Shown: piece after piece, positions 1-64,000 of the stretch
Numbering within the stretch: the stretch's first letter is position 1
How the letters are laid out: the number at the start of each line of letters is the position of its first letter
NCBI GenBank assembly: GCA_030431975.1
Contig: JAUIHP010000020.1
Span: 1 to 64,000, forward strand
DNA length: 64,000 bases
From: a bacterium
Lineage (GTDB): Bacteria; Eisenbacteria; RBG-16-71-46; CAIMUX01
Reading direction: 5' to 3'
The notes under the pieces: model-generated
The model's database searches: none
Told to the model about the DNA's origin: nothing
The model's input: the letters and a program-made list of their open reading frames with translations, nothing else
Program-made: the position numbers and the translations under genes

Positions 1-2541
1 GTACTGGGCCTGGATCTCGACCGGTCCGGAAAGGTCACCGGAGCGGAAGATGGCCGTGGCCTGGCCTTCAGCATTGGTCAGCAGCGTGATCGGACCCCAC
101 CCGGCGGAGTTCAGACTCTCACCACCGGACGGTCCCTCGACGACGCTGAAATCGATGGCAAAGCCGCTACCGACGGCGCGACCCTGGCTGTCGAAAGCCT
201 GGACCGAAATCGCCGCTTCCTCGGTGCCGCCCGAGCCCTGGACCGAAACCTCGGTCCGACTGCTGAAGATCGAGAGCGACTGGATGACGACACTGGTCGG
301 AGCAATGAGGGGAACCTCGAAGCTCGTCTGGGCCGTCGTTCCCGGAACACTGACCGAGATAACTGCAACGTAGTCGGTCGATTCGGACGGGCCAAGGCTG
401 CGATAGGTCGCGGTGGCCATTCCGCCTTCGGTACGGGAGATGCCGGCCACTTCCGTGGTCACGACCGCACCCTCGTCGACGGAAAACTCGACCGCGGTGC
501 CGTCTGCAACCGGGTTTCCAAAGCTGTCCTGAACGAAGACCTCGAGTTCGGTCTCGGCCCAAAACTCGATCTCCTCATCCAATGACCGGCCGGAGAGCGT
601 GGCGGCCTGGCCGGCGCCGACGACGACGCTCAGCTGGCGGGCCGTCGTTCCCGAGGTGGCCTCGACATTGATGAGACCCGGAGCCGTACCGGAACCGAGA
701 ATGCACGTCGCCTGGCCGTTCATGTTCGTGCGCGTCGCATAAACGCCGCCGACTGCACCCTGAATCTCTTCACCGCCACCGGGGCCGCCCACGATCTCGA
801 ATGCGATCGGGACACCGGCCGGGACCGGACGATTCTGCGCGTCGAAGGCCGACGCCGTAATGATGGTGTTGTCGACACCGCCGGCGCCCTCGACGGAGAG
901 ACCCGACTCCGAGGAGCTGAGCTCGATCCGCCAGGCGGTCGGCAGGTTGGAAAGAACGACTTCGGAGTCGACGGAAACGCCGTCGGCCGAAGCGCGGATC
1001 CAGGTCGAACCGGAATCGAGACCGGCCGTGTACTGGAAGGTCGCGGTGCCGTCTACGTTCGTGACCACGGTGGCCGGGATCGAACCGATCGCGGACCAGT
1101 CGTTGTCATTGTCGGAATCGACCAGGTTGTCGATGCCCGGCGTGTAGACACCGTCCTTGTTGTTGTCTTCGAACTTCTCGCCGGCGACGAGTCGAATCTG
1201 CTTGCCGGAAACGAGAGCGCCGTTGACGTCGCGGACCATGATCGTACCGGTGGTCTGCGAAATGCCGTCGGCCGGAAGGGTCGTGGCGTCCGTCAGCAGG
1301 TTGATGGACCATGCCGGCGGAACCTCGACGAGATCGAGGGTCATTTCACTCGAGCCGCTGGAGGTCGAAACTCGAATGGAGATCGGTCCGGCTTCGGTGC
1401 CTGCAGTGTAGGTCGCGTTGGCGAAGCCGGAGGCGTCGGATGTGGCGACGGACTCGATCGAACCGATGGTGTCCCACTGGCCGTTGCTGTTGGCGTCAAC
1501 GTAGCTGTCGATGCCCGGCGTGAAGTAGCCGTCCTCGTTGACATCGGTGAAGGACTCACCGGCAACGAAGCGAACGATGACACCACCGATGCCACCACCA
1601 CCCCAGTCGCTGACCTGCGCTTCGATGCGCGTCTGGCTGACACCGTCGGCGAGAAGCTCGCGGGCGCCGGCCTGAGCGGTCACCTGGACCGAAGTCGGGT
1701 GCTGGAAGATGGCGTAGTCGAGCGTGGCCCCTTCCATCGTCACCTTGATGTAGACGTTGCCCTGGTTCTCACCAGCGCGATAGAGGAAGGTCGCCTTTCC
1801 GGAGAGGTCGGTCGTGACCTGCTCTGGAATCGAACCCTCGGCGTCCCACTCGCCGTCACCGTCCAGGTCGCCGCTCGGCGAAACCTGATCTCCGGCGGAG
1901 AAGACTCCGTTGCCGTCGACGTCGATGAACTTGTCACCGGCGACCAACGTCATGGCCGCGTTGGCGACCGGAGTCGCGGTCACACCCTGCGTCGCCGTGA
2001 TGGTCAGGGCGAGGCTGGAGTTGCCGTCGGCCGGAATCGACGTCGCGCCACCCTCTGCCTGAACGGAGAGGTTGACCGAGTTCGACGGCGTGCTGCTGAC
2101 ACGCAGCTCGGGATAGTCGATGTCGCTGCCGGCTTTGATCTTGAGATTGACGATGCCTTCGGCCACCGAAGGCGTATAGGTCACCGTGGCCCAGCCCGTC
2201 GCGTCCGAGAGTTCCTCCGTCTTGGAGAAGCTCGAGGCGGAGAGATTGCTCGGGAACTCGGAGAAGGCGACCGTTGCGCCTTCCACCGGCGTCCCGGGAT
2301 CTCCCTTGACGACCCAAACTTTCAGTTCGACGGACTCGCCCGACAAGACGTCGATGACGGTGTCCTGGATCTGCTCTTTGGAGAGCCGGTTCCCACCGAT
2401 CTCCATTTCTCCGATCCTGATGTCCGACTGGGTGTCGGGAGCGACGGGTGAGTCCTCATCGGAGCAGCCCGCAGGCAACCCCAGGACGACCATCGTCCAG
2501 AGCATGATCCAGTACCAGCGCAGATGGTTTCGAGACGACAC
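1..2541 (-). CDS. Large Ig-like-repeat surface lipoprotein, 3' end cut off by window edge
   Basis: An open frame of 847 codons runs from a GTG at 2541 to the window edge without a stop. GGAGG lies 7 nt before the GTG. The N-terminus has a short basic stretch, a hydrophobic core and a lipobox (LGLPAGC), so it is probably a lipoprotein anchored after Cys-26. The rest is a chain of roughly 125-residue beta-rich repeats like bacterial Ig-like (Big_1/invasin) domains, each with recurring PADG and ATYTA-type motifs. Three consecutive repeats carry Asp/Asn-rich inserts (DVDGNGVF, DVNEDGYF, DNNKDGVY, each followed by a second D-x-D/N-x-G-like loop) that resemble calcium-binding loops. Likely a cell-surface adhesin or stalk protein; the ligand cannot be inferred. 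Confidence 0.8.
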   Translation of the reverse strand, partial: MSSRNHLRWYWIMLWTMVVLGLPAGCSDEDSPVAPDTQSDIRIGEMEIGGNRLSKEQIQDTVIDVLSGESVELKVWVVKGDPGTPVEGATVAFSEFPSNLSASSFSKTEELSDATGWATVTYTPSVAEGIVNLKIKAGSDIDYPELRVSSTPSNSVNLSVQAEGGATSIPADGNSSLALTITATQGVTATPVANAAMTLVAGDKFIDVDGNGVFSAGDQVSPSGDLDGDGEWDAEGSIPEQVTTDLSGKATFLYRAGENQGNVYIKVTMEGATLDYAIFQHPTSVQVTAQAGARELLADGVSQTRIEAQVSDWGGGGIGGVIVRFVAGESFTDVNEDGYFTPGIDSYVDANSNGQWDTIGSIESVATSDASGFANATYTAGTEAGPISIRVSTSSGSSEMTLDLVEVPPAWSINLLTDATTLPADGISQTTGTIMVRDVNGALVSGKQIRLVAGEKFEDNNKDGVYTPGIDNLVDSDNDNDWSAIGSIPATVVTNVDGTATFQYTAGLDSGSTWIRASADGVSVDSEVVLSNLPTAWRIELSSSESGLSVEGAGGVDNTIITASAFDAQNRPVPAGVPIAFEIVGGPGGGEEIQGAVGGVYATRTNMNGQATCILGSGTAPGLINVEATSGTTARQLSVVVGAGQAATLSGRSLDEEIEFWAETELEVFVQDSFGNPVADGTAVEFSVDEGAVVTTEVAGISRTEGGMATATYRSLGPSESTDYVAVISVSVPGTTAQTSFEVPLIAPTSVVIQSLSIFSSRTEVSVQGSGGTEEAAISVQAFDSQGRAVGSGFAIDFSVVEGPSGGESLNSAGWGPITLLTNAEGQATAIFRSGDLSGPVEIQAQY

Positions 2542-2830
2542 GGCAGACCCTCCAGGTGCCTCTTCCTCGCAGGAGAAACTGCTTTAAGAAGCCGTGTAAA
2601 TTCGTTCGCTTACTTGAACTTAAACGGTGACATAGCACCATTTAGGGACATCCCACTCATTGTTCGTCCCCAAGGAGGCATCGACAGGTCCGGAGGGACT
2701 CTGCAGGGAATTCCACGTAGTTGAGGATTGGAGGGGAGATTCTTCCCGATTCCGGAGGCGGATCGGGGCGGAAACCAGCCCCGGGTTGGAGGATCCGGGG
2801 CTTAGGTCAGCGGTGGGTGGTTTGCCGGTC
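2542..2830. other. Intergenic region with hairpin and AT-rich promoter zone
   Basis: There is no credible gene here. Read on the minus strand, positions 2802-2777 form an 8-bp G+C hairpin (AGCCCCGG / CCGGGGCT) just after the DinB remnant; it lacks a clean T-run, so it is at best a weak terminator. The segment 2575-2650 is clearly richer in A+T than its surroundings and sits where the promoter of the lipoprotein gene should be, but I cannot assign -35/-10 boxes with confidence. Confidence 0.4.
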
Positions 2831-3231
2831 TCAGGCGTCCCCGAACGCTCGACGGCCCCTTTGGATGAGAGATGAGATCTGCCCGGCATGGGCCGCCTCG
2901 TGCTCGACGAGGTGGAAAACGACCCACTCCGGAGTGCACTCGTACTCCTGATCCTGCGGATCGGGACGCAGTCGTCGCCACTCTTCCAGGCTCATTTCCT
3001 TCATCTCGCGTAGGAAGATGGACCGGCTCTTTTCGAGGCGGGCAAGATGTTCCGACAGAGGAATGTTCGGGACGCGCTTGAGACGACGCGAGCCGTCCTC
3101 GTAGGAAGAGCCGGATCGAGATCCCGGACCAAACGCTCGGTCCGTTCCCGTACTTCGACGAGGGCGTCGAGCCAACGCCCGATCGTGGGCTCGGCCCCGG
3201 ATGGCGTAACCGCCAATTCGAATTTGTCCAA
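2831..3231 (-). pseudogene. DinB-superfamily protein, broken by internal deletion and frameshift
   Basis: The gene opens at a TTG at 3231 with a good ribosome site (AAGGA, 7 nt away) and encodes a normal DinB-like N-terminus (PTIGRWLDALVEVRERTERL). After about 40 residues this frame drifts into nonsense and stops at 3001. A second frame, continuous to 2831, encodes a typical DinB C-terminus: EHLARLEKSR, then TPEWVVFHLVEHEAAHAGQI with the two C-terminal histidines. The two parts join near 3100-3125. From memory of the family, the block of about 45 residues holding the first metal-ligand His (LLYHIA-type helix) is absent, so this is a deletion plus frame change rather than a single-base slip. 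Probably non-functional. Confidence 0.7.
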
Positions 3232-3271
3232 TGATTCGTCCTTTGGTCGGACGGGCGTCAGTGGGCGGGCG

Positions 3272-3904
3272 TCAGGCCCCGAACCGCAGCCATTCCCTCA
3301 GCAGGAAGTCGATACGCCCCAGGAGCAGCGAGATACGCGCCATGACCGTGAACCCGTAGGACGCTCCGAAGGAGATCATGAGGAAGTAGATCCCGACCTT
3401 CGAAACGACCCCGACCGCTCCCTTGTGCTCCGTCGAGAAGAAGAAGTACACGAGCGTCGTGAGCACACCAATGATGAGCAGGAAGTTGTTGGTGTTGGTC
3501 GCCGCCGACCCGGTGTTGACCGAAAGCACGTTGGCCTGGATCTGCGCGACCAGGTCTCCCTGCAGAAACCCGACGAGCTGGAGCCCGGCGTAGGTCCCGA
3601 TGAGCGCACCCATGGGCCAACGACTGAGCCAGCCCACGTTGGGAACGAGCCGCGCGAACAACAGGATGACGAGGATGAGCGGGAAGATCGACATCAGGTG
3701 GCCTGCGGCCAGGTTGTCGATCAGATTCGGCTTGAAGACCGTGTGGTACTGAAGCGCAGCGTAGTACCCGGCGGCAATACCGACGAAGAGATGCTCCGCA
3801 AACTTGTAGATCGGATTGTCTTTGTAGAGAAAGCTGAAGATGGCCAGCGTCAGCATCGCGGCCAGCGTGTTCCCCAGAAATTCGGCGCTCGTCAGGTATT
3901 CCAT
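3272..3904 (-). CDS. Six-helix integral membrane protein, last gene of MutL-like cluster
   Basis: A 210-residue protein with about six hydrophobic helices (roughly residues 10-27, 37-54, 68-92, 96-114, 142-160, 167-200) and no recognised catalytic motif. The ATG at 3904 overlaps the TGA of the upstream gene (TGATG), indicating translational coupling. It ends a run of six same-strand genes whose other members are membrane proteins and a MutL-like ATPase. No function is known to me; the conserved-looking short loops (YKDNPIYKFAEH, PNLIDNLAAGH) suggest a specific role in a membrane complex rather than generic transport. Confidence 0.85.
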   Translation of the reverse strand: MEYLTSAEFLGNTLAAMLTLAIFSFLYKDNPIYKFAEHLFVGIAAGYYAALQYHTVFKPNLIDNLAAGHLMSIFPLILVILLFARLVPNVGWLSRWPMGALIGTYAGLQLVGFLQGDLVAQIQANVLSVNTGSAATNTNNFLLIIGVLTTLVYFFFSTEHKGAVGVVSKVGIYFLMISFGASYGFTVMARISLLLGRIDFLLREWLRFGA

Positions 3905-4737
3905 CAGGCGGTCGCCCCTTCATTCCGGCGCACAAAGTAGACGATGTTTCCGAGGACGATGAAGATGATCATGACGACGTGCCCGAGTGACTGGGCGTCC
4001 ATCTTCTTGGCAGCGCCACCCGGGCCGCCGACCAACTTTTCGTACTCGGCCGCGCCGGCCAACCCACCCAACAGTCCGCTCAGCTGCCCACTTTGGAAGT
4101 ACGGGTAGTACTCGGGAGCGGAAACGGCGGTGCAACCGGCGACGATCGGAATGTTGTAGCGGCTGCGAACCTGTTGGACCCACTCCTTGGTTCCCGGATA
4201 ACCGGCCGAAACGTTGACCAGGAGCTTCATGTCCTCGTAGTTGTGGACGTTCCTCATGATCGGCATCGACGAGACGTCGTTGCCGGCGTTGTCGACCGGA
4301 TAGACGTCGTGGATGTTCTGACCCAGTTGGTTCATCACGACTTCGCGGCCTTCCTTGAAGCCCAGATTGACGAAGTCGACGCCGGGTTCCTTCTTGAACT
4401 CGTCGACGGCGATCGCAGACAAAGCACGATTGACCAGTGGCGGCGCCGCAGGCCAGAGAGAACCGACGACGATCTTGACGTCCTTCTCGCAGAGCTGCCG
4501 AATGGCTGCCTCCAACATGGGTTGGAGCTCGGGCAGACTACCCGGGTCGTAGTCGGCCGCCAGGTAGACGGTGTCCCCGGCTTTCAACTCAGCGATCGTG
4601 TCGTAGAAGGCCTGGCTCTCGTTGCCCGGAACGATCGGAAGTCCGATCGGGAAGAGCATCGGGATGAGCACGGCCAGAAAGATGAAGATGAAGATAATTC
4701 GGCGATCGAGGGTCTCGAGTTTCTGTGCCCAACTCAT
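3904..4737 (-). CDS. Membrane-anchored extracytoplasmic protein of MutL-like cluster
   Basis: 277 residues: a hydrophobic anchor at about 13-34, a soluble domain of about 215 residues, and a second membrane helix near 250-270, so both ends are probably in the cytoplasm and the middle is extracytoplasmic. The soluble domain has alpha/beta character (VYLAADYDPGSLPELQPML, VDFVNLGFKEGREVVMNQLG). I recall similar proteins annotated as poly-gamma-glutamate system or hypothetical next to DUF6754 genes, but this name rests on memory only. ATG overlaps the preceding stop as TGATG. Confidence 0.85.
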   Translation of the reverse strand: MSWAQKLETLDRRIIFIFIFLAVLIPMLFPIGLPIVPGNESQAFYDTIAELKAGDTVYLAADYDPGSLPELQPMLEAAIRQLCEKDVKIVVGSLWPAAPPLVNRALSAIAVDEFKKEPGVDFVNLGFKEGREVVMNQLGQNIHDVYPVDNAGNDVSSMPIMRNVHNYEDMKLLVNVSAGYPGTKEWVQQVRSRYNIPIVAGCTAVSAPEYYPYFQSGQLSGLLGGLAGAAEYEKLVGGPGGAAKKMDAQSLGHVVMIIFIVLGNIVYFVRRNEGATA

Positions 4738-5393
4738 CAGTCACCCCCCAGAGTGTTGCGCTCGATACCGAGGATGATCTTGAGACTGGTGGCGATCGCG
4801 CCCAGGGCCGCGCCGATGAGGATGGCGCGTTTGGCCGCGAGGTTCGGGACGTCCATGATCCACTGCTGGATCTCGGGCAGACCGCTCCAGATGGCGTTGC
4901 CGATCGGGACCCGCCCGATCATGACGAGCAATGCGGTGATGGCCAGAAGCGCTGCTTCCAGCGTCCGAATACGGAAGGCACGAAACGCCGCGGAGGCGAT
5001 GTAGAACGCGAGAAGCGCAAACATCGTTCCCTGCATCGGAACGTAGACGTTGTTGTAGAGCCAATCGAAGGGGCTGCCTTCCGCAACTCCGGCGGCCGGG
5101 AATCCCATCGCCGTCATCATTCCCTCGGGAAGGAGTCCGACGATGACCATAAGCCCCACACCGAAAAGCAGAGGAAAACTGTAGAAGTGGTCCGGCTCGC
5201 GTCGGCTGATCTTATGCATGTGGATGCGGGCTACGTTGACGACACCCAGCACGACCGCGCCGGCCGTGACGATGATCATCCACTCCTCGAAGTCCGCGCG
5301 AAGGCTCGAAACGGCCGGATGGGGCACGAAGTACCCGAGCACCATGAAGCAACCGAAGAGGATGGTCAGAAACAGAGGAATTTCTCGACGCAC
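4737..5393 (-). CDS. Polytopic membrane protein of MutL-like cluster
   Basis: 218 residues with about five or six hydrophobic segments: 8-24, 38-55, 75-97, 118-140, 143-162 and a C-terminal one near 188-208. A basic cytoplasmic loop (RIHMHKISRREPDHF) precedes the third helix. The start is a GTG at 5393 with AGGAG 6 nt upstream, lying directly after the stop of the upstream gene. No enzyme motif is visible. Its place between two other membrane proteins of the same operon makes it a likely subunit of the same complex. Confidence 0.85.
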   Translation of the reverse strand: MRREIPLFLTILFGCFMVLGYFVPHPAVSSLRADFEEWMIIVTAGAVVLGVVNVARIHMHKISRREPDHFYSFPLLFGVGLMVIVGLLPEGMMTAMGFPAAGVAEGSPFDWLYNNVYVPMQGTMFALLAFYIASAAFRAFRIRTLEAALLAITALLVMIGRVPIGNAIWSGLPEIQQWIMDVPNLAAKRAILIGAALGAIATSLKIILGIERNTLGGD

Positions 5394-5402
5394 CGCAGAC
5401 TC

Positions 5403-6518
5403 CTAGCGTACGGCCATGACGTCGAAGAACCACGTCGAGCCGAGGGTTTGGGCGATGGCGCCGACGATGAGGAAGATCATGATGACGAGCTTCATCACGT
5501 CCGTCCCCTTCAAGGTTCCCACGAGCATGGGTTCCCGCGACATGTAGGCCGAGGTGGCGAAGAACTCCTCGCCGATCATGGTGTAGTCGCAGGCGACGAC
5601 GAAGAACGGCAGCTGATGGATGTTGGCCGTACCGGCGATCTGAATGGCTCCGGTGGTGAAACCGGTTTCGGCAAGGACGAGACTTTCGGCAAAGAAGGAG
5701 CCGAGGTAGATATTCGCGGCAGGCTTCTCGCGAAGCATGATCCCGTTGACGGCTGCCGTGAACGCGAACTGCTCGTCGGACAGGTAGCGGATGTTGTCCG
5801 CCTTGAAGCTGTCGGGACGTCCGACGTCCATGTATCCGGAGCGAACCGTCTCTTCGGCCAGCGGAACGACGAAGGCCTTGGCCACCGGCACGATGAGCTC
5901 GGTGTCGTACTGCGCGACCATCTTGGACACGCTGTTGAGGATGGCCATCGAGTAGATGGTTTGGATGTTCGTCGCTTCGTCGATTCCCGGTACGTAAAGG
6001 ACCGGCTTTCCCATCTCGGTGGCGCGGCCGATCGCTTCTTCCAAAGCATCGAGACCGGCGATCTTGCGGATGAAGAGATTGCCGCCCGCTTTGGCCCTCT
6101 GCAGGAAGTAGAGGATCAGGCCGAGGAAGATGAGGAGGATGATGAGAAGGTTGAATCGCGCCGCGTTGAAGAAGGACGCGGCGGCCTGGGCAGAAACGGT
6201 GTTGGCCGTGCCGGCCACCCGGTAGTAGTAGGTCTGACCGTTCTCGATCCCGTTGTTGTCGACGTAACGGCCTTCGGCGCCTTCGATCCGCGCCACCTCT
6301 TCCCACGGGCCGGAGGCCGCTGCCGCCCGCTCGAGGACGACCTCGCCTGGAGCCCCGGTCGCGTTCCACGAAACGATGAGTGCGTCTCCCCCGTCCGAAG
6401 CGCGATCTTCGACAGCCAGTCCCTGTACGGCCTGCGCCGAGACTGGTCCGGCGGAGACAAGGAAGAGTCCTGTCAGGAGAAGAATAAGGCCCGTGAAGAA
6501 GACGGAGGGTTGTCTCAC
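5403..6518 (-). CDS. FN3-containing membrane protein, DUF6754-like
   Basis: 371 residues. Signal/anchor helix at 8-28, then a fibronectin type III-like domain outside the membrane (about 30-120, ending in GQTYYYRVAG), a membrane helix at about 125-143, a cytoplasmic domain of about 200 residues (ALEEAIGRATEMGKPVLYVPG and later NIYLGSFFAESLVLAETG), and a C-terminal helix (about 338-360). The long domain fits my recollection of DUF6754, whose function is unknown. The GTG start at 6518 overlaps the upstream stop as GTGA. It appears to be the central scaffold of the cluster. Confidence 0.85.
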   Translation of the reverse strand: MRQPSVFFTGLILLLTGLFLVSAGPVSAQAVQGLAVEDRASDGGDALIVSWNATGAPGEVVLERAAAASGPWEEVARIEGAEGRYVDNNGIENGQTYYYRVAGTANTVSAQAAASFFNAARFNLLIILLIFLGLILYFLQRAKAGGNLFIRKIAGLDALEEAIGRATEMGKPVLYVPGIDEATNIQTIYSMAILNSVSKMVAQYDTELIVPVAKAFVVPLAEETVRSGYMDVGRPDSFKADNIRYLSDEQFAFTAAVNGIMLREKPAANIYLGSFFAESLVLAETGFTTGAIQIAGTANIHQLPFFVVACDYTMIGEEFFATSAYMSREPMLVGTLKGTDVMKLVIMIFLIVGAIAQTLGSTWFFDVMAVR

Positions 6519-7639
6519 GATTCGATCATCTCCACATTGGCTCGGGGCAGGGTCGCTTCCGAACCATCCTGGAAGCGGACCTTCAGTACTCGGACCGTAG
6601 CCTCCGACTCGAGCTTTTGCAATTCCGGAGGCAGAGAAACCACTTCTCCGAGAAGGCCGAAGTAGGGCGTCCGAATGGCGCGAATCGGGGTCCCGACGGA
6701 GAGCCCTTCGACCTCTCCAGCTTCCTCTCGTACGTCGGAAAGCTGGGTTTCGGTCGGAATGATGACCTCGGGGCGCATGACCCCGGCCCGAATCTGGGTG
6801 GCCCCGTTGACGGATGCACGCTTCCCTTCGAAAGAACCGAAGAGATCGAAGGTCCGCTGCGCCATGTTCATGCGGCCGAATCCCTCGGTTACGACCACCG
6901 TGACGCCGAGTTGCTCGTGCCCGGTAATGGCAACACCAAGGTCGTATCCGAGGATCTCTTTTAGATCCGAGTCGTCGATGCCGCCCACGACGATGGCCTT
7001 GGCTCCGACCTTGCGCGCCGCTTCGATGGCGTCGAGGTGAACACGGGAGCCACCGACCACGACCTTGCCCTTGTGTTCCGGACGCAACGTCGCCGCCGTC
7101 ACTTCGTCCTCGGGTGACGACGCGGCCATGATGATCTCGCCGTTGGTTTCACCGCCAACGCCGAAGATGCCCTGAATGAAAGCGCCCACCGCCTCCATGA
7201 CGACGCCTTCCTCGGGAAGGATCTCCGTGACCGTACCGTCGAAGTAGGCATGGACCTCGACCGGAATGGGCGGTTCACGAAGGATGAGCTGCCCCGTGAC
7301 CGTGGAAAGAGACTCCAGGCTGCCGTCGACGGGCGATTTGACGTGGGACTTGAAGAGACCAAAGAAGCTCTTGGCCGTGGCGATGATCTCGTCCTTGGCC
7401 ACCGCGTCGCCGGGCTTCTTCAGCATGTACTCTTCGAGGTCCTCCTGATGGATTCCCAGGATGCTGGCCGCTTTGACCGGCTGCACGTTGCCGGGAAGCT
7501 CCGTCCGCGCGACGACGGCTTCACCCTCGACGACGTCGCCCTTCTTCACGACGACATCCCCTTTCAGGGGAAGCCGGCGCTCTTTGACGATGCGCGTCCG
7601 CGGTGTGACTTTGAGTCCGGGGGTATAGGCGTGGGCCAC
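6515..7639 (-). CDS. Barrel-sandwich (RnfC/biotinyl-like) protein of MutL-like cluster
   Basis: 374 residues, soluble. The N-terminus reads like a barrel-sandwich hybrid domain (LPLKGDVVVKKGDVVEGEAVVARTELPG), similar to the N-terminus of RnfC or lipoyl/biotinyl folds, but with no lipoylated or biotinylated Lys motif. A second sandwich-like part follows (VKSPVDGSLESLS). The middle is alpha/beta (KVVVGGSRVHLDAIEAARKVGAKAIVVGG), and the C-terminus looks like a KOW/SH3-type barrel. The start is GTG with AAGGAG upstream. Probably the cytoplasmic link between the ATPase and the membrane proteins; this role is inference. Confidence 0.8.
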   Translation of the reverse strand: MAHAYTPGLKVTPRTRIVKERRLPLKGDVVVKKGDVVEGEAVVARTELPGNVQPVKAASILGIHQEDLEEYMLKKPGDAVAKDEIIATAKSFFGLFKSHVKSPVDGSLESLSTVTGQLILREPPIPVEVHAYFDGTVTEILPEEGVVMEAVGAFIQGIFGVGGETNGEIIMAASSPEDEVTAATLRPEHKGKVVVGGSRVHLDAIEAARKVGAKAIVVGGIDDSDLKEILGYDLGVAITGHEQLGVTVVVTEGFGRMNMAQRTFDLFGSFEGKRASVNGATQIRAGVMRPEVIIPTETQLSDVREEAGEVEGLSVGTPIRAIRTPYFGLLGEVVSLPPELQKLESEATVRVLKVRFQDGSEATLPRANVEMIES

Positions 7640-7653
7640 AGCTTAGCTCCTTT

Positions 7654-9471
7654 TTAGACCGGCACTGCTTCCGTGTTCGGGTAGAGCCCCAGGGCCTCCG
7701 CCCACTCTGTGAGCTTGCGCACGCGACTGGTTGCATCCTCGGGAATCTCGAAAGGACGCCGGCCGCGGCAGTCGAGGACGATCCCGCCGATTCCGCCGGT
7801 CAGGGTCACGTTGACGCCCTTGCCCGGTCCGGATCCGAGATCGAGTTTGCCCTGCGGAACGAGACTGGCCTGGGCCGTCTCCCCCACCGCGAGCGGAATG
7901 AGCTTCATCGATCCGTGCGTCATGTGCACGGTCTCGGTGCCGGACGGCAGTTGGATCGTCCCGGTCAGAGCGACCGATCCTTCCTTGGCCTTGCCGACCG
8001 GCGCCACCGCCGTCCCGAGACGAATGAGGCAGTCCTTTACAAAGACGTCGGTCGCCGCGCGCTCGTCGACCTGAGCCAGCACACCCAGCTGCGGCATCAT
8101 GAAGATCGAGTCCACGGCCAGTTGGGTGATGCCTTCGGGAAGGAACGCGTCCAGCAGCATGGCAACGGTTTGGATGCGCCGCGGAGCATGCGAAAGGACA
8201 CCGCCTGAACCGACGAGAAGATCGAGCTTCATCAGATCGATGAGCGTCTCTCCGGAAGAACTCTGGTCGAAGGTGTCCGAGATGGTCCGTTCCTGCTGCA
8301 CACCCTTGAGTCCGACGGCCAGTGCTTTGTGCTGCTCGAAGGCCAGACGCAGCGCTTCGCGCGAAATCGCCTGCTCGATGACCAGTTCTTCCAGAGTCTG
8401 CGGAATCGTCGTCGGTCGGATCATCTTGTTCTTGATCCGGTTCCGAAGCTCCATCTTGTCGATGTCGATCGGAACCCAACGCAGGACACTTGGAAGTCCG
8501 GCCTCGGCCAGCACGTTGGACACCGAGTAGGACATGCCGAGGTTGGCGCTGACGGTTCGATTGAAGACGTCCTGAAAGACGGAGAAGACGTCGGTGGTGG
8601 CGCCGCCGATATCGACGCCGACGACCTGGATATTCTCCTGCTTTGCAATCGTCTGGATGATGTTTCCGACGGCCGCGGGCGTCGGCATGATCGGCGCCGA
8701 GGTCCAGCTCATGAGTTTCTTGTAACCCGGCGCCTGGGCCATGACGTGTTCCATGAAGAGATCATGGATCTTGTGCCGCGCCGGCATCAGGTTCTCGCGC
8801 TCCATGGTCGGCCGGATGTTTTCGGAAACGACCAACGAAGACTTCTCCTCGAGCCGTTCCTTGATCTCGGGAATGGCGTCCTTGTTTCCCGCGTAAATGA
8901 CGGGCAGGTCGTACGAACTTCCCAGGCGGGGCTTGGGATCGGCCGCCGCGATGATCTCGGCCAGCTCGACCACATGGGTCTTCGTGCCGCCGTCGATGCC
9001 GCCGGAGAGGAGGATCATGTCCGGCCGCAGGTCGCGGATGCGCCGAATCTTTTCATGCGGAAGCCGCTTGTCATTGCTGGCCACGATGTCCATGACGATG
9101 GCGCCGGCGCCCAGCGCGGCACGCTCCGCGCTCTCCCCGGTCATCGATTTGACGACCCCCGTCACCATCATCTGAAGACCGCCACCGGCGCTCGAAGTCG
9201 AGAGATAGGCGTCGACACCGGTGTCACCTTCCTGCGGGACGATGATCTTGTCGCCGTCGAGGAGCTTGCGACCCGCCAGTTCCTCGACCTCCATGATGGC
9301 GTTGAGCACACCTTTGGTCACATCTTCGAACGGAGCCTCCACCGTCGTCGGAGCTTCGCCGCGAACGACGAGACGGTAGGTGTCACCCTGCTTCTCGATG
9401 AGGATGGCTTTCGTCGTGGTCGAGCCGCAGTCCGTGGCCAGGATCGACTGCAGTTCCTTCTTCTCCGCCAT
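7654..9471 (-). CDS. MutL-like (glutamate mutase L family) ASKHA ATPase
   Basis: 605 residues with the actin/HSP70/sugar-kinase ATPase signature: phosphate-1 loop DCGSTTTKAIL at 14-24, SGGIDGG near 156-162, phosphate-2 loop GVDIGGATTDVF at 285-296 and VGSGGVLSHAP further on. Full-length similarity is to GlmL/MutL, the protein next to B12-dependent glutamate mutase in clostridia, thought to act as a reactivase or chaperone. No glutamate mutase (glmS/glmE) gene is present in this window; instead it is the first gene of a membrane-protein operon. ATG with AAAGGAAG upstream. A chaperone-like ATPase serving the membrane partners is the simplest guess. Confidence 0.9.
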   Translation of the reverse strand: MAEKKELQSILATDCGSTTTKAILIEKQGDTYRLVVRGEAPTTVEAPFEDVTKGVLNAIMEVEELAGRKLLDGDKIIVPQEGDTGVDAYLSTSSAGGGLQMMVTGVVKSMTGESAERAALGAGAIVMDIVASNDKRLPHEKIRRIRDLRPDMILLSGGIDGGTKTHVVELAEIIAAADPKPRLGSSYDLPVIYAGNKDAIPEIKERLEEKSSLVVSENIRPTMERENLMPARHKIHDLFMEHVMAQAPGYKKLMSWTSAPIMPTPAAVGNIIQTIAKQENIQVVGVDIGGATTDVFSVFQDVFNRTVSANLGMSYSVSNVLAEAGLPSVLRWVPIDIDKMELRNRIKNKMIRPTTIPQTLEELVIEQAISREALRLAFEQHKALAVGLKGVQQERTISDTFDQSSSGETLIDLMKLDLLVGSGGVLSHAPRRIQTVAMLLDAFLPEGITQLAVDSIFMMPQLGVLAQVDERAATDVFVKDCLIRLGTAVAPVGKAKEGSVALTGTIQLPSGTETVHMTHGSMKLIPLAVGETAQASLVPQGKLDLGSGPGKGVNVTLTGGIGGIVLDCRGRRPFEIPEDATSRVRKLTEWAEALGLYPNTEAVPV

Positions 9472-9512
9472 GAAGCTTCCTTTCGTCCACGCGACGACCG
9501 GTCACGTGACCT

Positions 9513-9893
9513 CTACGGGCCTAACCACCGCCTCCAGCGAGGCCGAGGATCCGGCTCCTTTTCCGCTTTGGCCCGCGCCCGGGCCGCACGCTGTTCCGCG
9601 GTCCATTCCGCGTCCCGGCGTTCGATTTCCACGATCAGTTTCTCGAGATTGTTGCGATCTTCCATCAGCACCGCAAAGCGCTGGTAGTCCGGGAAGGGCA
9701 GGAAGGCCTTGACGTAGGGCTCGAAGAAGATGAGCGCCTGGCTGCCGACAAAGCTGAGCGGCTTGGTCGACTCGAGGAAGAAAACGGCTGGAACGGTCAT
9801 GCTCATGCGAACGACACGGTCCGCCACCGCAGCCAGGATCTTGGCATCCGCCTCTTCCGTACTTTGAAAAAGTCCGGCATCCGACCCGCTCAC
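9513..9893 (-). CDS. Small conserved hypothetical protein
   Basis: 126 residues from a GTG at 9893 that overlaps the stop of the upstream gene (GTGA). The body is EEADAKILAAVADRVVRM, then a hydrophobic stretch (TVPAVFFLESTKPLSFVGSQALIFFEPYV), FPDYQRFAVLMEDRNNLEKLIVEIE, and a charged Arg/Glu/Trp-rich tail. I recall proteins with the STKPLSFVGSQALIFFEP pattern as short hypotheticals in several candidate phyla; no function is known. An upstream extension in the same frame is a shadow of the neighbouring gene and was trimmed. Confidence 0.75.
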   Translation of the reverse strand: MSGSDAGLFQSTEEADAKILAAVADRVVRMSMTVPAVFFLESTKPLSFVGSQALIFFEPYVKAFLPFPDYQRFAVLMEDRNNLEKLIVEIERRDAEWTAEQRAARARAKAEKEPDPRPRWRRWLGP

Positions 9894-10393
9894 GTTCCCA
9901 CCTTGATCCACTCGACCTCCGGGGCGCACCCCGTTCGAACCTGGTCCCGAATCTCCGACGCCTCCCCGCCTTCGAAGTGAAGACGAAACGACCGGAAGCC
10001 TTCCCAGCGGCTTCCGCCGACGAACGGACTCAGGGTCAGACCGTCCGCGTCCTCGTAGACCCTTCGGATCCACGGCCAGGGACGGTCCCCTCGAAAGAAC
10101 AGACGGCGGGCGGCGATTCCTGCCTCCGTGACCCTGTACTTCGTTGGAAGGTAGAAGCTCTCGAGGGAAAAGAGGAGAAGAAGCCCCGCCAGAACGCCCC
10201 ATGGCCATCCTTCCAGGGTCCACCCAATGCCGTACGAGAGTATAAGTACGACGCCCAGCACTGCCAAGCCTCGGCCCGGGCGCTTTCGAAAGGGATGGGC
10301 CGTCCAGACGTAGGAAGGAGTGGTCGCGGTCGACGCGTCGATCTGCGGACCTTCCGGCTCGCCCTGGGGCGGAGTCTGCGGTACCTCGGGCAG
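9890..10393 (-). CDS. Small membrane protein with PH-like domain, apparent CTG start
   Basis: The body has one hydrophobic hairpin (VLGVVLILSYGIGWTLEGW, then WGVLAGLLLLFSLESFY) followed by a PH-like beta domain (PTKYRVTEAGIAARRLFFRG). The first canonical start is a TTG at 10267 that would begin inside the first helix. The frame is open further upstream and encodes a plausible cytoplasmic N-terminus (TPSYVWTAHPFRKRPGRG), yet between the gcvH stop (10399-10397) and that TTG there is no ATG, GTG or TTG. A CTG at 10393-10391 sits 6 nt after GGGGAG and only 3 nt after the gcvH stop; I chose it as the start. Function unknown. Confidence 0.6.
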   Translation of the reverse strand: MPEVPQTPPQGEPEGPQIDASTATTPSYVWTAHPFRKRPGRGLAVLGVVLILSYGIGWTLEGWPWGVLAGLLLLFSLESFYLPTKYRVTEAGIAARRLFFRGDRPWPWIRRVYEDADGLTLSPFVGGSRWEGFRSFRLHFEGGEASEIRDQVRTGCAPEVEWIKVGT

Positions 10394-10396
10394 ACC

Positions 10397-10798
10397 CTAC
10401 TCCCCTTCCTCCAACCCGGCCACGAACTCCTGGTACTGCTCCGGCTCCATGAGTTCCTCGACTTCAGACGGATCGGAGACCTGAATCCGAACCATCCATC
10501 CGTCTTCATAGGGAGAGCCGTTGATGACGGCCGGATCCGCGTCGAGCGTCTCGTTGACTTCGACGACCTCGCCGGCAACCGGCGCGTAGAGATCACTGAC
10601 CGCCTTCACCGCCTCGACGGAACCGAAAGATTCTTCCTGTTCGAGGACGTCCCCTTCCGACGGGAGTTCGACAAAGACGATGTCTCCCAGGGAGGACTGA
10701 GCGAAGTGGGTGATCCCGATCGTCGCAACGTCGCCTTCCAGACGCACCCACTCGTGCTCCTTCGTGTATCTCAGATCTTCGGGGAACTGGGCAGACAT
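10397..10798 (-). CDS. gcvH: Glycine cleavage system H protein
   Basis: 133 residues, the usual length. It carries the methylamine between the P, T and L proteins of glycine cleavage on a lipoyl group. YTKEHEWVR near the N-terminus and the lipoylation loop SFGSVEAVKAVSD, with Lys in the expected place, are clear. ATG at 10798 with GGAGG 8 nt upstream; a longer in-frame extension is out-of-family and was trimmed. It follows gcvT on the same strand by 38 nt. gcvP and a lipoate enzyme are not in the window. Confidence 0.95.
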   Translation of the reverse strand: MSAQFPEDLRYTKEHEWVRLEGDVATIGITHFAQSSLGDIVFVELPSEGDVLEQEESFGSVEAVKAVSDLYAPVAGEVVEVNETLDADPAVINGSPYEDGWMVRIQVSDPSEVEELMEPEQYQEFVAGLEEGE

Positions 10799-10836
10799 CC
10801 TCTCAACCTCCTGCGTGCGGACCGAGCACGTCCCTG

Positions 10837-11955
10837 TTACCGGTGCGAACCATCTTTGTAGAACGGACGCTCCACCACGGTCGCCGTTTGCGTCTTCCCG
10901 CGCACGTCGACCGAAACTTCTGACCCGACCTCGGCGACATCGCCGCGGACCAGCCCCAAACCGATACCCACCTGGAGGGAAGGAGAGAAGCAACCACTGG
11001 TCACTTCCCCGACTGTTTCGTCACCGACCAGGATCGGATACCCGGTCCGCGCGATGCGTCGTCCTTCCATCTGAAATCCGATGAGCTTGCGTTTCGAACC
11101 CTCGGACTTTTCCTGCTTCAGGATGTCCTGGGCAATGAAGGGTTCCTTCCGCTTCAGCTTCACCGTCCAACCCAGACCCGCTTCGAGCGGGGAGATCTCC
11201 GGCGAGAGTTCGTTGCCGTAGAGACAGTAGGCCATCTCCAACCGCAGCGTGTCGCGACAACCCAGTCCGGCCGGGGAGATGCCTTCGGCCTGGCCGGCGT
11301 CGAGAATCGCATTCCACAACCGCACTGCATCCGCCGCGGGAAAGTAGAGCTCGAAACCGTCTTCACCGGTGTATCCGTTGCGGGAAATGAGAGTCGAGAC
11401 TCCAAAAACCTGAGTCTCGGCGAAGTGGTAGTAACCGACGCCTTCGAGATCCGAGTCGGTACCCGAGGCGATCATCGTTTGGGCCTTGGGCCCCTGGAGC
11501 GCGACCTGCGCCCACTCGTCGGATCGGTCGACGAAACGAACGTCCTCGCCGTCCCAGGCCTGGGCCTGGCGTTCGATCCATTCCCAGATGCGGGCGCGGT
11601 TGGAGGCATTGACGACGAACAGGACCGATTCGTCGCGGCGGTACACGGTCACGTCGTCGAGGACACCACCGGACTCGTTGCAGATCGGTGTGTAGAGAAG
11701 CCGGCCCGGATCGAGCTTGACCACGTTGTTGGTGATCAGATGATTGGAGAACTCGAGGCGTCCCGGACCGGAGATCTCGAAACGACCCATGTGGGAAACG
11801 TCGAAAAGGCCCGCCCGTTCGCGCACGGCTTCGTGCTCGGCCAGGATGCCCTCACCGTACTGAAGGGGCATCTCCCAACCGCCGAACTCGACGAGCTTTC
11901 CCTTCCTCGCCACGTGCTCCGCGTGGAGCGGAGTCTTCCTTAGTGTCGTGCCCAC
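10837..11955 (-). CDS. gcvT: Aminomethyltransferase (glycine cleavage T protein)
   Basis: 372 residues, full length. It transfers the methylene unit from aminomethylated GcvH to tetrahydrofolate, releasing ammonia. Family marks: TPLHAEHVARKGKLVEFGGWEMP at the start (shown here only in part by recognisable words), GLFDVSHMG, and RNGYTGEDGFEL. The start is GTG at 11955 with GGAGGAGG 5 nt upstream. It lies directly before gcvH and 63 nt after uvrA, so expression from the uvrA transcript is possible. Confidence 0.95.
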   Translation of the reverse strand: MGTTLRKTPLHAEHVARKGKLVEFGGWEMPLQYGEGILAEHEAVRERAGLFDVSHMGRFEISGPGRLEFSNHLITNNVVKLDPGRLLYTPICNESGGVLDDVTVYRRDESVLFVVNASNRARIWEWIERQAQAWDGEDVRFVDRSDEWAQVALQGPKAQTMIASGTDSDLEGVGYYHFAETQVFGVSTLISRNGYTGEDGFELYFPAADAVRLWNAILDAGQAEGISPAGLGCRDTLRLEMAYCLYGNELSPEISPLEAGLGWTVKLKRKEPFIAQDILKQEKSEGSKRKLIGFQMEGRRIARTGYPILVGDETVGEVTSGCFSPSLQVGIGLGLVRGDVAEVGSEVSVDVRGKTQTATVVERPFYKDGSHR

Positions 11956-12018
11956 CGTTTCCTCCTCCAGCCGCTGGAGGACGAACAGTAAACACCACCC
12001 GGGGTGAAGTCAACGCGC

Positions 12019-15000
12019 TCAGCGGGAGGCGGTTCGGCCCCCGCCACCGGCCTTCCGGGTGCCCGTTTTCCGGCTCGCGGCCTTCCGGCTACCCGTGTTC
12101 CGGCCGGCGGTTCTTCCACCCGCGGCTCCCCGGCCATCCGATTTTTCACCGGCGGCTTTCCGGCTCGCGGCCTTCCGGCTACTCGTCTTCTTGCCGGCTG
12201 TTTTCGAACTACTGGTCTTCCGGCTCGCCTTCTTTCGCCCGCCCGTCCCGGCGGGGGCGGCAGAACTCCCACTTGCCGGTTTCACGACGGTGGCCAGGGC
12301 CTGACCCGTGTACGACCCGGCCACGGCGGCCACTTCCTCGGGCGTGCCGAAGGCGACGATCTCTCCGCCGCCCGATCCGCCTTCCGGACCCAGGTCGATG
12401 ATGTGGTCGGCGGTCTTGATGACATCGAGCTGGTGTTCGATGACGAGGACGCTGTTGCCCGCGTCGACCAGCCTTCCCAAGACCTGCAGGAGAACCCGGA
12501 CGTCTTCGAAGTGCAGTCCGGTCGTCGGCTCGTCCAGGATGTAGAGAGTTCTTCCCGTGGCCACGCGCGACAGCTCCGTGGAGAGCTTGACCCGTTGGGC
12601 CTCGCCGCCGGACAGGGTCGTCGCCGGCTGACCGAGCTTGAGGTAGCCGAGCCCGACGTCGACCAGTGTTCCCAGTTTGCGCCGTAGCGACGGGATGTGC
12701 TGCAGGAACTCGAACCCTTCTTCGATCGTCATCTCCAGGACATCGGCAATGTTCTTACCCTTGAACATGACCTCGAGCGTTTCCTGATTGTAGCGACGTC
12801 CCTGACACACCTCGCACCGAACGTAGACGTCCGGCAGGAAGTGCATCTCGATCTTGACCACGCCGTCACCGCTGCACGACTCGCAGCGCCCGCCCTTGAC
12901 GTTGAAGCTGAAACGTCCCGGCTTGTAGCCGCGCACCTTCGCTTCCGGTAGCCGGGCAAAGAGGTCCCGGACGTCGGTGAACGAACCGGTATAGGTGGCC
13001 GGGTTGGAACGCGGAGTTCGACCGATCGGAGACTGGTCGATCTCGATCACTTTGTCGATCCCATCGAGGCCCTCGATGCGATCGTGCTTTCCGGCGGCCG
13101 TTCCCGCACGGTGGAAGTGCCGCGCCAAAGCGCGGTAGAGAATGTCGTGAACGAGGGTGCTCTTCCCACTTCCGGAAACCCCGGTTACACACGTGAACTT
13201 CCCGAGCGGGATGTCGACATCGACGTTGCGAAGATTGTGTTCGGAGGCTCCGACCAGCCGCACCGCATCGCCGGTCCCTTCGCGCCGGGTTTCCGGGACC
13301 TCGATCTCGCGCCGGCCGGACAGGTACCCGCCCGTCAGCGACTGTTCGTCCTTCATGACCTCGGCCGGCGTCCCATGCGCGACGACCGTTCCGCCGTGGA
13401 CACCGGCGCCCGGTCCCAGATCGACCAGATAGTCGGCGGCTTTCATCGTGTCCTCGTCGTGTTCCACCACGACCACGGTGTTGCCGAGATCGCGCAGCTG
13501 CAACAGCGTCTGCAGTAGCTTCTGGTTGTCCCGGTGGTGAAGTCCGATCGAAGGCTCGTCCAGGATGTAGAGAACGCCGACCAGTTGCGATCCGACCTGC
13601 GTCGCCAGGCGGATGCGCTGCGCCTCCCCGCCGGAAAGGGTCGCGGCCGCTCGGTCCAAGGTCAGATAGCCCAGACCGACACTGGCCAGGAACCCGAGGC
13701 GATCCTTGACCTCTTTGATGATGGGACCGGCGATCTGCAGTTCGTTCTCGCCGTGAACGAAGCCGTCGACGTTGGCCAGAGCGTCGCCGACGGACTGCCG
13801 CGTCCAGGTGTCGATGTTCCACTCGCCGACCCGAACGGCAAGACTCTGCGGCCGAAGACGGGCGGCCCCGCACGAAGTGCAGGCCTTGGGCGACATGAAC
13901 TTTTCGATCCAGTCCCGCATGTCATCGGAATGGGTTTCGCGATAGCGCCGAAGCAGATTGGGGATGACTCCTTCATACGTCGTGCGCCAAACGACCTCGC
14001 CCTTTTTCGCCTGATGCCGAACCTCGACCTCCTTGCCCCCGGTGCCGTGGAGAAGCAGCTTCCGCACCTTCTTCTTCAGTTTCTTGAAGGGCTCATCGAG
14101 CGAGAAGCCGTGCTCTTCGGCAAGAGCGGTCAGCACAGAGCCGTGCCATCCCGCTTCGGCGTCTTTCCAAACTCCGATGGCTCCGTCGTTCAAGGACAGG
14201 TTCGGGTCGACGACGAGCAGATCCTCATCGATTTCCTTGAGCACCCCGAGCCCCTGACAATCCGGACAGGCTCCATAAGGACTGTTGAAGGAAAAGTTGC
14301 GCGGATGAAGTGGATCGAAGCTGATCCCACACTTCAGGCAGGCATTGCTCTCACTGAAGAGTTCTTCCCGGTCTTCGCCGAGAATCCGGACGATGCTGCT
14401 GCCGACTCGTAACGCCGTTTCCAGGGAGTCGACCAGGCGCTGGCGACGTCGCACATCGACCTGGATTCGGTCCACGACGACTTCGAGCGTGTGTTTCTTC
14501 TTCTTGTCGAGTTCGGGAAGCTCTTCGTCGAGGCTGTAGATCTCGCCGTCCAGACGTACCCGAAGGAAGCCCTGCCGACGCAGTTGGTCGATCTCTTTCC
14601 GGTACTCCCCTTTGCGCCCCTCGACGAGCGGCGCCAGGATCTGAACCTTTTCATCTTCGTACGCGGAAAGCACGCGGGCCACGATCTCATCGATGGACTG
14701 GCCGGAGATTCTTTGATCGCACTGCGGACAGTGCTGAACCCCAACTCGCGCAAAGAGGACGCGGAGGTAGTCGTAGATCTCAGTCGTCGTGGCCACGGTC
14801 GACCGCGGGTTTCGTCCCCCGGTTCGTTGTTCGATGGAGATGGCCGGCGAAAGCCCTTCGATGTGATCGACGTCCGGCTTTTCCATCTGCCCGAGGAACT
14901 GCCGGGCATAGGCGGAAAGAGACTCGACGTAGCGGCGCTGACCTTCCGCGTAAAGCGTGTCGAAGGCCAGCGACGACTTGCCGGAACCGGACACTCCGGT

Positions 15001-15087
15001 AAAGACGACCAGGGAGTTGCGGGGGATCTCCAGGGAGACATTCTTCAGATTGTGTTCCCGGGCACCCCGGATCCGGATCGCATCCAC
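12019..15087 (-). CDS. uvrA: Excinuclease ABC subunit A with long basic C-terminal tail
   Basis: 1022 residues from a GTG at 15087 ([16 protein letters not shown], with GAAGGAAAAA upstream). UvrA is the damage-sensing ABC ATPase of nucleotide excision repair. Both ATPase modules are intact: Walker [16 protein letters not shown] and [15 protein letters not shown], signature [14 protein letters not shown] and [15 protein letters not shown], plus zinc modules CLKCG...CPDC and CESC...CEVC. Most UvrA proteins end soon after the last ATPase element at about 940 residues; here 87 extra residues rich in Lys, Arg, Ala, Ser, Thr and Gly follow (coded by about 12022-12282), resembling histone H1 or AlgP tails. 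Confidence 0.95.
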
Positions 15088-15255
15088 GTTGCTCTTTTTC
15101 CTTCTTACGAGTGATTCAGACCTGCACAGATCGAGCGAGGTCGGGAGATTAGCACAGCCCAAAGCTACCGAACGAATGTTTTAATATAGCGACCGAGACT
15201 GTCATCAGCCATCGACTCCGTCAGGCTGGCTCAGCTTGTCGCGCGGGATCCGCGA

Positions 15256-16488
15256 TCACTCGTGACGAAGAGCTTCGATGGGGTCGAGGCGACTCGCTCG
15301 ATATGCCGGCAACAACCCGAAGGTGACACCGATCCCCATCGACAGAACGACCGCTCCCAGGATGCCGCCCTGGGTGACCGCCATCGGGATGCCGCCGGCC
15401 ACACTGACGATTCCCGCAATGAGAAACCCCAGGACCATTCCGGTTACGCCGCCGATCAAAGCCAGCGCGATCGACTCGAGCAGAAACTGAAAGAGGACGT
15501 CCTTCTTCCGGGCCCCGATAGCGATTCGGGTGCCGATCTCCCGGGTCCGTTCCTTGACCGTGACCAGCATCATGTTCATGACGCCGATGCCGCCGACGAG
15601 CAGACCGATCGACGAAACGATGATGGTGATGAGGAAGAAGGCCCCGGTGATCTGGTTGTAAAGCTCCAGCAGATCGTCCTGGCTGAGCACGCTGAAGTTG
15701 TTCTCGTCGGCCGGAGCGAGCCCGCGGATCCGACGCATCAGTCCGGTGATCTCATCGATCGCTTCATCTGCATACTCGGCGCTGTGGGGAACGGCCACGA
15801 TTTGATCCACCTCGTGCCGCATTCCGAAGATCCCCGAGGCCACGGTCAACGGAACGACGACGATGTCGTCCATGCTCTGCCCGAGGAAGTTGCCCTTCTC
15901 CTCGAGAACACCGATGACGCGACAGGGATGTCCTTCCACTTCGATCCACCGCCCGAGGGGCCGACCTTCGGGAAAGAGCACCGCCGAAGGTTTGGATCCG
16001 AGAACGCAGACATCTGCCCGATGTCGCACGTCGTACTCGGTCAAGGCGCGGCCTTCTTCGAGATTCCAACCGTGCACGTCGACATGGGTCTCCGTCGCGC
16101 CGAAGACGGCGAGGATGGAGGTCCGCTTGCCGCCGTACTCGGCGAACCCAGGCTGTTTGATTTCCGGAGAGACTCCCCGCACGGACGGACAATTGGCGAG
16201 GATGGTCGCGGCATCCTCGCGGCGCATGTCTGGTCGCTTCTCCTGTTCTTCCCGGTCGGAACTGAGTCCCGCTTCGTACTTGCTGACGTAGAGAACGCCC
16301 GTCCCGAGTGAGTCGATCTGCGAACGAATCGACCGCCCCAGTCCGCTGATGATGGAGACCATGGAAATGATGCTGGCCACTCCGATGACGATTCCCAGAA
16401 TCGTCAACGACGACCGAAGCTTGTTGCCGAGCAACGAGCCAGCCGCGAGCCGGACCGACTCCCAGAAGAGCATCAGTTGGCGGTTCAC
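15256..16488 (-). CDS. MacB-type ABC exporter permease (second of a pair)
   Basis: 410 residues. N-terminal helix (NKLRSSLTILGIVIGVASIISM), a large periplasmic domain (about 45-285), and three C-terminal FtsX-type helices (290-315, 335-360, 375-400) with the ERTREIGTRIAIGARKKDVL motif typical of MacB/FtsX permeases. There is no ATPase domain; the ATPase is a separate gene at 17770-18453. It probably pairs with the paralogous permease encoded just upstream (16543-17763), 54 nt away, to give a heterodimeric MacB-like transporter. Confidence 0.9.
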   Translation of the reverse strand: MNRQLMLFWESVRLAAGSLLGNKLRSSLTILGIVIGVASIISMVSIISGLGRSIRSQIDSLGTGVLYVSKYEAGLSSDREEQEKRPDMRREDAATILANCPSVRGVSPEIKQPGFAEYGGKRTSILAVFGATETHVDVHGWNLEEGRALTEYDVRHRADVCVLGSKPSAVLFPEGRPLGRWIEVEGHPCRVIGVLEEKGNFLGQSMDDIVVVPLTVASGIFGMRHEVDQIVAVPHSAEYADEAIDEITGLMRRIRGLAPADENNFSVLSQDDLLELYNQITGAFFLITIIVSSIGLLVGGIGVMNMMLVTVKERTREIGTRIAIGARKKDVLFQFLLESIALALIGGVTGMVLGFLIAGIVSVAGGIPMAVTQGGILGAVVLSMGIGVTFGLLPAYRASRLDPIEALRHE

Positions 16489-16542
16489 CGCGAGGACCTC
16501 CGCCGGGTTCCAAATGCTGCAGGCGCGCCCTTCACCGAATCT

Positions 16543-17763
16543 TTACCCCTCATAGCGGAGCGCGGCGATCGGATGAAGCCGACTCGCCCGGCGCGCCGGA
16601 TAGATCCCGAAGAAAAGCCCGACCGACGCCGCAAGAAGCAACCCGGTCAGGACCGACCAGGGTTGCACCGCGGCAGGTAACGGAGAGAAACGCCCGACTG
16701 CAAAAGCAACGACGGCCCCAAGCAGTGCGCCCGCTGCGCCGCCCAAGAACGAAAGCACGACGGCTTCGACCAGAAACTGGATGACAATGTGGCGGCCGCG
16801 GGCACCGACCGCTTTCCGAACGCCGATCTCCCGTGTTCGTTCCGTCACCGAAACGAGCATGATGTTCATGATGACGATTCCGCCGACGACCAAACTAAGT
16901 GAGACGATGCCCACGAGCGCGGCGTAGATCAAGCGCGTCGCCTGCGTGAAGAGTGCAAGGACCTGTTCATCGGTGACGACGGAAAAGTCGGGTTCTTCGT
17001 AAGGTTTCCTTCCCCGCCGGATTTTCAAGTGAAGCGAAGCTTCGTCCTGGGCGTCCGCCATCCACTCCGGATCGGCGGCGCGAACCATGAGCTCGACCGT
17101 ACCGCGTGACTCGATCGCTTTGCGAAAGGTTCCCATGGGAAGCAGGACGACGTCGTCCTTGGAATCGCCGCTGGAGCCGCGACCGCGCGCGGTGAGGAGC
17201 CCGACCACGGTCATGCGATGTCCGGCCACCCGTAGGTCCTTTCCGATGGGATCCTCATTCGGAAACAACGTTTCGCGAACTCGCGATCCGATGACCACGA
17301 CCGGAGCCCGACCCCGATCGTCGGCAGGTGAAAGATGCCGTCCGCCTTCCAGGGGAAAGTCTCCGACCTCCGGATAGTCGCTGCCCACCCCCCACACCGG
17401 TACGTCCTTCGCTCGTTCTCGTCCCCGCTCCACGGTCCGCGTCGTCGATTGGCGCGCCACGACGTGAGAGGACAACGTGAGTCGCTCCCGCAGGAACTCT
17501 GCGTCCTCCGGATGAAGATCCCGACGCTTGGATGCTTCGAGGTAGGACTCGAAGTCGAAGATGAATCCGATCTTGGTCATGGTGAAAACGTCGGAGCCCG
17601 TTGTCAGAATCTGTCCAGCAACGAACTTGTCGAGTCCGTGAAGCACGGAAACGACGGCGACGATGGAAAGGACGGCCACTGCGGTACCGAGGACGGTCAG
17701 GAAACTGCGAAGGCGATTCGCCCAAAGCGTCGAGGCCGCGAGTCGAACGAGTTCCTTCCACAT
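16543..17763 (-). CDS. MacB-type ABC exporter permease (first of a pair)
   Basis: 406 residues with the same layout as its neighbour: one N-terminal helix (LRSFLTVLGTAVAVLSIVAVV), a periplasmic domain of about 240 residues and three FtsX-type helices, with ERTREIGVRKAVGARGRHIV. The two permeases are clearly diverged, which suits a fixed heterodimer rather than a recent duplication. The start is 6 nt after the ATPase stop. Predicted to be mechanotransmission-type, working with the periplasmic adaptor and TolC-like channel of the same operon. Confidence 0.9.
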   Translation of the reverse strand: MWKELVRLAASTLWANRLRSFLTVLGTAVAVLSIVAVVSVLHGLDKFVAGQILTTGSDVFTMTKIGFIFDFESYLEASKRRDLHPEDAEFLRERLTLSSHVVARQSTTRTVERGRERAKDVPVWGVGSDYPEVGDFPLEGGRHLSPADDRGRAPVVVIGSRVRETLFPNEDPIGKDLRVAGHRMTVVGLLTARGRGSSGDSKDDVVLLPMGTFRKAIESRGTVELMVRAADPEWMADAQDEASLHLKIRRGRKPYEEPDFSVVTDEQVLALFTQATRLIYAALVGIVSLSLVVGGIVIMNIMLVSVTERTREIGVRKAVGARGRHIVIQFLVEAVVLSFLGGAAGALLGAVVAFAVGRFSPLPAAVQPWSVLTGLLLAASVGLFFGIYPARRASRLHPIAALRYEG

Positions 17764-17769
17764 TCCGTC

Positions 17770-18453
17770 CTACCTCCGACGGTCGCTCTCGATTTCACCG
17801 TCGCGGAGTCGAATGACCCGTTCCGCCCGCTGGGCCACCTCTTCTTCATGTGTGACCATGACCAGCGTAGCGCCTTCATTGTGAATGCGGGCGAACTCGT
17901 CCAGGATTTCGTCCCCGGTCTTGGTGTCGAGATTTCCCGTGGGCTCGTCGGCCAGAATGAGGCTGGGCTCCGTGACCAGGGCCCGGGCAATGGCCACCCG
18001 CTGTCGCTGCCCACCCGAAAGCTGATTCGGTCGATGGTGGGCGCGATCGGTCAATCCCACTCGCGAAAGAGCCGAGCCGACCCGGATGCGACGCTCCGCC
18101 GGGCGCATTCCCGAGTAAATGAGTGGAAGCTCGACGTTGCTCGCGGCGGTCGACCGGGGCAGCAGGTTGAACGTCTGGAAGATGAAACCGATTTCTTCGT
18201 TGCGGACGCGGGCCAGCTCGTCTGCGTCCAGTTCCTCGACGGAATGTCCGGCAAACTCGTAGCTGCCCCGGGTCGGGGTGTCGAGGCAGCCGATCAGATT
18301 CATGAGTGTCGACTTTCCCGAACCCGACGGTCCCATGATCGCGACGTACTCGTTTTCCTCGATCTCGAGATCCACCTCACGCAGTGCGTAGACGAGTTCG
18401 TCTCCAACTTCGTAGATCTTGGAAACCGATCGCATGTAAACGAGCGGGTTCAT
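17770..18453 (-). CDS. ABC exporter ATPase (MacB/LolD family)
   Basis: 227 residues, standard length. Walker [11 protein letters not shown]-loop in [10 protein letters not shown], signature [15 protein letters not shown], Walker [14 protein letters not shown]-loop MVTHEEE: all intact. This is the LolCDE/MacB ATPase type, which powers permeases through conformational coupling rather than transport through the membrane pore. ATG at 18453 overlaps the adaptor gene stop by 4 nt (18450-18453). Confidence 0.95.
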
Positions 18454-19727
18454 CGCGATCTTCCCGCGGCCCGCTCCTCTTCCGACTGGACGGCATCCCC
18501 GTGCTCGAGATTGCGAAGTGCGCGGTAGGGCCCGACCAAGACCTTGGCCTCGGCATCGAGAGGCGGAACGATGGTGCTGAGTTCGATCTCTGTCTCGCTG
18601 CGCAAACCCAGGGTCACGGAGTGAAAGCGGGCCGTCCCGCCGTCATCGACGAAAACGCCTTCGACCAGATCGTCGTTGCCGGATGAGACTCGCCCCTTCC
18701 CTTCACCCTCTGCCGCCGAAGGGTCGTCCTCTCTCCACTCGTCGATCAGAGAGCGGGGAAAGGCCGAGAGAGCCTGAATGGGGACGACCCAGACATTCTG
18801 AGCAGAGCCCGTCAGGATCTCGACGTCGGCGCTCATTCCCGGACGAAGGGTCGGCGGTGGATCAAAGACCAAAACTTCGACCCGGAAGTTCGTCCCTTCG
18901 CGGGAACTTTGAGCGCGTCCCGACTGACCGACGGTGGTGACCCGGCCATCCAGTTCCGTGTTGGGAAGCGCATCGACGAACACCTTGGCTTGCTGCCCGA
19001 CATCGATGCGGACGACATCGGTTTCGTCGACGTCGACCTGCGCCTGCATCGTATCGAGTTCGGCCAACGTCAACAGAACGGTCCCCGGGGTGTTCATCGT
19101 CCCGGTGACGACGTTCTCACCCTCTTCGACGTTGAGGCTGGTCACGATTCCGGAAATGGGCGCGCGAAAGACGGTCTCGGCCAGATCCTTTTCCGCCTGA
19201 TCAAGCTGTGCCCGGGTGCTCTCCGCGTCCTCGCGCGCAGCTTCCGCGCGCGCCGTCTCGACGCGCGAGTTGGTCGCCGCGTCTTCCAGAGCTTCCGGCG
19301 CGATCAGCTTCTGCTGAAAGAGCCGCTCTTTTCGTTCCAGGTCCTGCCGAGCCCGGGCCGCCTGGGCCTCCGCCACGCGCCGGTTCGCGACCGCCGCTTC
19401 CAAACGGGACCGGACCTGCGTCACCTGGGATCGGTAGCGCTCATCGTCCAGCTGCAGGAGTAGATCGCCCGCAACGACACGGTCCCCTTCCTCGACGGAG
19501 AGGACTTCGACCCGCCCTTGAATGTTGGAGGAAATCTGTACGGTTCGGACCGGCTCGATCCGGCCCGGAGCACGAACCCAGGACTCAATGGAGGCACGCT
19601 GCAGCGGCTCGTAGCGAACCTCGACTCCCTTGTTGCCGCCGGAGCGAAGAAGGCTCGCCGCGATGAACGCGACGATCAACGCAACAACGACGAACCCGAT
19701 CCAAAAGCCGCGCTTCCCTGCGCTCAT
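18450..19727 (-). CDS. Periplasmic adaptor (MacA/HlyD-type membrane fusion protein)
   Basis: 425 residues from the ATG at 19727 (GGAG 7 nt before); an upstream GTG at 19763 is weaker. N-terminal anchor helix ([20 protein letters not shown]), lipoyl-type halves ([19 protein letters not shown] and [20 protein letters not shown]) around a long coiled-coil hairpin (about 95-185), then beta-barrel and membrane-proximal domains. It should bridge the inner-membrane ATPase/permeases and the outer-membrane channel encoded upstream in the same operon. Confidence 0.9.
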
Positions 19728-19826
19728 CCACCCGCTCCATTCGGCGATGCCGGGGTTCCGCACCTTGCCCGGCTTCGGGCTGGGGCGGTCCCGGCTTTTC
19801 GGAGCTGGGCCGTGCCTCTACGACTA

Positions 19827-21254
19827 TCAACGGCCCTGGAGCCGTCCGACCGCGAGCTCGAGCTGCGCCAGAGCGAGTCGAAGATCAACTTGGGCTTCGA
19901 CCAAAGAAACCCGGGCCCGCGTCAACTCGACCTGCGCATTGTTCCATTCGAGGAGGGTTCCCCCTCCGCTCTCGTAAAGAGCCTGCTGGAGTTTAGCGCT
20001 CTCCTCGGCAAGCCGCACCCCCTCTTCGGCGGAGCGAATGGCCTCGGAAGCGTTCTTGATGCCGAGCTGTGCCTGACGGACCTGCAGGGCTGCGTTGAGC
20101 TCGGTCTCCTCGAGAATGGTTTCCCGCGTGGCCAGGTTGGCCTCTGCTCTTTGAATCGCGCCCTTCGTATTGAATCCATCGAAGAGCGTCCAGTTGAGCC
20201 CGATGCTGCCGCCGTAGTTGTAGTCCCGACCGAAGTCGCTGAGAACGTCGTCCGGCGCGTCTCCGCGCTTCGACCAGGAATAGGACGCACTGAGCGTCGG
20301 CCAACGGTCCCACTTGCTGGAGGAGAGCCCGGCCTTCGCCGCCTTGATCTCGAGGGAGGCCTGGCTGATATCGGGCCGTTGCCGCAGGGCTTCCCGGATG
20401 AGATCGGATTCGTCGCCCGTATCGACTTCACTTGAAAGGGCGCCCGGATCGACAACATCGATCGGCGTACTGACCGGCGCCCCGATCGCGACGGCCAACC
20501 GGGCCTGCTCATCCTGCACGCGGTTGAGAGCCGAGATGCGATCCCGGTCTGCCGAAGCCAGGTTCACCTGCGCCTGCAGAACATCGCTTCGCGCCACGGA
20601 ACCCAGTTCATAGAGCGCCTCGGCTCTTGCCAACTGCTCTTGCGAGAGAACGAAGGCTTCTGCGTTGACCTGAGTGAGCTGCTTGGCCCGGATCAATTCG
20701 TAGTACCGCTGAGTCATCGAGTAGGCCAGATCCTGCCGTGCACGGGCCACGCCCATCCGGGTCGTCTCGCGTCCAATGCTCGACTGACGAACGCTCTGCC
20801 AAGCCGATGGATCTATCAGCCGAACGCCTCCGCTGACTGAGAAGGACGACTCGACGCTGACATTCGTGGTGTTCGCCTCCAGCACCTGCCCGGTCTCGGT
20901 ATCGATACGAGGCTGGTTGAAGTTGGCAATAGACCGCCGATAGTTCAGCGAGGAATTGAGGCTGGGAAGCAGCTGCGCTCGGGAACTGGTGTAGGCGGCA
21001 TCCGCAGTCTCGACGCCGAGCACGCTTTGGATGAACCCGAGATTCCGCTCCTCACCAAGGCGAATGACCTGTTCCAGGCTGAGGGGCCGGCTCAGGTCCA
21101 CATCCTGGGCCTCATCCTGGGCCTCGGCCGTTCCTGTAGCGCCTGCAGCCATCCACGCCAACACCATCAGTCCCCACAGACGAGGGGAACCTTGGCGGCG
21201 CGGTCCCGCTTCCCGGTGAGATGACTCCGAAAGACCCCGGCACAACTCGCTCAT
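19827..21254 (-). CDS. TolC-family outer-membrane efflux protein
   Basis: 475 residues from the ATG at 21254 (GGAGGA 5 nt before). It has a signal peptide (GLMVLAWMAAGATGTAEAQ) and the internal two-fold TolC repeat: DLAYSMTQRYYELIRAKQL and the later EETELNAALQVRQAQLGIKN stretches are the long periplasmic helices; SASYSWSKRGD and YGGSIGLNWTLFDG are beta-barrel strands. First gene of the exporter operon, 99 nt before the adaptor. Confidence 0.9.
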   Translation of the reverse strand: MSELCRGLSESSHREAGPRRQGSPRLWGLMVLAWMAAGATGTAEAQDEAQDVDLSRPLSLEQVIRLGEERNLGFIQSVLGVETADAAYTSSRAQLLPSLNSSLNYRRSIANFNQPRIDTETGQVLEANTTNVSVESSFSVSGGVRLIDPSAWQSVRQSSIGRETTRMGVARARQDLAYSMTQRYYELIRAKQLTQVNAEAFVLSQEQLARAEALYELGSVARSDVLQAQVNLASADRDRISALNRVQDEQARLAVAIGAPVSTPIDVVDPGALSSEVDTGDESDLIREALRQRPDISQASLEIKAAKAGLSSSKWDRWPTLSASYSWSKRGDAPDDVLSDFGRDYNYGGSIGLNWTLFDGFNTKGAIQRAEANLATRETILEETELNAALQVRQAQLGIKNASEAIRSAEEGVRLAEESAKLQQALYESGGGTLLEWNNAQVELTRARVSLVEAQVDLRLALAQLELAVGRLQGR

Positions 21255-21455
21255 CACACTTCCTCCGACTCGCCCCCACGACGGCATCGATCATTCCGCC
21301 GTCGCGCCTTTTGTCAGAACCCCCTTGTTCTGGTTCTGCTCTCTCTACGCCCACGCCGGGCAAAGGTTGCATCCGGCGGAAGCGCGAAGGATAGACGAGG
21401 AACCGGGAAGAGGGAAGAAAGGCGGCTCCGCTCGGGGAATGGAGTCACACGTTCC

Positions 21456-21510
21456 ACCTCGACCCCGGCCCTCGATTCCAGAGCTTCGATCCCGGGCCTT
21501 CGATCCCGCC
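21456..21510. repeat. Four degenerate ~13-14 bp repeats after the tonB-like stop
   Basis: Directly downstream of the second tonB-like stop codon the plus strand reads as four imperfect copies of a unit containing TTCGATCCCG or a variant (CTCGACCCCGG, CTCGATTCCAGAG, CTTCGATCCCGGG, CTTCGATCCCGCC). No terminator T-run accompanies them. Confidence 0.6.
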
Positions 21511-21512
21511 CG

Positions 21513-22166
21513 CTAGCGCAGGGCGAACTCGATCGGGATGTGCACTTTGACCGGAACCGGCTCTCCTCCCTGCTTTCCGGGGCTGAACAACCACTGCCGA
21601 ACCGCGGCCATGGCCGCCATCTCCAGGGACCGGATGGCGTCGCTCTGAGCGATTCGAACGTCGAGCACGCGACCATCCACCCCGATCGACGCCTCGACGA
21701 TGATCTTCCCCTCGGCTTCCGCCATTCGGGCCAGACTGGGGTACTCCGGCTTCACGGAATGCAAGATCGTCGGAAGCACTTCCGGGTGGCGCACGAAGTC
21801 GACGGCTGGCTGACCGTTGTCCGTCGGGGTCGGAAGGGCGGGTGGCGCGAACACGTCGCGGCGGATAGGGGCCAGAGGCGGCATCGGCAGATCGTCGACG
21901 ATCTCATCGAAAGCCTCGTTGTCGGTCGGCGAAGGCCGGGCGATTTGCGGTGCGGGTGGAATCTCGATCCAATCCGGAACGACCACTATGGGTCCCGCTG
22001 GATGCGGATCGAGGACCAATGGAGCCGGCACCCGCGGCGGGGCGAAAAGCCAGGCTACGGCATGGATGACCAACGCCAGCATCAACGAAACGGCGACGAA
22101 GCGACCATAGGCCTGTTTCAGCTCAAAGTGCGCAGAGTCTCGGAGGGTCGCGCTCAGATACGTCAT
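21513..22166 (-). CDS. TonB-family energy transducer (second copy)
   Basis: 217 residues: N-terminal cytoplasmic stretch, one membrane anchor (about 27-45, SLMLALVIHAVAWLFAPPRV), a Pro-rich periplasmic spacer and a TonB C-terminal domain (PEYPSLARMAEAEGKIIVEASIGVDGRV, ending in VHIPIEFALR). It is a paralogue of the product of 22440-23081, sharing the N-terminal FELKQAYGRF / FKLRKAYNRF motif. A terminator at 22402-22433 separates it from the upstream exb operon, so it is probably transcribed on its own. Confidence 0.85.
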   Translation of the reverse strand: MTYLSATLRDSAHFELKQAYGRFVAVSLMLALVIHAVAWLFAPPRVPAPLVLDPHPAGPIVVVPDWIEIPPAPQIARPSPTDNEAFDEIVDDLPMPPLAPIRRDVFAPPALPTPTDNGQPAVDFVRHPEVLPTILHSVKPEYPSLARMAEAEGKIIVEASIGVDGRVLDVRIAQSDAIRSLEMAAMAAVRQWLFSPGKQGGEPVPVKVHIPIEFALR

Positions 22167-22401
22167 GGTTCATTCCTCTCCCGCCCGCGTCGTCGTCGAG
22201 CCGGCCGATGGAGGAGCCATGACCGACGCTCGCGCGGACAGCGATGTCCTTCGACATCGTGGCTGGGAGGTCGGTGCCATCCGGAGAGGAAGAGACGATC
22301 ACGGATCGCCTGGGACGCCGGGCCTCTTGTCAGACAGCGCGCAGCCCCGTCCACATGGAACGGACGATGCTCGCTGTCACCACAAAACCCCGGACAGAGA
22401 G
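22167..22401. other. Intergenic region between the two tonB genes
   Basis: 235 nt without a credible gene on either strand. It should contain the promoter of the downstream tonB-like gene (minus strand), but I can assign no clear boxes. Confidence 0.4.
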
Positions 22402-22433
22402 GAAAACGAAGGCGGCCGCGAACAGCGACCGCC
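22402..22433 (-). terminator. Rho-independent terminator after tonB
   Basis: On the minus strand a 9-bp G+C stem (GGCGGTCGC, loop TGTTC, GCGGCCGCC, with one G-T pair) begins 8 nt after the tonB stop region and is followed by TTCGTTTTC. This ends the exbB-exbD-exbD-tonB operon. Confidence 0.7.
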
Positions 22434-22439
22434 CAAGAA

Positions 22440-23081
22440 CTAGTTCAGGTTGAATCGGAACGGAATAACGATTCGAACCTTGACCGGCTTGTCACGCTGC
22501 TTCGCCGGCTTGAACAACCATTTCTTTGCCGCGGCAACCGCAGCCTGCTGCAGCGAGTCGATAGCGTCGCTGGACTGGACCTGGGCAGCAGTGACACGGC
22601 CGGTCTCGTCGATGGTCACCAGAACCATGACCAAACCCTCGGCCTCGGCTTGCCGCGCCAACTCGGGATACTCCGCCGCAACCTGATGAACCGGCTCGGG
22701 AGGCGTATCGAAAGCAACGAAGACTTCCGCTTCTCCACCCGAACTGACATCGGGAACGGCCGGAGGAGCGAACGGGTCGAACGAAGTCGGCGCCAACGTC
22801 TCTTCTTCACTCGCCTCTTCCGAAATTTCGGCTTCCTGCGGAAGCTCCGGACGTGAGATTTCCGCCGGCGGCGGCGGGATCACGATATCGTCCGGCAGCT
22901 CGACCGAAGAGAGCTTGCGCTCGCGAAGCTGGTACGGATGAGGCGTGTAGGGCGGCGAAAAGATCGCGGCCACGGCATGAAGAATCGCGGCGAGAACAGC
23001 TCCAATGAAAAGGAAGCGGTTGTAGGCCTTCCTCAGCTTGAAGTGCTCGGATTGTTGAATCGTTTCGAGAGCTATCGCCAT
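22440..23081 (-). CDS. tonB: TonB-family energy transducer
   Basis: 213 residues. Membrane anchor at about 27-44 (FIGAVLAAILHAVAAIFSPP), Pro/Glu-rich periplasmic linker, and a C-terminal TonB domain (AAEYPELARQAEAEGLVMVLVTID, ending VRIVIPFRFNLN). It transmits proton-motive force harvested by ExbB/ExbD to outer-membrane receptors. It follows the second exbD by 3 nt, so it is the last gene of the operon and is made with its motor subunits. Confidence 0.9.
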   Translation of the reverse strand: MAIALETIQQSEHFKLRKAYNRFLFIGAVLAAILHAVAAIFSPPYTPHPYQLRERKLSSVELPDDIVIPPPPAEISRPELPQEAEISEEASEEETLAPTSFDPFAPPAVPDVSSGGEAEVFVAFDTPPEPVHQVAAEYPELARQAEAEGLVMVLVTIDETGRVTAAQVQSSDAIDSLQQAAVAAAKKWLFKPAKQRDKPVKVRIVIPFRFNLN

Positions 23082-23084
23082 GAC

Positions 23085-23501
23085 TTAAGACCCGGACTTC
23101 TCAGGTTCGACCGTAAAGGCCGTGTTCAGAGCATTGGCTCGCTTCATCTGATCGAGACAGTCGTGAACCCACTTGTAGGGAACGCCCTCATCGAACTTGA
23201 GCCCGACGACCGTCGAGGAGTTCTCCTGAAGCTTCGTCACGAGGATGGGTTCGATGTCCGTCATGCGGATCAGGTTATCGTCGATGGAAATGTCACCGCG
23301 AAGATCGATGTAGATGTTGACCAGTTGCTGCCGCGGCAGTTTCTGTCCCGCTTCGGCTCGAGGCAGGATGACGTTGAGACCGTCCTCCATACGGAAGATG
23401 GTCGTCACGATGAAAAAGATGAGCAGCAGGAACGCAATGTCTGCCATCGATCCGGTCGGGATGTTGCTGTCACTGTGAACGGTCCGTGTGAATCTGGCCA
23501 C
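23085..23501 (-). CDS. exbD: ExbD/TolR-family biopolymer transporter (second copy)
   Basis: 138 residues. One N-terminal helix with the functional Asp (PTGSMADIAFLLLIFFIVTTIF: Asp in MADIAFLLLIFF is the proton-path residue), then a periplasmic domain. This copy differs clearly from the neighbouring exbD, pointing to distinct roles or a heteromeric ExbD pair. It starts 10 nt after the other exbD. Confidence 0.9.
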   Translation of the reverse strand: MARFTRTVHSDSNIPTGSMADIAFLLLIFFIVTTIFRMEDGLNVILPRAEAGQKLPRQQLVNIYIDLRGDISIDDNLIRMTDIEPILVTKLQENSSTVVGLKFDEGVPYKWVHDCLDQMKRANALNTAFTVEPEKSGS

Positions 23502-23511
23502 GTCTTCCCCC

Positions 23512-23916
23512 CTAGCCCCGGAACATCTTGATGGAGATACGCTCGGCGTCGGCCAACTTCACTTCGTCGAGAACGTCGACCATGATGTCGTAGCGAGCCT
23601 CCGGATGGGTTTCGATGGAGATGACGAGATTCGGATTCTCTTTGATCCGATTGCGGACCTCATCTTCGATCAACGGAACCGCGAACTGCTGGTCGTCGAT
23701 GAAGACGGCACCGGACTGGTCACAGGTGATGACCATGACGTTCTTCCGGTTGATCTGCTTCTTAACCGAAGTCGATCCCGGGAGAATGAGCGGAATCCCC
23801 TTCTCCGTGGGAAAGATCGTCGTCGCGATGAAGAAAACCAGAAGCAGGAAGGCGATGTCAGACAGCGACGACTGACTGATGTCTTCCTGGGGTCTCTGGC
23901 TCTTTCGAATAGCCAT
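23512..23916 (-). CDS. exbD: ExbD/TolR-family biopolymer transporter (first copy)
   Basis: 134 residues. N-terminal basic segment, then SSLSDIAFLLLVFFIATTIF with the conserved Asp, then a periplasmic TolR-like domain (NVMVITCDQSGAVFIDDQQF). ATG at 23916 preceded by GGAGGACT. It lies 76 nt after exbB, a gap that holds a strong hairpin. Confidence 0.9.
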   Translation of the reverse strand: MAIRKSQRPQEDISQSSLSDIAFLLLVFFIATTIFPTEKGIPLILPGSTSVKKQINRKNVMVITCDQSGAVFIDDQQFAVPLIEDEVRNRIKENPNLVISIETHPEARYDIMVDVLDEVKLADAERISIKMFRG

Positions 23917-23946
23917 GTACGGAGTCCTCCGCGGCCGAACCTCGCG

Positions 23947-23976
23947 TCCGCCTCGCTTCCAGGAAGACGAGGCGGA
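23947..23976 (-). other. Hairpin between exbB and exbD
   Basis: Perfect 9-bp inverted repeat (TCCGCCTCG / CGAGGCGGA) with a 12-nt loop, 17 nt after the exbB stop. No T-run follows, so it is more likely an mRNA processing or stability element than a terminator; it could set ExbB above ExbD in amount. Confidence 0.55.
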
Positions 23977-23992
23977 ACCCGGATTCGCTTAC

Positions 23993-24940
23993 TTACGGCT
24001 TGATGTTTCCGGCTTCCAGCTCGTTGACGAGATCGATGGAGGACTCTTCCATCTCGATGATGAAGCGATCGATCCGTGCGATGAAGTAGTTGTGGAAGAT
24101 CTGGACCGGGATAGCAATGATCAGACCGGTCATGGTCGTGATCAAAGCTTCGGAAATACCCGAGGCCACCAGCTTCGCGCTGACCTGCTCCGCGGCCGCA
24201 ATAGCCTCGAAGGCGTTGATCATACCGGAGACCGTTCCAAGGAATCCGAGGAGCGGCGCGACGTTGGCGACCGTACCCATGATCATGAGTCCACGCTGGA
24301 GGAACGAAACCTCGATCCCGCCGGCAGCCTCAATGGCCTTCTCGACGGCAGCCGGTCCCTGATCCGCCTTGGTCAGGCCGGAATGAATGATGGCGGCAAT
24401 CGGACCGCGCGTCTTCTGACAAACCTCGATGGCGGAACGAACCCCGTTCGTCCTCAACTCTTCGATGATTCGCGCGATGAATTTCTTGGTGTTCGTGCTG
24501 GCCTTTTGCAGCGTAATGAAGCGCTCGATGATCGCCATGAGGCCGACAATCGAGAGAAGAAGCAGCGGCCACATGAAGTTTCCGCCCTTCCGGAAGAACT
24601 CGACGAAGGCCGTTGCCGGTCCCTCCGCCGCCTGACCGGCCTGGGCTGCCGCGTCACCCGCCGCATCGGCGGCATTATTTGCCGCGTTCTGCGCGGCATT
24701 GGCCGCATTCCCCGCGGCGTCGCCCGCCGCATCCATTGCATCTCCGGCTGCATCTCCAGCCGCATTCATGGCGTCGCCGGCGGCATCGCCTGCGGCATCC
24801 ATGGCATCACCGGCCGTCTCAGCCGCCTCATCGACAGCGTTGCCGCCATCCTGGGCGTAGACCGCCGTCAGGGGCGCAATCGCGACGGTCGCGACGAAAA
24901 GCAGCACCCACCCTCTCCGCAGAAGACTCCCAACCTTCAT
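23993..24940 (-). CDS. exbB: ExbB/TolQ/MotA proton channel with Ala-rich periplasmic leader
   Basis: 315 residues from the ATG at 24940. Signal peptide (about 1-30), then an unusual Ala/Gly/Asp/Asn/Met segment (about 31-108) built from AAGDAMDAAGDA-like repeats of about 11 residues, then a normal ExbB core: first helix FMWPLLLLSIVGLMAIIERF, a cytoplasmic loop, and the two C-terminal helices (IMGTVANVAPLLGFLGTVSGMINAF and ALITTMTGLIIAIPVQIFHNYF). It works with ExbD as the proton-driven motor for TonB. First gene of the operon. Confidence 0.9.
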   Translation of the reverse strand: MKVGSLLRRGWVLLFVATVAIAPLTAVYAQDGGNAVDEAAETAGDAMDAAGDAAGDAMNAAGDAAGDAMDAAGDAAGNAANAAQNAANNAADAAGDAAAQAGQAAEGPATAFVEFFRKGGNFMWPLLLLSIVGLMAIIERFITLQKASTNTKKFIARIIEELRTNGVRSAIEVCQKTRGPIAAIIHSGLTKADQGPAAVEKAIEAAGGIEVSFLQRGLMIMGTVANVAPLLGFLGTVSGMINAFEAIAAAEQVSAKLVASGISEALITTMTGLIIAIPVQIFHNYFIARIDRFIIEMEESSIDLVNELEAGNIKP

Positions 24941-25326
24941 CGATCCGTTTCTCCTCGAGCGACGTTGCTGAGACCCCTCGTGAGGGCGTCCCGTTGGCTT
25001 CGGCTCAGTCACGATCAAGCCGGAGCCACAGGAACAAACGTTCGCATTCCTGTACCCCCGGCAATCCTTTCGGAACTTTCTTACAGTAACTTCCACTACG
25101 CAAGACCTTTGTCTGTTACGCCTGTGTGTGGAGTCGGCATCGGCCCTCGGCCACTTCGTGACCCACCCGAACGGCCGGTCGGCTCTCCCCCCGTCATTTC
25201 TGCGCCCACCCGTCACCGCCTGGCGTTTGACCTCCGACCTGTCCACTTCGCCTCAGGATCTTCAAGAGGCTGCAGCCACTTCCCGATAACTCAGGGGAGG
25301 CAACTTTTAGGGACCCGGGGTGGATC
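24941..25326. other. Divergent intergenic region (386 nt)
   Basis: No plausible coding sequence. It separates the minus-strand exb operon from a plus-strand operon, so it must hold two promoters. The interval 25021-25120 is relatively rich in A+T and carries inverted-repeat-like words (GGAACAAACGTTCGCATTCC around 25031), a possible operator, but no box can be assigned confidently. Confidence 0.4.
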
Positions 25327-27279
25327 GTGCCGATCGATCGGGCCGGGGGAGACATCGACTCTATGGTTCAAAGACGCGCTCACGCCGACAGTCGGGTGGC
25401 CGGACGACGGCTGCCTTGGACGATTCTTTTCTTCCTGGGACTTCTGGTCCTGTGGAACCCGCTCGCGACCGCTCAGGGAACGGGCGGCGGAATGAACGGA
25501 ACGACCGAGGAAAACCTCACCCAATCCCGCTGGGAACGGCTCGAAGAAGAGCGCCGACAAAACCCGAGCGGAAACCACAGGCTCGCCGCAATCGATGCCT
25601 TTCTTCTCGGTCAGGAAGCGTGGGACGCCGGACGAGCCGACGAAGCGCGAGAGCACTGGTCGCGGAGCGGCGCCTTTGACCACAGCTACCTTCCGCCGCG
25701 GCTTCGCCTCGTCCAGACGAGTCTGCTCTCGGACTTTTCCGGCGCGATGGTTACGCTGCGTCAGTGTCTGGAAATCTTTCAGCGCGACTTTCAGGTGCAG
25801 CAGTGGGTGCTGAGCAACGCCATCCTCGGCTTTTGCCTCGCCGCGACCCTGGCGTCGGTCGCCCTGGTCATCGGCCTGCTTCTCAAACACGCGCGCTCGT
25901 TGCATCACACGGTACGGGAAACTCTTGCCTACGCCTTCCGCCTGGACCCGATTCCGGCTGGCATTCTTGCGATCGTCGCGCTTCTCATTCCGGTCGCGGC
26001 CAATCTCGGGATCGTGGTGACGGCGCTGTTCTACCTGTTCCTGACCGGCTACCGGTACAACCGCGGTGAACGCGTCATCGCACTGGCCACCGCCAGCTGG
26101 GGCATCATCGTCGGACCGGTTCTCGTCGTGACGAGTCCCTGGTGGTCGGTTCCACCGAACGGACGCAACGCGGTCCTCATCAGTGAAGCTCAGGAGGACC
26201 CAACCTCCCCCGCCTTCCGACTTCGGGTCGACGACTGGATCGAAGAGGAAGGTAAAGGCGTCGCCCTCTACCTGGAAGGTTTGGCGAGCAAGGTCGAGCG
26301 CGACTCCGATCGCGCCGTCCTCTTCTACGAGCGCGCCGGCCGGTCGGGTGAGATTCCGCAGTGGGTTCTGCAAACCAACATCGGCAACGCCCGGATTCAG
26401 GCCGACGAGCCGGACATGGCGATCAGTCATTACCATTCGGCGATCGGGCAGGACCCGGGAGCGTTCGAGCCGCACTACAACCTGGCGGTGACCCAGGCGC
26501 GGGCCGGTCAGTACCTGCAGTCTGACGCCCGGTTCGAACTGGCCAGTCGCATCGACCTCGACCGTTTCCGCGCACTCACCCGGAAGAATGAGGACCTCGG
26601 CGAACCCGAACCGATCGACGCCTTGTGGGGCGCCTCGGACTTATGGGCCTGGACACTCAAGCATCCGGGTCCGGTCGTGGCCCCGTCTCCCCTCTCGTTC
26701 TTTCTTCCGATGCGAAGTCTGATTTGGTCGGCCCCGATTGCGGTTCTCGCGCTCGTCGTCGGATTGATTGCCGGGCGCTCACTGCAACGAATCATTCGAG
26801 TCCACGAGTGCTATCAGTGTGGGGATCCCATCTGCCGTCGTTGCCTCGTCCGCATGGACCGGCGCGCCTACTGCGCGGGCTGCGCTGAGGCACTGGGAGG
26901 ACTCTCCTCCGGCGAAGCCACCCGGGTGTTGTTGCGCCGCCTCCTCGAGGACAAACGGGAATGGACCGGACAACTGGCCCGGCTCTTCGCTTCGTTCCTC
27001 CCGGGCATCGGGGGGTTGGTCTACGGAGGACCCTTCGTCGCCTTCATTGCCGCCGTCTGCGGCGGGCTCGGTACGGCGCAGTTTCTCTATCCGGAGTGGG
27101 GACAGCCGCTCTTCTGGGGACCGTGGCCCGATCCGCTGAACGGACTCGTCCGCGTGGCGGGCCTCGTCCTACTCGTCCTTGCCGTCCTCATCGGCTTCTT
27201 CGATGTTCGCGCAACACGCAAACGCAACTCTACGGTCAAGGCCTTCCTCGATCGTGACGTCGACCGGCTGGCCGCCTAG
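25327..27279 (+). CDS. TPR membrane protein with zinc-ribbon
   Basis: 650 residues from a GTG at 25327 (an ATG at 25363 is the alternative). Signal/anchor helix (TILFFLGLLVLWNPLATAQ), a TPR-like helical region (about 60-150), three or four membrane helices (165-270), a further TPR block (about 320-420), another helix near 470, then a four-Cys knuckle pair CYQCGDPICRRC...CAGC (about 495-520) and two or three C-terminal helices. TPR pairs suggest protein binding; the ribbon suggests zinc. No enzyme domain is seen. The DUF4388 gene follows by 17 nt, so they form a two-gene operon. Confidence 0.85.
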   Translation: MPIDRAGGDIDSMVQRRAHADSRVAGRRLPWTILFFLGLLVLWNPLATAQGTGGGMNGTTEENLTQSRWERLEEERRQNPSGNHRLAAIDAFLLGQEAWDAGRADEAREHWSRSGAFDHSYLPPRLRLVQTSLLSDFSGAMVTLRQCLEIFQRDFQVQQWVLSNAILGFCLAATLASVALVIGLLLKHARSLHHTVRETLAYAFRLDPIPAGILAIVALLIPVAANLGIVVTALFYLFLTGYRYNRGERVIALATASWGIIVGPVLVVTSPWWSVPPNGRNAVLISEAQEDPTSPAFRLRVDDWIEEEGKGVALYLEGLASKVERDSDRAVLFYERAGRSGEIPQWVLQTNIGNARIQADEPDMAISHYHSAIGQDPGAFEPHYNLAVTQARAGQYLQSDARFELASRIDLDRFRALTRKNEDLGEPEPIDALWGASDLWAWTLKHPGPVVAPSPLSFFLPMRSLIWSAPIAVLALVVGLIAGRSLQRIIRVHECYQCGDPICRRCLVRMDRRAYCAGCAEALGGLSSGEATRVLLRRLLEDKREWTGQLARLFASFLPGIGGLVYGGPFVAFIAAVCGGLGTAQFLYPEWGQPLFWGPWPDPLNGLVRVAGLVLLVLAVLIGFFDVRATRKRNSTVKAFLDRDVDRLAA

Positions 27280-27296
27280 CTTCCGAGGAACGAACT

Positions 27297-28472
27297 GTGG
27301 CTCTTAGCGGAAATCTCAACGAGTTCAGCGTCCTGGAGACTCTGCAGGTCATCGCCCTGCAGCAAAAGACCGGTACGCTTCGCATTCGCTCTGGAAAGAG
27401 CAACTTCGGACTTCACTTTCGCGAAGGGCGCTTCATCGGCTGCCAACCGGAGAACCCCACCGAACCCGACGCCTTTCTCGACACCCTGATCGGGCTGGGA
27501 CAGCTCGGGAAGGACGAGGAGCGCCGGATCCGAATGCTGGCCTCGGACCGCGGGGTCGATCTTTGGCGCCAGATCAGTGAGAGCGTCAAGCTCGAGCCGG
27601 AGACTCTCGAGGAAACACGGACCATCGTCCTGCAAGGAGTCCTCGACCGGGTGCTCCTTTGGAACAAGGGCAAGTTCGACTTCGAATCGGGCCCGGTGCC
27701 ACCGGTCTCGGGTCCGCCCTGGAACGTCGAAACAGCGATGCTCGAATCGATGCGCCGGCTCGACGAGGCGGCCGACCTTCGGGCGGCGGGATTCTCCCAC
27801 GACTGTGTTCCCGAGCTTCTGAGCACGCCATCCGAAAGTGCCTACGAGGCGGAGAACCCGGTTCCGGCGTCGCTGGAACGCGCTCTTCTCTCACGCATCG
27901 ACGGCAAGGCCTCCGTCGCCAAGCTCATCGAAACGCTGAACGTCGCCGAGTACGAGGTCCTGACGGCACTCCGTGACCTCAAGGGTCGAGGCGTGGTCAA
28001 GGTCGACGCCGACCGACCGTCCAACTCGGTCACCCAGATTCTCATCGAGCAGCCGATGCGGTTGCGCAAGCCGGCGCTGGCCGTTTTTCTTCTCGTGGCC
28101 AGTCTTGCAGCGGTGGCCACGGGTCACGCCGTTCGCACCTACTCGCGCTCGCACACCATCGCCGACATCACAAAGGCGAAGGAACAGCGGGCCTCCGTGC
28201 GCCACCGCACGGCCGTGCTTCAGGGTCTGGAAATCTACCGGCAGCGAGCCGGTCACTATCCGACCGAACTGGCGGCATTGATCGAGGAAAGCGTTTGGCC
28301 GCAGGACGCGCAGGATGTTCTTTCCGACCAGCCGTATCGCGCCGAAGGTTCGGGAGCTCAGATCTATCGTTGGGGCGCCGTGCGCAGCGACGAAAGGATC
28401 GACTGGGACGCGGTGACGAGATCATCGCAGGCTTCGACGCCCGACAACGAGGCTTCGACCTCGGCTCCGTAA
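27297..28472 (+). CDS. DUF4388 (PATAN-like) protein with membrane anchor
   Basis: 391 residues from a GTG at 27297. The N-terminus (LSGNLNEFSVLETLQVIALQ, QKTGTLRI, LHFREGRFIGC) is a clear DUF4388/PATAN domain, linked in other bacteria to gliding, surface behaviour or two-component scaffolds. A winged-helix-like middle (SLERALLSRIDGKASVAKLIETL) follows, then one membrane helix (about 262-282) and a type II secretion pseudopilin-like periplasmic end (IYRQRAGHYPTELAALI). Its last 109 bp overlap the convergent gene on the other strand. Confidence 0.85.
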   Translation: MALSGNLNEFSVLETLQVIALQQKTGTLRIRSGKSNFGLHFREGRFIGCQPENPTEPDAFLDTLIGLGQLGKDEERRIRMLASDRGVDLWRQISESVKLEPETLEETRTIVLQGVLDRVLLWNKGKFDFESGPVPPVSGPPWNVETAMLESMRRLDEAADLRAAGFSHDCVPELLSTPSESAYEAENPVPASLERALLSRIDGKASVAKLIETLNVAEYEVLTALRDLKGRGVVKVDADRPSNSVTQILIEQPMRLRKPALAVFLLVASLAAVATGHAVRTYSRSHTIADITKAKEQRASVRHRTAVLQGLEIYRQRAGHYPTELAALIEESVWPQDAQDVLSDQPYRAEGSGAQIYRWGAVRSDERIDWDAVTRSSQASTPDNEASTSAP

Positions 28473-30019
28473 CCGGTTCGAACCAACTTGAACCCGACTC
28501 CTGCCGCGGCCGCGGCGCCGGCGTCTCCCGTCGTGTCGCCGATCATCCAACTCCGCCCGAGATCCAAATCCAGATGCTGAGCGGCTCGAAGGAGCATTCC
28601 GGGTTTCGGTTTTCGGCAGGAGCACGGACCCGTGAAGTCAGGATGGTGCGGACAGACTTCGACCGCATCGAGAGCAACGTCTTCCCCCGCGAGCAGTTCG
28701 TGGAGTCGCAGGTGAATGCGTTCCAGTTCCTGCAGTCCGATGGTCCCCCGCGCCACCACGGATTGGTTCGTGACCAGAACGAGAGCAAAGCCCTCGTCAC
28801 GTAGAGCGCGAAGGGCGGCGCCCGCTCCCGGAACCAACTCCACGTCGTCCGCGCGATGGAGATAATCGACGAACCGGATCAGGGTCCCGTCGCGATCGAG
28901 GAAGACAGCCGGTCGTCGTTCGGATCCCGTGCGTACTTCGGCGCCTGGCAAGCTCGCGGGGAGACCAGCGCGCTCCCACAACGCGGTGGCCGCGGCATCC
29001 ACTTCGTCGACCGAAATCGCGTCCAAACACTCGAAGGACGTCGGGCACGTCTTCGCAAAACAAGGCGAACAGTGGATGGCCTTGTAGATCGTGTTTTGCG
29101 ATGCGCCGACAGGTCCGGTCCATGTGGGTGAGGTCGAACCGAAAATCGCCACCACCGAAAGCCCCGCCGCCTGTCCCATGTGCATGGCTCCCGAGTCGTT
29201 GCTGACCAGGACCCCGGCGTCGGCCAGGAGAGCCAGGCTTTGTCGCAGCGAGGTCTCCCCAGCCAAACTGAAGCTATGCTTCGCGTCCTCCATCCGCGCG
29301 TCCAACCGTCGGCATAGCTCGGCTTCGGCAGGACCCCCGAACCACAGGACCGGCCGACCCCGTTCCACCCAACGCCGGCCGACCGCGGCGAACCGGTCCT
29401 CCGGCCATCGCTTGGTCGGGCCGTAGGTCGCCCCCGGGGCCAGCACGAGAACCTCGCTCGGATTCCATTGTCGCGCTTCCCACCACTTCGAGGCCTCGGC
29501 TTGCTCTTCGGACCGAAGCGGAAAGCGAAGCCGGGGTCGGTCCGAACGGAGCGCTCGACCCAGGACGCGTCGGGCCAGCATGTCGCCGAGTTGGTGGTAC
29601 TGCTCGCGAAGATGAATGTCCCGCCGCGGCACCGGACCGACATCGGTCAGAAGCGCCTTGCGGCCGTCTCCTGGCCACCCCAGACGCACCTCGGCTCCCG
29701 AGAGACGAGCGAGCAAAGCTGAAGAAAAGGACGGTGGAAGGATGAGCGCTGCGTCCGGACTCACCGCTCTCATTTGGTCGACCGCCGCGTTCCAGGCCCG
29801 CAAACCCCGCATTCGCGCAGGAAGCGGATGCAGACGAAACGGAAAGTCAAGTCCCTCGAAGAGGGGCGCGGTTCTGGGAATGGCGAAGAGGTGCCACTCG
29901 ACTTCGGGAAACTGGTGTCCGAGAGCCTGGATCGTCGGACCCGCCATGACGGCATCCCCGATCCAGTTGGGAACGCGGATGGCGACCCGCTTTCTGCGTC
30001 CTTCGAGCACCGACTTCAT
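28364..30019 (-). CDS. Fusion: heptosyltransferase (GT9) + heptose-bisphosphate phosphatase (GmhB-like)
   Basis: 551 residues with two enzymes. Residues 1-345 are a WaaF-type glycosyltransferase family 9 domain (RVPNWIGDAVMAGPTIQAL at the start, VLAPGATYGPTKRWPEDRF, VSNDSGAMHMGQAAGLSVVAIFG), which adds heptose to the LPS inner core. Residues 360-545 are a GmhB-type HAD phosphatase: FLDRDGTLI, VTNQSVVARG, the zinc loop CPHHPDF...CSCRKP, and WMIGDTTGDAGAA. The second removes the C7 phosphate during ADP-heptose synthesis, so one protein joins donor synthesis and transfer. The first gene overlaps the TPR gene upstream by 4 nt. Confidence 0.9.
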   Translation of the reverse strand: MKSVLEGRRKRVAIRVPNWIGDAVMAGPTIQALGHQFPEVEWHLFAIPRTAPLFEGLDFPFRLHPLPARMRGLRAWNAAVDQMRAVSPDAALILPPSFSSALLARLSGAEVRLGWPGDGRKALLTDVGPVPRRDIHLREQYHQLGDMLARRVLGRALRSDRPRLRFPLRSEEQAEASKWWEARQWNPSEVLVLAPGATYGPTKRWPEDRFAAVGRRWVERGRPVLWFGGPAEAELCRRLDARMEDAKHSFSLAGETSLRQSLALLADAGVLVSNDSGAMHMGQAAGLSVVAIFGSTSPTWTGPVGASQNTIYKAIHCSPCFAKTCPTSFECLDAISVDEVDAAATALWERAGLPASLPGAEVRTGSERRPAVFLDRDGTLIRFVDYLHRADDVELVPGAGAALRALRDEGFALVLVTNQSVVARGTIGLQELERIHLRLHELLAGEDVALDAVEVCPHHPDFTGPCSCRKPKPGMLLRAAQHLDLDLGRSWMIGDTTGDAGAAAAAGVGFKLVRTGYGAEVEASLSGVEACDDLVTASQSILSSLRTAPQR

Positions 30020-32052
30020 CCGCCCTCGCCGCCCCGCAACTCGAGAAGGACCTCCTCAATCTGTGCGCGCCGCTGCGGACTTGGGGAAAGCTCGAGCACT
30101 CTCTCGAGCGCTGTTCGGGCCAGCTCCGCCCGGCCCAGCGCAAGGAAGGTGCGAGCCAGTTCGTAGTGCGCATCCGTGAAGTCCGGCTTGGCCGCGACCG
30201 CGCGGCGGAAGAATCCCTCTGCACGCTCCAGAGCGCCGACCTCGCTGTAGGCCCGTCCCGCGTTGAAGAGCAGTTCGGGCGAGTTGGGCGCGATCCGAAG
30301 AGCGTTGTCGAATACCCGGGCTGCGGCTTCCCACTCCCCGTCGAGGAGATAGATCGATCCCAGATTGTTTTGCAACGAAACCCGGCTCGGATCCAGACGG
30401 ACACCGATCTCGAAGATTCGGGTCGCCGCCGAACGCTGACCCTGTTCCGCGTAGGTCGAGCCCAACTGCGTCAGAAAAGCTCCCAAATCCGCGGGGTCTT
30501 CGACCGCCTGCAACTCGTCACCGGAAGGGAGTCGCGAAAACTCCCCGTCGGCGGGAACGGTCACGAGCACGAGCCTCTTCCCTTCCTCTCCCCACGTTTC
30601 GACAACGGTTCCGAAATCGCGAAGCTGGCCGTAGAAATGGGCGGGCAAGTCACGCCCGACATTCCTCTTTGTCAATGACTCGTCGAGTAGAACGTGTGTG
30701 AACCCGTGATACCAACGCGGCCAGTAGGCGAAGTCATACCGATTGGGCGCACGGCTGTCGCGGGGAAGGACGAAATGATTCTGCTCGAGCTGCGCTCCCC
30801 CGGGAAGCGGGCGCTCCAGGAGAATGAGGGCGTCGGCGTCGACTTTGACATCGATCCATTTCGCGACCGCCTCCGCGTCGATAGAGGGACCCGGACCCGA
30901 CGAAAGCAACGGACCGACGCTCCCGATGAGCAAGGCCGCCGGAAGAATCCGCTCTGCCCAGGTTGGGAGACGGTGCTGGATCCCGGAGACTCCCAGAACC
31001 AAAGCTACGGCCAGCGAGGGGCCGACGGCCAGCTGCATGGAATCAAAGCTCCGTAGACCCGAGGCCCATGGCAGAACCGAACCCAGCACGAAGACGAGAG
31101 CGAACCAAAGCAAAAGCGGCGACGGCCACCTTCGACCGGCAAGAACAGCCAGGACCAGGAGTGCGGGCAACACGAACCAACCCAGAACCGGGAACAACGT
31201 CAGAACGTCCCAACCTGCTGAAGCCGTCACCGCGCTGTGAAGACTCCAACCACCCATCCGGAACCATTCCGTGAAAAGGACCTCGCCAAGCTGGAGCGGT
31301 TGGCGCAATCGTTCCGGCTCGAGGGCAAAGGCCAACGACAACGAGACGACGACCGAAGCGATGAGGTTCTCCGCCCGAACCCGCTTGACCGCTGCAGCGA
31401 GCAGCGCGGCGACGACGAACGGCCAGAGCCCCCCCGCCCACGCCAGAACACATCCCAGGACCGCTCCGAATCCCAGTCCCCAGGTCATTCCCGAACCCAC
31501 AGCCGCTCCCAGACGCCAGGTCAGGAGGAGAAGTCCGAGGGCGCCCGGCACGCCGGGCGAGGTCTGAGCGACAGCCAGGCGAAGTCCAGGCGCCATGAGA
31601 AGCAGGAGGAAGACCAACGCCGGAAAGAGAAGCGAAACCCGTTGGGACAGGACCGCGGCGAGGAGCACGACCGTCGCGGCGAGCAGAGACCACACGCCCC
31701 GAACCCGGGCACGCTGTGTCTCCTCCGATTCCAACCATCGCGAGAGTCGGGAGCTTTCGTTCCTGCTGACCAGGTGATCGGCGGAGAAGGCTGCGGCGAG
31801 GGCGAGGCCCGGCGGCGTGGTCCATCCGGGTAACTCAGGCCGTGAATCCCCGGGTTCGCCGAGGCGAAGGACGGACTCGGCGCGCTCGAGCACGAGGTCC
31901 GCGTTCCGCCCATCTTCCGGTGGAGCCGCCGCGTAGAAGAAAGCGGCAAGGGCAAGAAGAAGAACTCCTCTTGCCCCGTAGGTCATCCACCCGGGCCGTT
32001 TTCGGCCTAGGCTCGTTTGTCGTAGATCAGTAGTCGAGTCCGAATGAGACAT
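30016..32052 (-). CDS. Multi-helix membrane protein with C-terminal TPRs
   Basis: 678 residues. About ten hydrophobic helices across residues 25-380, a periplasmic domain of about 100 residues, and at the C-terminus four TPR-like units (LNNLGSIYLLDGEWEAAARVF, LLFNAGRAYSEVGALERAEGFF, AHYELARTFLALGRAELARTAL). The layout recalls oligosaccharyltransferase/GT-C-like proteins, but the catalytic Asp motif of GT-C enzymes is not evident, so the label stays general. The ATG overlaps the end of the upstream gene by 26 nt; its ribosome site is weak and the true start might be an ATG at about 31986. Confidence 0.75.
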   Translation of the reverse strand: MSHSDSTTDLRQTSLGRKRPGWMTYGARGVLLLALAAFFYAAAPPEDGRNADLVLERAESVLRLGEPGDSRPELPGWTTPPGLALAAAFSADHLVSRNESSRLSRWLESEETQRARVRGVWSLLAATVVLLAAVLSQRVSLLFPALVFLLLLMAPGLRLAVAQTSPGVPGALGLLLLTWRLGAAVGSGMTWGLGFGAVLGCVLAWAGGLWPFVVAALLAAAVKRVRAENLIASVVVSLSLAFALEPERLRQPLQLGEVLFTEWFRMGGWSLHSAVTASAGWDVLTLFPVLGWFVLPALLVLAVLAGRRWPSPLLLWFALVFVLGSVLPWASGLRSFDSMQLAVGPSLAVALVLGVSGIQHRLPTWAERILPAALLIGSVGPLLSSGPGPSIDAEAVAKWIDVKVDADALILLERPLPGGAQLEQNHFVLPRDSRAPNRYDFAYWPRWYHGFTHVLLDESLTKRNVGRDLPAHFYGQLRDFGTVVETWGEEGKRLVLVTVPADGEFSRLPSGDELQAVEDPADLGAFLTQLGSTYAEQGQRSAATRIFEIGVRLDPSRVSLQNNLGSIYLLDGEWEAAARVFDNALRIAPNSPELLFNAGRAYSEVGALERAEGFFRRAVAAKPDFTDAHYELARTFLALGRAELARTALERVLELSPSPQRRAQIEEVLLELRGGEGG

Positions 32053-35000
32053 ATCCCGCCGGCTTTCCGATGTTGGTGTGCAGATCGGTCCGCCAGGCCA
32101 GATCCCACTTCAGAATCGTAAAGCCGAGATTCATGCTCGTCGAGAGTCCGTAACTCGCATTCAGGTCCCGAAGCCGGAAAGAGTCGCCGTGGGACTCGGA
32201 CGGCTTGAAAGCCGAATTGCTGTCCCAAGCTCCCCCGATGTCGAAGAAGAGGGCCCCGCGGACGCCCTGCAGAACCAACGGCAACGGCCATCCCATACGC
32301 AGCTGCTCGATAAGAGGGAAGCGGAACTCGACGTTGGCCATCCCGATCTTCGTACCCCGGAACTCGCCGTAGTCGTATCCCCGAACGGTGTAGGGACCGC
32401 CGATGCGGAAGTACTGCGGGTCCCGTCCATCCGAGGTGGCGCCAATGAAACGGACGGCCAGCGCGTACCGCTGTTTGAGGTTGTAGTACCGCCGGAAGTC
32501 GGCCAGTGCCGTCTGGTAGCTCAGGTCTCCGATCGCAACATCGTACGAGATCCGGTCCCGTCCACCACTGATCGGCCCGGTGTATCCGTACAGGGTGTTG
32601 TCGTTGACCAGAGCGAGTCCCGGCTGGAAGTAGTAGCGGGTTCCCTCGTTGTCGATGCTGAGTTCGCGCGAGGCAAAACTTCCCCGGTAGACGGACTCGG
32701 AGACGGCCAGGCCCGAAAGGGAAGTCTCGATGCGCCGGAAACGATCGAACGGACGCTGGAAGGTGATGTTCGCGCCCCGATAGACCTGGCTCACGAAATC
32801 GTCGGTGTCTTCGGCCGTGAAGACATAGAAATCGTTCCGGTACTGGAACGCGGACACACCCCAGTTGGTCCGGCCTTTCAGGTTGGTATAGCCCAGAAAG
32901 AGATCGGAATCGCTGAAGCTTCCGTAGACATCCGCTCCGACCAGGATCAGTTGGTTACCGAGGACATCCGAGAACTGAAGAACACTCTGCGCGGCCAGTC
33001 CGACGTTGTTGGCGAAGAAACCGTTCGCGGAAACGAAGTCAGCGCTGAACTTCGCGCGGTAGCGGTTGATCTTGAATCCCGACGGATCGGGCAGGTCACG
33101 GTTCTCGGCAAAAACCTGTTCGACGTCGATTTCGTCGCGCGTTTCCCGGTCCCGCGCCATTACCGGCAGGGACTCGTCCCGTGCATAGGCCGCTTCCGGA
33201 GAGTCGATGTCCCGAATCTCCGACCACAGGCTGTCGAGACGGGCCTCGATCTCTTCTTCCGTAAACTCGGGTGGTGCGGCTTCCGCGGTGTCGCCGTTCG
33301 GAAGGACCGCGGTCGCCGGAGCCGATGACGCGGAGTCGGTCCCGTAGGCGCCCAAGTCCTCGGCCGACTCGTCGTTCACACTTTCATCAGGACCTTCGGC
33401 CGCGTTGTCGGAAGCCCAGTCGGTCGGTTGCGGAAGCGTCCGACCGTCGTCGAGGACGACACGCACGGCCAGCGGATCCTCATCGACGAGGAGAGGCTCG
33501 GTCGCCGGGTCGACCCATGGTTCGGATTCGTCCCACAGCTTCATCGGATCCTTCATGGCAAAGAGATCGAGTCCTCCGCGACTGAAGGCGGAGAAGACGA
33601 CCCGCTCGCCATTCCGCGAGAGAGACATCGACGTTCCCGTCGGAATGATCCCGCTGATGCCCGTCAGCACGTTGGTGATGCGACGGTCTTCTCCCGTGGC
33701 CAGATCGCGAATGAAGAGATTGGCGATGCCGGAGCGGTTGGAAACGTAGAGGATCTTCGCGTCGTTCTCGAGAAAGTGCGGGCTGATGTTCGTCCCGACC
33801 TGATTCGGAAGGACCTCGATCTCCCCCGTCTCCACGTGATAGATGGCCAGACTCGGGTCCGCGAAGAGAAGCCGCTCGAAGTCGGTGCCCGCACCCCGGT
33901 CTGTAACGAAGATGATCTTCGTGCCGTCGGCAGAGTAGCGCGGTTCCCGAACCATGTGCCGGTCGCTGGTCAACTGTTCCAGATCACTGCCGTCGACTCG
34001 AGCCCGGTAGAGGTCCGAGCTTCCATCATCCATTCCGGAGAAGACGATCCACGCTCCGTCATTGGAAAAGGACGGGCTGTTGATGCCGTCGAGATCGAAC
34101 TCGAGTTTGGAGAGGATCTTTCCATCGCGCACGCGCTGCACGTAGATGGCATCGCGGCCCTTGTTGAGCGCGGCAAAACAGATGCGTTCGCCGTCCGGCC
34201 CCCAGTCCGCAGAGCTTCGGAAGTAACGGAGGCTTTCGAACTCCGGATTGCGCTCACCCTTGACCAGTCGCTTCTCGACCTTTCCGTCGATGGCCGAAGC
34301 CAGGTAGAGGTCGTTGTAGAGAGAGCGGTCGCTGAAGAAAACGATGTGCTTTCCATCGGGCGAAATGGACGGCGAAAGATTGACGTTGGCCAACTCACGT
34401 TCGGAGTGCGTCAGACGCACGGCAAAGTCATCGGGACGCTCGTGATCGGCAACGGTCGGCAGATAGGTCTTCCGCATCTCCTGAACGAAGTTGTCGCTCA
34501 GTTTTTCCATCGTGATGCCCAAAGTCTCTTCGAGAGCGCGGGGAACGGATTGCGTCACCGTCATCTTCTTGAAGAGATCACCAATCTTCTCGTCCCCGAA
34601 GGTGTGGCCGATGTAGGACATGATGGCCTGGCCGTAGCGGTAGACGCGGATGTCGGCCACGCGGTCCATGACCGTGACCGGAAGCAGGTAGCCCTCGAGA
34701 GCGCCGTCGCGTAGCCACATTTCGGTGAGCGCGTCGACGTCGCCCGTGGAAAGGTACTCGGCCATTCCTTCCATGACCCAGAGCGGCGGAAGCCAGCGGA
34801 AGCCTCCTCCCATGCCCCGGCCGCCGGCCGCAAGCAGGTCGAGCTGGAAGGCGTGGACGAGCTCATGAGTCAGGACGTGGTCAACTTCGCCGTAGTCACC
34901 GGTGACGGGCATGGCCACGCGGCGCTTCAGAAACTCGGTGAAGCCCCCGGTCCCCTCTCCGACAAAACCGGCGGAGACGTTGGAAACCTGGAACTCCGCG

Positions 35001-35287
35001 TGGGAGGCCGAAAGGATCAGCGGGACCGGATTGCGAATCTCGTGATCCAGAATCGTCGAGAGCCGGGCATAGGCGCGTTCCGCCATCCGGGCGACATCGA
35101 GAGCCACACGACGTTCACCTTCGTGGAAGTAGACGTGGAAGTTGTCCGTCTCGATGATCGACCACTCGTGGTCTTTGTACTGGACCTTGTTTTGTCCGAA
35201 GTACTGAGCGGACGAAGGCGATGCAGCCAGGATGAGAAGGGTGAAGAAGAGCAGAAACGACCGGAGGGTCTGGGTCTGAAACAGCAT
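32027..35287 (-). CDS. Outer-membrane protein: peptidase MA-like + beta-propeller + surface-antigen barrel
   Basis: 1086 residues. Signal peptide (1-28), a peptidase MA-type domain with the zinc motif HELVH at 141-145 and a distal MEGMAEY glutamate, a TolB-like WD40 propeller (about 290-600: SPSISPDGKHIVFFSDR and repeats of SPDG/NDGAWIVF type), a low-complexity acidic linker, and a C-terminal BamA/Omp85-like barrel (about 745-1086, ending in YVSFGLDY). Known in several candidate phyla as hypothetical. The exposed parts suggest a cell-surface or periplasmic protease anchored by its own barrel. Confidence 0.85.
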   Translation of the reverse strand: MLFQTQTLRSFLLFFTLLILAASPSSAQYFGQNKVQYKDHEWSIIETDNFHVYFHEGERRVALDVARMAERAYARLSTILDHEIRNPVPLILSASHAEFQVSNVSAGFVGEGTGGFTEFLKRRVAMPVTGDYGEVDHVLTHELVHAFQLDLLAAGGRGMGGGFRWLPPLWVMEGMAEYLSTGDVDALTEMWLRDGALEGYLLPVTVMDRVADIRVYRYGQAIMSYIGHTFGDEKIGDLFKKMTVTQSVPRALEETLGITMEKLSDNFVQEMRKTYLPTVADHERPDDFAVRLTHSERELANVNLSPSISPDGKHIVFFSDRSLYNDLYLASAIDGKVEKRLVKGERNPEFESLRYFRSSADWGPDGERICFAALNKGRDAIYVQRVRDGKILSKLEFDLDGINSPSFSNDGAWIVFSGMDDGSSDLYRARVDGSDLEQLTSDRHMVREPRYSADGTKIIFVTDRGAGTDFERLLFADPSLAIYHVETGEIEVLPNQVGTNISPHFLENDAKILYVSNRSGIANLFIRDLATGEDRRITNVLTGISGIIPTGTSMSLSRNGERVVFSAFSRGGLDLFAMKDPMKLWDESEPWVDPATEPLLVDEDPLAVRVVLDDGRTLPQPTDWASDNAAEGPDESVNDESAEDLGAYGTDSASSAPATAVLPNGDTAEAAPPEFTEEEIEARLDSLWSEIRDIDSPEAAYARDESLPVMARDRETRDEIDVEQVFAENRDLPDPSGFKINRYRAKFSADFVSANGFFANNVGLAAQSVLQFSDVLGNQLILVGADVYGSFSDSDLFLGYTNLKGRTNWGVSAFQYRNDFYVFTAEDTDDFVSQVYRGANITFQRPFDRFRRIETSLSGLAVSESVYRGSFASRELSIDNEGTRYYFQPGLALVNDNTLYGYTGPISGGRDRISYDVAIGDLSYQTALADFRRYYNLKQRYALAVRFIGATSDGRDPQYFRIGGPYTVRGYDYGEFRGTKIGMANVEFRFPLIEQLRMGWPLPLVLQGVRGALFFDIGGAWDSNSAFKPSESHGDSFRLRDLNASYGLSTSMNLGFTILKWDLAWRTDLHTNIGKPAGYVSFGLDY

Positions 35288-35424
35288 GAGGTAAGTGAGC
35301 TCCGTTCGCGTATCGGAGCGCTGGGCCGAGTCCCAACGCGAGCGTCCGCATGTCGTGTTTTGTGAGCCCCGGCCCGATGCGCCTGTCGGCGCGCCTCCCC
35401 CGCTATCTTAGCAAGCAGAGGTCC

Positions 35425-36081
35425 TCATCCCAAACCCCAGAGGAAGAAAGCGGTTCCTGCCGGAACGATCAAATTGTCGAATCCCCAACGGCTTCCGGCT
35501 TCCAGCACCGTGGCCAAACCGGCTGCTCCAAGGATCGGCAGCCAACCGTAGGGTTCTGAAGCGGCAAATGACCCAGCGACCCAGACGGCGACGATCGAGA
35601 CGAAGAACATGGCGGTCGAGCCCTCGAAGCTGCGCCAGCCCGACCCGACCCGGTAGCGGTGCCGGCCGAAGCGTTTCCCGACCAGGGCAGCAGCCGCATC
35701 ACCCCAGGCCAGGACCAGGATTCCGGCGGTCAGAGCGGCCTTACCTCCGTCGCGCGACCAGAAGATGGCGATGAGGATGCAGAAGGCCAGAGGAAAGAGC
35801 GTCGTTCCAAGGTTGTCGCCGGCTTCCTCGTCCATGGCCTTGACCAGCTTGAACCGGTGACTGACGGCGTTGACGAGGACGAAGATCCCCGGGAGGAAGG
35901 CGGCCCAGAATGCGGATTGGAAGAGCAGTACCGTGGGAAGGATCCAGGTTCCGACGCCGACGTGGACCCATTTGCGGGAGTGATCGAAACTGAGACGTCC
36001 GGTGCGACGAAGCCACTCACTGGAACCGACGACAGCGCCGATGTAGAGCACCGAGATTCCAGTGGCGATGAGATCGGTCAT
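35425..36081 (-). CDS. Phosphatidate cytidylyltransferase/phytol (dolichol) kinase-family protein
   Basis: 218 residues with about six membrane helices. Motifs SFDHSRKWVHVGVGTWILPT near the start, TLFPLAF, and KAALTAGILVLAWGDAAAALVGKRFGRHR with RSFEGSTAMFF match the CTP-dependent phytol/dolichol kinase (VTE5/SEC59-like) family. It would phosphorylate an isoprenoid alcohol. ATG at 36081 with GGAG 9 nt upstream. It fits with the two polyprenyl synthases elsewhere in the window. Confidence 0.85.
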   Translation of the reverse strand: MTDLIATGISVLYIGAVVGSSEWLRRTGRLSFDHSRKWVHVGVGTWILPTVLLFQSAFWAAFLPGIFVLVNAVSHRFKLVKAMDEEAGDNLGTTLFPLAFCILIAIFWSRDGGKAALTAGILVLAWGDAAAALVGKRFGRHRYRVGSGWRSFEGSTAMFFVSIVAVWVAGSFAASEPYGWLPILGAAGLATVLEAGSRWGFDNLIVPAGTAFFLWGLG

Positions 36082-36135
36082 GGGTCCCCACTCCTCAACG
36101 GGAGACCGAGACCCTCAAAGAGGCCGCTCCCTCGA

Positions 36136-37305
36136 CTACGCCACGCCCTCGCCGCGGCCCAGCCCGCCGTCCGAGAGCTCTTTCATCTCCCTGACCCGTT
36201 CGGCTTCCGAACCGGTCGAGATGCCGCCCGTACCGATCTCTCCGGTCCAAACGACCCGGTTCCGCCCCTGATGCTTGGCTTCGTAGAGCACCCGGTCTGC
36301 CGACGCGATGAGCCCCTCGTAGTCAAAGCCATCCTTGGGAAACGAAGCCACACCGAAGGAACAGGAGATCTTCTCCCCGCCCCGTCCGATGAGCCGCTCG
36401 TTGACCCGGCGACGGATCCGTTCGGAAAGCGCGAGCGCTCCCGTGGCCAACGTCCGCGGCAACACGATGAGGAACTCGTCCCCGCCGTACTTGGCGACGG
36501 TATCGGCCCCGCGCACGTCGGCGCGGAGAATCTCCGCAACCTTCTGCAGGATCTCACTGCCAGCCAGATGACCGTGCGCGGCATTGTACTGTTTGAGATT
36601 GTCGACATCCACCATGACGACGGAGAAGACCTCGCCGTAGCGGCGGGCGCGATCCATTTCGACGCGCAGGACCTGACGAAGGAACCGGTAGTTCGGAATG
36701 AGGGTCAGGCCATCCGTCATGGCCAGCTCTTCCAGTTCCCGGGTCTTTCTCTCGTGCGCGAGCGCGGTGGCCAGGAACTCGGCGCCGAGTTCGAGGACAC
36801 TCCCGGCGTCGCTGGCCCAGTCTTTCGGACCGCGCGAATCGGCGGCGACAAGCCAGGAACGAACGCGGGCCCGCGGGACACGACGAAGCACCAGGCTGCC
36901 GTCTTGCGATCCCGCCGCGTGAGTTTGCGGCTGCGGCCCAGTCGTCCCGGCGGATCGATCCAGGGTCATACCGCAGGCCGAGTCCTCGGGTCGGAATTCC
37001 GCCAGCAACGACGGATGCTCCCCGAAGGCCGACGGGTCTTTCGGCCAGGTGTCGAGGTCGGCGACGGCCGCTACGCCCCTCAACTCTTCGGTGGTCCAGG
37101 CATGAAACCCGGTCTCGTCAAAGAGAGAACGACGGACCCACTCGTCGCGTGAATCGCCGTCGCGGGCTTCCCCAAAGACGAGTTTCTCCGCACCCAGCTC
37201 GGCACGAAGTCTCTCGAGGAAGAGCTGGAGCCACTCCCCCCGGTCGGAGGAAGCGCTCGACTCCACGGCATGGAGCAGATCTTGGCAGAGGCGCAGGGTA
37301 TCCAT
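36136..37305 (-). CDS. Diguanylate cyclase (GGDEF) with GAF-like sensor
   Basis: 389 residues from the ATG at 37305 (AAGGAAGG 3-10 nt upstream). Residues 1-185 look like a degenerate GAF/sensor region; residues 195-360 are a GGDEF domain: VVMVDVDNLKQYNAAHGHLAGSEIL, VAKYGGDEFLIVLPR with an intact GGDEF signature. The usual RxxD inhibitory site is not evident, so product inhibition may be missing. It makes c-di-GMP from two GTP. No neighbouring partner indicates the signal. Confidence 0.9.
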   Translation of the reverse strand: MDTLRLCQDLLHAVESSASSDRGEWLQLFLERLRAELGAEKLVFGEARDGDSRDEWVRRSLFDETGFHAWTTEELRGVAAVADLDTWPKDPSAFGEHPSLLAEFRPEDSACGMTLDRSAGTTGPQPQTHAAGSQDGSLVLRRVPRARVRSWLVAADSRGPKDWASDAGSVLELGAEFLATALAHERKTRELEELAMTDGLTLIPNYRFLRQVLRVEMDRARRYGEVFSVVMVDVDNLKQYNAAHGHLAGSEILQKVAEILRADVRGADTVAKYGGDEFLIVLPRTLATGALALSERIRRRVNERLIGRGGEKISCSFGVASFPKDGFDYEGLIASADRVLYEAKHQGRNRVVWTGEIGTGGISTGSEAERVREMKELSDGGLGRGEGVA

Positions 37306-37495
37306 GGTCCTTCCTTGGCACGTCAGTTTCGGCCGGACGTGGCCGGAGCTTCCCATCATCCCGTTCAAAGAACGGTTTCGTGTCGCTATGCCCCCGTTGC
37401 ACGGAGCAAGGCATGTGCCGAAGCGTGGCCGGAGTGGAAGTCAGGGTCTGGGAACGGGCCGAGGATGGCCCCTTACGGAGAAGGCTCCAGTGGGA

Positions 37496-37801
37496 TCAGG
37501 CCGGGTCGATCCCGCCGGAAGATCCGGCCCGGGCCGCCCGGCGATTGCGGACGGCTTTCCGGACCTGAGAACGGACTCGATAGATCAGGTACAACTCGAT
37601 GATGGCAAAGCCGATGACGAACGCCCAGATCCGACCTCCGCTCAACCCGACCTTGTCCTGGACCTGAACGAGCAGCCAGACGAAGTACGGGATGGTCAGA
37701 CCCAGTCCGGTCAGGACGAGGCCGACAATTGTGTCCTGTATCCAGGCGTGCGGATGAACAGGAGCGGATGTTTCGTCGGAAACCTTGGTGCCTACGTGCA
37801 T
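37496..37801 (-). CDS. Small two-helix membrane protein
   Basis: 101 residues with two hydrophobic helices (about 22-46 IVGLVLTGLGLTIPYFVWLL and 56-77) and a basic C-terminus (RVRSQVRKAVRNRRAARAG). ATG at 37801 with GGGAG 6 nt upstream. The segment just upstream can fold so that the ribosome site is in a hairpin (CTCCCA / TGGGAG, 37810-37840). No homologue recognised. Confidence 0.65.
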   Translation of the reverse strand: MHVGTKVSDETSAPVHPHAWIQDTIVGLVLTGLGLTIPYFVWLLVQVQDKVGLSGGRIWAFVIGFAIIELYLIYRVRSQVRKAVRNRRAARAGSSGGIDPA

Positions 37802-37842
37802 GCTGCACTCCCACAGCTTGAAAGGTGCATGGGAGGAGGATG

Positions 37843-37916
37843 TGACCCCGGCAGGATTCGAACCTGCGACCTTCTGCTCCGGAGGCAGACGCTCTATCCA
37901 GCTGAGCTACGGGGCC
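37843..37916 (-). tRNA. tRNA-Arg (anticodon CCG)
   Basis: A full cloverleaf folds on the minus strand: acceptor GGCCCCG / CGGGGTC, D stem GCTC/GAGC, anticodon stem TCTGC/GCAGA with loop CTCCGGA (anticodon CCG, reads CGG), T stem GCAGG/CCTGC with loop TTCGAAT, discriminator A; CCA is not encoded. Its first 10 nt overlap the 3' end of trpB on the same strand. Confidence 0.95.
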
Positions 37917-39148
37917 TCTTCGAGGATCCGGGCAACGGATTGGACATCTTTGTCCCCTCGCCCGGACATGTTGACGAGTATCAGATCACTATCAGAGGCG
38001 CAAGCGGCCAGTTTCCGGAGATGGGCTACGGCGTGCGCAGACTCGAGCGCGGGGATGATTCCGGTGAGCCGGGCACAGTCCTGGAATGCGGCCAGAGCCT
38101 CTTCGTCGGTCGCAGAAACGTACTCGACCCGTCCCTCATCATGGAGCTGGGCGTGCTCCGGCCCTACCGCCGGGTAATCCAGGCCCGCGGACACGGAATG
38201 CGTCTCCCGGATCTGGCCGTTCTCGTCCTCGAGCAGATAGGTCTTGGTCCCGTGAAGGACGCCGACCTTCTTCTCGGCGAAGCGGGCGGCGTGGCGACCG
38301 GTATCGACCCCTTCCCCTCCCGCTTCGACGGCGATCATGGCGACGTCCGAGTCTGCCAGAAACGGATGGAAGAGACCGATGGCGTTCGACCCTCCACCGA
38401 CACAGGCCACGAGGTGGGTCGGGAGTCGGCCCTCCGCGTCCAGAATCTGCGCCCGCGCTTCCTTGCCGATGACGGACTGGAAGTCCCGGACGATGGTCGG
38501 AAACGGATGCGGCCCCAGAACGGACCCCAGGATGTAGTGGGTGTCGTCGACGTTCGTGACCCAGTCGCGCATGGCTTCGTTGATCGCGTCCTTCAGCGTC
38601 TGGCTACCGGACTCGACAGCAACGACCTCCGCGCCGAGAAGCTTCATTCGAAAGACGTTGAGAGCCTGGCGTCGGGTGTCCTCGAGCCCCATGTAAATGA
38701 CGCAGTCGAGGCCGAGGAGCGCGCAGGCCGTGGCGGTGGCCACTCCGTGTTGTCCGGCGCCGGTCTCGGCAATGATCCGCTTCTTGCCGAGCTTGCTCTG
38801 GGCGAGCAGCGCCTGGCCGAGTGAGTTGTTGATCTTGTGCGCGCCGGTATGGGCCAGGTCTTCGCGCTTGAAGTAGATCCGCGGCGCCTTGCCCGGTTCC
38901 GCCCAGGCCCGCTCCAGTTGTTCGACACGGTAGAGCGGAGTCGGCCGCCCAACGAAGCGCGCGAGCAGCCGGTCGAACTCGGACCAGAACTCGGGCTCGC
39001 CACGGACGGCTTCGTAGGCAAGGACAAGCTCATCCAGAGCCGCACTCAGGGTTTCCGGAATGAAGCTGCCGCCGTACGGACCGAACCGTCCGGTGTCGGA
39101 AGAAGAGGCAAGGGGATTCGCGTCGTTGTCGCTGGGAGATGGACTCAC
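37907..39148 (-). CDS. trpB: Tryptophan synthase beta subunit
   Basis: 413 residues, normal for TrpB. It joins indole and serine with pyridoxal phosphate. [15 protein letters not shown], the PLP lysine in [28 protein letters not shown], and the phosphate loop [11 protein letters not shown] are intact. The stop codon (TAG at 37909-37907) falls inside the tRNA-Arg gene. It follows trpF by 1 nt. Unusually, no trpA is adjacent. Confidence 0.95.
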
Positions 39149-39149
39149 G

Positions 39150-39950
39150 TCAGATCTCTTTCTTTCCCGGGAGCGGCCCGACCGGTTGCGGTGAGGTCAC
39201 TTCCCGAATCGCTTCGAAGTATTTTAGCAGGAGCTGCGGATCTTTCTTTCCCGGTTCGCTCTCCAGTCGCGAGGACGCGTCCACCGCGTAGGGCCGCACG
39301 CGACGGATGGCTTCAGCGACATTGTCCGGGCCGAGTCCGCCGGCAAGAAACAAACGGGAGCGTGCCGCAGATCCTTCCGCTGGCCGTCCCGCTGGCCGTT
39401 CAGCGGTTCCTTTCGCGAGTCGGGCGCTGCTTTCTTCTGCAGACCGTCCGGCGGGTTCCTGTTCCGTAAAGTCCCAGTCGACGCGGAAACTCTCCAGGAT
39501 CGACCAGTCGAAACTGCGGCCGCTACCACCACCTTGCTTGGATGGTGTATCGACAAGCCACGCGAACGGCCTCTCCCCCGTGACCGAAGACAAGCCTTCG
39601 AGCCCCCCGGACTCGGCGCCCACAGCTTCCAGTTCCCGGCTCGTCCGCACTTCAATCAGACGGGACGAATCAAACGCGAACCCTTTGGCGGCGCGGATCA
39701 CCTGGACGAAGTCGAGGCCTAGAGCTTCCACATGATCGTTGACTTCGCGCGTGTCCGGATCGACGAAGACACCGACGGTTCGAAGCTCCGGGAACTCTGC
39801 ACGCACATCCGGAAGCCAAGCAGACAGTGCGTTCGGATCGGCACGCCGCGGGCTTTCGGCAAAGATGAAACCGAGGAAGGCCGCGCCCAACTCGCCCGCG
39901 CATCGGGCGTCTTCCGCCCGCGTCAACCCGCAGATCTTGACCCGAATCAG
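39150..39950 (-). CDS. trpF: Phosphoribosylanthranilate isomerase, apparent CTG start
   Basis: About 266 residues. TrpF proteins start near VKICGLT, and that motif ([14 protein letters not shown]) lies upstream of the only canonical start (TTG at 39926), which would cut it off. In frame before it are ATT at 39947 and CTG at 39950; the CTG overlaps the trpC stop as CTGA, like the ATGA overlaps in the rest of this operon, and GGAGAGG lies 7 nt upstream. I take CTG as the start. Residues about 159-197 (Arg/Ser/Ala/Glu/Pro-rich) are an insertion before [12 protein letters not shown], the family's phosphate-binding loop. Product feeds TrpC. Confidence 0.85.
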
Positions 39951-40735
39951 GAGTCCGCCTCTCCGCGCAAACGGCGCAGCGCAACTCCCGGATCGTTCTC
40001 GCGCATCAGGGACTCACCGACCAGACATCCGTCAAAGCCCGTCTCCTTCATGAGAACGACGTCGTCGCGCGTCTTGATTCCGCTCTCGGCGAGACGGGTC
40101 CCTTCGGGCAGGTACGGAACGAGCCGCGCACTGGTGGCCAGATCGACTTCGAAAGTCTTGAGATCCCGGTGGTTCACACCGATGAGTTCCGGTTCCAACT
40201 CGTGTGCGAGGTCGCACTCGGACTCGTGATGAACTTCGACCAGGACATCGAGACCGAGTTCCCGGGCCGCGGCGCGTACCTCGATCAGCATGGGCCGGTC
40301 CTTGACGGCCGCGATGAGAAGGATCGCGTCCGCACCCAGGCCGCGGCCCAGCGCAACCTGGTACGGGTCGACGAAGAAGTCCTTCATGAGAACGGGGAGC
40401 CCGACTTCGCGAACCCGGGGAAGGTCGGCCAGTTCTCCACGGAAGTACTCTTCTTCCGTCAGCAACGAAATCGCGGACGCGCCGGCCGATTGGTAGGTCT
40501 TCGCAATCTCGACCGCGTCGGCTCCCGGACGAATCCATCCGGCCGAGGGAGAGGCCCGTTTGATCTCGCAGAGAAAGCGCATCTCTTCCCCGTGCGGTCG
40601 ACGGAGAGCTGCGGAAAGAGACCGCCGCTGGTCGCGCCAAATCGACTCGGACTCGAGGTCGGCCCAGGTTCGTTCCTTCTTCAGCTGGGTGACTCGCACA
40701 CGCTTGGCCGCGCAAATCTCGTCGAGAATGGTCAC
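39947..40735 (-). CDS. trpC: Indole-3-glycerol-phosphate synthase
   Basis: 262 residues. Catalytic motifs CEIKRASPSAG, LMKDFFVDPYQ, LVEVHHESE, GVNHRDLKTFEVD and ESGIKTRDDV are all present. It converts CdRP to indole-glycerol phosphate. Starts by a 4-nt overlap with trpD and ends by a CTGA overlap with trpF. Confidence 0.95.
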   Translation of the reverse strand: MTILDEICAAKRVRVTQLKKERTWADLESESIWRDQRRSLSAALRRPHGEEMRFLCEIKRASPSAGWIRPGADAVEIAKTYQSAGASAISLLTEEEYFRGELADLPRVREVGLPVLMKDFFVDPYQVALGRGLGADAILLIAAVKDRPMLIEVRAAARELGLDVLVEVHHESECDLAHELEPELIGVNHRDLKTFEVDLATSARLVPYLPEGTRLAESGIKTRDDVVLMKETGFDGCLVGESLMRENDPGVALRRLRGEADS

Positions 40736-41766
40736 TTGGCTTGCGTTCGCTCCCGTAGTTCGATGAGTTTCCGGGCGGCCTTCCCATCGACGAGCGAGGC
40801 CTCGGCCAGTTCGATACCAGCCGGCAGTTCCGGCGCGGCGCCGGCCACGACGAAAGCGGCGGCGGCATTGAGAACGACAACATCGCGGGACGCTCCCCGG
40901 ACCTTTCCGTCGAGCAGCTCCTGCAACCAGGTCGCGTTCTCTTCCGGGCTGCCGCCGATGATGTCCTCGGTCTTGGCGTCGGGAAAACCAAGGGCTCTCG
41001 GGTCGATCTCGATCTCCCGGATCTCGGGCACACCTTTGCGCACCTCAAAGGCAACGGAGGGACCGACGATGGAGAGTTCGTCCAGACCTTCCAGGCCGTG
41101 AACGACCCAGGCATGCTCGGTGCCGAGCTTCTGCAGAACGCCGGCCACCTGTCGCGCCCGGTCCCGATCCCAAACGCCGAGAAGCTGCCGCGACGCACCG
41201 GCCGGGTTGGTCAGCGGTCCCAGCAGATTGAAGAGCGTTCGGAGTTTCATTTCCCGCCGCGGTCCGATGGCGTGCTTCATCGCACCATGGAGAACGGGCG
41301 CAAAGAGAAACGCGATCCCGACATCATCGAGGCAACGTCCCATCTCCTCTGAACCGATGTCGAGTTTGACTCCGAGTTGTTCCAGCACGTCGGCCGAACC
41401 GGACCGGCTGCTCACCGAGCGATTGCCGTGCTTGGCCACGGCGACTCCCGCCCCGGCGGCCACGAGTGCCGTCGCCGTCGAAACGTTGTAGGTGCCGACT
41501 CCGTCACCCCCCGTTCCGCAAGTGTCGAGCAGCGGTGAACGAGTCGTCTCGACCCGTGTGGCCACCGATCGCATGGCGAGCGCGGCGCCGGCCAGCTCGT
41601 CGACCGTCTCCCCCTTCATGCGCATCCCCATGAGGAACGCACCGATCTGTGCGGGAGTCGTTTCCCCGGTCATGATCTGGGTCAGCACCTGCCGGGACTC
41701 GTCCTGCGAGAGGTCTTCGCCTTCGGCAACTCGAGCCAAGGCATGTGTGATGTCGAAGTCCGTCAT
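40732..41766 (-). CDS. trpD: Anthranilate phosphoribosyltransferase
   Basis: 344 residues. GTGGDGVGTYNVST (PRPP loop), KHGNRSVSSRSGSADVLE and the NPAG motif are intact. It adds phosphoribose to anthranilate. Overlaps trpG by 4 nt. Confidence 0.95.
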   Translation of the reverse strand: MTDFDITHALARVAEGEDLSQDESRQVLTQIMTGETTPAQIGAFLMGMRMKGETVDELAGAALAMRSVATRVETTRSPLLDTCGTGGDGVGTYNVSTATALVAAGAGVAVAKHGNRSVSSRSGSADVLEQLGVKLDIGSEEMGRCLDDVGIAFLFAPVLHGAMKHAIGPRREMKLRTLFNLLGPLTNPAGASRQLLGVWDRDRARQVAGVLQKLGTEHAWVVHGLEGLDELSIVGPSVAFEVRKGVPEIREIEIDPRALGFPDAKTEDIIGGSPEENATWLQELLDGKVRGASRDVVVLNAAAAFVVAGAAPELPAGIELAEASLVDGKAARKLIELRERTQAK

Positions 41767-42358
41767 TTCGCGTCCTCCGGTGCGCCTTCAACCTCTCCGC
41801 ACAGGACGAGGAAGTTGCGCAGCAGCGTGTAGCCGGCGTCAGTGAGGATGGACTCGGGATGAAACTGCACACCCCAAAGCGGCAGTGACACGTGCTCGAG
41901 GCCCATGACCTCCCCCTCCTCCGTCCACGCGGTCACGACGAGGTCATCGGGCAGGCTGTCGCGATCGACGATGAGTGAGTGGTAGCGGGTCGCGGGGAAC
42001 GGGCTCTCGATTCCACGGAAGACCCCCTGACCGCGATGATGGACCGGGGAGGTCTTGCCGTGCATGAGGCGCTCGGCGCGAACGATGCGCCCGCCATGAA
42101 CGTAGGCCATGCACTGTTCGCCGAGACAGACGCCCAGGATCGGAAGCTGCCCTTGAAAGTTGCGGATGATGCGATTGCTGGTTTCCGTGTCCTCCGGCCG
42201 TTTCGGTCCCGGAGAGATGAGGATCCCCTTCGGCTGCATCGAGCGGATCTCTTCGTCCGTGATCTCGTCGTTGCGACGGGTCACGACCTCGGCGCCCAGT
42301 TCACCCAGGTACTGCACGATGTTGAACGTGAAGGAGTCGTAGTTGTCGATGACGAGGA

Positions 42359-42362
<4 letters not shown>
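41763..42362 (-). CDS. trpG: Anthranilate synthase glutamine amidotransferase subunit
   Basis: 199 residues. Class I GATase: GVCLGEQC (nucleophile Cys), GVQFHPESI (His/Glu). It supplies ammonia to TrpE; the PKRPED and HGKTSPVHH stretches are typical of TrpG/PabA. Overlaps trpE by 4 nt. Confidence 0.95.
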
Positions 42363-43998
<1,636 letters not shown>

Positions 43999-44002
<4 letters not shown>

Positions 44003-45711
44003 GAGGGCGAGACTCCCGACTGCGGTCCGGACCGGAGCAGCTCACGTGCGTGGCGTCGCGCAACCTTGGAGTCCATGTCTCCGGAAAGCATACGAGCCAG
44101 TTCACCGAGACGGGCTTCACCCGAAACGGCCTGAAGATGAGTTAACGGTGCATCGGCATCGACGTCCTTCTCGACCGTGAAGTGCCGATCGGCCAGCGCG
44201 GCAATCGCGGGAAGATGGGTGACCAACAAAACCTGGGTATGCTCGGACATTCGAGCGAGCCGGTCGCCGACCCGTCGCGCCGTTTCCCCTCCGACCCCCT
44301 GGTCGATCTCGTCGAAGACCCAGCTGCCGGGCGGCGCCCCCTGTCCGAGGACGGCCTGCATGGCCAAAAGGACGCGGGACAACTCCCCGCCGGAAGCCAC
44401 CCGACCCAGCTCGCCCCAGTCCAACGCCTGATGGCTTTGGAACCGGAGGGAAATCCGGTCAATGCCGCCTTCCAAGGGCAGAAAGTACCGACCCTCGATG
44501 GGCCCGACTCCGTCCGGAGACTCCTCACGCTCGAAGACGAACCGAATCCCGGCGCCCGGCATGGCCAAGGCCTCGAGTTCCGGACCCAGGGAGGCTTCGA
44601 GATGTTGCGCCGCTTCCCGCCGTCGTGCCGAAAGCTCGGCAGCCGCGGCGGCCAACTCGTCGCGAACAGACTCCAGTTGGCTCTCGGCATCGCGCAGCTC
44701 GCTGTCGAGACTCCGTCCCGTCTCCAGCTGCCCCCTCATTCGCGACAGCAGCGCGAGTAGCGTCTCTTCGTCGGCGTCGTGTTTGCGGAACACGCGCTGC
44801 AGCTCGGAAAGGCGGGTTTCGACGGCCTGCGCTTCCTCTTCCACTTCTTCGCTGGGCTCAGGAAGCGCAGACACGATCCCGTGAATCTTTTCGCGCACGT
44901 CCCGAAGCGTCTCAGCGATCGTTTCCCAGTCCGAGCCGGTCGCATCCTCGACTTTGAAGAGAGCGGACTCGACGTGATCGAGGACCGACCCTTCCATGTC
45001 GGAAAGCCGCGAGCGAAGTTCCGCCGCACGTTCCCCATCGGACCGCGAGGACGCCAGGCGCCGCCGCTCCGCTTCCAGTTCTTCACGCTCCCCGGGACGA
45101 AGACCCAGCGCGTCGATTTCCTGGACCTGGTACTCCAGCCACTCTTCCTCGGCCCGAAACTCCTGCCGGGCCCGCTCCAGGTCGCCAATCCGATTCTTCG
45201 CCGTCAGGAAGTTGCGCCGGATGTCCCGGTAGGCGCGGGCAGCTTCGGCCGACCCCGCAATGCGGTCGAGAAGCTGCTCCTGTTGTGACTGGGATAGAAG
45301 GGCCCGCTGCTCGCCCTGGCCGACGATCCAGACCAGCCCGGTCGTCAGCTCCCGAAGCTGGGAGACCAGGATCTGCCGCCCGTTGACGAAGCTGCGACTG
45401 CGACCGTCCGTGCCGATTTCGCGCCGGACGATGAGCCAGTCATCCTCGTCCATCGGGATCTCGGCGACGCGAAGTCGTTCCAGGGTTTCCGGCTGGTCGC
45501 GGAGGTCGAAAACGCCCTCGATGGAAAGCCGACGCCCTCCCGGACGAACCCATTCGGCCCGACCCCGTCCTCCGGTCAGAAGGCCCAGGGCATCGATGAG
45601 GATCGATTTCCCGGCCCCGGTCTCGCCGGTCAGAACGTTGAGTCCGGATCCAAACTCCAGCTCGCCGGTTTCGACGACGACAAACTGCTCGAGAGCCAGA
45701 CGAAGGAGCAT
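43999..45711 (-). CDS. recN: DNA repair ATPase RecN
   Basis: 570 residues, SMC-like. Walker A GETGAGKSILIDALG at about 30, coiled coils flanking the middle, signature VASGGELSRVLLAMQAVLG and Walker B WVFDEIDQGVGG. It holds DNA ends in double-strand break repair. Lies 6 nt after nadK; its stop overlaps trpE. Confidence 0.95.
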
Positions 45712-45717
45712 CTTAGA

Positions 45718-46572
45718 CTACACACCACCCCAGCGAAGTTTAGACCGGAGAACCTCATAGAAGGATCGATTGCCAACGAGGATGAAGTGAATCCGGCGCT
45801 GGGCGCGGCGTACACGAACTCGTTGATCTTCCGACAAGTCTATCACGAACTGACCATCGACAAAGAGGGCCACATGGTTGCCCCGCCCCACAAAACCGAT
45901 TTCGATCGCCTCCTGCGAGGGAAACAGAATCGGACGGACCGAGAACGTGTGCGGACAAATGGCCGTTGCCATCAGAGCCTGCAAACTCGGTTCCACGACG
46001 GGCCCACCCGCCGAAAGTGAGTAGGCGGTGGAGCCGGTCGGCGTGGAAACGATGACCCCGTCGCCGCGATATGCCGAGAGCGGAGTTCCTTCGATGGACG
46101 TGCGGATCCCAATGGAACGACCGGCCACCTCCCGGACGATGCAGTCATTGAGACCGATCGCTGTAGCCACGACCTCGTCGCCTTCGAGGACCTCGGCCCG
46201 CACCATCAGGCGCGGTTGCACGCGATAGTCTCCCCGCAGCACCTGCTCGATCGAGGGGAGCATCTCGTCGACACTGACGTCGGTAAGGAATCCCAGCGTT
46301 CCGAAGTTCACGCCGAGGATCGGAACGCGGTACTGGTAGGCAACGCGGGCGGCGCGGAGAAGAGTTCCGTCTCCCCCGAGAACAATGAGCAGATCTGCGT
46401 CCCTGACGAACTCGTCATCGGGAAGGAAGCGCGCCCCCTCGGGTACCAGTCCCCGCAGCTCCTGCGGAACAACGACACGCTGCTTGCGATCCAGAAGCCA
46501 AGCCACGAGTTCGTGGGCCTTTTCACCGCAGTCCTCTTTGTCGAGGTTGGCCTGGAGCGCAATTGTTTTCAA
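45718..46572 (-). CDS. nadK: NAD kinase
   Basis: 284 residues. GGDGTLLRAARV (diphosphate site), GVNFGTLGFLTD, LNDCIV and the conserved STPTGSTAYSLSAGG are intact. Makes NADP. ATG overlaps the ispA stop by 4 nt. Confidence 0.95.
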   Translation of the reverse strand: MKTIALQANLDKEDCGEKAHELVAWLLDRKQRVVVPQELRGLVPEGARFLPDDEFVRDADLLIVLGGDGTLLRAARVAYQYRVPILGVNFGTLGFLTDVSVDEMLPSIEQVLRGDYRVQPRLMVRAEVLEGDEVVATAIGLNDCIVREVAGRSIGIRTSIEGTPLSAYRGDGVIVSTPTGSTAYSLSAGGPVVEPSLQALMATAICPHTFSVRPILFPSQEAIEIGFVGRGNHVALFVDGQFVIDLSEDQRVRVRRAQRRIHFILVGNRSFYEVLRSKLRWGGV

Positions 46573-47522
46573 CGCGGTCTCCCGTTCCTCCGCCCGGCGT
46601 TCGACGGTACCCAGTCTTCCGGCAACCGAACCACGACGGCCTGCACGAGTCCGCGGAAAACATCCTCGGACTTTCCCTGAACCGGAACGGTTTCGTGACA
46701 GCGACGATGGGCATCGTTGAGAGCCAGGCGTGTTTTCTCGAGTCCCAGGACCGATGGGTAGGTCGCTTTTCCCTTGGCCCGGTCGCCCCCACGGTCCCGC
46801 CCCAACGTCTCGAAGGTGCCGACTTCGTTGAGAACGTCATCGACGATCTGAAAGAGCAGGCCGAAGGCCTCCCCGAATTCCGTCATGCGTCGGACGAGCG
46901 CAGGGCCGGCGCCGCCCAGTACCGCGCCGCCGACCAGGGAAGCCCGGAAGAGCGCACCGGTCTTGTGGTCATGAATCCACTCCAGCGTCTTTCGCGGCAC
47001 CTTCTTGCCTTCGGATTCGATGTCGACGACCTGGCCGCCGATGACGCCGGCCGTCCCGACCGCTTCGGTGATCATGGCCAGAACCTTGACCTTGCGATCG
47101 GCGGCCCCGGGAAGGGTTGCGATCTGTTCAAAGGCCAGCACCTGAAGCGCGTCCCCGGCCAGAACGGCGGTCGCCTCGTCGAACTGCTTGTGCACGGTGG
47201 GGCGACCCCGCCGGAGGTCGTCGTCGTCCATGCAGGGAAGGTCGTCGTGAATGAGCGAAAAGGTGTGGAGAAGCTCGATGGCAGCGCCCAGCTGCGCTCC
47301 GGCCTTCCCCCGACCGCCCGCCGCCTTGAAGCCCAGGACCGACAGACCGGGTCGAATTCGTTTCCCTCCGGGAAAGACCGCGTAGTGGATCGCTTCGTGG
47401 ATGTTGGCCGGCTTTTGCCGGCGCGACGGGACCGAGTTTCGCAGCCGATCCTCGATGATCGGGGTCTCCCGTTCCAACCAGGCGTGCCAGGCGTTCTCGT
47501 CAGCGGTCTCCAAAATCCACAT
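46569..47522 (-). CDS. ispA: Short-chain polyprenyl (farnesyl) diphosphate synthase
   Basis: About 317 residues from the ATG at 47522; the start is uncertain (TTG at 47513 or ATG at 47546 also possible) as it overlaps the end of xseB. First Asp-rich motif HDDLPCMDDDDLRRG and second VDDVLNE match the IspA type, which normally has a bulky residue before the first motif. xseB-ispA linkage is common. It builds farnesyl-PP for quinones and the undecaprenyl carrier. Confidence 0.9.
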   Translation of the reverse strand: MWILETADENAWHAWLERETPIIEDRLRNSVPSRRQKPANIHEAIHYAVFPGGKRIRPGLSVLGFKAAGGRGKAGAQLGAAIELLHTFSLIHDDLPCMDDDDLRRGRPTVHKQFDEATAVLAGDALQVLAFEQIATLPGAADRKVKVLAMITEAVGTAGVIGGQVVDIESEGKKVPRKTLEWIHDHKTGALFRASLVGGAVLGGAGPALVRRMTEFGEAFGLLFQIVDDVLNEVGTFETLGRDRGGDRAKGKATYPSVLGLEKTRLALNDAHRRCHETVPVQGKSEDVFRGLVQAVVVRLPEDWVPSNAGRRNGRPR

Positions 47523-47784
47523 CCTCTCCGGCGTCGTCCGCCCCATCGTCCTCGGCGCCCGGCCCTTCTGCTGTGGCATCGGCGTTGCGCAGAATCGTCT
47601 TCACGCGCAGCTCCGCTCTTTCCAGAAGCCGGCCGCACACCTGCAGTAGCTGCTGTCCTTCCTCGAACTTTTGGATGGTCTCTTCCAGTGGAAGGTCACC
47701 GGACTCCATGTCCTCGACGAGTCCCTCCAGCCGCTCGAGAGCGTCTTCGAAGGCTGGCTCTTTGTCTCGATCATCTTGCGTCAT
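47500..47784 (-). CDS. xseB: Exodeoxyribonuclease VII small subunit
   Basis: 94 residues from the ATG at 47784. FEDALERLEGLVEDMESGDLPLEETIQKFEEG is the XseB signature; an acidic Gly/Asp-rich tail follows. Overlaps xseA by 4 nt, giving coupled synthesis of the two subunits. Confidence 0.95.
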   Translation of the reverse strand: MTQDDRDKEPAFEDALERLEGLVEDMESGDLPLEETIQKFEEGQQLLQVCGRLLERAELRVKTILRNADATAEGPGAEDDGADDAGEDVDFGDR

Positions 47785-49163
47785 GTCGCGGAACCCTTCT
47801 TTTCTTCGGGCAGTGTACGCGCCTCGACCCTGCACTCCAACTCTCCCGCGGCCAGACGGACCTCGACCTGGGTTCCAACCGGCGCATCGGCCGCGGACCT
47901 GAGGACCGTTCCGTCGGGATTTCGGATGATTCCGTAGCCGCGTTCCAGGACCGAGGTCGGGCCCAGAATCCGAAGGGCCGCCGCAGCCACATCCAAACGA
48001 CGACGGTGGTCCCCCATCCGTTCCGGCAGGCAACGCCGCCACCTCTCTTCCACCCTCTGCCTGGCCCGGGCCGAGTCCTGGATGCGTAGGAGGAGTCGGT
48101 CCGCGGTCAGGTGGGACGAGAGTCGGCGAAGCCGCTCCCGGGCCTGCTCTGTCGGCGCGGCCAGCGCATCCTTCAGACGGTCGGCCAGCCGATCCAACCG
48201 CAGCTGCTCCCTCTGAACCCGTGTTTCCGGGCGTAGGAAGGCCCGGCTGCCGGCCAGACGGCGAAGCTGCTCCCGCTTTTGACCGGTCGCGTCCAGGAGA
48301 CAGCGGCGCAGCCTTTGCCGGGCTCGACTCAGCGTTTGTTCGACGTCTGCATGATTCGGAGTCGAAAGCTCAGCGGCATGGGTCGGGGTGGCCGCGCGAA
48401 CGTCGGCAACAAAGTCCGTGATGGTGAAGTCGACCTCATGACCGACGGCGGAAACCACCGGGACCGTGGAGCGAGCGACGGCACGTGCCAATTTCTCTTC
48501 GTTGAAAGCCCAGAGGTCTTCCAGAGATCCTCCGCCTCGCCCGAGGATGATGAAGTCGAGTTCCGGCACCTTTTGCAAGAGCCCGAGGGCTCGAACCAGG
48601 CTTCCAGCCGCCGTCGGTCCCTGAACGAGAGCGGGAGCAACGAAGACTTCCGCCACCGGCCACCGCGATTCGAGAATGGCAAGCATGTCCCGAAGCGCAG
48701 CTCCGTCGGGCGCCGTCGCGATTCCGATCCGACGAGGGTACCGGGGCAGCGGACGCTTACGGTCCGGATCGAAGAGTCCCTCTTCATCGAGCTTGGCCTT
48801 GAGCTCGAGAAACGCCCGATGAAGTTCCCCTTCGCCGGCCAGGACCATTCGGTCGACATAGAACTGGCAGTTGCCGCGCGGCTCCCACAGAGAGACATAA
48901 CCCTGAACCCGGACACGCAGTCCGTCGCGCGGTTCGACCCGGAACCGTCGAACCGAACTCGCCCAGGCCACGCAGTTGAGAAGGGCGTCGGCTTCTTCGT
49001 CACGCAGGGAAAAGTAGGCATGACCGCTTCGCGCGTGAACCTTGAGACCCGAGATCTCACCTTCCACCCAAACCCGGCCGATGTCGGTTTCGAGCAGATC
49101 CTTGATCCACTGGGAGAGTTCACGGACGGTATAGACCTGAACTTCTTCCCGGGAAACGTTCAC
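47781..49163 (-). CDS. xseA: Exodeoxyribonuclease VII large subunit
   Basis: 460 residues. N-terminal OB fold (VYTVRELSQWIKDLLE, GEISGLKVHARSGHAYFSLRD), catalytic domain ITSPDGAA-like IATAPDGAALRDML, GRGGGSLEDLWAFNEE and VSAVGHEVDFTITDFVAD, then a long coiled coil. Overlaps folD by 4 nt. Confidence 0.95.
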   Translation of the reverse strand: MNVSREEVQVYTVRELSQWIKDLLETDIGRVWVEGEISGLKVHARSGHAYFSLRDEEADALLNCVAWASSVRRFRVEPRDGLRVRVQGYVSLWEPRGNCQFYVDRMVLAGEGELHRAFLELKAKLDEEGLFDPDRKRPLPRYPRRIGIATAPDGAALRDMLAILESRWPVAEVFVAPALVQGPTAAGSLVRALGLLQKVPELDFIILGRGGGSLEDLWAFNEEKLARAVARSTVPVVSAVGHEVDFTITDFVADVRAATPTHAAELSTPNHADVEQTLSRARQRLRRCLLDATGQKREQLRRLAGSRAFLRPETRVQREQLRLDRLADRLKDALAAPTEQARERLRRLSSHLTADRLLLRIQDSARARQRVEERWRRCLPERMGDHRRRLDVAAAALRILGPTSVLERGYGIIRNPDGTVLRSAADAPVGTQVEVRLAAGELECRVEARTLPEEKKGSAT

Positions 49164-50092
49164 GAGAGGACACCTGCCGCCTGGAGGGCGAGTTCCACAG
49201 AACCGCCGTCTCGCCCCGTGACTCGTTCGGCGGCGTGAACGGTGTTGGAAAGGAGCATCGCAACCGTCAGAGGACCGACCCCTCCCGGGACCGGACTCAG
49301 GTGGCCGGCGAGGGGCTCCACACTCTCGGCGTGTACGTCACCGACCAAACGATCCTTGCCGTCCGGGCTGCCGTCCGGACCACCGCCCGCGACCCGGTGG
49401 ATCCCGACGTCGACAACGGCCGCCCCCGGCTTGACGTGCTCAGCGCGGATCGCTTCCGGCCGTCCCATGGCGGCGACGACGATGTCGGCCTGGCGGGTCA
49501 GAGCCTCCCAGTCCCGGGATCGGCTGTGCACGACCGTGACCGTGGCGTTGGCCCACGGCGCCTTCAGGCCAAGCAACAGGCTGAGGGGACGTCCCACGAT
49601 GTTGCTGCGGCCGAGCACGACGACGTGCCGTCCGGACAACTCCACCTCATGTTTCCGCAGCAGGGCGAGCACACCCAGAGGAGTGCAGGATACGAAGGTC
49701 GGCTGACCCTGAGCCAGGTGCCCGATGTTGACCGGGTGAAGAGCGTCGACGTCCTTCGTGGGATCGACGGCCGCCGCAACCCGATCCGGATCGATCTGTT
49801 TCGGAAGCGGAAGCTGGACGAGAATCCCGTGAATCTTCGGATCCAGGTTGGCTTCGGCAATTCGGGCGAGCAGCGCCGACTCGCTCGTGTCTTCCGGATA
49901 GACCTCGACGCTGGACTCGATGCCGACCTTGGCCGACATCTTCTGCTTCGTTCCGACGTACACTTCCGAAGCCGGGTCGTCCCCGACACGGATGAGAAGG
50001 AGCCCGGGAGGCGCATGGAGTTCTGCTACGCGCGCGCTCAGGAAACGGCGAATGTCGCGAGCCAGAGACTTTCCGTCCAGTCTTACCGCCAT
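49160..50092 (-). CDS. folD: Bifunctional methylene-THF dehydrogenase/cyclohydrolase
   Basis: 310 residues from the ATG at 50092, which shares its A with the ymdB stop (TGATG). YVGTKQKMSAKVGI with the catalytic Lys, PLPKQID, VLGRSNIVGRPL (NADP loop) and PVPGGVGPLTVAMLL are clear. A long in-frame upstream extension is a shadow of ymdB. It supplies one-carbon units, complementing gcvT/gcvH. Confidence 0.95.
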   Translation of the reverse strand: MAVRLDGKSLARDIRRFLSARVAELHAPPGLLLIRVGDDPASEVYVGTKQKMSAKVGIESSVEVYPEDTSESALLARIAEANLDPKIHGILVQLPLPKQIDPDRVAAAVDPTKDVDALHPVNIGHLAQGQPTFVSCTPLGVLALLRKHEVELSGRHVVVLGRSNIVGRPLSLLLGLKAPWANATVTVVHSRSRDWEALTRQADIVVAAMGRPEAIRAEHVKPGAAVVDVGIHRVAGGGPDGSPDGKDRLVGDVHAESVEPLAGHLSPVPGGVGPLTVAMLLSNTVHAAERVTGRDGGSVELALQAAGVLS

Positions 50093-50880
50093 CACGACTC
50101 TCCCTTCCATTCCCGACGAATCCGTTCGATCCGTTCGGCGCGGCCGGAAGCCGAGTCGACCTCGACCACGACTCCGTTCAGAACGAGATCGTTGTCCGCC
50201 ACCTGAAAACGAACGGGCAGGGCCGAGACCATTCGCTGAATGGCCTGTTCTTTTCGAACGCCGATGACGGAGTCGTGCGGCCCGGTCATCCCGACATCGG
50301 TAATGTAGGCCGTCCCCTGAGGTAGAACCCGTTCGTCCGCCGTCGCCACGTGCGTATGCGTTCCAAGGACCGCGCTGACCCGGCCGTCCAGGTACCAACC
50401 CATGGCGATCTTTTCCGCGGTCGCTTCCGCGTGGAAGTCGACGATGACGATGCGGGCCCGGTCGCCGAGGGAATCGATGATGCGGTCCATGGTCCGAAAC
50501 GGACACTCGACCGGGTTCATGTAGACACGGCCGAGAAGATTGATGATGGCGACGGTGTCGTCCCCGATCTCGTAGAGCCCGAGTCCGCGCCCCGGCGTAT
50601 CGGGAGGAAGGTTGTGCGGTCGAACGATGCGAGGTTCTTTGTCGATGACCTCGATCCCGTCGGCCTTGTCGAAGAAGTGATTGCCGCCGGTCAGGACATC
50701 CACCCCGCCCTCGAAGAGCTGTCGCGCTGAGTCCCTCTGAATCCCACGCCCCGCTGCGGAGTTCTCGGCGTTGACGATGATGAGGTCGAGGTTCAGTTCT
50801 TCACGGAGCTGGGGAATGAGAGATGCGGCGGCGCGCCGACCGGGGCGGCCGACGACGTCCCCGACGAAGAGAATGCGCAA
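50092..50880 (-). CDS. ymdB: YmdB-family metallophosphoesterase
   Basis: 262 residues from a TTG at 50880 (GGAG 5 nt upstream), giving LRILFVGDVVGRPGRRA. GGNHFFD, VDFHAEATAEKIA and GTHTHVATAD are the metal sites; VGDVVG and TDVGMTGPHDSVIG are YmdB-specific. YmdB is a 2',3'-cyclic nucleotide phosphodiesterase that affects biofilm decisions in Bacillus. First gene of the long run after the 6S RNA. Confidence 0.9.
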   Translation of the reverse strand: MRILFVGDVVGRPGRRAAASLIPQLREELNLDLIIVNAENSAAGRGIQRDSARQLFEGGVDVLTGGNHFFDKADGIEVIDKEPRIVRPHNLPPDTPGRGLGLYEIGDDTVAIINLLGRVYMNPVECPFRTMDRIIDSLGDRARIVIVDFHAEATAEKIAMGWYLDGRVSAVLGTHTHVATADERVLPQGTAYITDVGMTGPHDSVIGVRKEQAIQRMVSALPVRFQVADNDLVLNGVVVEVDSASGRAERIERIRREWKGES

Positions 50881-50898
50881 GGAAACTCCAGTCAAATA

Positions 50899-51100
50899 GC
50901 GAGGCCACGGGCACGCCGATCTCCGGTGCGGTTCTGGCCTTGAACCTGGCGTACCAGGTGGGCACCTATCCCCCACCCTCGCGGTTCCGACTTTCGCCGG
51001 AACGTCACTTAGGTGCGGGCGGTCAGCGCCCTCGAGGAAAGTGTTGGCTCAAGGAGCCATACCCCGTTCACCAGGAGATCAGCGAGACCGTGGCCCCGCG
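50899..51100 (-). ncRNA. ssrS: Probable 6S RNA
   Basis: About 202 nt starting right after the zapA stop, the usual 6S position. On the minus strand the ends pair over 12 bp with one G-U (GCGGGGCCACGG with CCGTGGCCTCGC), then 7 bp (GATCTCC/GGAGATC). A large open centre follows, with one small hairpin on each side (GGCTC/GAGCC and ACCTGG/CCAGGT), then a long apical stem ending in a GAAA-loop hairpin (GTTCCGGC/GTCGGAAC). This is the 6S layout that mimics an open promoter and binds RNA polymerase. Confidence 0.7.
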
Positions 51101-51397
51101 CTATTCCGATTCTACCTCAACGGCGCCGTCGAGGATGCGTTCGCATCGGTCCAAACGCTCACGGGTTTTGGTCAACTCGGTGACCAGGCGCTCGCGTTCC
51201 CGAAAGACTTCTTCTGCAATGTTCAAGGATACCAGGACGGCCTGTCGGCGCGGGTCCTGAAGCCGTCCGGCGTTTTCCATTTCGCGAAAGCGCGAGTCGA
51301 CGAAGTCGGCGAGAGCGCGGATGCGCTCCGGAGACGCTCCCCGGATGAGAAACTCCTCACCGAGAATCTCGACGGCCGTCGCGTCATTTTGAGTCAT
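51101..51397 (-). CDS. zapA: Cell division protein ZapA
   Basis: 98 residues. VEILGEEFLIRGASPERIRALADFVDSRF and a C-terminal coiled coil mark ZapA, which bundles FtsZ. ATG with GGAGGGG upstream. The 6S gene follows at once. Confidence 0.9.
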   Translation of the reverse strand: MTQNDATAVEILGEEFLIRGASPERIRALADFVDSRFREMENAGRLQDPRRQAVLVSLNIAEEVFRERERLVTELTKTRERLDRCERILDGAVEVESE

Positions 51398-51473
51398 GGC
51401 CCCTCCGTTCCGACCCGTCGCAGGGGATCAGGTCAGGACCGGTGACCCGAACCCACCCGGTGCGGACCCTCTG

Positions 51474-51728
51474 CTAGGAAAGGCTCTCGATCGAATCCAC
51501 TTTTTCGAGGATGCGCGAGAGACGATTGACCGTTTCCTCGCGTTCTTCCATCAGTCGCAGACACTCGTTCTCCATCGAGCGAAGACGCTCGTTCTCGGTC
51601 TCGAGTTGCTGCTTCTCTTTGCGAAGACGGTCGATCATCTCGACAGCCTTCTGAACTTTCTCTTCGAGGCGATCGAATTCCATTCCGATCGAGACTTCCG
51701 TCGGGGACTCCACTCCGTTGTTGCCCAT
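51474..51728 (-). CDS. ZapB-like coiled-coil protein
   Basis: 84 residues from the ATG at 51728 (AGGAG 5 nt before). Nearly all of it is a coiled coil with heptads (FDRLEEKVQKAVEMIDRLRK and ENERLRSMENE). Size and position next to zapA fit a ZapB-type division protein, but the sequence is too generic to be sure. Confidence 0.75.
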   Translation of the reverse strand: MGNNGVESPTEVSIGMEFDRLEEKVQKAVEMIDRLRKEKQQLETENERLRSMENECLRLMEEREETVNRLSRILEKVDSIESLS

Positions 51729-51781
51729 CGAAACTCCTATGTCGGGCGCGGCCCGAACGCTCTCTTTCCCTGTGCCCTCGT

Positions 51782-52141
51782 CTAGTTTGCTCGGTGTTCC
51801 CTGGCGGTCTCGACGATCTTGCCGAATGCGTCCATGTCCGTGACAGCCAGTTCGCTCAGAACCTTGCGATCGATCTCGATCTCGGCCTTCTTCAAACCGT
51901 CGATGAACTGATTGTAGCTCAACCCGAAGTGACGCGCGGCTGCGTTGATCCTCTGAATCCAAAGACGACGCATGTGACGTTTGCGCTGCTTACGGTCACG
52001 GTACGCGTAGGCCATTCCCCGCAGGAGGTTCTCGTTCGCCACGCGGTAGAGCTTGCGACGACCTCCGAAGGCGCCACGCGAGGCGCTGAGGACTTTCTTA
52101 CGACGGTTCCGACTGGGAACGAGGGCTTTCGATCTGGACAT
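51782..52141 (-). CDS. rplT: 50S ribosomal protein L20
   Basis: 119 residues, normal length. RRKKVLSASRGAFGGRRKLYRVA, YRDRKQRKRHMRRLWIQRINAAAR are L20 hallmarks. L20 also represses its own operon by binding leader RNA in many bacteria. Confidence 0.97.
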   Translation of the reverse strand: MSRSKALVPSRNRRKKVLSASRGAFGGRRKLYRVANENLLRGMAYAYRDRKQRKRHMRRLWIQRINAAARHFGLSYNQFIDGLKKAEIEIDRKVLSELAVTDMDAFGKIVETAREHRAN

Positions 52142-52206
52142 GACGTTTCTCCGTTTCGGCGGTTAGGGACGACGTTCTCGGTTTCGCGCTGAGCGCGAGG
52201 CGACGA

Positions 52207-52404
52207 CTAGGCCTTCGCGAGGTTGCGAAGGACCCGCTTCTCGTCGGCCGGCGAGACGTATCCCGTCTTCCGAAGCTGACGCTTTCTCTTCGGAGCCATC
52301 TTGTTGTTGAAATGGTTGAGTCCGGAATGCTTCCGCTTGATGCGTCCCGATCCCGTCAGCTTGAACCGCTTGGCTGCGGCACGGTTTGTCTTCATCTTGG
52401 GCAT
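52207..52404 (-). CDS. rpmI: 50S ribosomal protein L35
   Basis: 65 residues. [19 protein letters not shown] at the N-terminus and HILTKKS-type replaced by [10 protein letters not shown] are as expected for L35. In the infC-rpmI-rplT operon. Confidence 0.97.
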
Positions 52405-52442
52405 GTTCGGCCCTCCTCTCGACTCCGCTAGCGTTGACTCCG

Positions 52443-53024
52443 CTAGCTGGCTTCAGGCGGCGGAGCGTCTTCTTTCTTCGGCTTCGCCGGCTTGGGCGGC
52501 TGTGTCCCCGCCAGCGGCGTCAGCAGCATCGTGATCGTTCGTCCTTCCGAAGAAGGGTTCTGTTCGACCCCGGCTACGTCGGCCAGCTCCTCTACGACGG
52601 CTTGGAGCAACTCGTACCCCAGGCCCTGGTGCGACATCTCTCTTCCCCGAAACATGACGGTGATCTTCACCTTGTCACGCGCTTCGAGGAATTTGCGGGC
52701 CCGGCGCATCTTGGTCTCGAAGTCGTGGCGCTCGATCTTGGGGCGCAGCTTGACTTCTTTGACCTGGACCTGATGTTGACGTTTCTTTGCCTGCTGCTCC
52801 CGCTTGGACTGCTGATACTTGTACTTGCCGTAGTCCATGATGCGGCAGACGGGTGGTTTTGCGTTCGGGGCGACCTCAACGAGATCCTGACCCAAATCCC
52901 GAGCCATCTGCAGGGCCTCGGAAATGGCCATCACTCCTAGTTGGTTCCCGTCGGCTCCGACAACTCGCACCATGGGGGCGCGAATCCGATCGTTCACCCT
53001 CGTCACGTCAGAATTGGGCGGAAT
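52443..53024 (-). CDS. infC: Translation initiation factor IF-3, AUU start
   Basis: About 193 residues. [52 protein letters not shown] are IF-3 signatures. The only well-placed start is ATT at 53024 with a strong ribosome site GGAGG 7 nt upstream (53036-53032); the next GTG (53006) has none. AUU is the known infC start in enterics, where it lets IF-3 limit its own synthesis. C-terminal Pro/Lys/Glu tail is longer than in E. coli. Confidence 0.95.
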
Positions 53025-53046
53025 GGCTTTCCCTCCTTGCACCGAA

Positions 53047-53082
53047 CCAAAAATAAAGAGCGGCCCAAGAGGGGGCCGCTCT
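53047..53082 (-). terminator. Terminator-like hairpin in infC leader
   Basis: A perfect 10-bp stem (AGAGCGGCCC / GGGCCGCTCT, minus strand) with a 6-nt loop is followed by TTATTTTT. It ends only 11 nt before the infC ribosome site, so transcripts from upstream would stop just before infC. It could be an attenuator like the L20 leader of Gram-positive bacteria, or the terminator of tRNA-Val. Confidence 0.75.
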
Positions 53083-53236
53083 GAAACGACACGGATACAC
53101 CGACGAACGATGTCCGCGGTGCGTGTCGGCGACCCGTCCTGGCCGTCCAAGGCCGGCGGGTGAGGAGCGGCTGACTCCTACTTGAAGCTCTCTTTCACCC
53201 CGACCACGGTGTCGATCGAGGCTATGGTAAAACTGG

Positions 53237-53310
53237 TGGGCGATACTGGAATTGAACCAGTGACCTCTTGCATGTCAAGCAAGCACTCTAACCATCTGAG
53301 CTAATCGCCC
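53237..53310 (-). tRNA. tRNA-Val (anticodon GAC)
   Basis: Cloverleaf on the minus strand: acceptor GGGCGAT/ATCGCCC, D stem GCTC/GAGT, anticodon stem CTTGC/GCAAG with loop TTGACAT (anticodon GAC), T stem ACTGG/CCAGT with loop TTCAATT, discriminator A, no encoded CCA. Lies 157 nt upstream of the infC leader hairpin. Confidence 0.95.
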
Positions 53311-53451
53311 ACGAACGACTGCGACCCGGAAGCCGACTAGCCGAACGCGGAGAGTAAGATAGGCGATCCGGAGCTGTCAACGGGATATTCCGTGCCACCA
53401 CCTCAGGCGCCCCTCGAGGGGGCCGAGAGCGAGCCCCTCCCGATCGGCCCA

Positions 53452-53829
53452 TCAGTGGCGCAATAGGATCGCCGTGTCCTCCAGGTGTTTCGTTCCGATC
53501 AGATCCACTCCCCCGGCCAAGGCCGCCTCATAGAGCCGGCCGGATTTGGGAGCCGCAAAGAGACGAATCCGGCGCCCTGGGACGGCGTGGGCCTCCGATA
53601 CGAGCCGTACCAGCCGCTTCCTCCACTCCATCGGCGGGTCTCCCCGGCCGGACCACCGGAAATGGTCCCGGTAGCGGACACTGACCAGCCGGAGCAGATG
53701 CGCAGGGTACTCTGCGTGGTCCGGCGGCAAGGGATGAGCCGAAAGCAAAGCGATGAAGACGGGTCGGGACGGGTGTGCTTTTCGCGATGCGAGAGCGTAC
53801 GAAAAGAAGCGAATGGTCCATCGCCTGCC
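53452..53829 (-). pseudogene. C-terminal remnant of a glycerophosphodiester phosphodiesterase-like protein
   Basis: The frame encodes RPVFIALLSAHPLPPDHAEYP, SVRYRDHFRWSGRG and RIRLFAAPKSGRLYEAALAGGVDLIGTKHL, matching the end of GDPD/PI-PLC-like TIM barrels (HFRWRG...VDLINTDD type). An upstream TGA (about 53850) closes the frame and no ATG, GTG or TTG precedes the conserved start; only a TTG at 53748 exists. The N-terminal half with the catalytic His, Glu and Asp is missing, so this is probably a decayed gene. Confidence 0.55.
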
Positions 53830-53853
53830 TCGCGTCCTGTCACGGTCATCCGT

Positions 53854-54885
53854 TCAGTCGAGAAGAACGCCCTCACCGCCCTCTTCGACATGACCGATTT
53901 CGACCGCCGGCTCGCCGTGCTCCGAAAGAATCGCCTGGACCTCGGAAACATCCCACGGACGAACGATGAGGACATAACCGATGCCCATATTGAACGCACG
54001 ATGAGACTCGGAAGGGTCCATCTCGCCGAGGCTGGTCAGATGGCGAAAGACCTCCGGCACATCCCACGCGGCCCTTCGGATGCGGGCCGACACGCCGGAA
54101 GGCAGGATTCGGGGCACGTTGTCGAGGAGGCCGCCTCCGGTGATGTGGACCATTCCCTGGATCGCCACCCGCCCCAGAAGAGGAGCGACCTGCGGAAAGT
54201 AGAGGCGGTGCCTCGTACCGACAAGTTCGCCCCATGTCCTGGCCGATCCGGCAGGACACTCTCCCAGAACTTCGGGACGGTCGTCGGAGCCCAGCAGCTT
54301 ACGAACCAGTGAGAACCCGTTCGTGTGCAGACCGTCGGAACTTAGTCCCAGCAGGATGTCTCCGGCCTCGATGCTCCGTCCATCGACGAGCGAGGAACGA
54401 GAGACCTCTCCGATGATCGTTCCGACCACATCGAGATCACCGTGATTGTAGATTCCTGGCATCTCCGCGGTCTCGCCGCCGAGTAGTGCGCATCCGGTCA
54501 TCCGGCAGGCCTCGGTCACTCCCGAAACGATGCGGACAACGACGTCGGGATCGAGCTTCCCGGCTCCGACGTAGTCGAGAAAGAACATCGGGCGGGCACC
54601 GTGAACGAGAATGTCGCTGGTGCAGTGGGACACGATGTCGAACCCCGCATCCTCCCACTGATCGAGCTGACCGTAGAGGCGGAGCTTCGTGCCGACACCG
54701 TCGGTCGAGGCTACGATGAGGCGTTCCGAACCCGCGTCGGGAAAAGAGAAGAAACCGGCGAAGACCCCGAGATCACTCTCGACCCGCTCGGTTCGCGTCG
54801 ATTTGGCAAGGACCTTGATCCGGTCGACGGCCGAGGTCGCGGCGTCAATGTCGACCCCCGCGTCGCGGTAGCTGGCCTTGGCCAT
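53854..54885 (-). CDS. purM: Phosphoribosylformylglycinamidine cyclo-ligase
   Basis: 343 residues from the ATG at 54885 (GGAGG 7 nt before). Purine synthesis step 5. YRDAGVDIDAATSAVDRIK, STDGVGTKL, CTSDILVHGARPMFFLDYVGAG and LLGGETAEMPG are intact. ATG overlaps the stop of the upstream unknown gene. Confidence 0.97.
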   Translation of the reverse strand: MAKASYRDAGVDIDAATSAVDRIKVLAKSTRTERVESDLGVFAGFFSFPDAGSERLIVASTDGVGTKLRLYGQLDQWEDAGFDIVSHCTSDILVHGARPMFFLDYVGAGKLDPDVVVRIVSGVTEACRMTGCALLGGETAEMPGIYNHGDLDVVGTIIGEVSRSSLVDGRSIEAGDILLGLSSDGLHTNGFSLVRKLLGSDDRPEVLGECPAGSARTWGELVGTRHRLYFPQVAPLLGRVAIQGMVHITGGGLLDNVPRILPSGVSARIRRAAWDVPEVFRHLTSLGEMDPSESHRAFNMGIGYVLIVRPWDVSEVQAILSEHGEPAVEIGHVEEGGEGVLLD

Positions 54886-55697
54886 CAGGAACCCTCCTCC
54901 TGCCGCGGGACGACGGAATCGACCTGGAACTCCTGCCACCCCTCATCATTTGCGTCCCTCTCTTTGGAATGGGACTCGGGGGCGGGAAGGCCGCCCCAGT
55001 CAAGACGCTCCCGGCCGTCACGGCTCGATGCCGGTCGAGCGGCCGATTGGGCTTCGGGTCGGGCTTCGGATCGGGGTTCCGGTTGGGATTCCGGTCGAGA
55101 TTCCCGTCGCGACTCCGGCTGGGAATCTGATTGAGTAGTCGATCGAGACTCGCTTTCCGACACGGAACTCCGAAAGACCGGCGGCTTCCGGGGCTTCACC
55201 TTCGCAGGCGACGGGTCCGGGACACGGGCCGAGGCCGGCCCTCTGCCCCTGCGTTCGAACTCATCATGAATTCCATCTACCGGCCGGTGTTCCGGCACGA
55301 CCTGCACCGCCCCGAAATCCAGGATTCGGTTGAGCGCATCGAGCACCGAAAAGACCGTCGCCTCCAAGGCGTCGCTCGTAATGAGAACACTTCCGGAGAG
55401 ATGGCGTTCTTCGCGGCCTTCGAGCACGACGAGATGGGTCAGCATGAGCGAGCGGTGCCCCATTCTCTTGCGCTCGACGCCGACGAGATCGACGTCGAGA
55501 TGGGGATCGATCGCGCCGCGCAGGGCCTCAAGGGTCGCGCGCGCGACCAGCGTCGGCAGCCCGCCATGAACCGCCAATCCGTTGGCCGTGCCGACCAGAG
55601 CCTGGGCTCCATTCCAGAGTTCGACCTGTGTCTCGGCCCGGCGGGCTTCCCGGTAGACATGCAAAGAACGAAAGAGGATGCGCGACGAACCGGACAT
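54885..55697 (-). CDS. Conserved hypothetical protein with disordered Ser/Glu/Arg tail
   Basis: 270 residues from the ATG at 55697 (GAGGAG upstream). The first 125 residues have alternating beta/alpha character (ETQVELWNGAQALVGTANG, THLVVLEGREERHLSGSVLI, ALEATVFSVLDALNRILDF), similar to unnamed domains in actinobacteria and candidate phyla. The rest is low-complexity SESESRS..., ending QEFQVDSVVPRQEEGS. Sits between a PfkB kinase and purM with a 4-nt stop/start overlap. Function unknown. Confidence 0.8.
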   Translation of the reverse strand: MSGSSRILFRSLHVYREARRAETQVELWNGAQALVGTANGLAVHGGLPTLVARATLEALRGAIDPHLDVDLVGVERKRMGHRSLMLTHLVVLEGREERHLSGSVLITSDALEATVFSVLDALNRILDFGAVQVVPEHRPVDGIHDEFERRGRGPASARVPDPSPAKVKPRKPPVFRSSVSESESRSTTQSDSQPESRRESRPESQPEPRSEARPEAQSAARPASSRDGRERLDWGGLPAPESHSKERDANDEGWQEFQVDSVVPRQEEGS

Positions 55698-55699
55698 GA

Positions 55700-56614
55700 T
55701 CACTCCTCGACGTTGAAGCGGGTCAGATCCCATACGTCGCGGACACGGGCATCGATCCGCGACCGGTCGACGTCAACCAGGCCGTCGACCCCGAACCGGG
55801 AAACCGTGAAGGACGCCACCGCGGTTCCATGTGCGACCGCCGTGCGAATGGACTCGTCGTCGTAGGCTCCGCCTTTGGACGCCAGGTATCCGAGCATTCC
55901 TCCGGCAAAAGAATCTCCGGCTCCGGTTGGATCCTGCAAGTCTTCGACCGGAAAGGCCGGCAGCGAAAACCAACCGTGCGCCGTTCGGACGAGCGCTCCG
56001 TGTTCGCCCCGCTTGACGACGACGATCTTCGGTCCGTAGGACAGAATCTCTTTCGCTGCCGTCAGAACATTGCTGAGGCCGGTCAGCTGCAAAGCTTCCT
56101 CGTCGTTGAGGAAGAAAAGGTCGACCCCACCCAGGACATCGAGCAGCGCCGGTCGGGTGATGTCAATCCAGAGATTCATCGTATCGAGAGCGACCAGCTT
56201 GGGCGAACGGACCTGTTCGAGCACTTCCTTCTGCAGATTCGGATGGATGTTCGCAAGAAGGACGACCGGGATCTGACGGTAGTGAGCGGGCAGCTCGGGA
56301 TGGAACGCCTCGAAGACGCCCAGCTCCGTGAACAGGGTGTCCCGCTGATTCATGTTTTCGTGATAACGCCCACCCCAGCGGAAGGTCGTGCCCGGAGCGG
56401 TCTGGAGCCCGTCCAGATCAATCCCCTGGTCCTGAAGCTGGGCGCGATCCAACTGTGGGAAGTCCTCGCCGACGACGGCGACAAGGTGAACGGGCGCGTA
56501 CCGTACGCCCGCGATGGCGAAGTACGAAGCCGAGCCCCCAAGGGCATTGTCCCGCTTACCTGCGGGCGTCTCGATCGAGTCGAGTGCGACGGACCCGACG
56601 ACGAGCAAACTCAT
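55700..56614 (-). CDS. PfkB-family carbohydrate/nucleoside kinase
   Basis: 304 residues from the ATG at 56614 (GGAGGAGG upstream). Ribokinase-fold motifs: GGSASYFAIAGVRY near the start and DPTGAGDSFAGGMLGYL with catalytic Asp. Substrate is not clear; adenosine- or sugar-type kinases share this pattern. It overlaps the rsfS stop by 4 nt. Confidence 0.85.
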   Translation of the reverse strand: MSLLVVGSVALDSIETPAGKRDNALGGSASYFAIAGVRYAPVHLVAVVGEDFPQLDRAQLQDQGIDLDGLQTAPGTTFRWGGRYHENMNQRDTLFTELGVFEAFHPELPAHYRQIPVVLLANIHPNLQKEVLEQVRSPKLVALDTMNLWIDITRPALLDVLGGVDLFFLNDEEALQLTGLSNVLTAAKEILSYGPKIVVVKRGEHGALVRTAHGWFSLPAFPVEDLQDPTGAGDSFAGGMLGYLASKGGAYDDESIRTAVAHGTAVASFTVSRFGVDGLVDVDRSRIDARVRDVWDLTRFNVEE

Positions 56615-57024
56615 TCGGTGTCCTCCTCCTTGATTCCGGCGGTGAGCCGGGCTTGCGGCTTGACTTCCTCCTGGGGCGCGTCGGACCAGAGACGCTCCAG
56701 CAGGTAGAAGTCGCGCGCTTCCTTGTGGAAGACATGGGCCACGACGTGGACGTAGTCGATCAGCACCCACCGCCTCTGCGTCTTGCCCTCGACGTGCCAG
56801 GGCCGGGTGCCTTCGCTCGAAAGGGTCTCCTCGACGTGATCGGCGATGGCGCGGACCTGGGGTTCGCTTTGTCCCGACCCGATGACGAAGAAATCGCAGG
56901 CAGAGGAAACCTCACGCAGATCGAGGATGAGGACATCTTCGGCCTGCTTGTCGAGCATGAACTCGGAGATCCGTCGGGCCAGGATCTGAGATTCGTTGGG
57001 CGGGCTGGGTGAGGCGCTGGTCAA
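56611..57024 (-). CDS. rsfS: Ribosomal silencing factor RsfS
   Basis: 137 residues from a TTG at 57024 with AGGA 6 nt upstream. DVLILDLREVSSACDFFVIGSGQSEPQVRAI and WVLIDYVHVVAHVFHKEARDFYLLERLW are the family marks. Blocks 50S joining at low energy. In many bacteria it lies with nadD; here it is with pfkB and purM. Confidence 0.95.
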   Translation of the reverse strand: MTSASPSPPNESQILARRISEFMLDKQAEDVLILDLREVSSACDFFVIGSGQSEPQVRAIADHVEETLSSEGTRPWHVEGKTQRRWVLIDYVHVVAHVFHKEARDFYLLERLWSDAPQEEVKPQARLTAGIKEEDTE

Positions 57025-57081
57025 TGCGCTTCCTCGACAGGTGTGTAGGAAAATCCGTTTTCGAATCGGATCATGCCACTC

Positions 57082-58104
57082 TCAATGGATGCGTTGTACG
57101 GCGTAGGAAACCGCTTTCTCCAAGGCCTTCCGGTACTCGTCCTCCGGAAGGAACTCGATCTGCTTGCGGGCCGAGTCGGCCAGTCCCAGCGCCGTTTCCC
57201 GACAATACTGCAGCGATCCCGTACGGTCGAGAATGGAAAGCAGCTCCAACCACTGCGACTCGTCGAATTCCTTCTTGGAACTGAGCGTCCGAACGAAGTC
57301 CCGCTCTTCGAGCGAGGCCGCATTCTGGTACGCGTGAATGAGGGGAAGGGTCACCTTTCCGGCCGCGAGGTCGGAGCCGACACCCTTACCGAGCTGTCCT
57401 TCATTTCCGATGTAGTCGAAGAGATCGTCGGTCACCTGATAGGCACGACCAAGGTACTCGCCGAACTGCAGCACCTTGCGAATGTCGTCCTCGGACATCC
57501 CTGCCAGAACCGCGCCGATCTCCGCCGCCGCTCCCATCAGGGACGCCGTCTTTTCATCGAGCAGGTGGAAGTAGTCTTCCTCGCTGATTTCGATGTCCCG
57601 CTTCTGCTCGATGGCGAGAACCTCGCCCACCGTCATGCGGTGCGTCGTCTTGGCAACGACCGGCACGAGACGAGGCAGGTCCCGGTCGATCAGCTCGCAA
57701 AAGGCCTTGGTGTAAATGTAGTCACCAAGAATGGTCGCGACCTGGTCGTTGAACATGACGTTCAGGGTCGGCAACCCCCGGCGCACCGCGCTCCGGTCGA
57801 TAGTGTCATCGTGAATGAGCGTCGCGAGGTGGATGAGTTCGATGACCGTCGCCGAGAAGATGCTGTCGCCCCGGTTACCGTCTTTTCCCATCTTGGCGAA
57901 CAAAAGGAGGATCGTCGGGCGGAACATCTTCCCGCGAACCCCGAGCAAATGGGATCCGACTCCCTGCAGCAAGCCCAGGGAGGTACGGAAGAATTCGACC
58001 ATCGACTCCTGGAGATCCTCCAATTCGCGCTGGACGGGATCCTGGAACTCACGAAGGTCTGAGTCGGTCTCAACCGAACGAACGAAGGAACCGAGGTTGG
58101 ACAA
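57082..58104 (-). CDS. ispB: Long-chain polyprenyl diphosphate synthase
   Basis: 340 residues. LIHDDTIDRSAVRRGLPTLN (first Asp-rich motif) and YQVTDDLFDYIG (second) are intact. The chain-length region before the first motif has small residues, as in octaprenyl/solanesyl-PP synthases that feed quinone side chains. Complements the short-chain enzyme at 46569-47522. Confidence 0.9.
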   Translation of the reverse strand: MSNLGSFVRSVETDSDLREFQDPVQRELEDLQESMVEFFRTSLGLLQGVGSHLLGVRGKMFRPTILLLFAKMGKDGNRGDSIFSATVIELIHLATLIHDDTIDRSAVRRGLPTLNVMFNDQVATILGDYIYTKAFCELIDRDLPRLVPVVAKTTHRMTVGEVLAIEQKRDIEISEEDYFHLLDEKTASLMGAAAEIGAVLAGMSEDDIRKVLQFGEYLGRAYQVTDDLFDYIGNEGQLGKGVGSDLAAGKVTLPLIHAYQNAASLEERDFVRTLSSKKEFDESQWLELLSILDRTGSLQYCRETALGLADSARKQIEFLPEDEYRKALEKAVSYAVQRIH

Positions 58105-58208
58105 GGACGAGGCCTTCCTCTCACGGATAGGAATTGAAAAAACGGGGTGCGCGGCCTAGCAGGTCTCACACTCCGAACGACTCAGGCTAGCATCGGCCCC
58201 CGGAGGTG

Positions 58209-59519
58209 TCAACGCGGCTGGGTCACTCCCAATGCCAGATCCGCCGAGAAGGTCCGCGAGTCGATCGTGGGAACGATCTGGCCGGAAACCATGTCCTCGC
58301 GTACGTCCCGGACCCGGTCGACCCAGTTCAGGAACGCCGCAAGCTGCCCTTCCGGAAGCGGCTCCGCCGGCTCGCTGCGGAACTGCAGCGGGTCGATCTG
58401 GAGCCCGTTCTCGATGACTTCGAAGTGCAGGTGCGGACCGGTGGCGACGCCGGTCTGGCCGACATAGCCGATGACCTCCCCCTGCTCGACGCGGTCGCCC
58501 CGGCTCAGACCTTTGGCGAAGCCCTTGAGATGCCCGTAGAGCGTCTGGATCCGCCCGTTGTGTTTGATTCGGACGGTGTTTCCGTAGCCGCCCTTCCAAC
58601 CGCGGTAGTCCACGACTCCGTCGCCGAGGGCTACGACCGGGGTGCCGGTCCGAGCCGCAAAGTCGACGCCGCTGTGATGCTTGTAGAGGCCGTGGACCGG
58701 ATGGAAACGTCGGCCGAAGTGCGAGCTGATTCGTCGAAAGTTGAGCGGCGATTTGAGGAACGCCTTCTTCATGGCGGAGCCGTCGGGCTGGTAATGGCCT
58801 TTGCGGTCCTCTCCCCACTCGTAGTAGACCGCTTCGCAGTCCGCGACCTGCCCGTCGTAGGCGACGTAGACCACATCCCCATAGCCGAGGAACTCGCCTT
58901 CGACGAACTTTTCCTCGACGAGCATCTCGAAGCGATCGTTCTCCCGGACCTGCGTAAAGAAGTCGATGTCGTAGGCCAGAAGGTCGGCCACCTTCAGGGT
59001 CAGTCGATAGTCGCCACCGGCCCGACGTACGGCCGCATCGAAGCTCGACAGAATCTCACCGTCGAACTTACGTAGGCGAACCTCGCGGTCGACGTCCTCG
59101 AACTGGGCGAACAGACTGTCCCCGTCCGGCTCGAAGGAGAGGATTTCCTCTCGCGAGATATGGAATCGAAGCTGCTGGAAGTAGCCGTAGGAATCCCGGG
59201 AAAGGGAGAGGACCTGACCCGGCCGCAGGCTTCGCGGCGAAAAGAGATCCTTTTCGCGCATCTCTCCGAGGATGTCGGCGATCTCCTGGACCCCGACCCG
59301 GTTACGGAGCAGAACGCCGGAAAAAGTGTCTCCCCGTCGAACCGTGTCGACGACAGTGGTCCAGCGGTCCTGGATCGGAACCTCGGCGACGGGCGTGGGC
59401 GTGGACGCCGGCTGCGGCTCCGGTTCACTCTGACAAGCGAGAATGACAAGGACGAACGGAAGAGTCAGGAAAAGGCCGATCCGGTATCCGGAAGAGCGGC
59501 CCACTCTCGTTTTCGGCAT
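58209..59519 (-). CDS. M23-family lipoprotein endopeptidase
   Basis: 436 residues. Signal with lipobox (FVLVILAC, Cys about 29), a LysM-like segment (VRRGDTFSGVLLRNRVGVQEIADIL), a middle OapA/NlpD-like part, and an M23 domain: HHSGVDFAARTGTPVVALGDG with Zn His/Asp and GPHLHFEVI. It would cut peptidoglycan cross-links or activate amidases. The catalytic His pair is intact. Confidence 0.9.
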   Translation of the reverse strand: MPKTRVGRSSGYRIGLFLTLPFVLVILACQSEPEPQPASTPTPVAEVPIQDRWTTVVDTVRRGDTFSGVLLRNRVGVQEIADILGEMREKDLFSPRSLRPGQVLSLSRDSYGYFQQLRFHISREEILSFEPDGDSLFAQFEDVDREVRLRKFDGEILSSFDAAVRRAGGDYRLTLKVADLLAYDIDFFTQVRENDRFEMLVEEKFVEGEFLGYGDVVYVAYDGQVADCEAVYYEWGEDRKGHYQPDGSAMKKAFLKSPLNFRRISSHFGRRFHPVHGLYKHHSGVDFAARTGTPVVALGDGVVDYRGWKGGYGNTVRIKHNGRIQTLYGHLKGFAKGLSRGDRVEQGEVIGYVGQTGVATGPHLHFEVIENGLQIDPLQFRSEPAEPLPEGQLAAFLNWVDRVRDVREDMVSGQIVPTIDSRTFSADLALGVTQPR

Positions 59520-59656
59520 GTAGTCTTTCGAGCTCCTGTCGGCTTGAGGATGAACACGCCCCAGTCAAAACATAGCCGGGGGTCCCTCGGGAATCAAGAC
59601 AGCTCGAGTCGCTGAATCCGGTCCTTCGAGCCGAGTATCGGGAAGGCTCCGCCGGA

Positions 59657-61216
59657 TCAGGCCGCTCCGCGCTCCGCGTCCCCCGTGGAGATTCCGGAAC
59701 CCGAAGAGGCACGCGACGGAGTCGGCTCTTCCTGGTTCGTGTCCGGATGTAATCGCGGAAACTCGAGGACGAAGGTCGCGCCTTCCCCTTCCTCTGAGTG
59801 AAGGCGGATGGAGCCGTTGTGTTTGATGAGAATGGCCCGGCAGGTGGAGAGACCGAAACCGTGGCCGTACTTCTTCGTCGTGAACATCAGGTCGAAGATC
59901 TTCTCCTGAAGCGACGCCGGAACACCGGGCCCGTTGTCCGAGATCTCGATACGGACCGCGTCGCGGCCCACGGCCTGGGAGCGAACGGTGACGACCGGGG
60001 ACTCGACCTCCGCGTCGCCCATGGCTTCGGCCGCGTTCTTGATCAGATTGACGACGACCTGACGAATCTGCCCCGGATCGAACTCGGCTGCGCCGGCCTC
60101 GGGACTGAGCTCGGGAACGATCTCGGTTCCGGCCAGCTTCGGGTACGGCCGCAACATCTCGACCTGCTTCAGGAGGAAGCGATTGATGTCGGTCTCTTTC
60201 GGACGGATGCCCCGCTCCGTCGACTCCATGATCTGCTTGGAGAGTTCGGCCAGGTTCTCGATCTGTTCACGGATGTGTTGGAGATCCGAGTCCAGACGCG
60301 TGTCCCCGGTCTTGGAAACGTGTCGTCCCATCAACTGAACACGACCGGAGATGACACCGAGGAAATTCCGGATCTCGTGACCGATGGCTCGGGCGATACG
60401 GCCCGCCTCGACGAGCCTTTCGCGCTGGACCTTTTCCTCGGCCATCCGCTTGAGCTGGATGTAGTCGCGGTTCTGGTTCTTGACGATGAGCAGCGGAAAG
60501 AAGAACAGAATGACTCCGCCGAATCCGAGCGCGTCGTAGGCCACGATAAGCAGCGGAGTAAAAAGAAAGAGCGCGCAGGAGGAGACGATTCCGTTTCGGC
60601 TTCCGTAGTTCCTTCGCCAGCTCTGCCAAAAGGGCACGTTGAGTTGCAGGGAGAGAGCTCCCACGACGAGGAAGGTGTTGACGAAGAAATAAGCCCAGGA
60701 ACAAACGAACATGGCCACGATGGAGAGTGGGCTGCCGAATCCATCTTCGAGGACGCTTCCCGGGTGGATCGCGTGAAAGAGGACCGCAGCGACGAAAGTC
60801 GTGACGGCCATCTGGCCCAGTCCAAACGCCGTCTTGATCCAGTCGCGCTTCTGCAGGTAACGGGTGGCGATGAAGACACTGAGACTGATGATCCAGAGTG
60901 ATTGCGTCGCGGTCAGCAGCATGATGACGCCGAGGTTCATCGTCGAAGCCATCGAGTCGGTGGAATCCCCGTCCTCGGTCTCCAACCAAAGGAACTCGGA
61001 AAGGAAGTTCGCGGCAAACCACGCAAGCAACGGCCAGGAGATGAGTTCAGCCAGTTCCGGCGGAGACGAGTAGGTCGCGAGGCAGGCGGTGCCCAGACCT
61101 ACGACGAGGGCGACGTAGATCAGCAGCCGAGGCTTGTCCGCATAGTCGGGGAGAGCCCGGGCCAGCCACTCCGGAGGAGTCCGTTCCGTTTCCGCCATTT
61201 TCGGTTCCATCCTCAT
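59657..61216 (-). CDS. Membrane sensor histidine kinase
   Basis: 519 residues. About six helices in residues 30-245, then a HisKA-type H-box (GHEIRNFLGVISGRV, His about 285), N-box QVVVNLIKNAAEAMGD, G1 ISDNGPGVP and G2 KKYGHGFGLSTCRAI. The membrane part has no named sensor domain. No response regulator lies nearby, so it may be orphan. Divergent from the amidase gene. Confidence 0.9.
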   Translation of the reverse strand: MRMEPKMAETERTPPEWLARALPDYADKPRLLIYVALVVGLGTACLATYSSPPELAELISWPLLAWFAANFLSEFLWLETEDGDSTDSMASTMNLGVIMLLTATQSLWIISLSVFIATRYLQKRDWIKTAFGLGQMAVTTFVAAVLFHAIHPGSVLEDGFGSPLSIVAMFVCSWAYFFVNTFLVVGALSLQLNVPFWQSWRRNYGSRNGIVSSCALFLFTPLLIVAYDALGFGGVILFFFPLLIVKNQNRDYIQLKRMAEEKVQRERLVEAGRIARAIGHEIRNFLGVISGRVQLMGRHVSKTGDTRLDSDLQHIREQIENLAELSKQIMESTERGIRPKETDINRFLLKQVEMLRPYPKLAGTEIVPELSPEAGAAEFDPGQIRQVVVNLIKNAAEAMGDAEVESPVVTVRSQAVGRDAVRIEISDNGPGVPASLQEKIFDLMFTTKKYGHGFGLSTCRAILIKHNGSIRLHSEEGEGATFVLEFPRLHPDTNQEEPTPSRASSGSGISTGDAERGAA

Positions 61217-61332
61217 TATCCATCGGCGTTTGCGGGCGGGGTCTCCACTTTCGGCGAGGGAAACCGTGCCTTCCGCACCAAAACGGGAATATTCTTCCGC
61301 CTACCGGAACTGACAGGAAGGAAGGTGCTGGC

Positions 61333-63072
61333 ATGTCTCGTGAGAAAAACCGGACAAGGGACGGAGGATGGACGCGGAGGGAGGTCCTGCGCACACTGGG
61401 AGGCACGAGTTTCGGGCTGGCCGGCGTCTCCGCGGCCATTGCTGAGGAGGGTAATCCGGTGAACATCGAACGCCTGCGTTCCAGCGCCTGGCTCACGGGA
61501 TTGGAGGTCTCCGACGCTGACGGAGAACTCATGCTCGAGGACATCGCGGGAACCTTGGAGGGTTACCAGACGCTTCGCCAGGTACCGCTGGACAACTCGG
61601 TGCCGCCGTCCCTCCACTTCGATCCGGCCGGGGCCGCCGCGCCGGACGAGCCGGACCTGCTCGCTCCGCTTCCCTCACCCGACCGCGAACCCTCAGGGGA
61701 CCTCGACGTGGCATTCGCGGGCATTCGGGAACTGGCGGGTTGGCTCCGCAGCGGCCGGATCTCATCGGTGGAGTTGACCGAACTCTACCTGGAGCGGCTG
61801 AGCCGGATCGGTCCCAAGCTCGAGTGCGTCATCGAGGAAACACGCGAGATCGCGCTTGCCGCGGCGCGTCGCGCCGACGAGGAACGGAGCCGGGACCGCG
61901 ATCAGAATCCGCTTCACGGAATCCCCTGGGGCGCGAAGGATCTGTTGGCCTATCCGGGCACGCGTACGACTTGGGGAGCCCGTCCCTATCAGGATCAGCG
62001 AATCGAGGAGAAAGCCACGGTGGCGGCCCGGCTCGACCGGGCCGGGTCTCCCCTTCTGGCCAAGCTGACCTTGGGCGCGTTGGCGTGGGGGGACGTCTGG
62101 TTCGGCGGAACGACGAAGAATCCGTGGAATCCGGAGCAGGGTTCCAGCGGGTCGTCGGCTGGACCGGCGGCGGCGACGGCCGCGGGGCTCTGCCCGTTCG
62201 CTATCGGGTCGGAGACCTGGGGCAGCATCGTCTCCCCTTCGACCCGGTGCGGCGTGACGGGACTGCGCCCCACTTTCGGGCGGGTCAGCCGTGCCGGCGC
62301 GATGGCGCTGAGTTGGTCGATGGACAAACTGGGTCCGATGGCTCGGAGCGCCGAAGACTGCGCTCTTGTCCTTGCGACCATTGAAGGCGCAGACGGACTC
62401 GACGCCACCGTGCGGCCCCGCCCGCGTCTGACCTGGCCCCCTCGCCCGGTCCGGGAGCTTCGCGTCGGATTCGTCCCCGAAGCCTTCGAACGGGATCGCG
62501 GCGAAGGGATCGAGGACGAAGCCGTCCGTCAGGGAGAACTCGAGTGGCAGCGCAATGACGACCAGGTGCTGGAAATCATGCGAAAGGCGGGTCTCACGCT
62601 ACGACCGGTGTCGTTGCCGAAAGACATTCCGGTCGGTCCACTCTCGACGATTCTGACCGCCGAAGCCACGGCCGCTTTCGATGACCTGACGCGATCCGGA
62701 CGTGACGATGACCTGGTGCGACAGGAGCGCTACGCCTGGCCCAACGTGTTCCGACAGGGTCAACTCATCCCGGCCGTCGAGTACATTCGCGCCAATCGAG
62801 TCCGCACCTTGCTTCGTGCCGCTTGGGAGGAAGCGCTGCGGGACGTCGACGTCCTGGTCTCCCCAAGCTTTGGCGGCGATCTGCTTCTGGCCACGAACCT
62901 GACCGGACATCCGGCCCTCTGCCTTCCCAACGGGTTTCGGCAGGACGGGACGCCGACCAGCATCACCTTTACGGGAAAGCTCTTCGGAGAAAGCGACCTC
63001 GTCTCGCTGGGAATGCTCTATCAGGCGGAGACGGACCACCATCGACAGCGTCCGCCCATCGCAACGGGGTAG
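61333..63072 (+). CDS. Tat-exported amidase-signature-family amidase
   Basis: 579 residues. N-terminus TRREVLRTLGGTSFG is a Tat signal. Catalytic triad: Lys in PWGAKDLL, Ser in SSGSSAGPAAATAAG, Ser in IGSETWGSIVSPSTRCG. Related to Asp-tRNA(Asn)/Glu-tRNA amidotransferase A but secreted, so it acts on small amides. ATG with GGAAGGAAGG upstream. Nearly 60 residues precede the AS domain. Confidence 0.9.
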   Translation: MSREKNRTRDGGWTRREVLRTLGGTSFGLAGVSAAIAEEGNPVNIERLRSSAWLTGLEVSDADGELMLEDIAGTLEGYQTLRQVPLDNSVPPSLHFDPAGAAAPDEPDLLAPLPSPDREPSGDLDVAFAGIRELAGWLRSGRISSVELTELYLERLSRIGPKLECVIEETREIALAAARRADEERSRDRDQNPLHGIPWGAKDLLAYPGTRTTWGARPYQDQRIEEKATVAARLDRAGSPLLAKLTLGALAWGDVWFGGTTKNPWNPEQGSSGSSAGPAAATAAGLCPFAIGSETWGSIVSPSTRCGVTGLRPTFGRVSRAGAMALSWSMDKLGPMARSAEDCALVLATIEGADGLDATVRPRPRLTWPPRPVRELRVGFVPEAFERDRGEGIEDEAVRQGELEWQRNDDQVLEIMRKAGLTLRPVSLPKDIPVGPLSTILTAEATAAFDDLTRSGRDDDLVRQERYAWPNVFRQGQLIPAVEYIRANRVRTLLRAAWEEALRDVDVLVSPSFGGDLLLATNLTGHPALCLPNGFRQDGTPTSITFTGKLFGESDLVSLGMLYQAETDHHRQRPPIATG

Positions 63073-63125
63073 ACACGACGAGGTAAAACACGACGAAGTA
63101 GACACGTCGAAGTAGACGCAACGGA
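63069..63125. repeat. Four tandem ~14-bp units after amidase gene
   Basis: Units GTAGACACGACGAG, GTAAAACACGACGAA, GTAGACACGTCGAA, GTAGACGCAACGGA, just after and overlapping the amidase stop. Compositionally more A-rich than the flanks. Confidence 0.75.
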
Positions 63126-63200
63126 GAGTCGGACAGACCGGAGCAATCCGGGTCACACGTTGTTTCGGATCAGACGCGGAGCGAACCGCAACCGGGACGG

Positions 63201-63821
63201 CTACTCCGATGGGCCCTTGTCCTGCGACGCCTCGACTCCCGGTGGCTCCTGGACCCCGGTCCGTTTCTTCGCGCGCCGACCCCAGAGCGAGACCAACCTG
63301 TTGCGACTCCAAATGACGAGAAGCCCCAAAGCCACGCCGAGGACGGCGCCGAACAAGGTGTCACTCGGATAGTGAACACCGACGTAGGGGCGTGAGTAGG
63401 CGATGAGAAACGCCAACACGAACAGATAGGGACCGAACCTGGGTTTGAAGTCGCGAAGGACGGTGGCCACGGCAAACGCATTGGCCGCATGGGAGGAAGG
63501 AAAGGACCCACTCCGTGCCTGCTTCTCGAGAACAAGACGGACCTCTTCTGCGTGTGCGAAACAGGGACGAACGCGATCGAAGAGTGGCTTGAGATATCCG
63601 GCGGAGATCTGGTCGGAAAGAGCGACGGCAATCCCGAGAGTGAGTGCCGCGATCCGTCCCTTCTTCCCTCCAAAGAGAATGAGAGCCAGACCTGCGACGA
63701 TGAAGTAGATCTCGCGGCCCGGAGGATCGGTCAACCAAACGAAGAACCGGTCGAGCACCGGATGGGTCAGCGTTTGATTGATGGCCAACAGAACAGCGAG
63801 GTCCAGGCTTTCCCAGTCCAT
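63201..63821 (-). CDS. PAP2-family membrane phosphatase
   Basis: 206 residues with six helices. KPLFDRVRP, PSSHAANAF, and SRPYVGVHYPSD give the full PAP2 active site. Likely undecaprenyl-PP or lipid phosphatase; convergent with the amidase. ATG at 63821 with GAGG nearby. Confidence 0.9.
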   Translation of the reverse strand: MDWESLDLAVLLAINQTLTHPVLDRFFVWLTDPPGREIYFIVAGLALILFGGKKGRIAALTLGIAVALSDQISAGYLKPLFDRVRPCFAHAEEVRLVLEKQARSGSFPSSHAANAFAVATVLRDFKPRFGPYLFVLAFLIAYSRPYVGVHYPSDTLFGAVLGVALGLLVIWSRNRLVSLWGRRAKKRTGVQEPPGVEASQDKGPSE

Positions 63822-63893
63822 GAGGACCCTCCTTCGCGGCAGACTCTACGCAGCTTTCGACAGAGGAACCACCCCGGAGGTGTTCAGGCCGGA

Positions 63894-63959
63894 ACTCAGG
63901 GCGGACTCAGGGCGGACTCAGGGCGGACTCCGGACGGGGTCCGGGCGGGGTCCGGCAAG
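63894..63959. repeat. 11-bp tandem repeat
   Basis: Three perfect copies of ACTCAGGGCGG, then decayed units ACTCCGGACGG, GGTCCGGGCGG, GGTCCGGCAAG, all with an 11-bp period. A similar G-rich pattern (GTCAGTCGGGG, GAGCGGGATCGGGCGAG) continues to the window edge. No coding sequence is seen from 63822 on. Confidence 0.85.
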
Positions 63960-64000
63960 GTCAGTCGGGGCCGAGCGGGATCGGGCGAGGTCAGACTCGT

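Follow-up and report, generated by a model that had tools for sequence, protein, structure and literature searches.

The Candidatus Eisenbacteria genome assembly GCA_030431975.1 encodes, within a 64,000-nucleotide stretch of contig JAUIHP010000020.1 (the window), a protein of 1086 amino acids that joins a zinc-metallopeptidase domain, a TolB-like beta-propeller and an Omp85 beta-barrel, and that belongs to a widespread and unstudied family whose active site is invariant in the aligned sequences. The family consists of two old paralogue groups, A and B, and the window gene is a member of A. The best explanation of the data, to which we give slightly less than an even chance, is that A is an outer-membrane-anchored, periplasm-facing protease similar to BepA for the assembly or quality control of outer-membrane proteins, with A acting alongside TamA-TamB (TAM) and B alongside a BamB-like protein. 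This provides a testable hypothesis for the propeller-Omp85 class, which still lacks a function: in some lineages, outer-membrane proteins may be proofread by a protease fused to a barrel, and A becomes a candidate partner for TAM. The features of the locus are as follows.

32027-35287, minus strand: open reading frame of the peptidase-propeller-Omp85 protein (group A), ATG start, 1086 aa
35204..35287, minus strand: probable signal peptide, residues 1-28 (MLFQ...SSAQ), judged by eye from the translation
34424..35203, minus strand: gluzincin (clan MA) zinc-metallopeptidase domain, residues ~29-288, predicted from Pfam families and AlphaFold/structural matches
34853..34867, minus strand: HELVH zinc-binding motif (H141, E142, H145), invariant in the alignment
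34769..34771, minus strand: E173 in a PxW..EG motif, putative third zinc ligand, invariant in the alignment
34640..34642, minus strand: Y216, putative catalytic tyrosine, invariant in the alignment
33518..34423, minus strand: TolB-like (PD40) beta-propeller, residues ~289-590, from PD40, TIGR02800 and TolB structures
33125..33517, minus strand: acidic, poorly conserved linker, residues ~591-721, with low column identity and no POTRA match
32030..33124, minus strand: Omp85 beta-barrel, residues ~722-1086, last residue aromatic, from PF01103, TIGR03303 and structure profiles
32375..32386, minus strand: VRGY, residues 968-971, Omp85 loop-6 signature, from the alignment
30016..32052, minus strand: TPR-repeat protein gene downstream of the open reading frame, from TPR families, with membrane segments judged by eye

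As the original prediction had stated, the peptidase, the TolB-type propeller and the BamA-like barrel lie in one chain, a single open reading frame with profile matches for each. The peptidase domain of the window protein matches Pfam families weakly (Peptidase_MA_2, E 0.012; BSP, 20.5 bits, under the cut-off of 23.8); among 12 aligned family members including the window protein, nine match Peptidase_MA_2 (best E 7.1e-14) and seven match BSP at E ≤ 0.01. An AlphaFold model of residues 26-292, of moderate confidence (mean pLDDT 64, pTM 0.69), was aligned by VIA-align with lugdulysin (7bb8, Z 14.3), bacterial collagenases (Z ~10-13) and M1 aminopeptidases (Z ~10-12), with the reservation that mostly helical models with Z below ~13 may share only a general arrangement. 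Lugdulysin (M30), the collagenases (M9) and the M1 aminopeptidases have the peptidase fold and the HExxH...E site in common with the window protein, but are only 9-17% identical to it in the structural alignments listed, and we know of no propeller-barrel fusion among them. Foldseek returned no match to the same model at E ≤ 0.001 (best E 0.013); the assignment to the gluzincins comes from the VIA-align results, the Pfam families matched and the invariance of the active-site residues.

The histidines and glutamate of the HELVH motif (H141, E142, H145) are invariant in all 113 rows with letters at these positions of a 115-row alignment (from which L114, on the same contig as L039, was dropped), as are E173 and Y216 in 114 of 114 rows each; by analogy with gluzincins, we take E173 to be the third zinc ligand and Y216 the catalytic tyrosine. 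With motif-picked rows left out, all five residues are still invariant in the 105 covering rows of 106; nine rows of the 56-row tree, from which L030 was removed as a duplicate of L054, had been picked by patterns including active-site or loop-6 motifs. A pattern of HExxH with a downstream glutamate was found in 60 of 60 sequences from outside the phylum. The conservation of the HELVH site, on which the original prediction depended, accordingly extends to every covering aligned row. The motif, the downstream glutamate and the moderate-confidence model of the fold suggest a gluzincin of clan MA with putative zinc-dependent proteolytic activity.

The propeller matches PD40 (Pfam, E 3.5e-19) and the solved TolB structure 7mx5 (E 2.3e-14); it also matches the TolB model TIGR02800 (E 2e-32), but with 112.7 bits falls short of the equivalog cut-off of 343.15 for the TolB of the Tol-Pal system. 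The linker that follows (residues 600-720) has a mean column identity of 0.10 versus 0.41-0.51 in the other domains of the 115-row alignment. In Pfam, up to an E value of 1, the window protein has no match to POTRA, to the patatin domain, or to PF00149, which we take to be the calcineurin-like phosphoesterase family. The barrel matches PF01103 (E 5.9e-13, 49.4 bits, curated cut-off 24), in keeping with the Omp85-like nature first ascribed to it, and its profile matches structures 9ccg and BamA; eight of the 12 aligned family members match PF01103 at E ≤ 0.01 and four do not. Like BamA and TamA, the window protein has an Omp85 barrel with an RGY motif in loop 6 (R969 in 111 and G970 in 107 of 114 rows with letters in the 115-row alignment), VRGY fitting the Omp85 loop-6 pattern (V/I/L)RG(Y/F); unlike them it has no POTRA match, and its score with the BamA equivalog TIGR03303 (E 2e-10) is 39.7 bits against a cut-off of 297.15. 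Profile and motif thus place the barrel, by sequence, in the Omp85 superfamily. A full-length AlphaFold model computed from three sequences (the window protein, L038 and L039) has a mean pLDDT of 39, and only its propeller is mostly of good confidence.

The architecture, once supposed to be rare, is found throughout the phylum: all 36 Candidatus Eisenbacteria genomes searched match the family profile, as do 117 of 291 sampled genomes at E ≤ 1e-30, of which 21 have best E values between 1e-30 and 1e-78 and may match by one domain only. At E ≤ 1e-90 the family is present in 96 of the 291, 70 of these being outside the phylum. Sequences from outside the phylum that scored below 300 bits with the A and B profiles (in L116, L117 and L176) were excluded from the counts of loci given below. 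A full-length copy (L131, 1046 aa; one copy shown) has been kept in a genome of only 0.9 Mb that is 98% complete (G218). A search of plasmids gave 35 matching records; among the 20 of these that were listed, only a Salinibacter gene matches both peptidase and propeller (35% identity over residues 27-571), and its product of 633 aa is too short to include the barrel as well. The 493-aa product of the next gene downstream on that plasmid matches no NCBIfam model at E ≤ 0.01.

The two groups keep different company. A gene for TamA, TamB or RseP lies within three genes of A in 15 of 76 loci (10 of 23 in the phylum; 5 of 53 outside it, two of them by rseP alone), versus none of the B loci (0/24 in the phylum, 0/7 outside), so that TAM is within three genes of B in 0 of 31. 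A BamB-like gene, detected with a profile built from four sequences only, is within three genes of B in 8 of 31 loci (4/24 in the phylum, 4/7 outside) and of A in 0 of 76. Gene orders include rseP-tamA-tamB-A-uvrD (L170, outside the phylum), tamB-A-uvrD (L166), tamB-A (L159), rseP-A-uvrD-gatA (L119) and rseP-A (L132). Directly adjacent tamB and A (matched stretches less than 250 bases apart) were found in 13 of 26 in-phylum genomes searched and in three genomes outside the phylum (G161, G227, G285); the 13 include G023, in which TamB was missed by the gene caller at the A locus (L055) and is placed beside A by the coordinates of the profile match. No tamA, tamB or rseP is within three genes of A in 13 of 23 in-phylum loci (12 with G023 taken as linked) and in 48 of 53 loci outside the phylum; several of the contigs are short. 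TAM genes do not adjoin A in the genome that contains the window, where a tamA-tamB cluster on contig C10 is without A; the TAM linkage is thus evidence from relatives. Linkage of A to tamA, tamB and rseP and of B to the BamB-like gene suggests a task in the assembly or quality control of the outer membrane; the secretion device that had been proposed is less probable.

BepA is a soluble M48 and TPR protein, whereas the window protein belongs to another gluzincin group and is fused to its own barrel. The likeness is in the proposed role, in which outer-membrane proteins at an assembly machine are the targets of a zinc peptidase (PMC8423444, PMC7950410); the E. coli protein is reported to be a periplasmic zinc peptidase of LptD biogenesis and degradation (PMC8423444). 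On the explanation that we favor, the protein would be exported by Sec and its C-terminal barrel inserted in the outer membrane, with the peptidase and propeller hanging from it into the periplasm on the flexible linker. The propeller may be a platform for docking or for sorting of substrates, and the gluzincin domain would cut proteins during their assembly in the outer membrane or after that assembly has failed. The whole would be a quality-control or maturation protease like BepA built into an Omp85 barrel, with group A working with the TamA-TamB machinery and group B with the BamB-like propeller protein. A more ambitious version seems doubtful to us: A and B would be an ancient pair forming a proteolytic branch of the Omp85 machinery, A as a third component of TamA-TamB and B as the core of a parallel device with the BamB-like propeller and a PEGA-domain protein. 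If so, insertion of outer-membrane proteins would be coupled to proteolytic proofreading by A and B in many lineages.

The gene c1 encodes a putative lipoprotein (lipobox judged by eye) with weak matches to NHL/SGL propellers, and is within three genes of B in 21 of 24 in-phylum loci. This makes c1 a candidate partner in a device for maturation or secretion, in which the peptidase, whose active site is invariant, would trim a class of exported proteins or lipoproteins passing through or beside the barrel. We judge such a device unlikely: no more than 6 of 23 A loci have c1 nearby, in agreement with the number of loci (six) at which A and B adjoin, and at the seven outside-phylum B loci c1 is represented by one marginal match (28 bits, L157).

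The original prediction had pictured a self-anchored surface protease. Anchoring by its own barrel is well supported by sequence, all three modules and the invariant site being in one chain, but no support was found for a location at the surface: the peptidase precedes the barrel in the chain, a position that in Omp85 proteins is taken by periplasmic domains. That the barrel passes the domains N-terminal to it to the cell surface, as was first proposed for PlpD, is rather improbable. Peptidase and barrel do share one chain and relatives among the Omp85/TpsB proteins do translocate proteins (PMC4104836), but the observed linkage is to genes of periplasmic and outer-membrane assembly, and the N-terminal enzyme of PlpD is reported to be exclusively periplasmic (PMC11116518). 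Like the window protein, PlpD has an enzyme joined to the N-terminal side of an Omp85 barrel, but it carries a patatin-like domain and one POTRA instead of a zinc peptidase and a propeller with no POTRA match.

Precedents for the favored reading, of a periplasm-facing assembly or quality-control protease, are the periplasmic enzyme domain of PlpD and BepA. Two further classes of Omp85 protein are close to the window protein in architecture. The WD40-Omp85 subfamily, defined in 2014 and left uncharacterized, has a TolB-like propeller instead of POTRA domains N-terminal to the barrel, and was likened by Heinz and Lithgow to a fusion of BamA with BamB (PMC4104836); propeller-Omp85 proteins were still called not well characterized in 2024 (PMC11116518). 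By that description the window protein is similar, with the propeller directly N-terminal to the barrel and no POTRA. In contrast, a gluzincin domain with an invariant active site precedes the propeller here, and no word beginning with "peptidase" occurs in the main text of PMC4104836; moreover, the window family is phylum-wide and in part linked to TAM or BamB-like genes. The conserved peptidase, the division into A and B, and the gene linkage are new with respect to the 2014 class. The 'Metallo' subfamily (Omp85-metalloproteases) likewise has a so-called metalloprotease domain N-terminal to the barrel, but this is PF00149 and not a gluzincin, is conserved at genus level only, and is described with no propeller; either periplasmic proteolytic quality control or a role at the surface is already proposed for it (PMC4104836). 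This earlier quality-control proposal by Heinz and Lithgow for another enzyme-Omp85 class, together with the weaker matches in the wide survey, lowers our confidence in the best explanation. Beyond PMC4104836 and the papers citing it, the titles and abstract openings of open-licence papers among the matches listed describe neither a peptidase-propeller-Omp85 family nor its linkage to TAM.

A peptidoglycan- or Tol-Pal-related anchor, in which the propeller would bind a lipoprotein such as Pal and the peptidase would act on envelope proteins there, is the least probable reading, for although the best matches of the propeller are to TolB, the genome separately encodes a near-canonical TolB (C10:371409-372590, 320 bits versus the cut-off of 343) and contains 44 PD40/TolB-like stretches, so that the resemblance to TolB is hardly informative about a function in Tol-Pal. 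Also encoded in the genome are M48-type peptidases, two TamA-TamB pairs and several POTRA-Omp85 proteins, one of them a probable BamA. That A replaces TolB, BamA or TamA was rejected because of these other copies, and the role of A, in outer-membrane protein quality control as we propose, would be an additional one.

TamB matches are more frequent in genomes with the family (108 of 117 at E ≤ 1e-30) than in those without (85 of 174), and likewise if only stronger family matches are counted (91 of 96 versus 102 of 195), by Fisher tests that ignore relatedness. Nine genomes match the family but not TamB, five of them with strong family matches, including the small genome G218.

The TPR-repeat gene downstream of A in the window overlaps it by 26 nucleotides and is possibly a co-transcribed neighbor; members of its cluster are within three genes of A in 5 of the 23 in-phylum A loci.

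The gene examined encodes a gluzincin peptidase domain, a TolB-like propeller, a linker and an Omp85 barrel in one chain:

32027-35287, minus strand, 1086 codons with an ATG start: the peptidase-propeller-barrel gene of the window

The N-terminus of the protein was judged by eye to be a signal peptide. Pfam models match the propeller (PD40 repeats, E 3.5e-19), the barrel (Omp85, E 5.9e-13) and, more weakly, the peptidase families BSP and MA; no POTRA domain was seen in a Pfam search up to E 1. The NCBIfam matches include a TolB propeller model at E 2e-32 and a BamA barrel model at E 2e-10, every score being under its curated cut-off, so that no NCBIfam model names the protein. The propeller is matched by solved TolB structures, and the barrel in a profile of 12 family sequences matches 9ccg, which is a POTRA-domain protein (E 9.7e-9), and BamA (8xnb, E 0.0014). 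An alignment of 115 family proteins shows an unconserved propeller-barrel linker (mean conservation 0.10 versus 0.41-0.51 in the domains) and the Arg-Gly of Omp85 loop 6 (Arg in 111/114 rows, Gly in 107/114), and an aromatic residue, counted by eye, ends the barrel in 57 of 60 family proteins from outside the phylum.

Because the peptidase match was weak in the window protein alone, three further tests were applied: relatives, a model, and active-site conservation. Among 12 aligned family members, one of which is the window protein, nine match Peptidase_MA_2 (E <= 0.01; best 7.1e-14) and seven match BSP (E <= 0.01). Residues 26-292 were modelled with mean pLDDT 64 and pTM 0.69. The model aligns with lugdulysin, a peptidase of family M30, at Z 14.3 over 226 residues (rmsd 4.7), and with bacterial collagenases and M1 aminopeptidases (Z about 10-13); its Foldseek E-values are poor (best 0.013), and middling Z-scores call for caution with helical models. 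At H141, E142 and H145 (window-protein numbering) the 115-protein alignment shows no variation among the 113 rows with letters; the same holds for the 114 such rows at E173 and Y216. Nine rows had been chosen by motif patterns, so invariance was recounted in the remaining 106, where each of the five residues is invariant (105/105 rows with letters). Judged by sequence, such invariance is what a working gluzincin should show.

Family matches were found in all 39 genomes of a first survey, that of the window included, and in all 36 genomes of its phylum (Candidatus Eisenbacteria) with a completeness of 85% or more, in some of which the match is a fragment on a short contig. At E <= 1e-30, 117 of 291 sampled genomes have a match. 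Of these, 26 belong to the phylum and 91 are "outside", a word that here means beyond the phylum by genome-search ranking and that covers at least one genome (G252) named Candidatus Eisenbacteria at NCBI. Seventy of these 91 match at E <= 1e-90; the other 21 have best E-values of 1e-30 to 1e-78 only and may match through a single domain. A 0.9-Mb, 98% complete genome from outside the phylum (G218) retains a full-length copy. The Salinibacter ruber plasmid pSR116 encodes a 633-aa peptidase-propeller family protein with no barrel (L113:8914-10815), annotated as "basic secretory protein-like protein". In this family the enzyme half occurs also without its own anchor.

The family comprises two paralogue groups, A, which includes the window gene, and B. 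A 56-protein tree separates 24 B from 32 A rows (SH-aLRT 100, midpoint root), and with 59 outside-phylum proteins added, the 24 B proteins and seven from outside form one clade (support 1.0; FastTree, midpoint root) separate from the other 84. These trees suggest that the A/B split is older than the phylum; transfer between lineages may also lie behind the distribution. The window genome has one A and one B (C13:58868-61528), 34-37% identical. More distant relatives (163-199 bits with the A/B profiles) lie in neighbourhoods of an A gene at three loci (L116, L117, L176).

A homologue of tamA, tamB or rseP lies within three genes of A in 10/23 in-phylum and 5/53 outside loci, and of B in 0/24 and 0/7. 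By coordinates, tamB immediately adjoins A in at least 13 of 26 in-phylum genomes and at least three outside. Where they are linked, the genes usually run rseP, tamA, tamB, A, uvrD, gatA, in some cases with a gene for a type III glutamine synthetase between A and uvrD; one outside locus (L170) reads rseP-tamA-tamB-A-uvrD. TamB (PF04357, E 9.5e-33), TamA (POTRA and Omp85) and RseP (Peptidase_M50 and PDZ) were identified by Pfam, and uvrD, gatA, dxr and cdsA were named by eye. Contig C10 of the window genome bears a tamA-tamB cluster without A, and in the window a downstream TPR gene overlaps A by 26 nt. On contigs C10 (L094), C33 (L095) and others, this genome has two TamA-TamB pairs and a large Omp85 repertoire, with 11 matches that exceed the Pfam cut-off, among them the window gene and paralogue B. 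Consecutive trpB, trpF and trpC, named by eye, occupy 37907-40735 of the window (minus strand).

No BamB-like or PEGA-domain gene was found within three genes of A in 76 loci. A BamB-like gene lies that close to B in 4/24 in-phylum and 4/7 outside loci (PQQ_2, E 2.3e-34, in the window genome), and a PEGA-domain gene in 6/24 and 1/7. In 21/24 in-phylum loci, B also has within three genes a gene for a putative lipoprotein (L060:5361-6626 and homologues), weakly matched by NHL/SGL propeller models; this protein is a candidate partner or substrate.

TamB matches occur in 108/117 sampled genomes with the family versus 85/174 without it (outside the phylum, 82/91 versus 85/174), and, counting only the 96 stronger family matches, in 91/96 versus 102/195 (outside, 65/70 versus 102/195), in tests that ignore the kinship of the genomes. 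Nine genomes, five of them in the strong set, have the family and no TamB match. The sampled genomes are probably nearly all diderm, since 275/291 encode POTRA proteins.

A signal peptide followed by N-terminal soluble domains and a barrel with a terminal aromatic residue is the arrangement of Omp85 proteins, whose N-terminal domains lie on the periplasmic side. The enzyme domain of PlpD is likewise reported as periplasmic (PMC11116518, abstract). Because of this Omp85-type arrangement, and because some family members have outer-membrane assembly genes linked to them, we read the family as a periplasm-facing, outer-membrane-fixed protease, analogous to BepA, with predicted topology, activity, partners and substrates beside the observed domain make-up, active-site invariance and gene linkage. 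The peptidase would face the periplasm and the barrel would fix the protein in the outer membrane; A would act beside the TamA-TamB outer-membrane assembly system, and B with a BamB-like partner.

In the passages of PMC4104836 drawn on here, Heinz and Lithgow suggested that an Omp85-"metalloprotease" subfamily (PF00149) may serve in quality control in the periplasm or act at the surface, so that the idea of a protease carried by an Omp85 barrel is already known; PF00149 has no match in the window protein in a Pfam search up to E 1. The same passages define WD40-Omp85 as a subfamily whose members bear a TolB-like propeller, compare it to a BamA-BamB fusion, and describe the additional Omp85 subfamilies, except the Lipo and TamA groups, as conserved only at genus level; Hanson et al. 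call such classes still not well characterised (PMC11116518, excerpt). The window family has the WD40-Omp85 architecture of propeller and barrel and adds two features to what those passages describe: an invariant gluzincin domain ahead of the propeller, and wide conservation as two paralogue groups whose neighbours differ.
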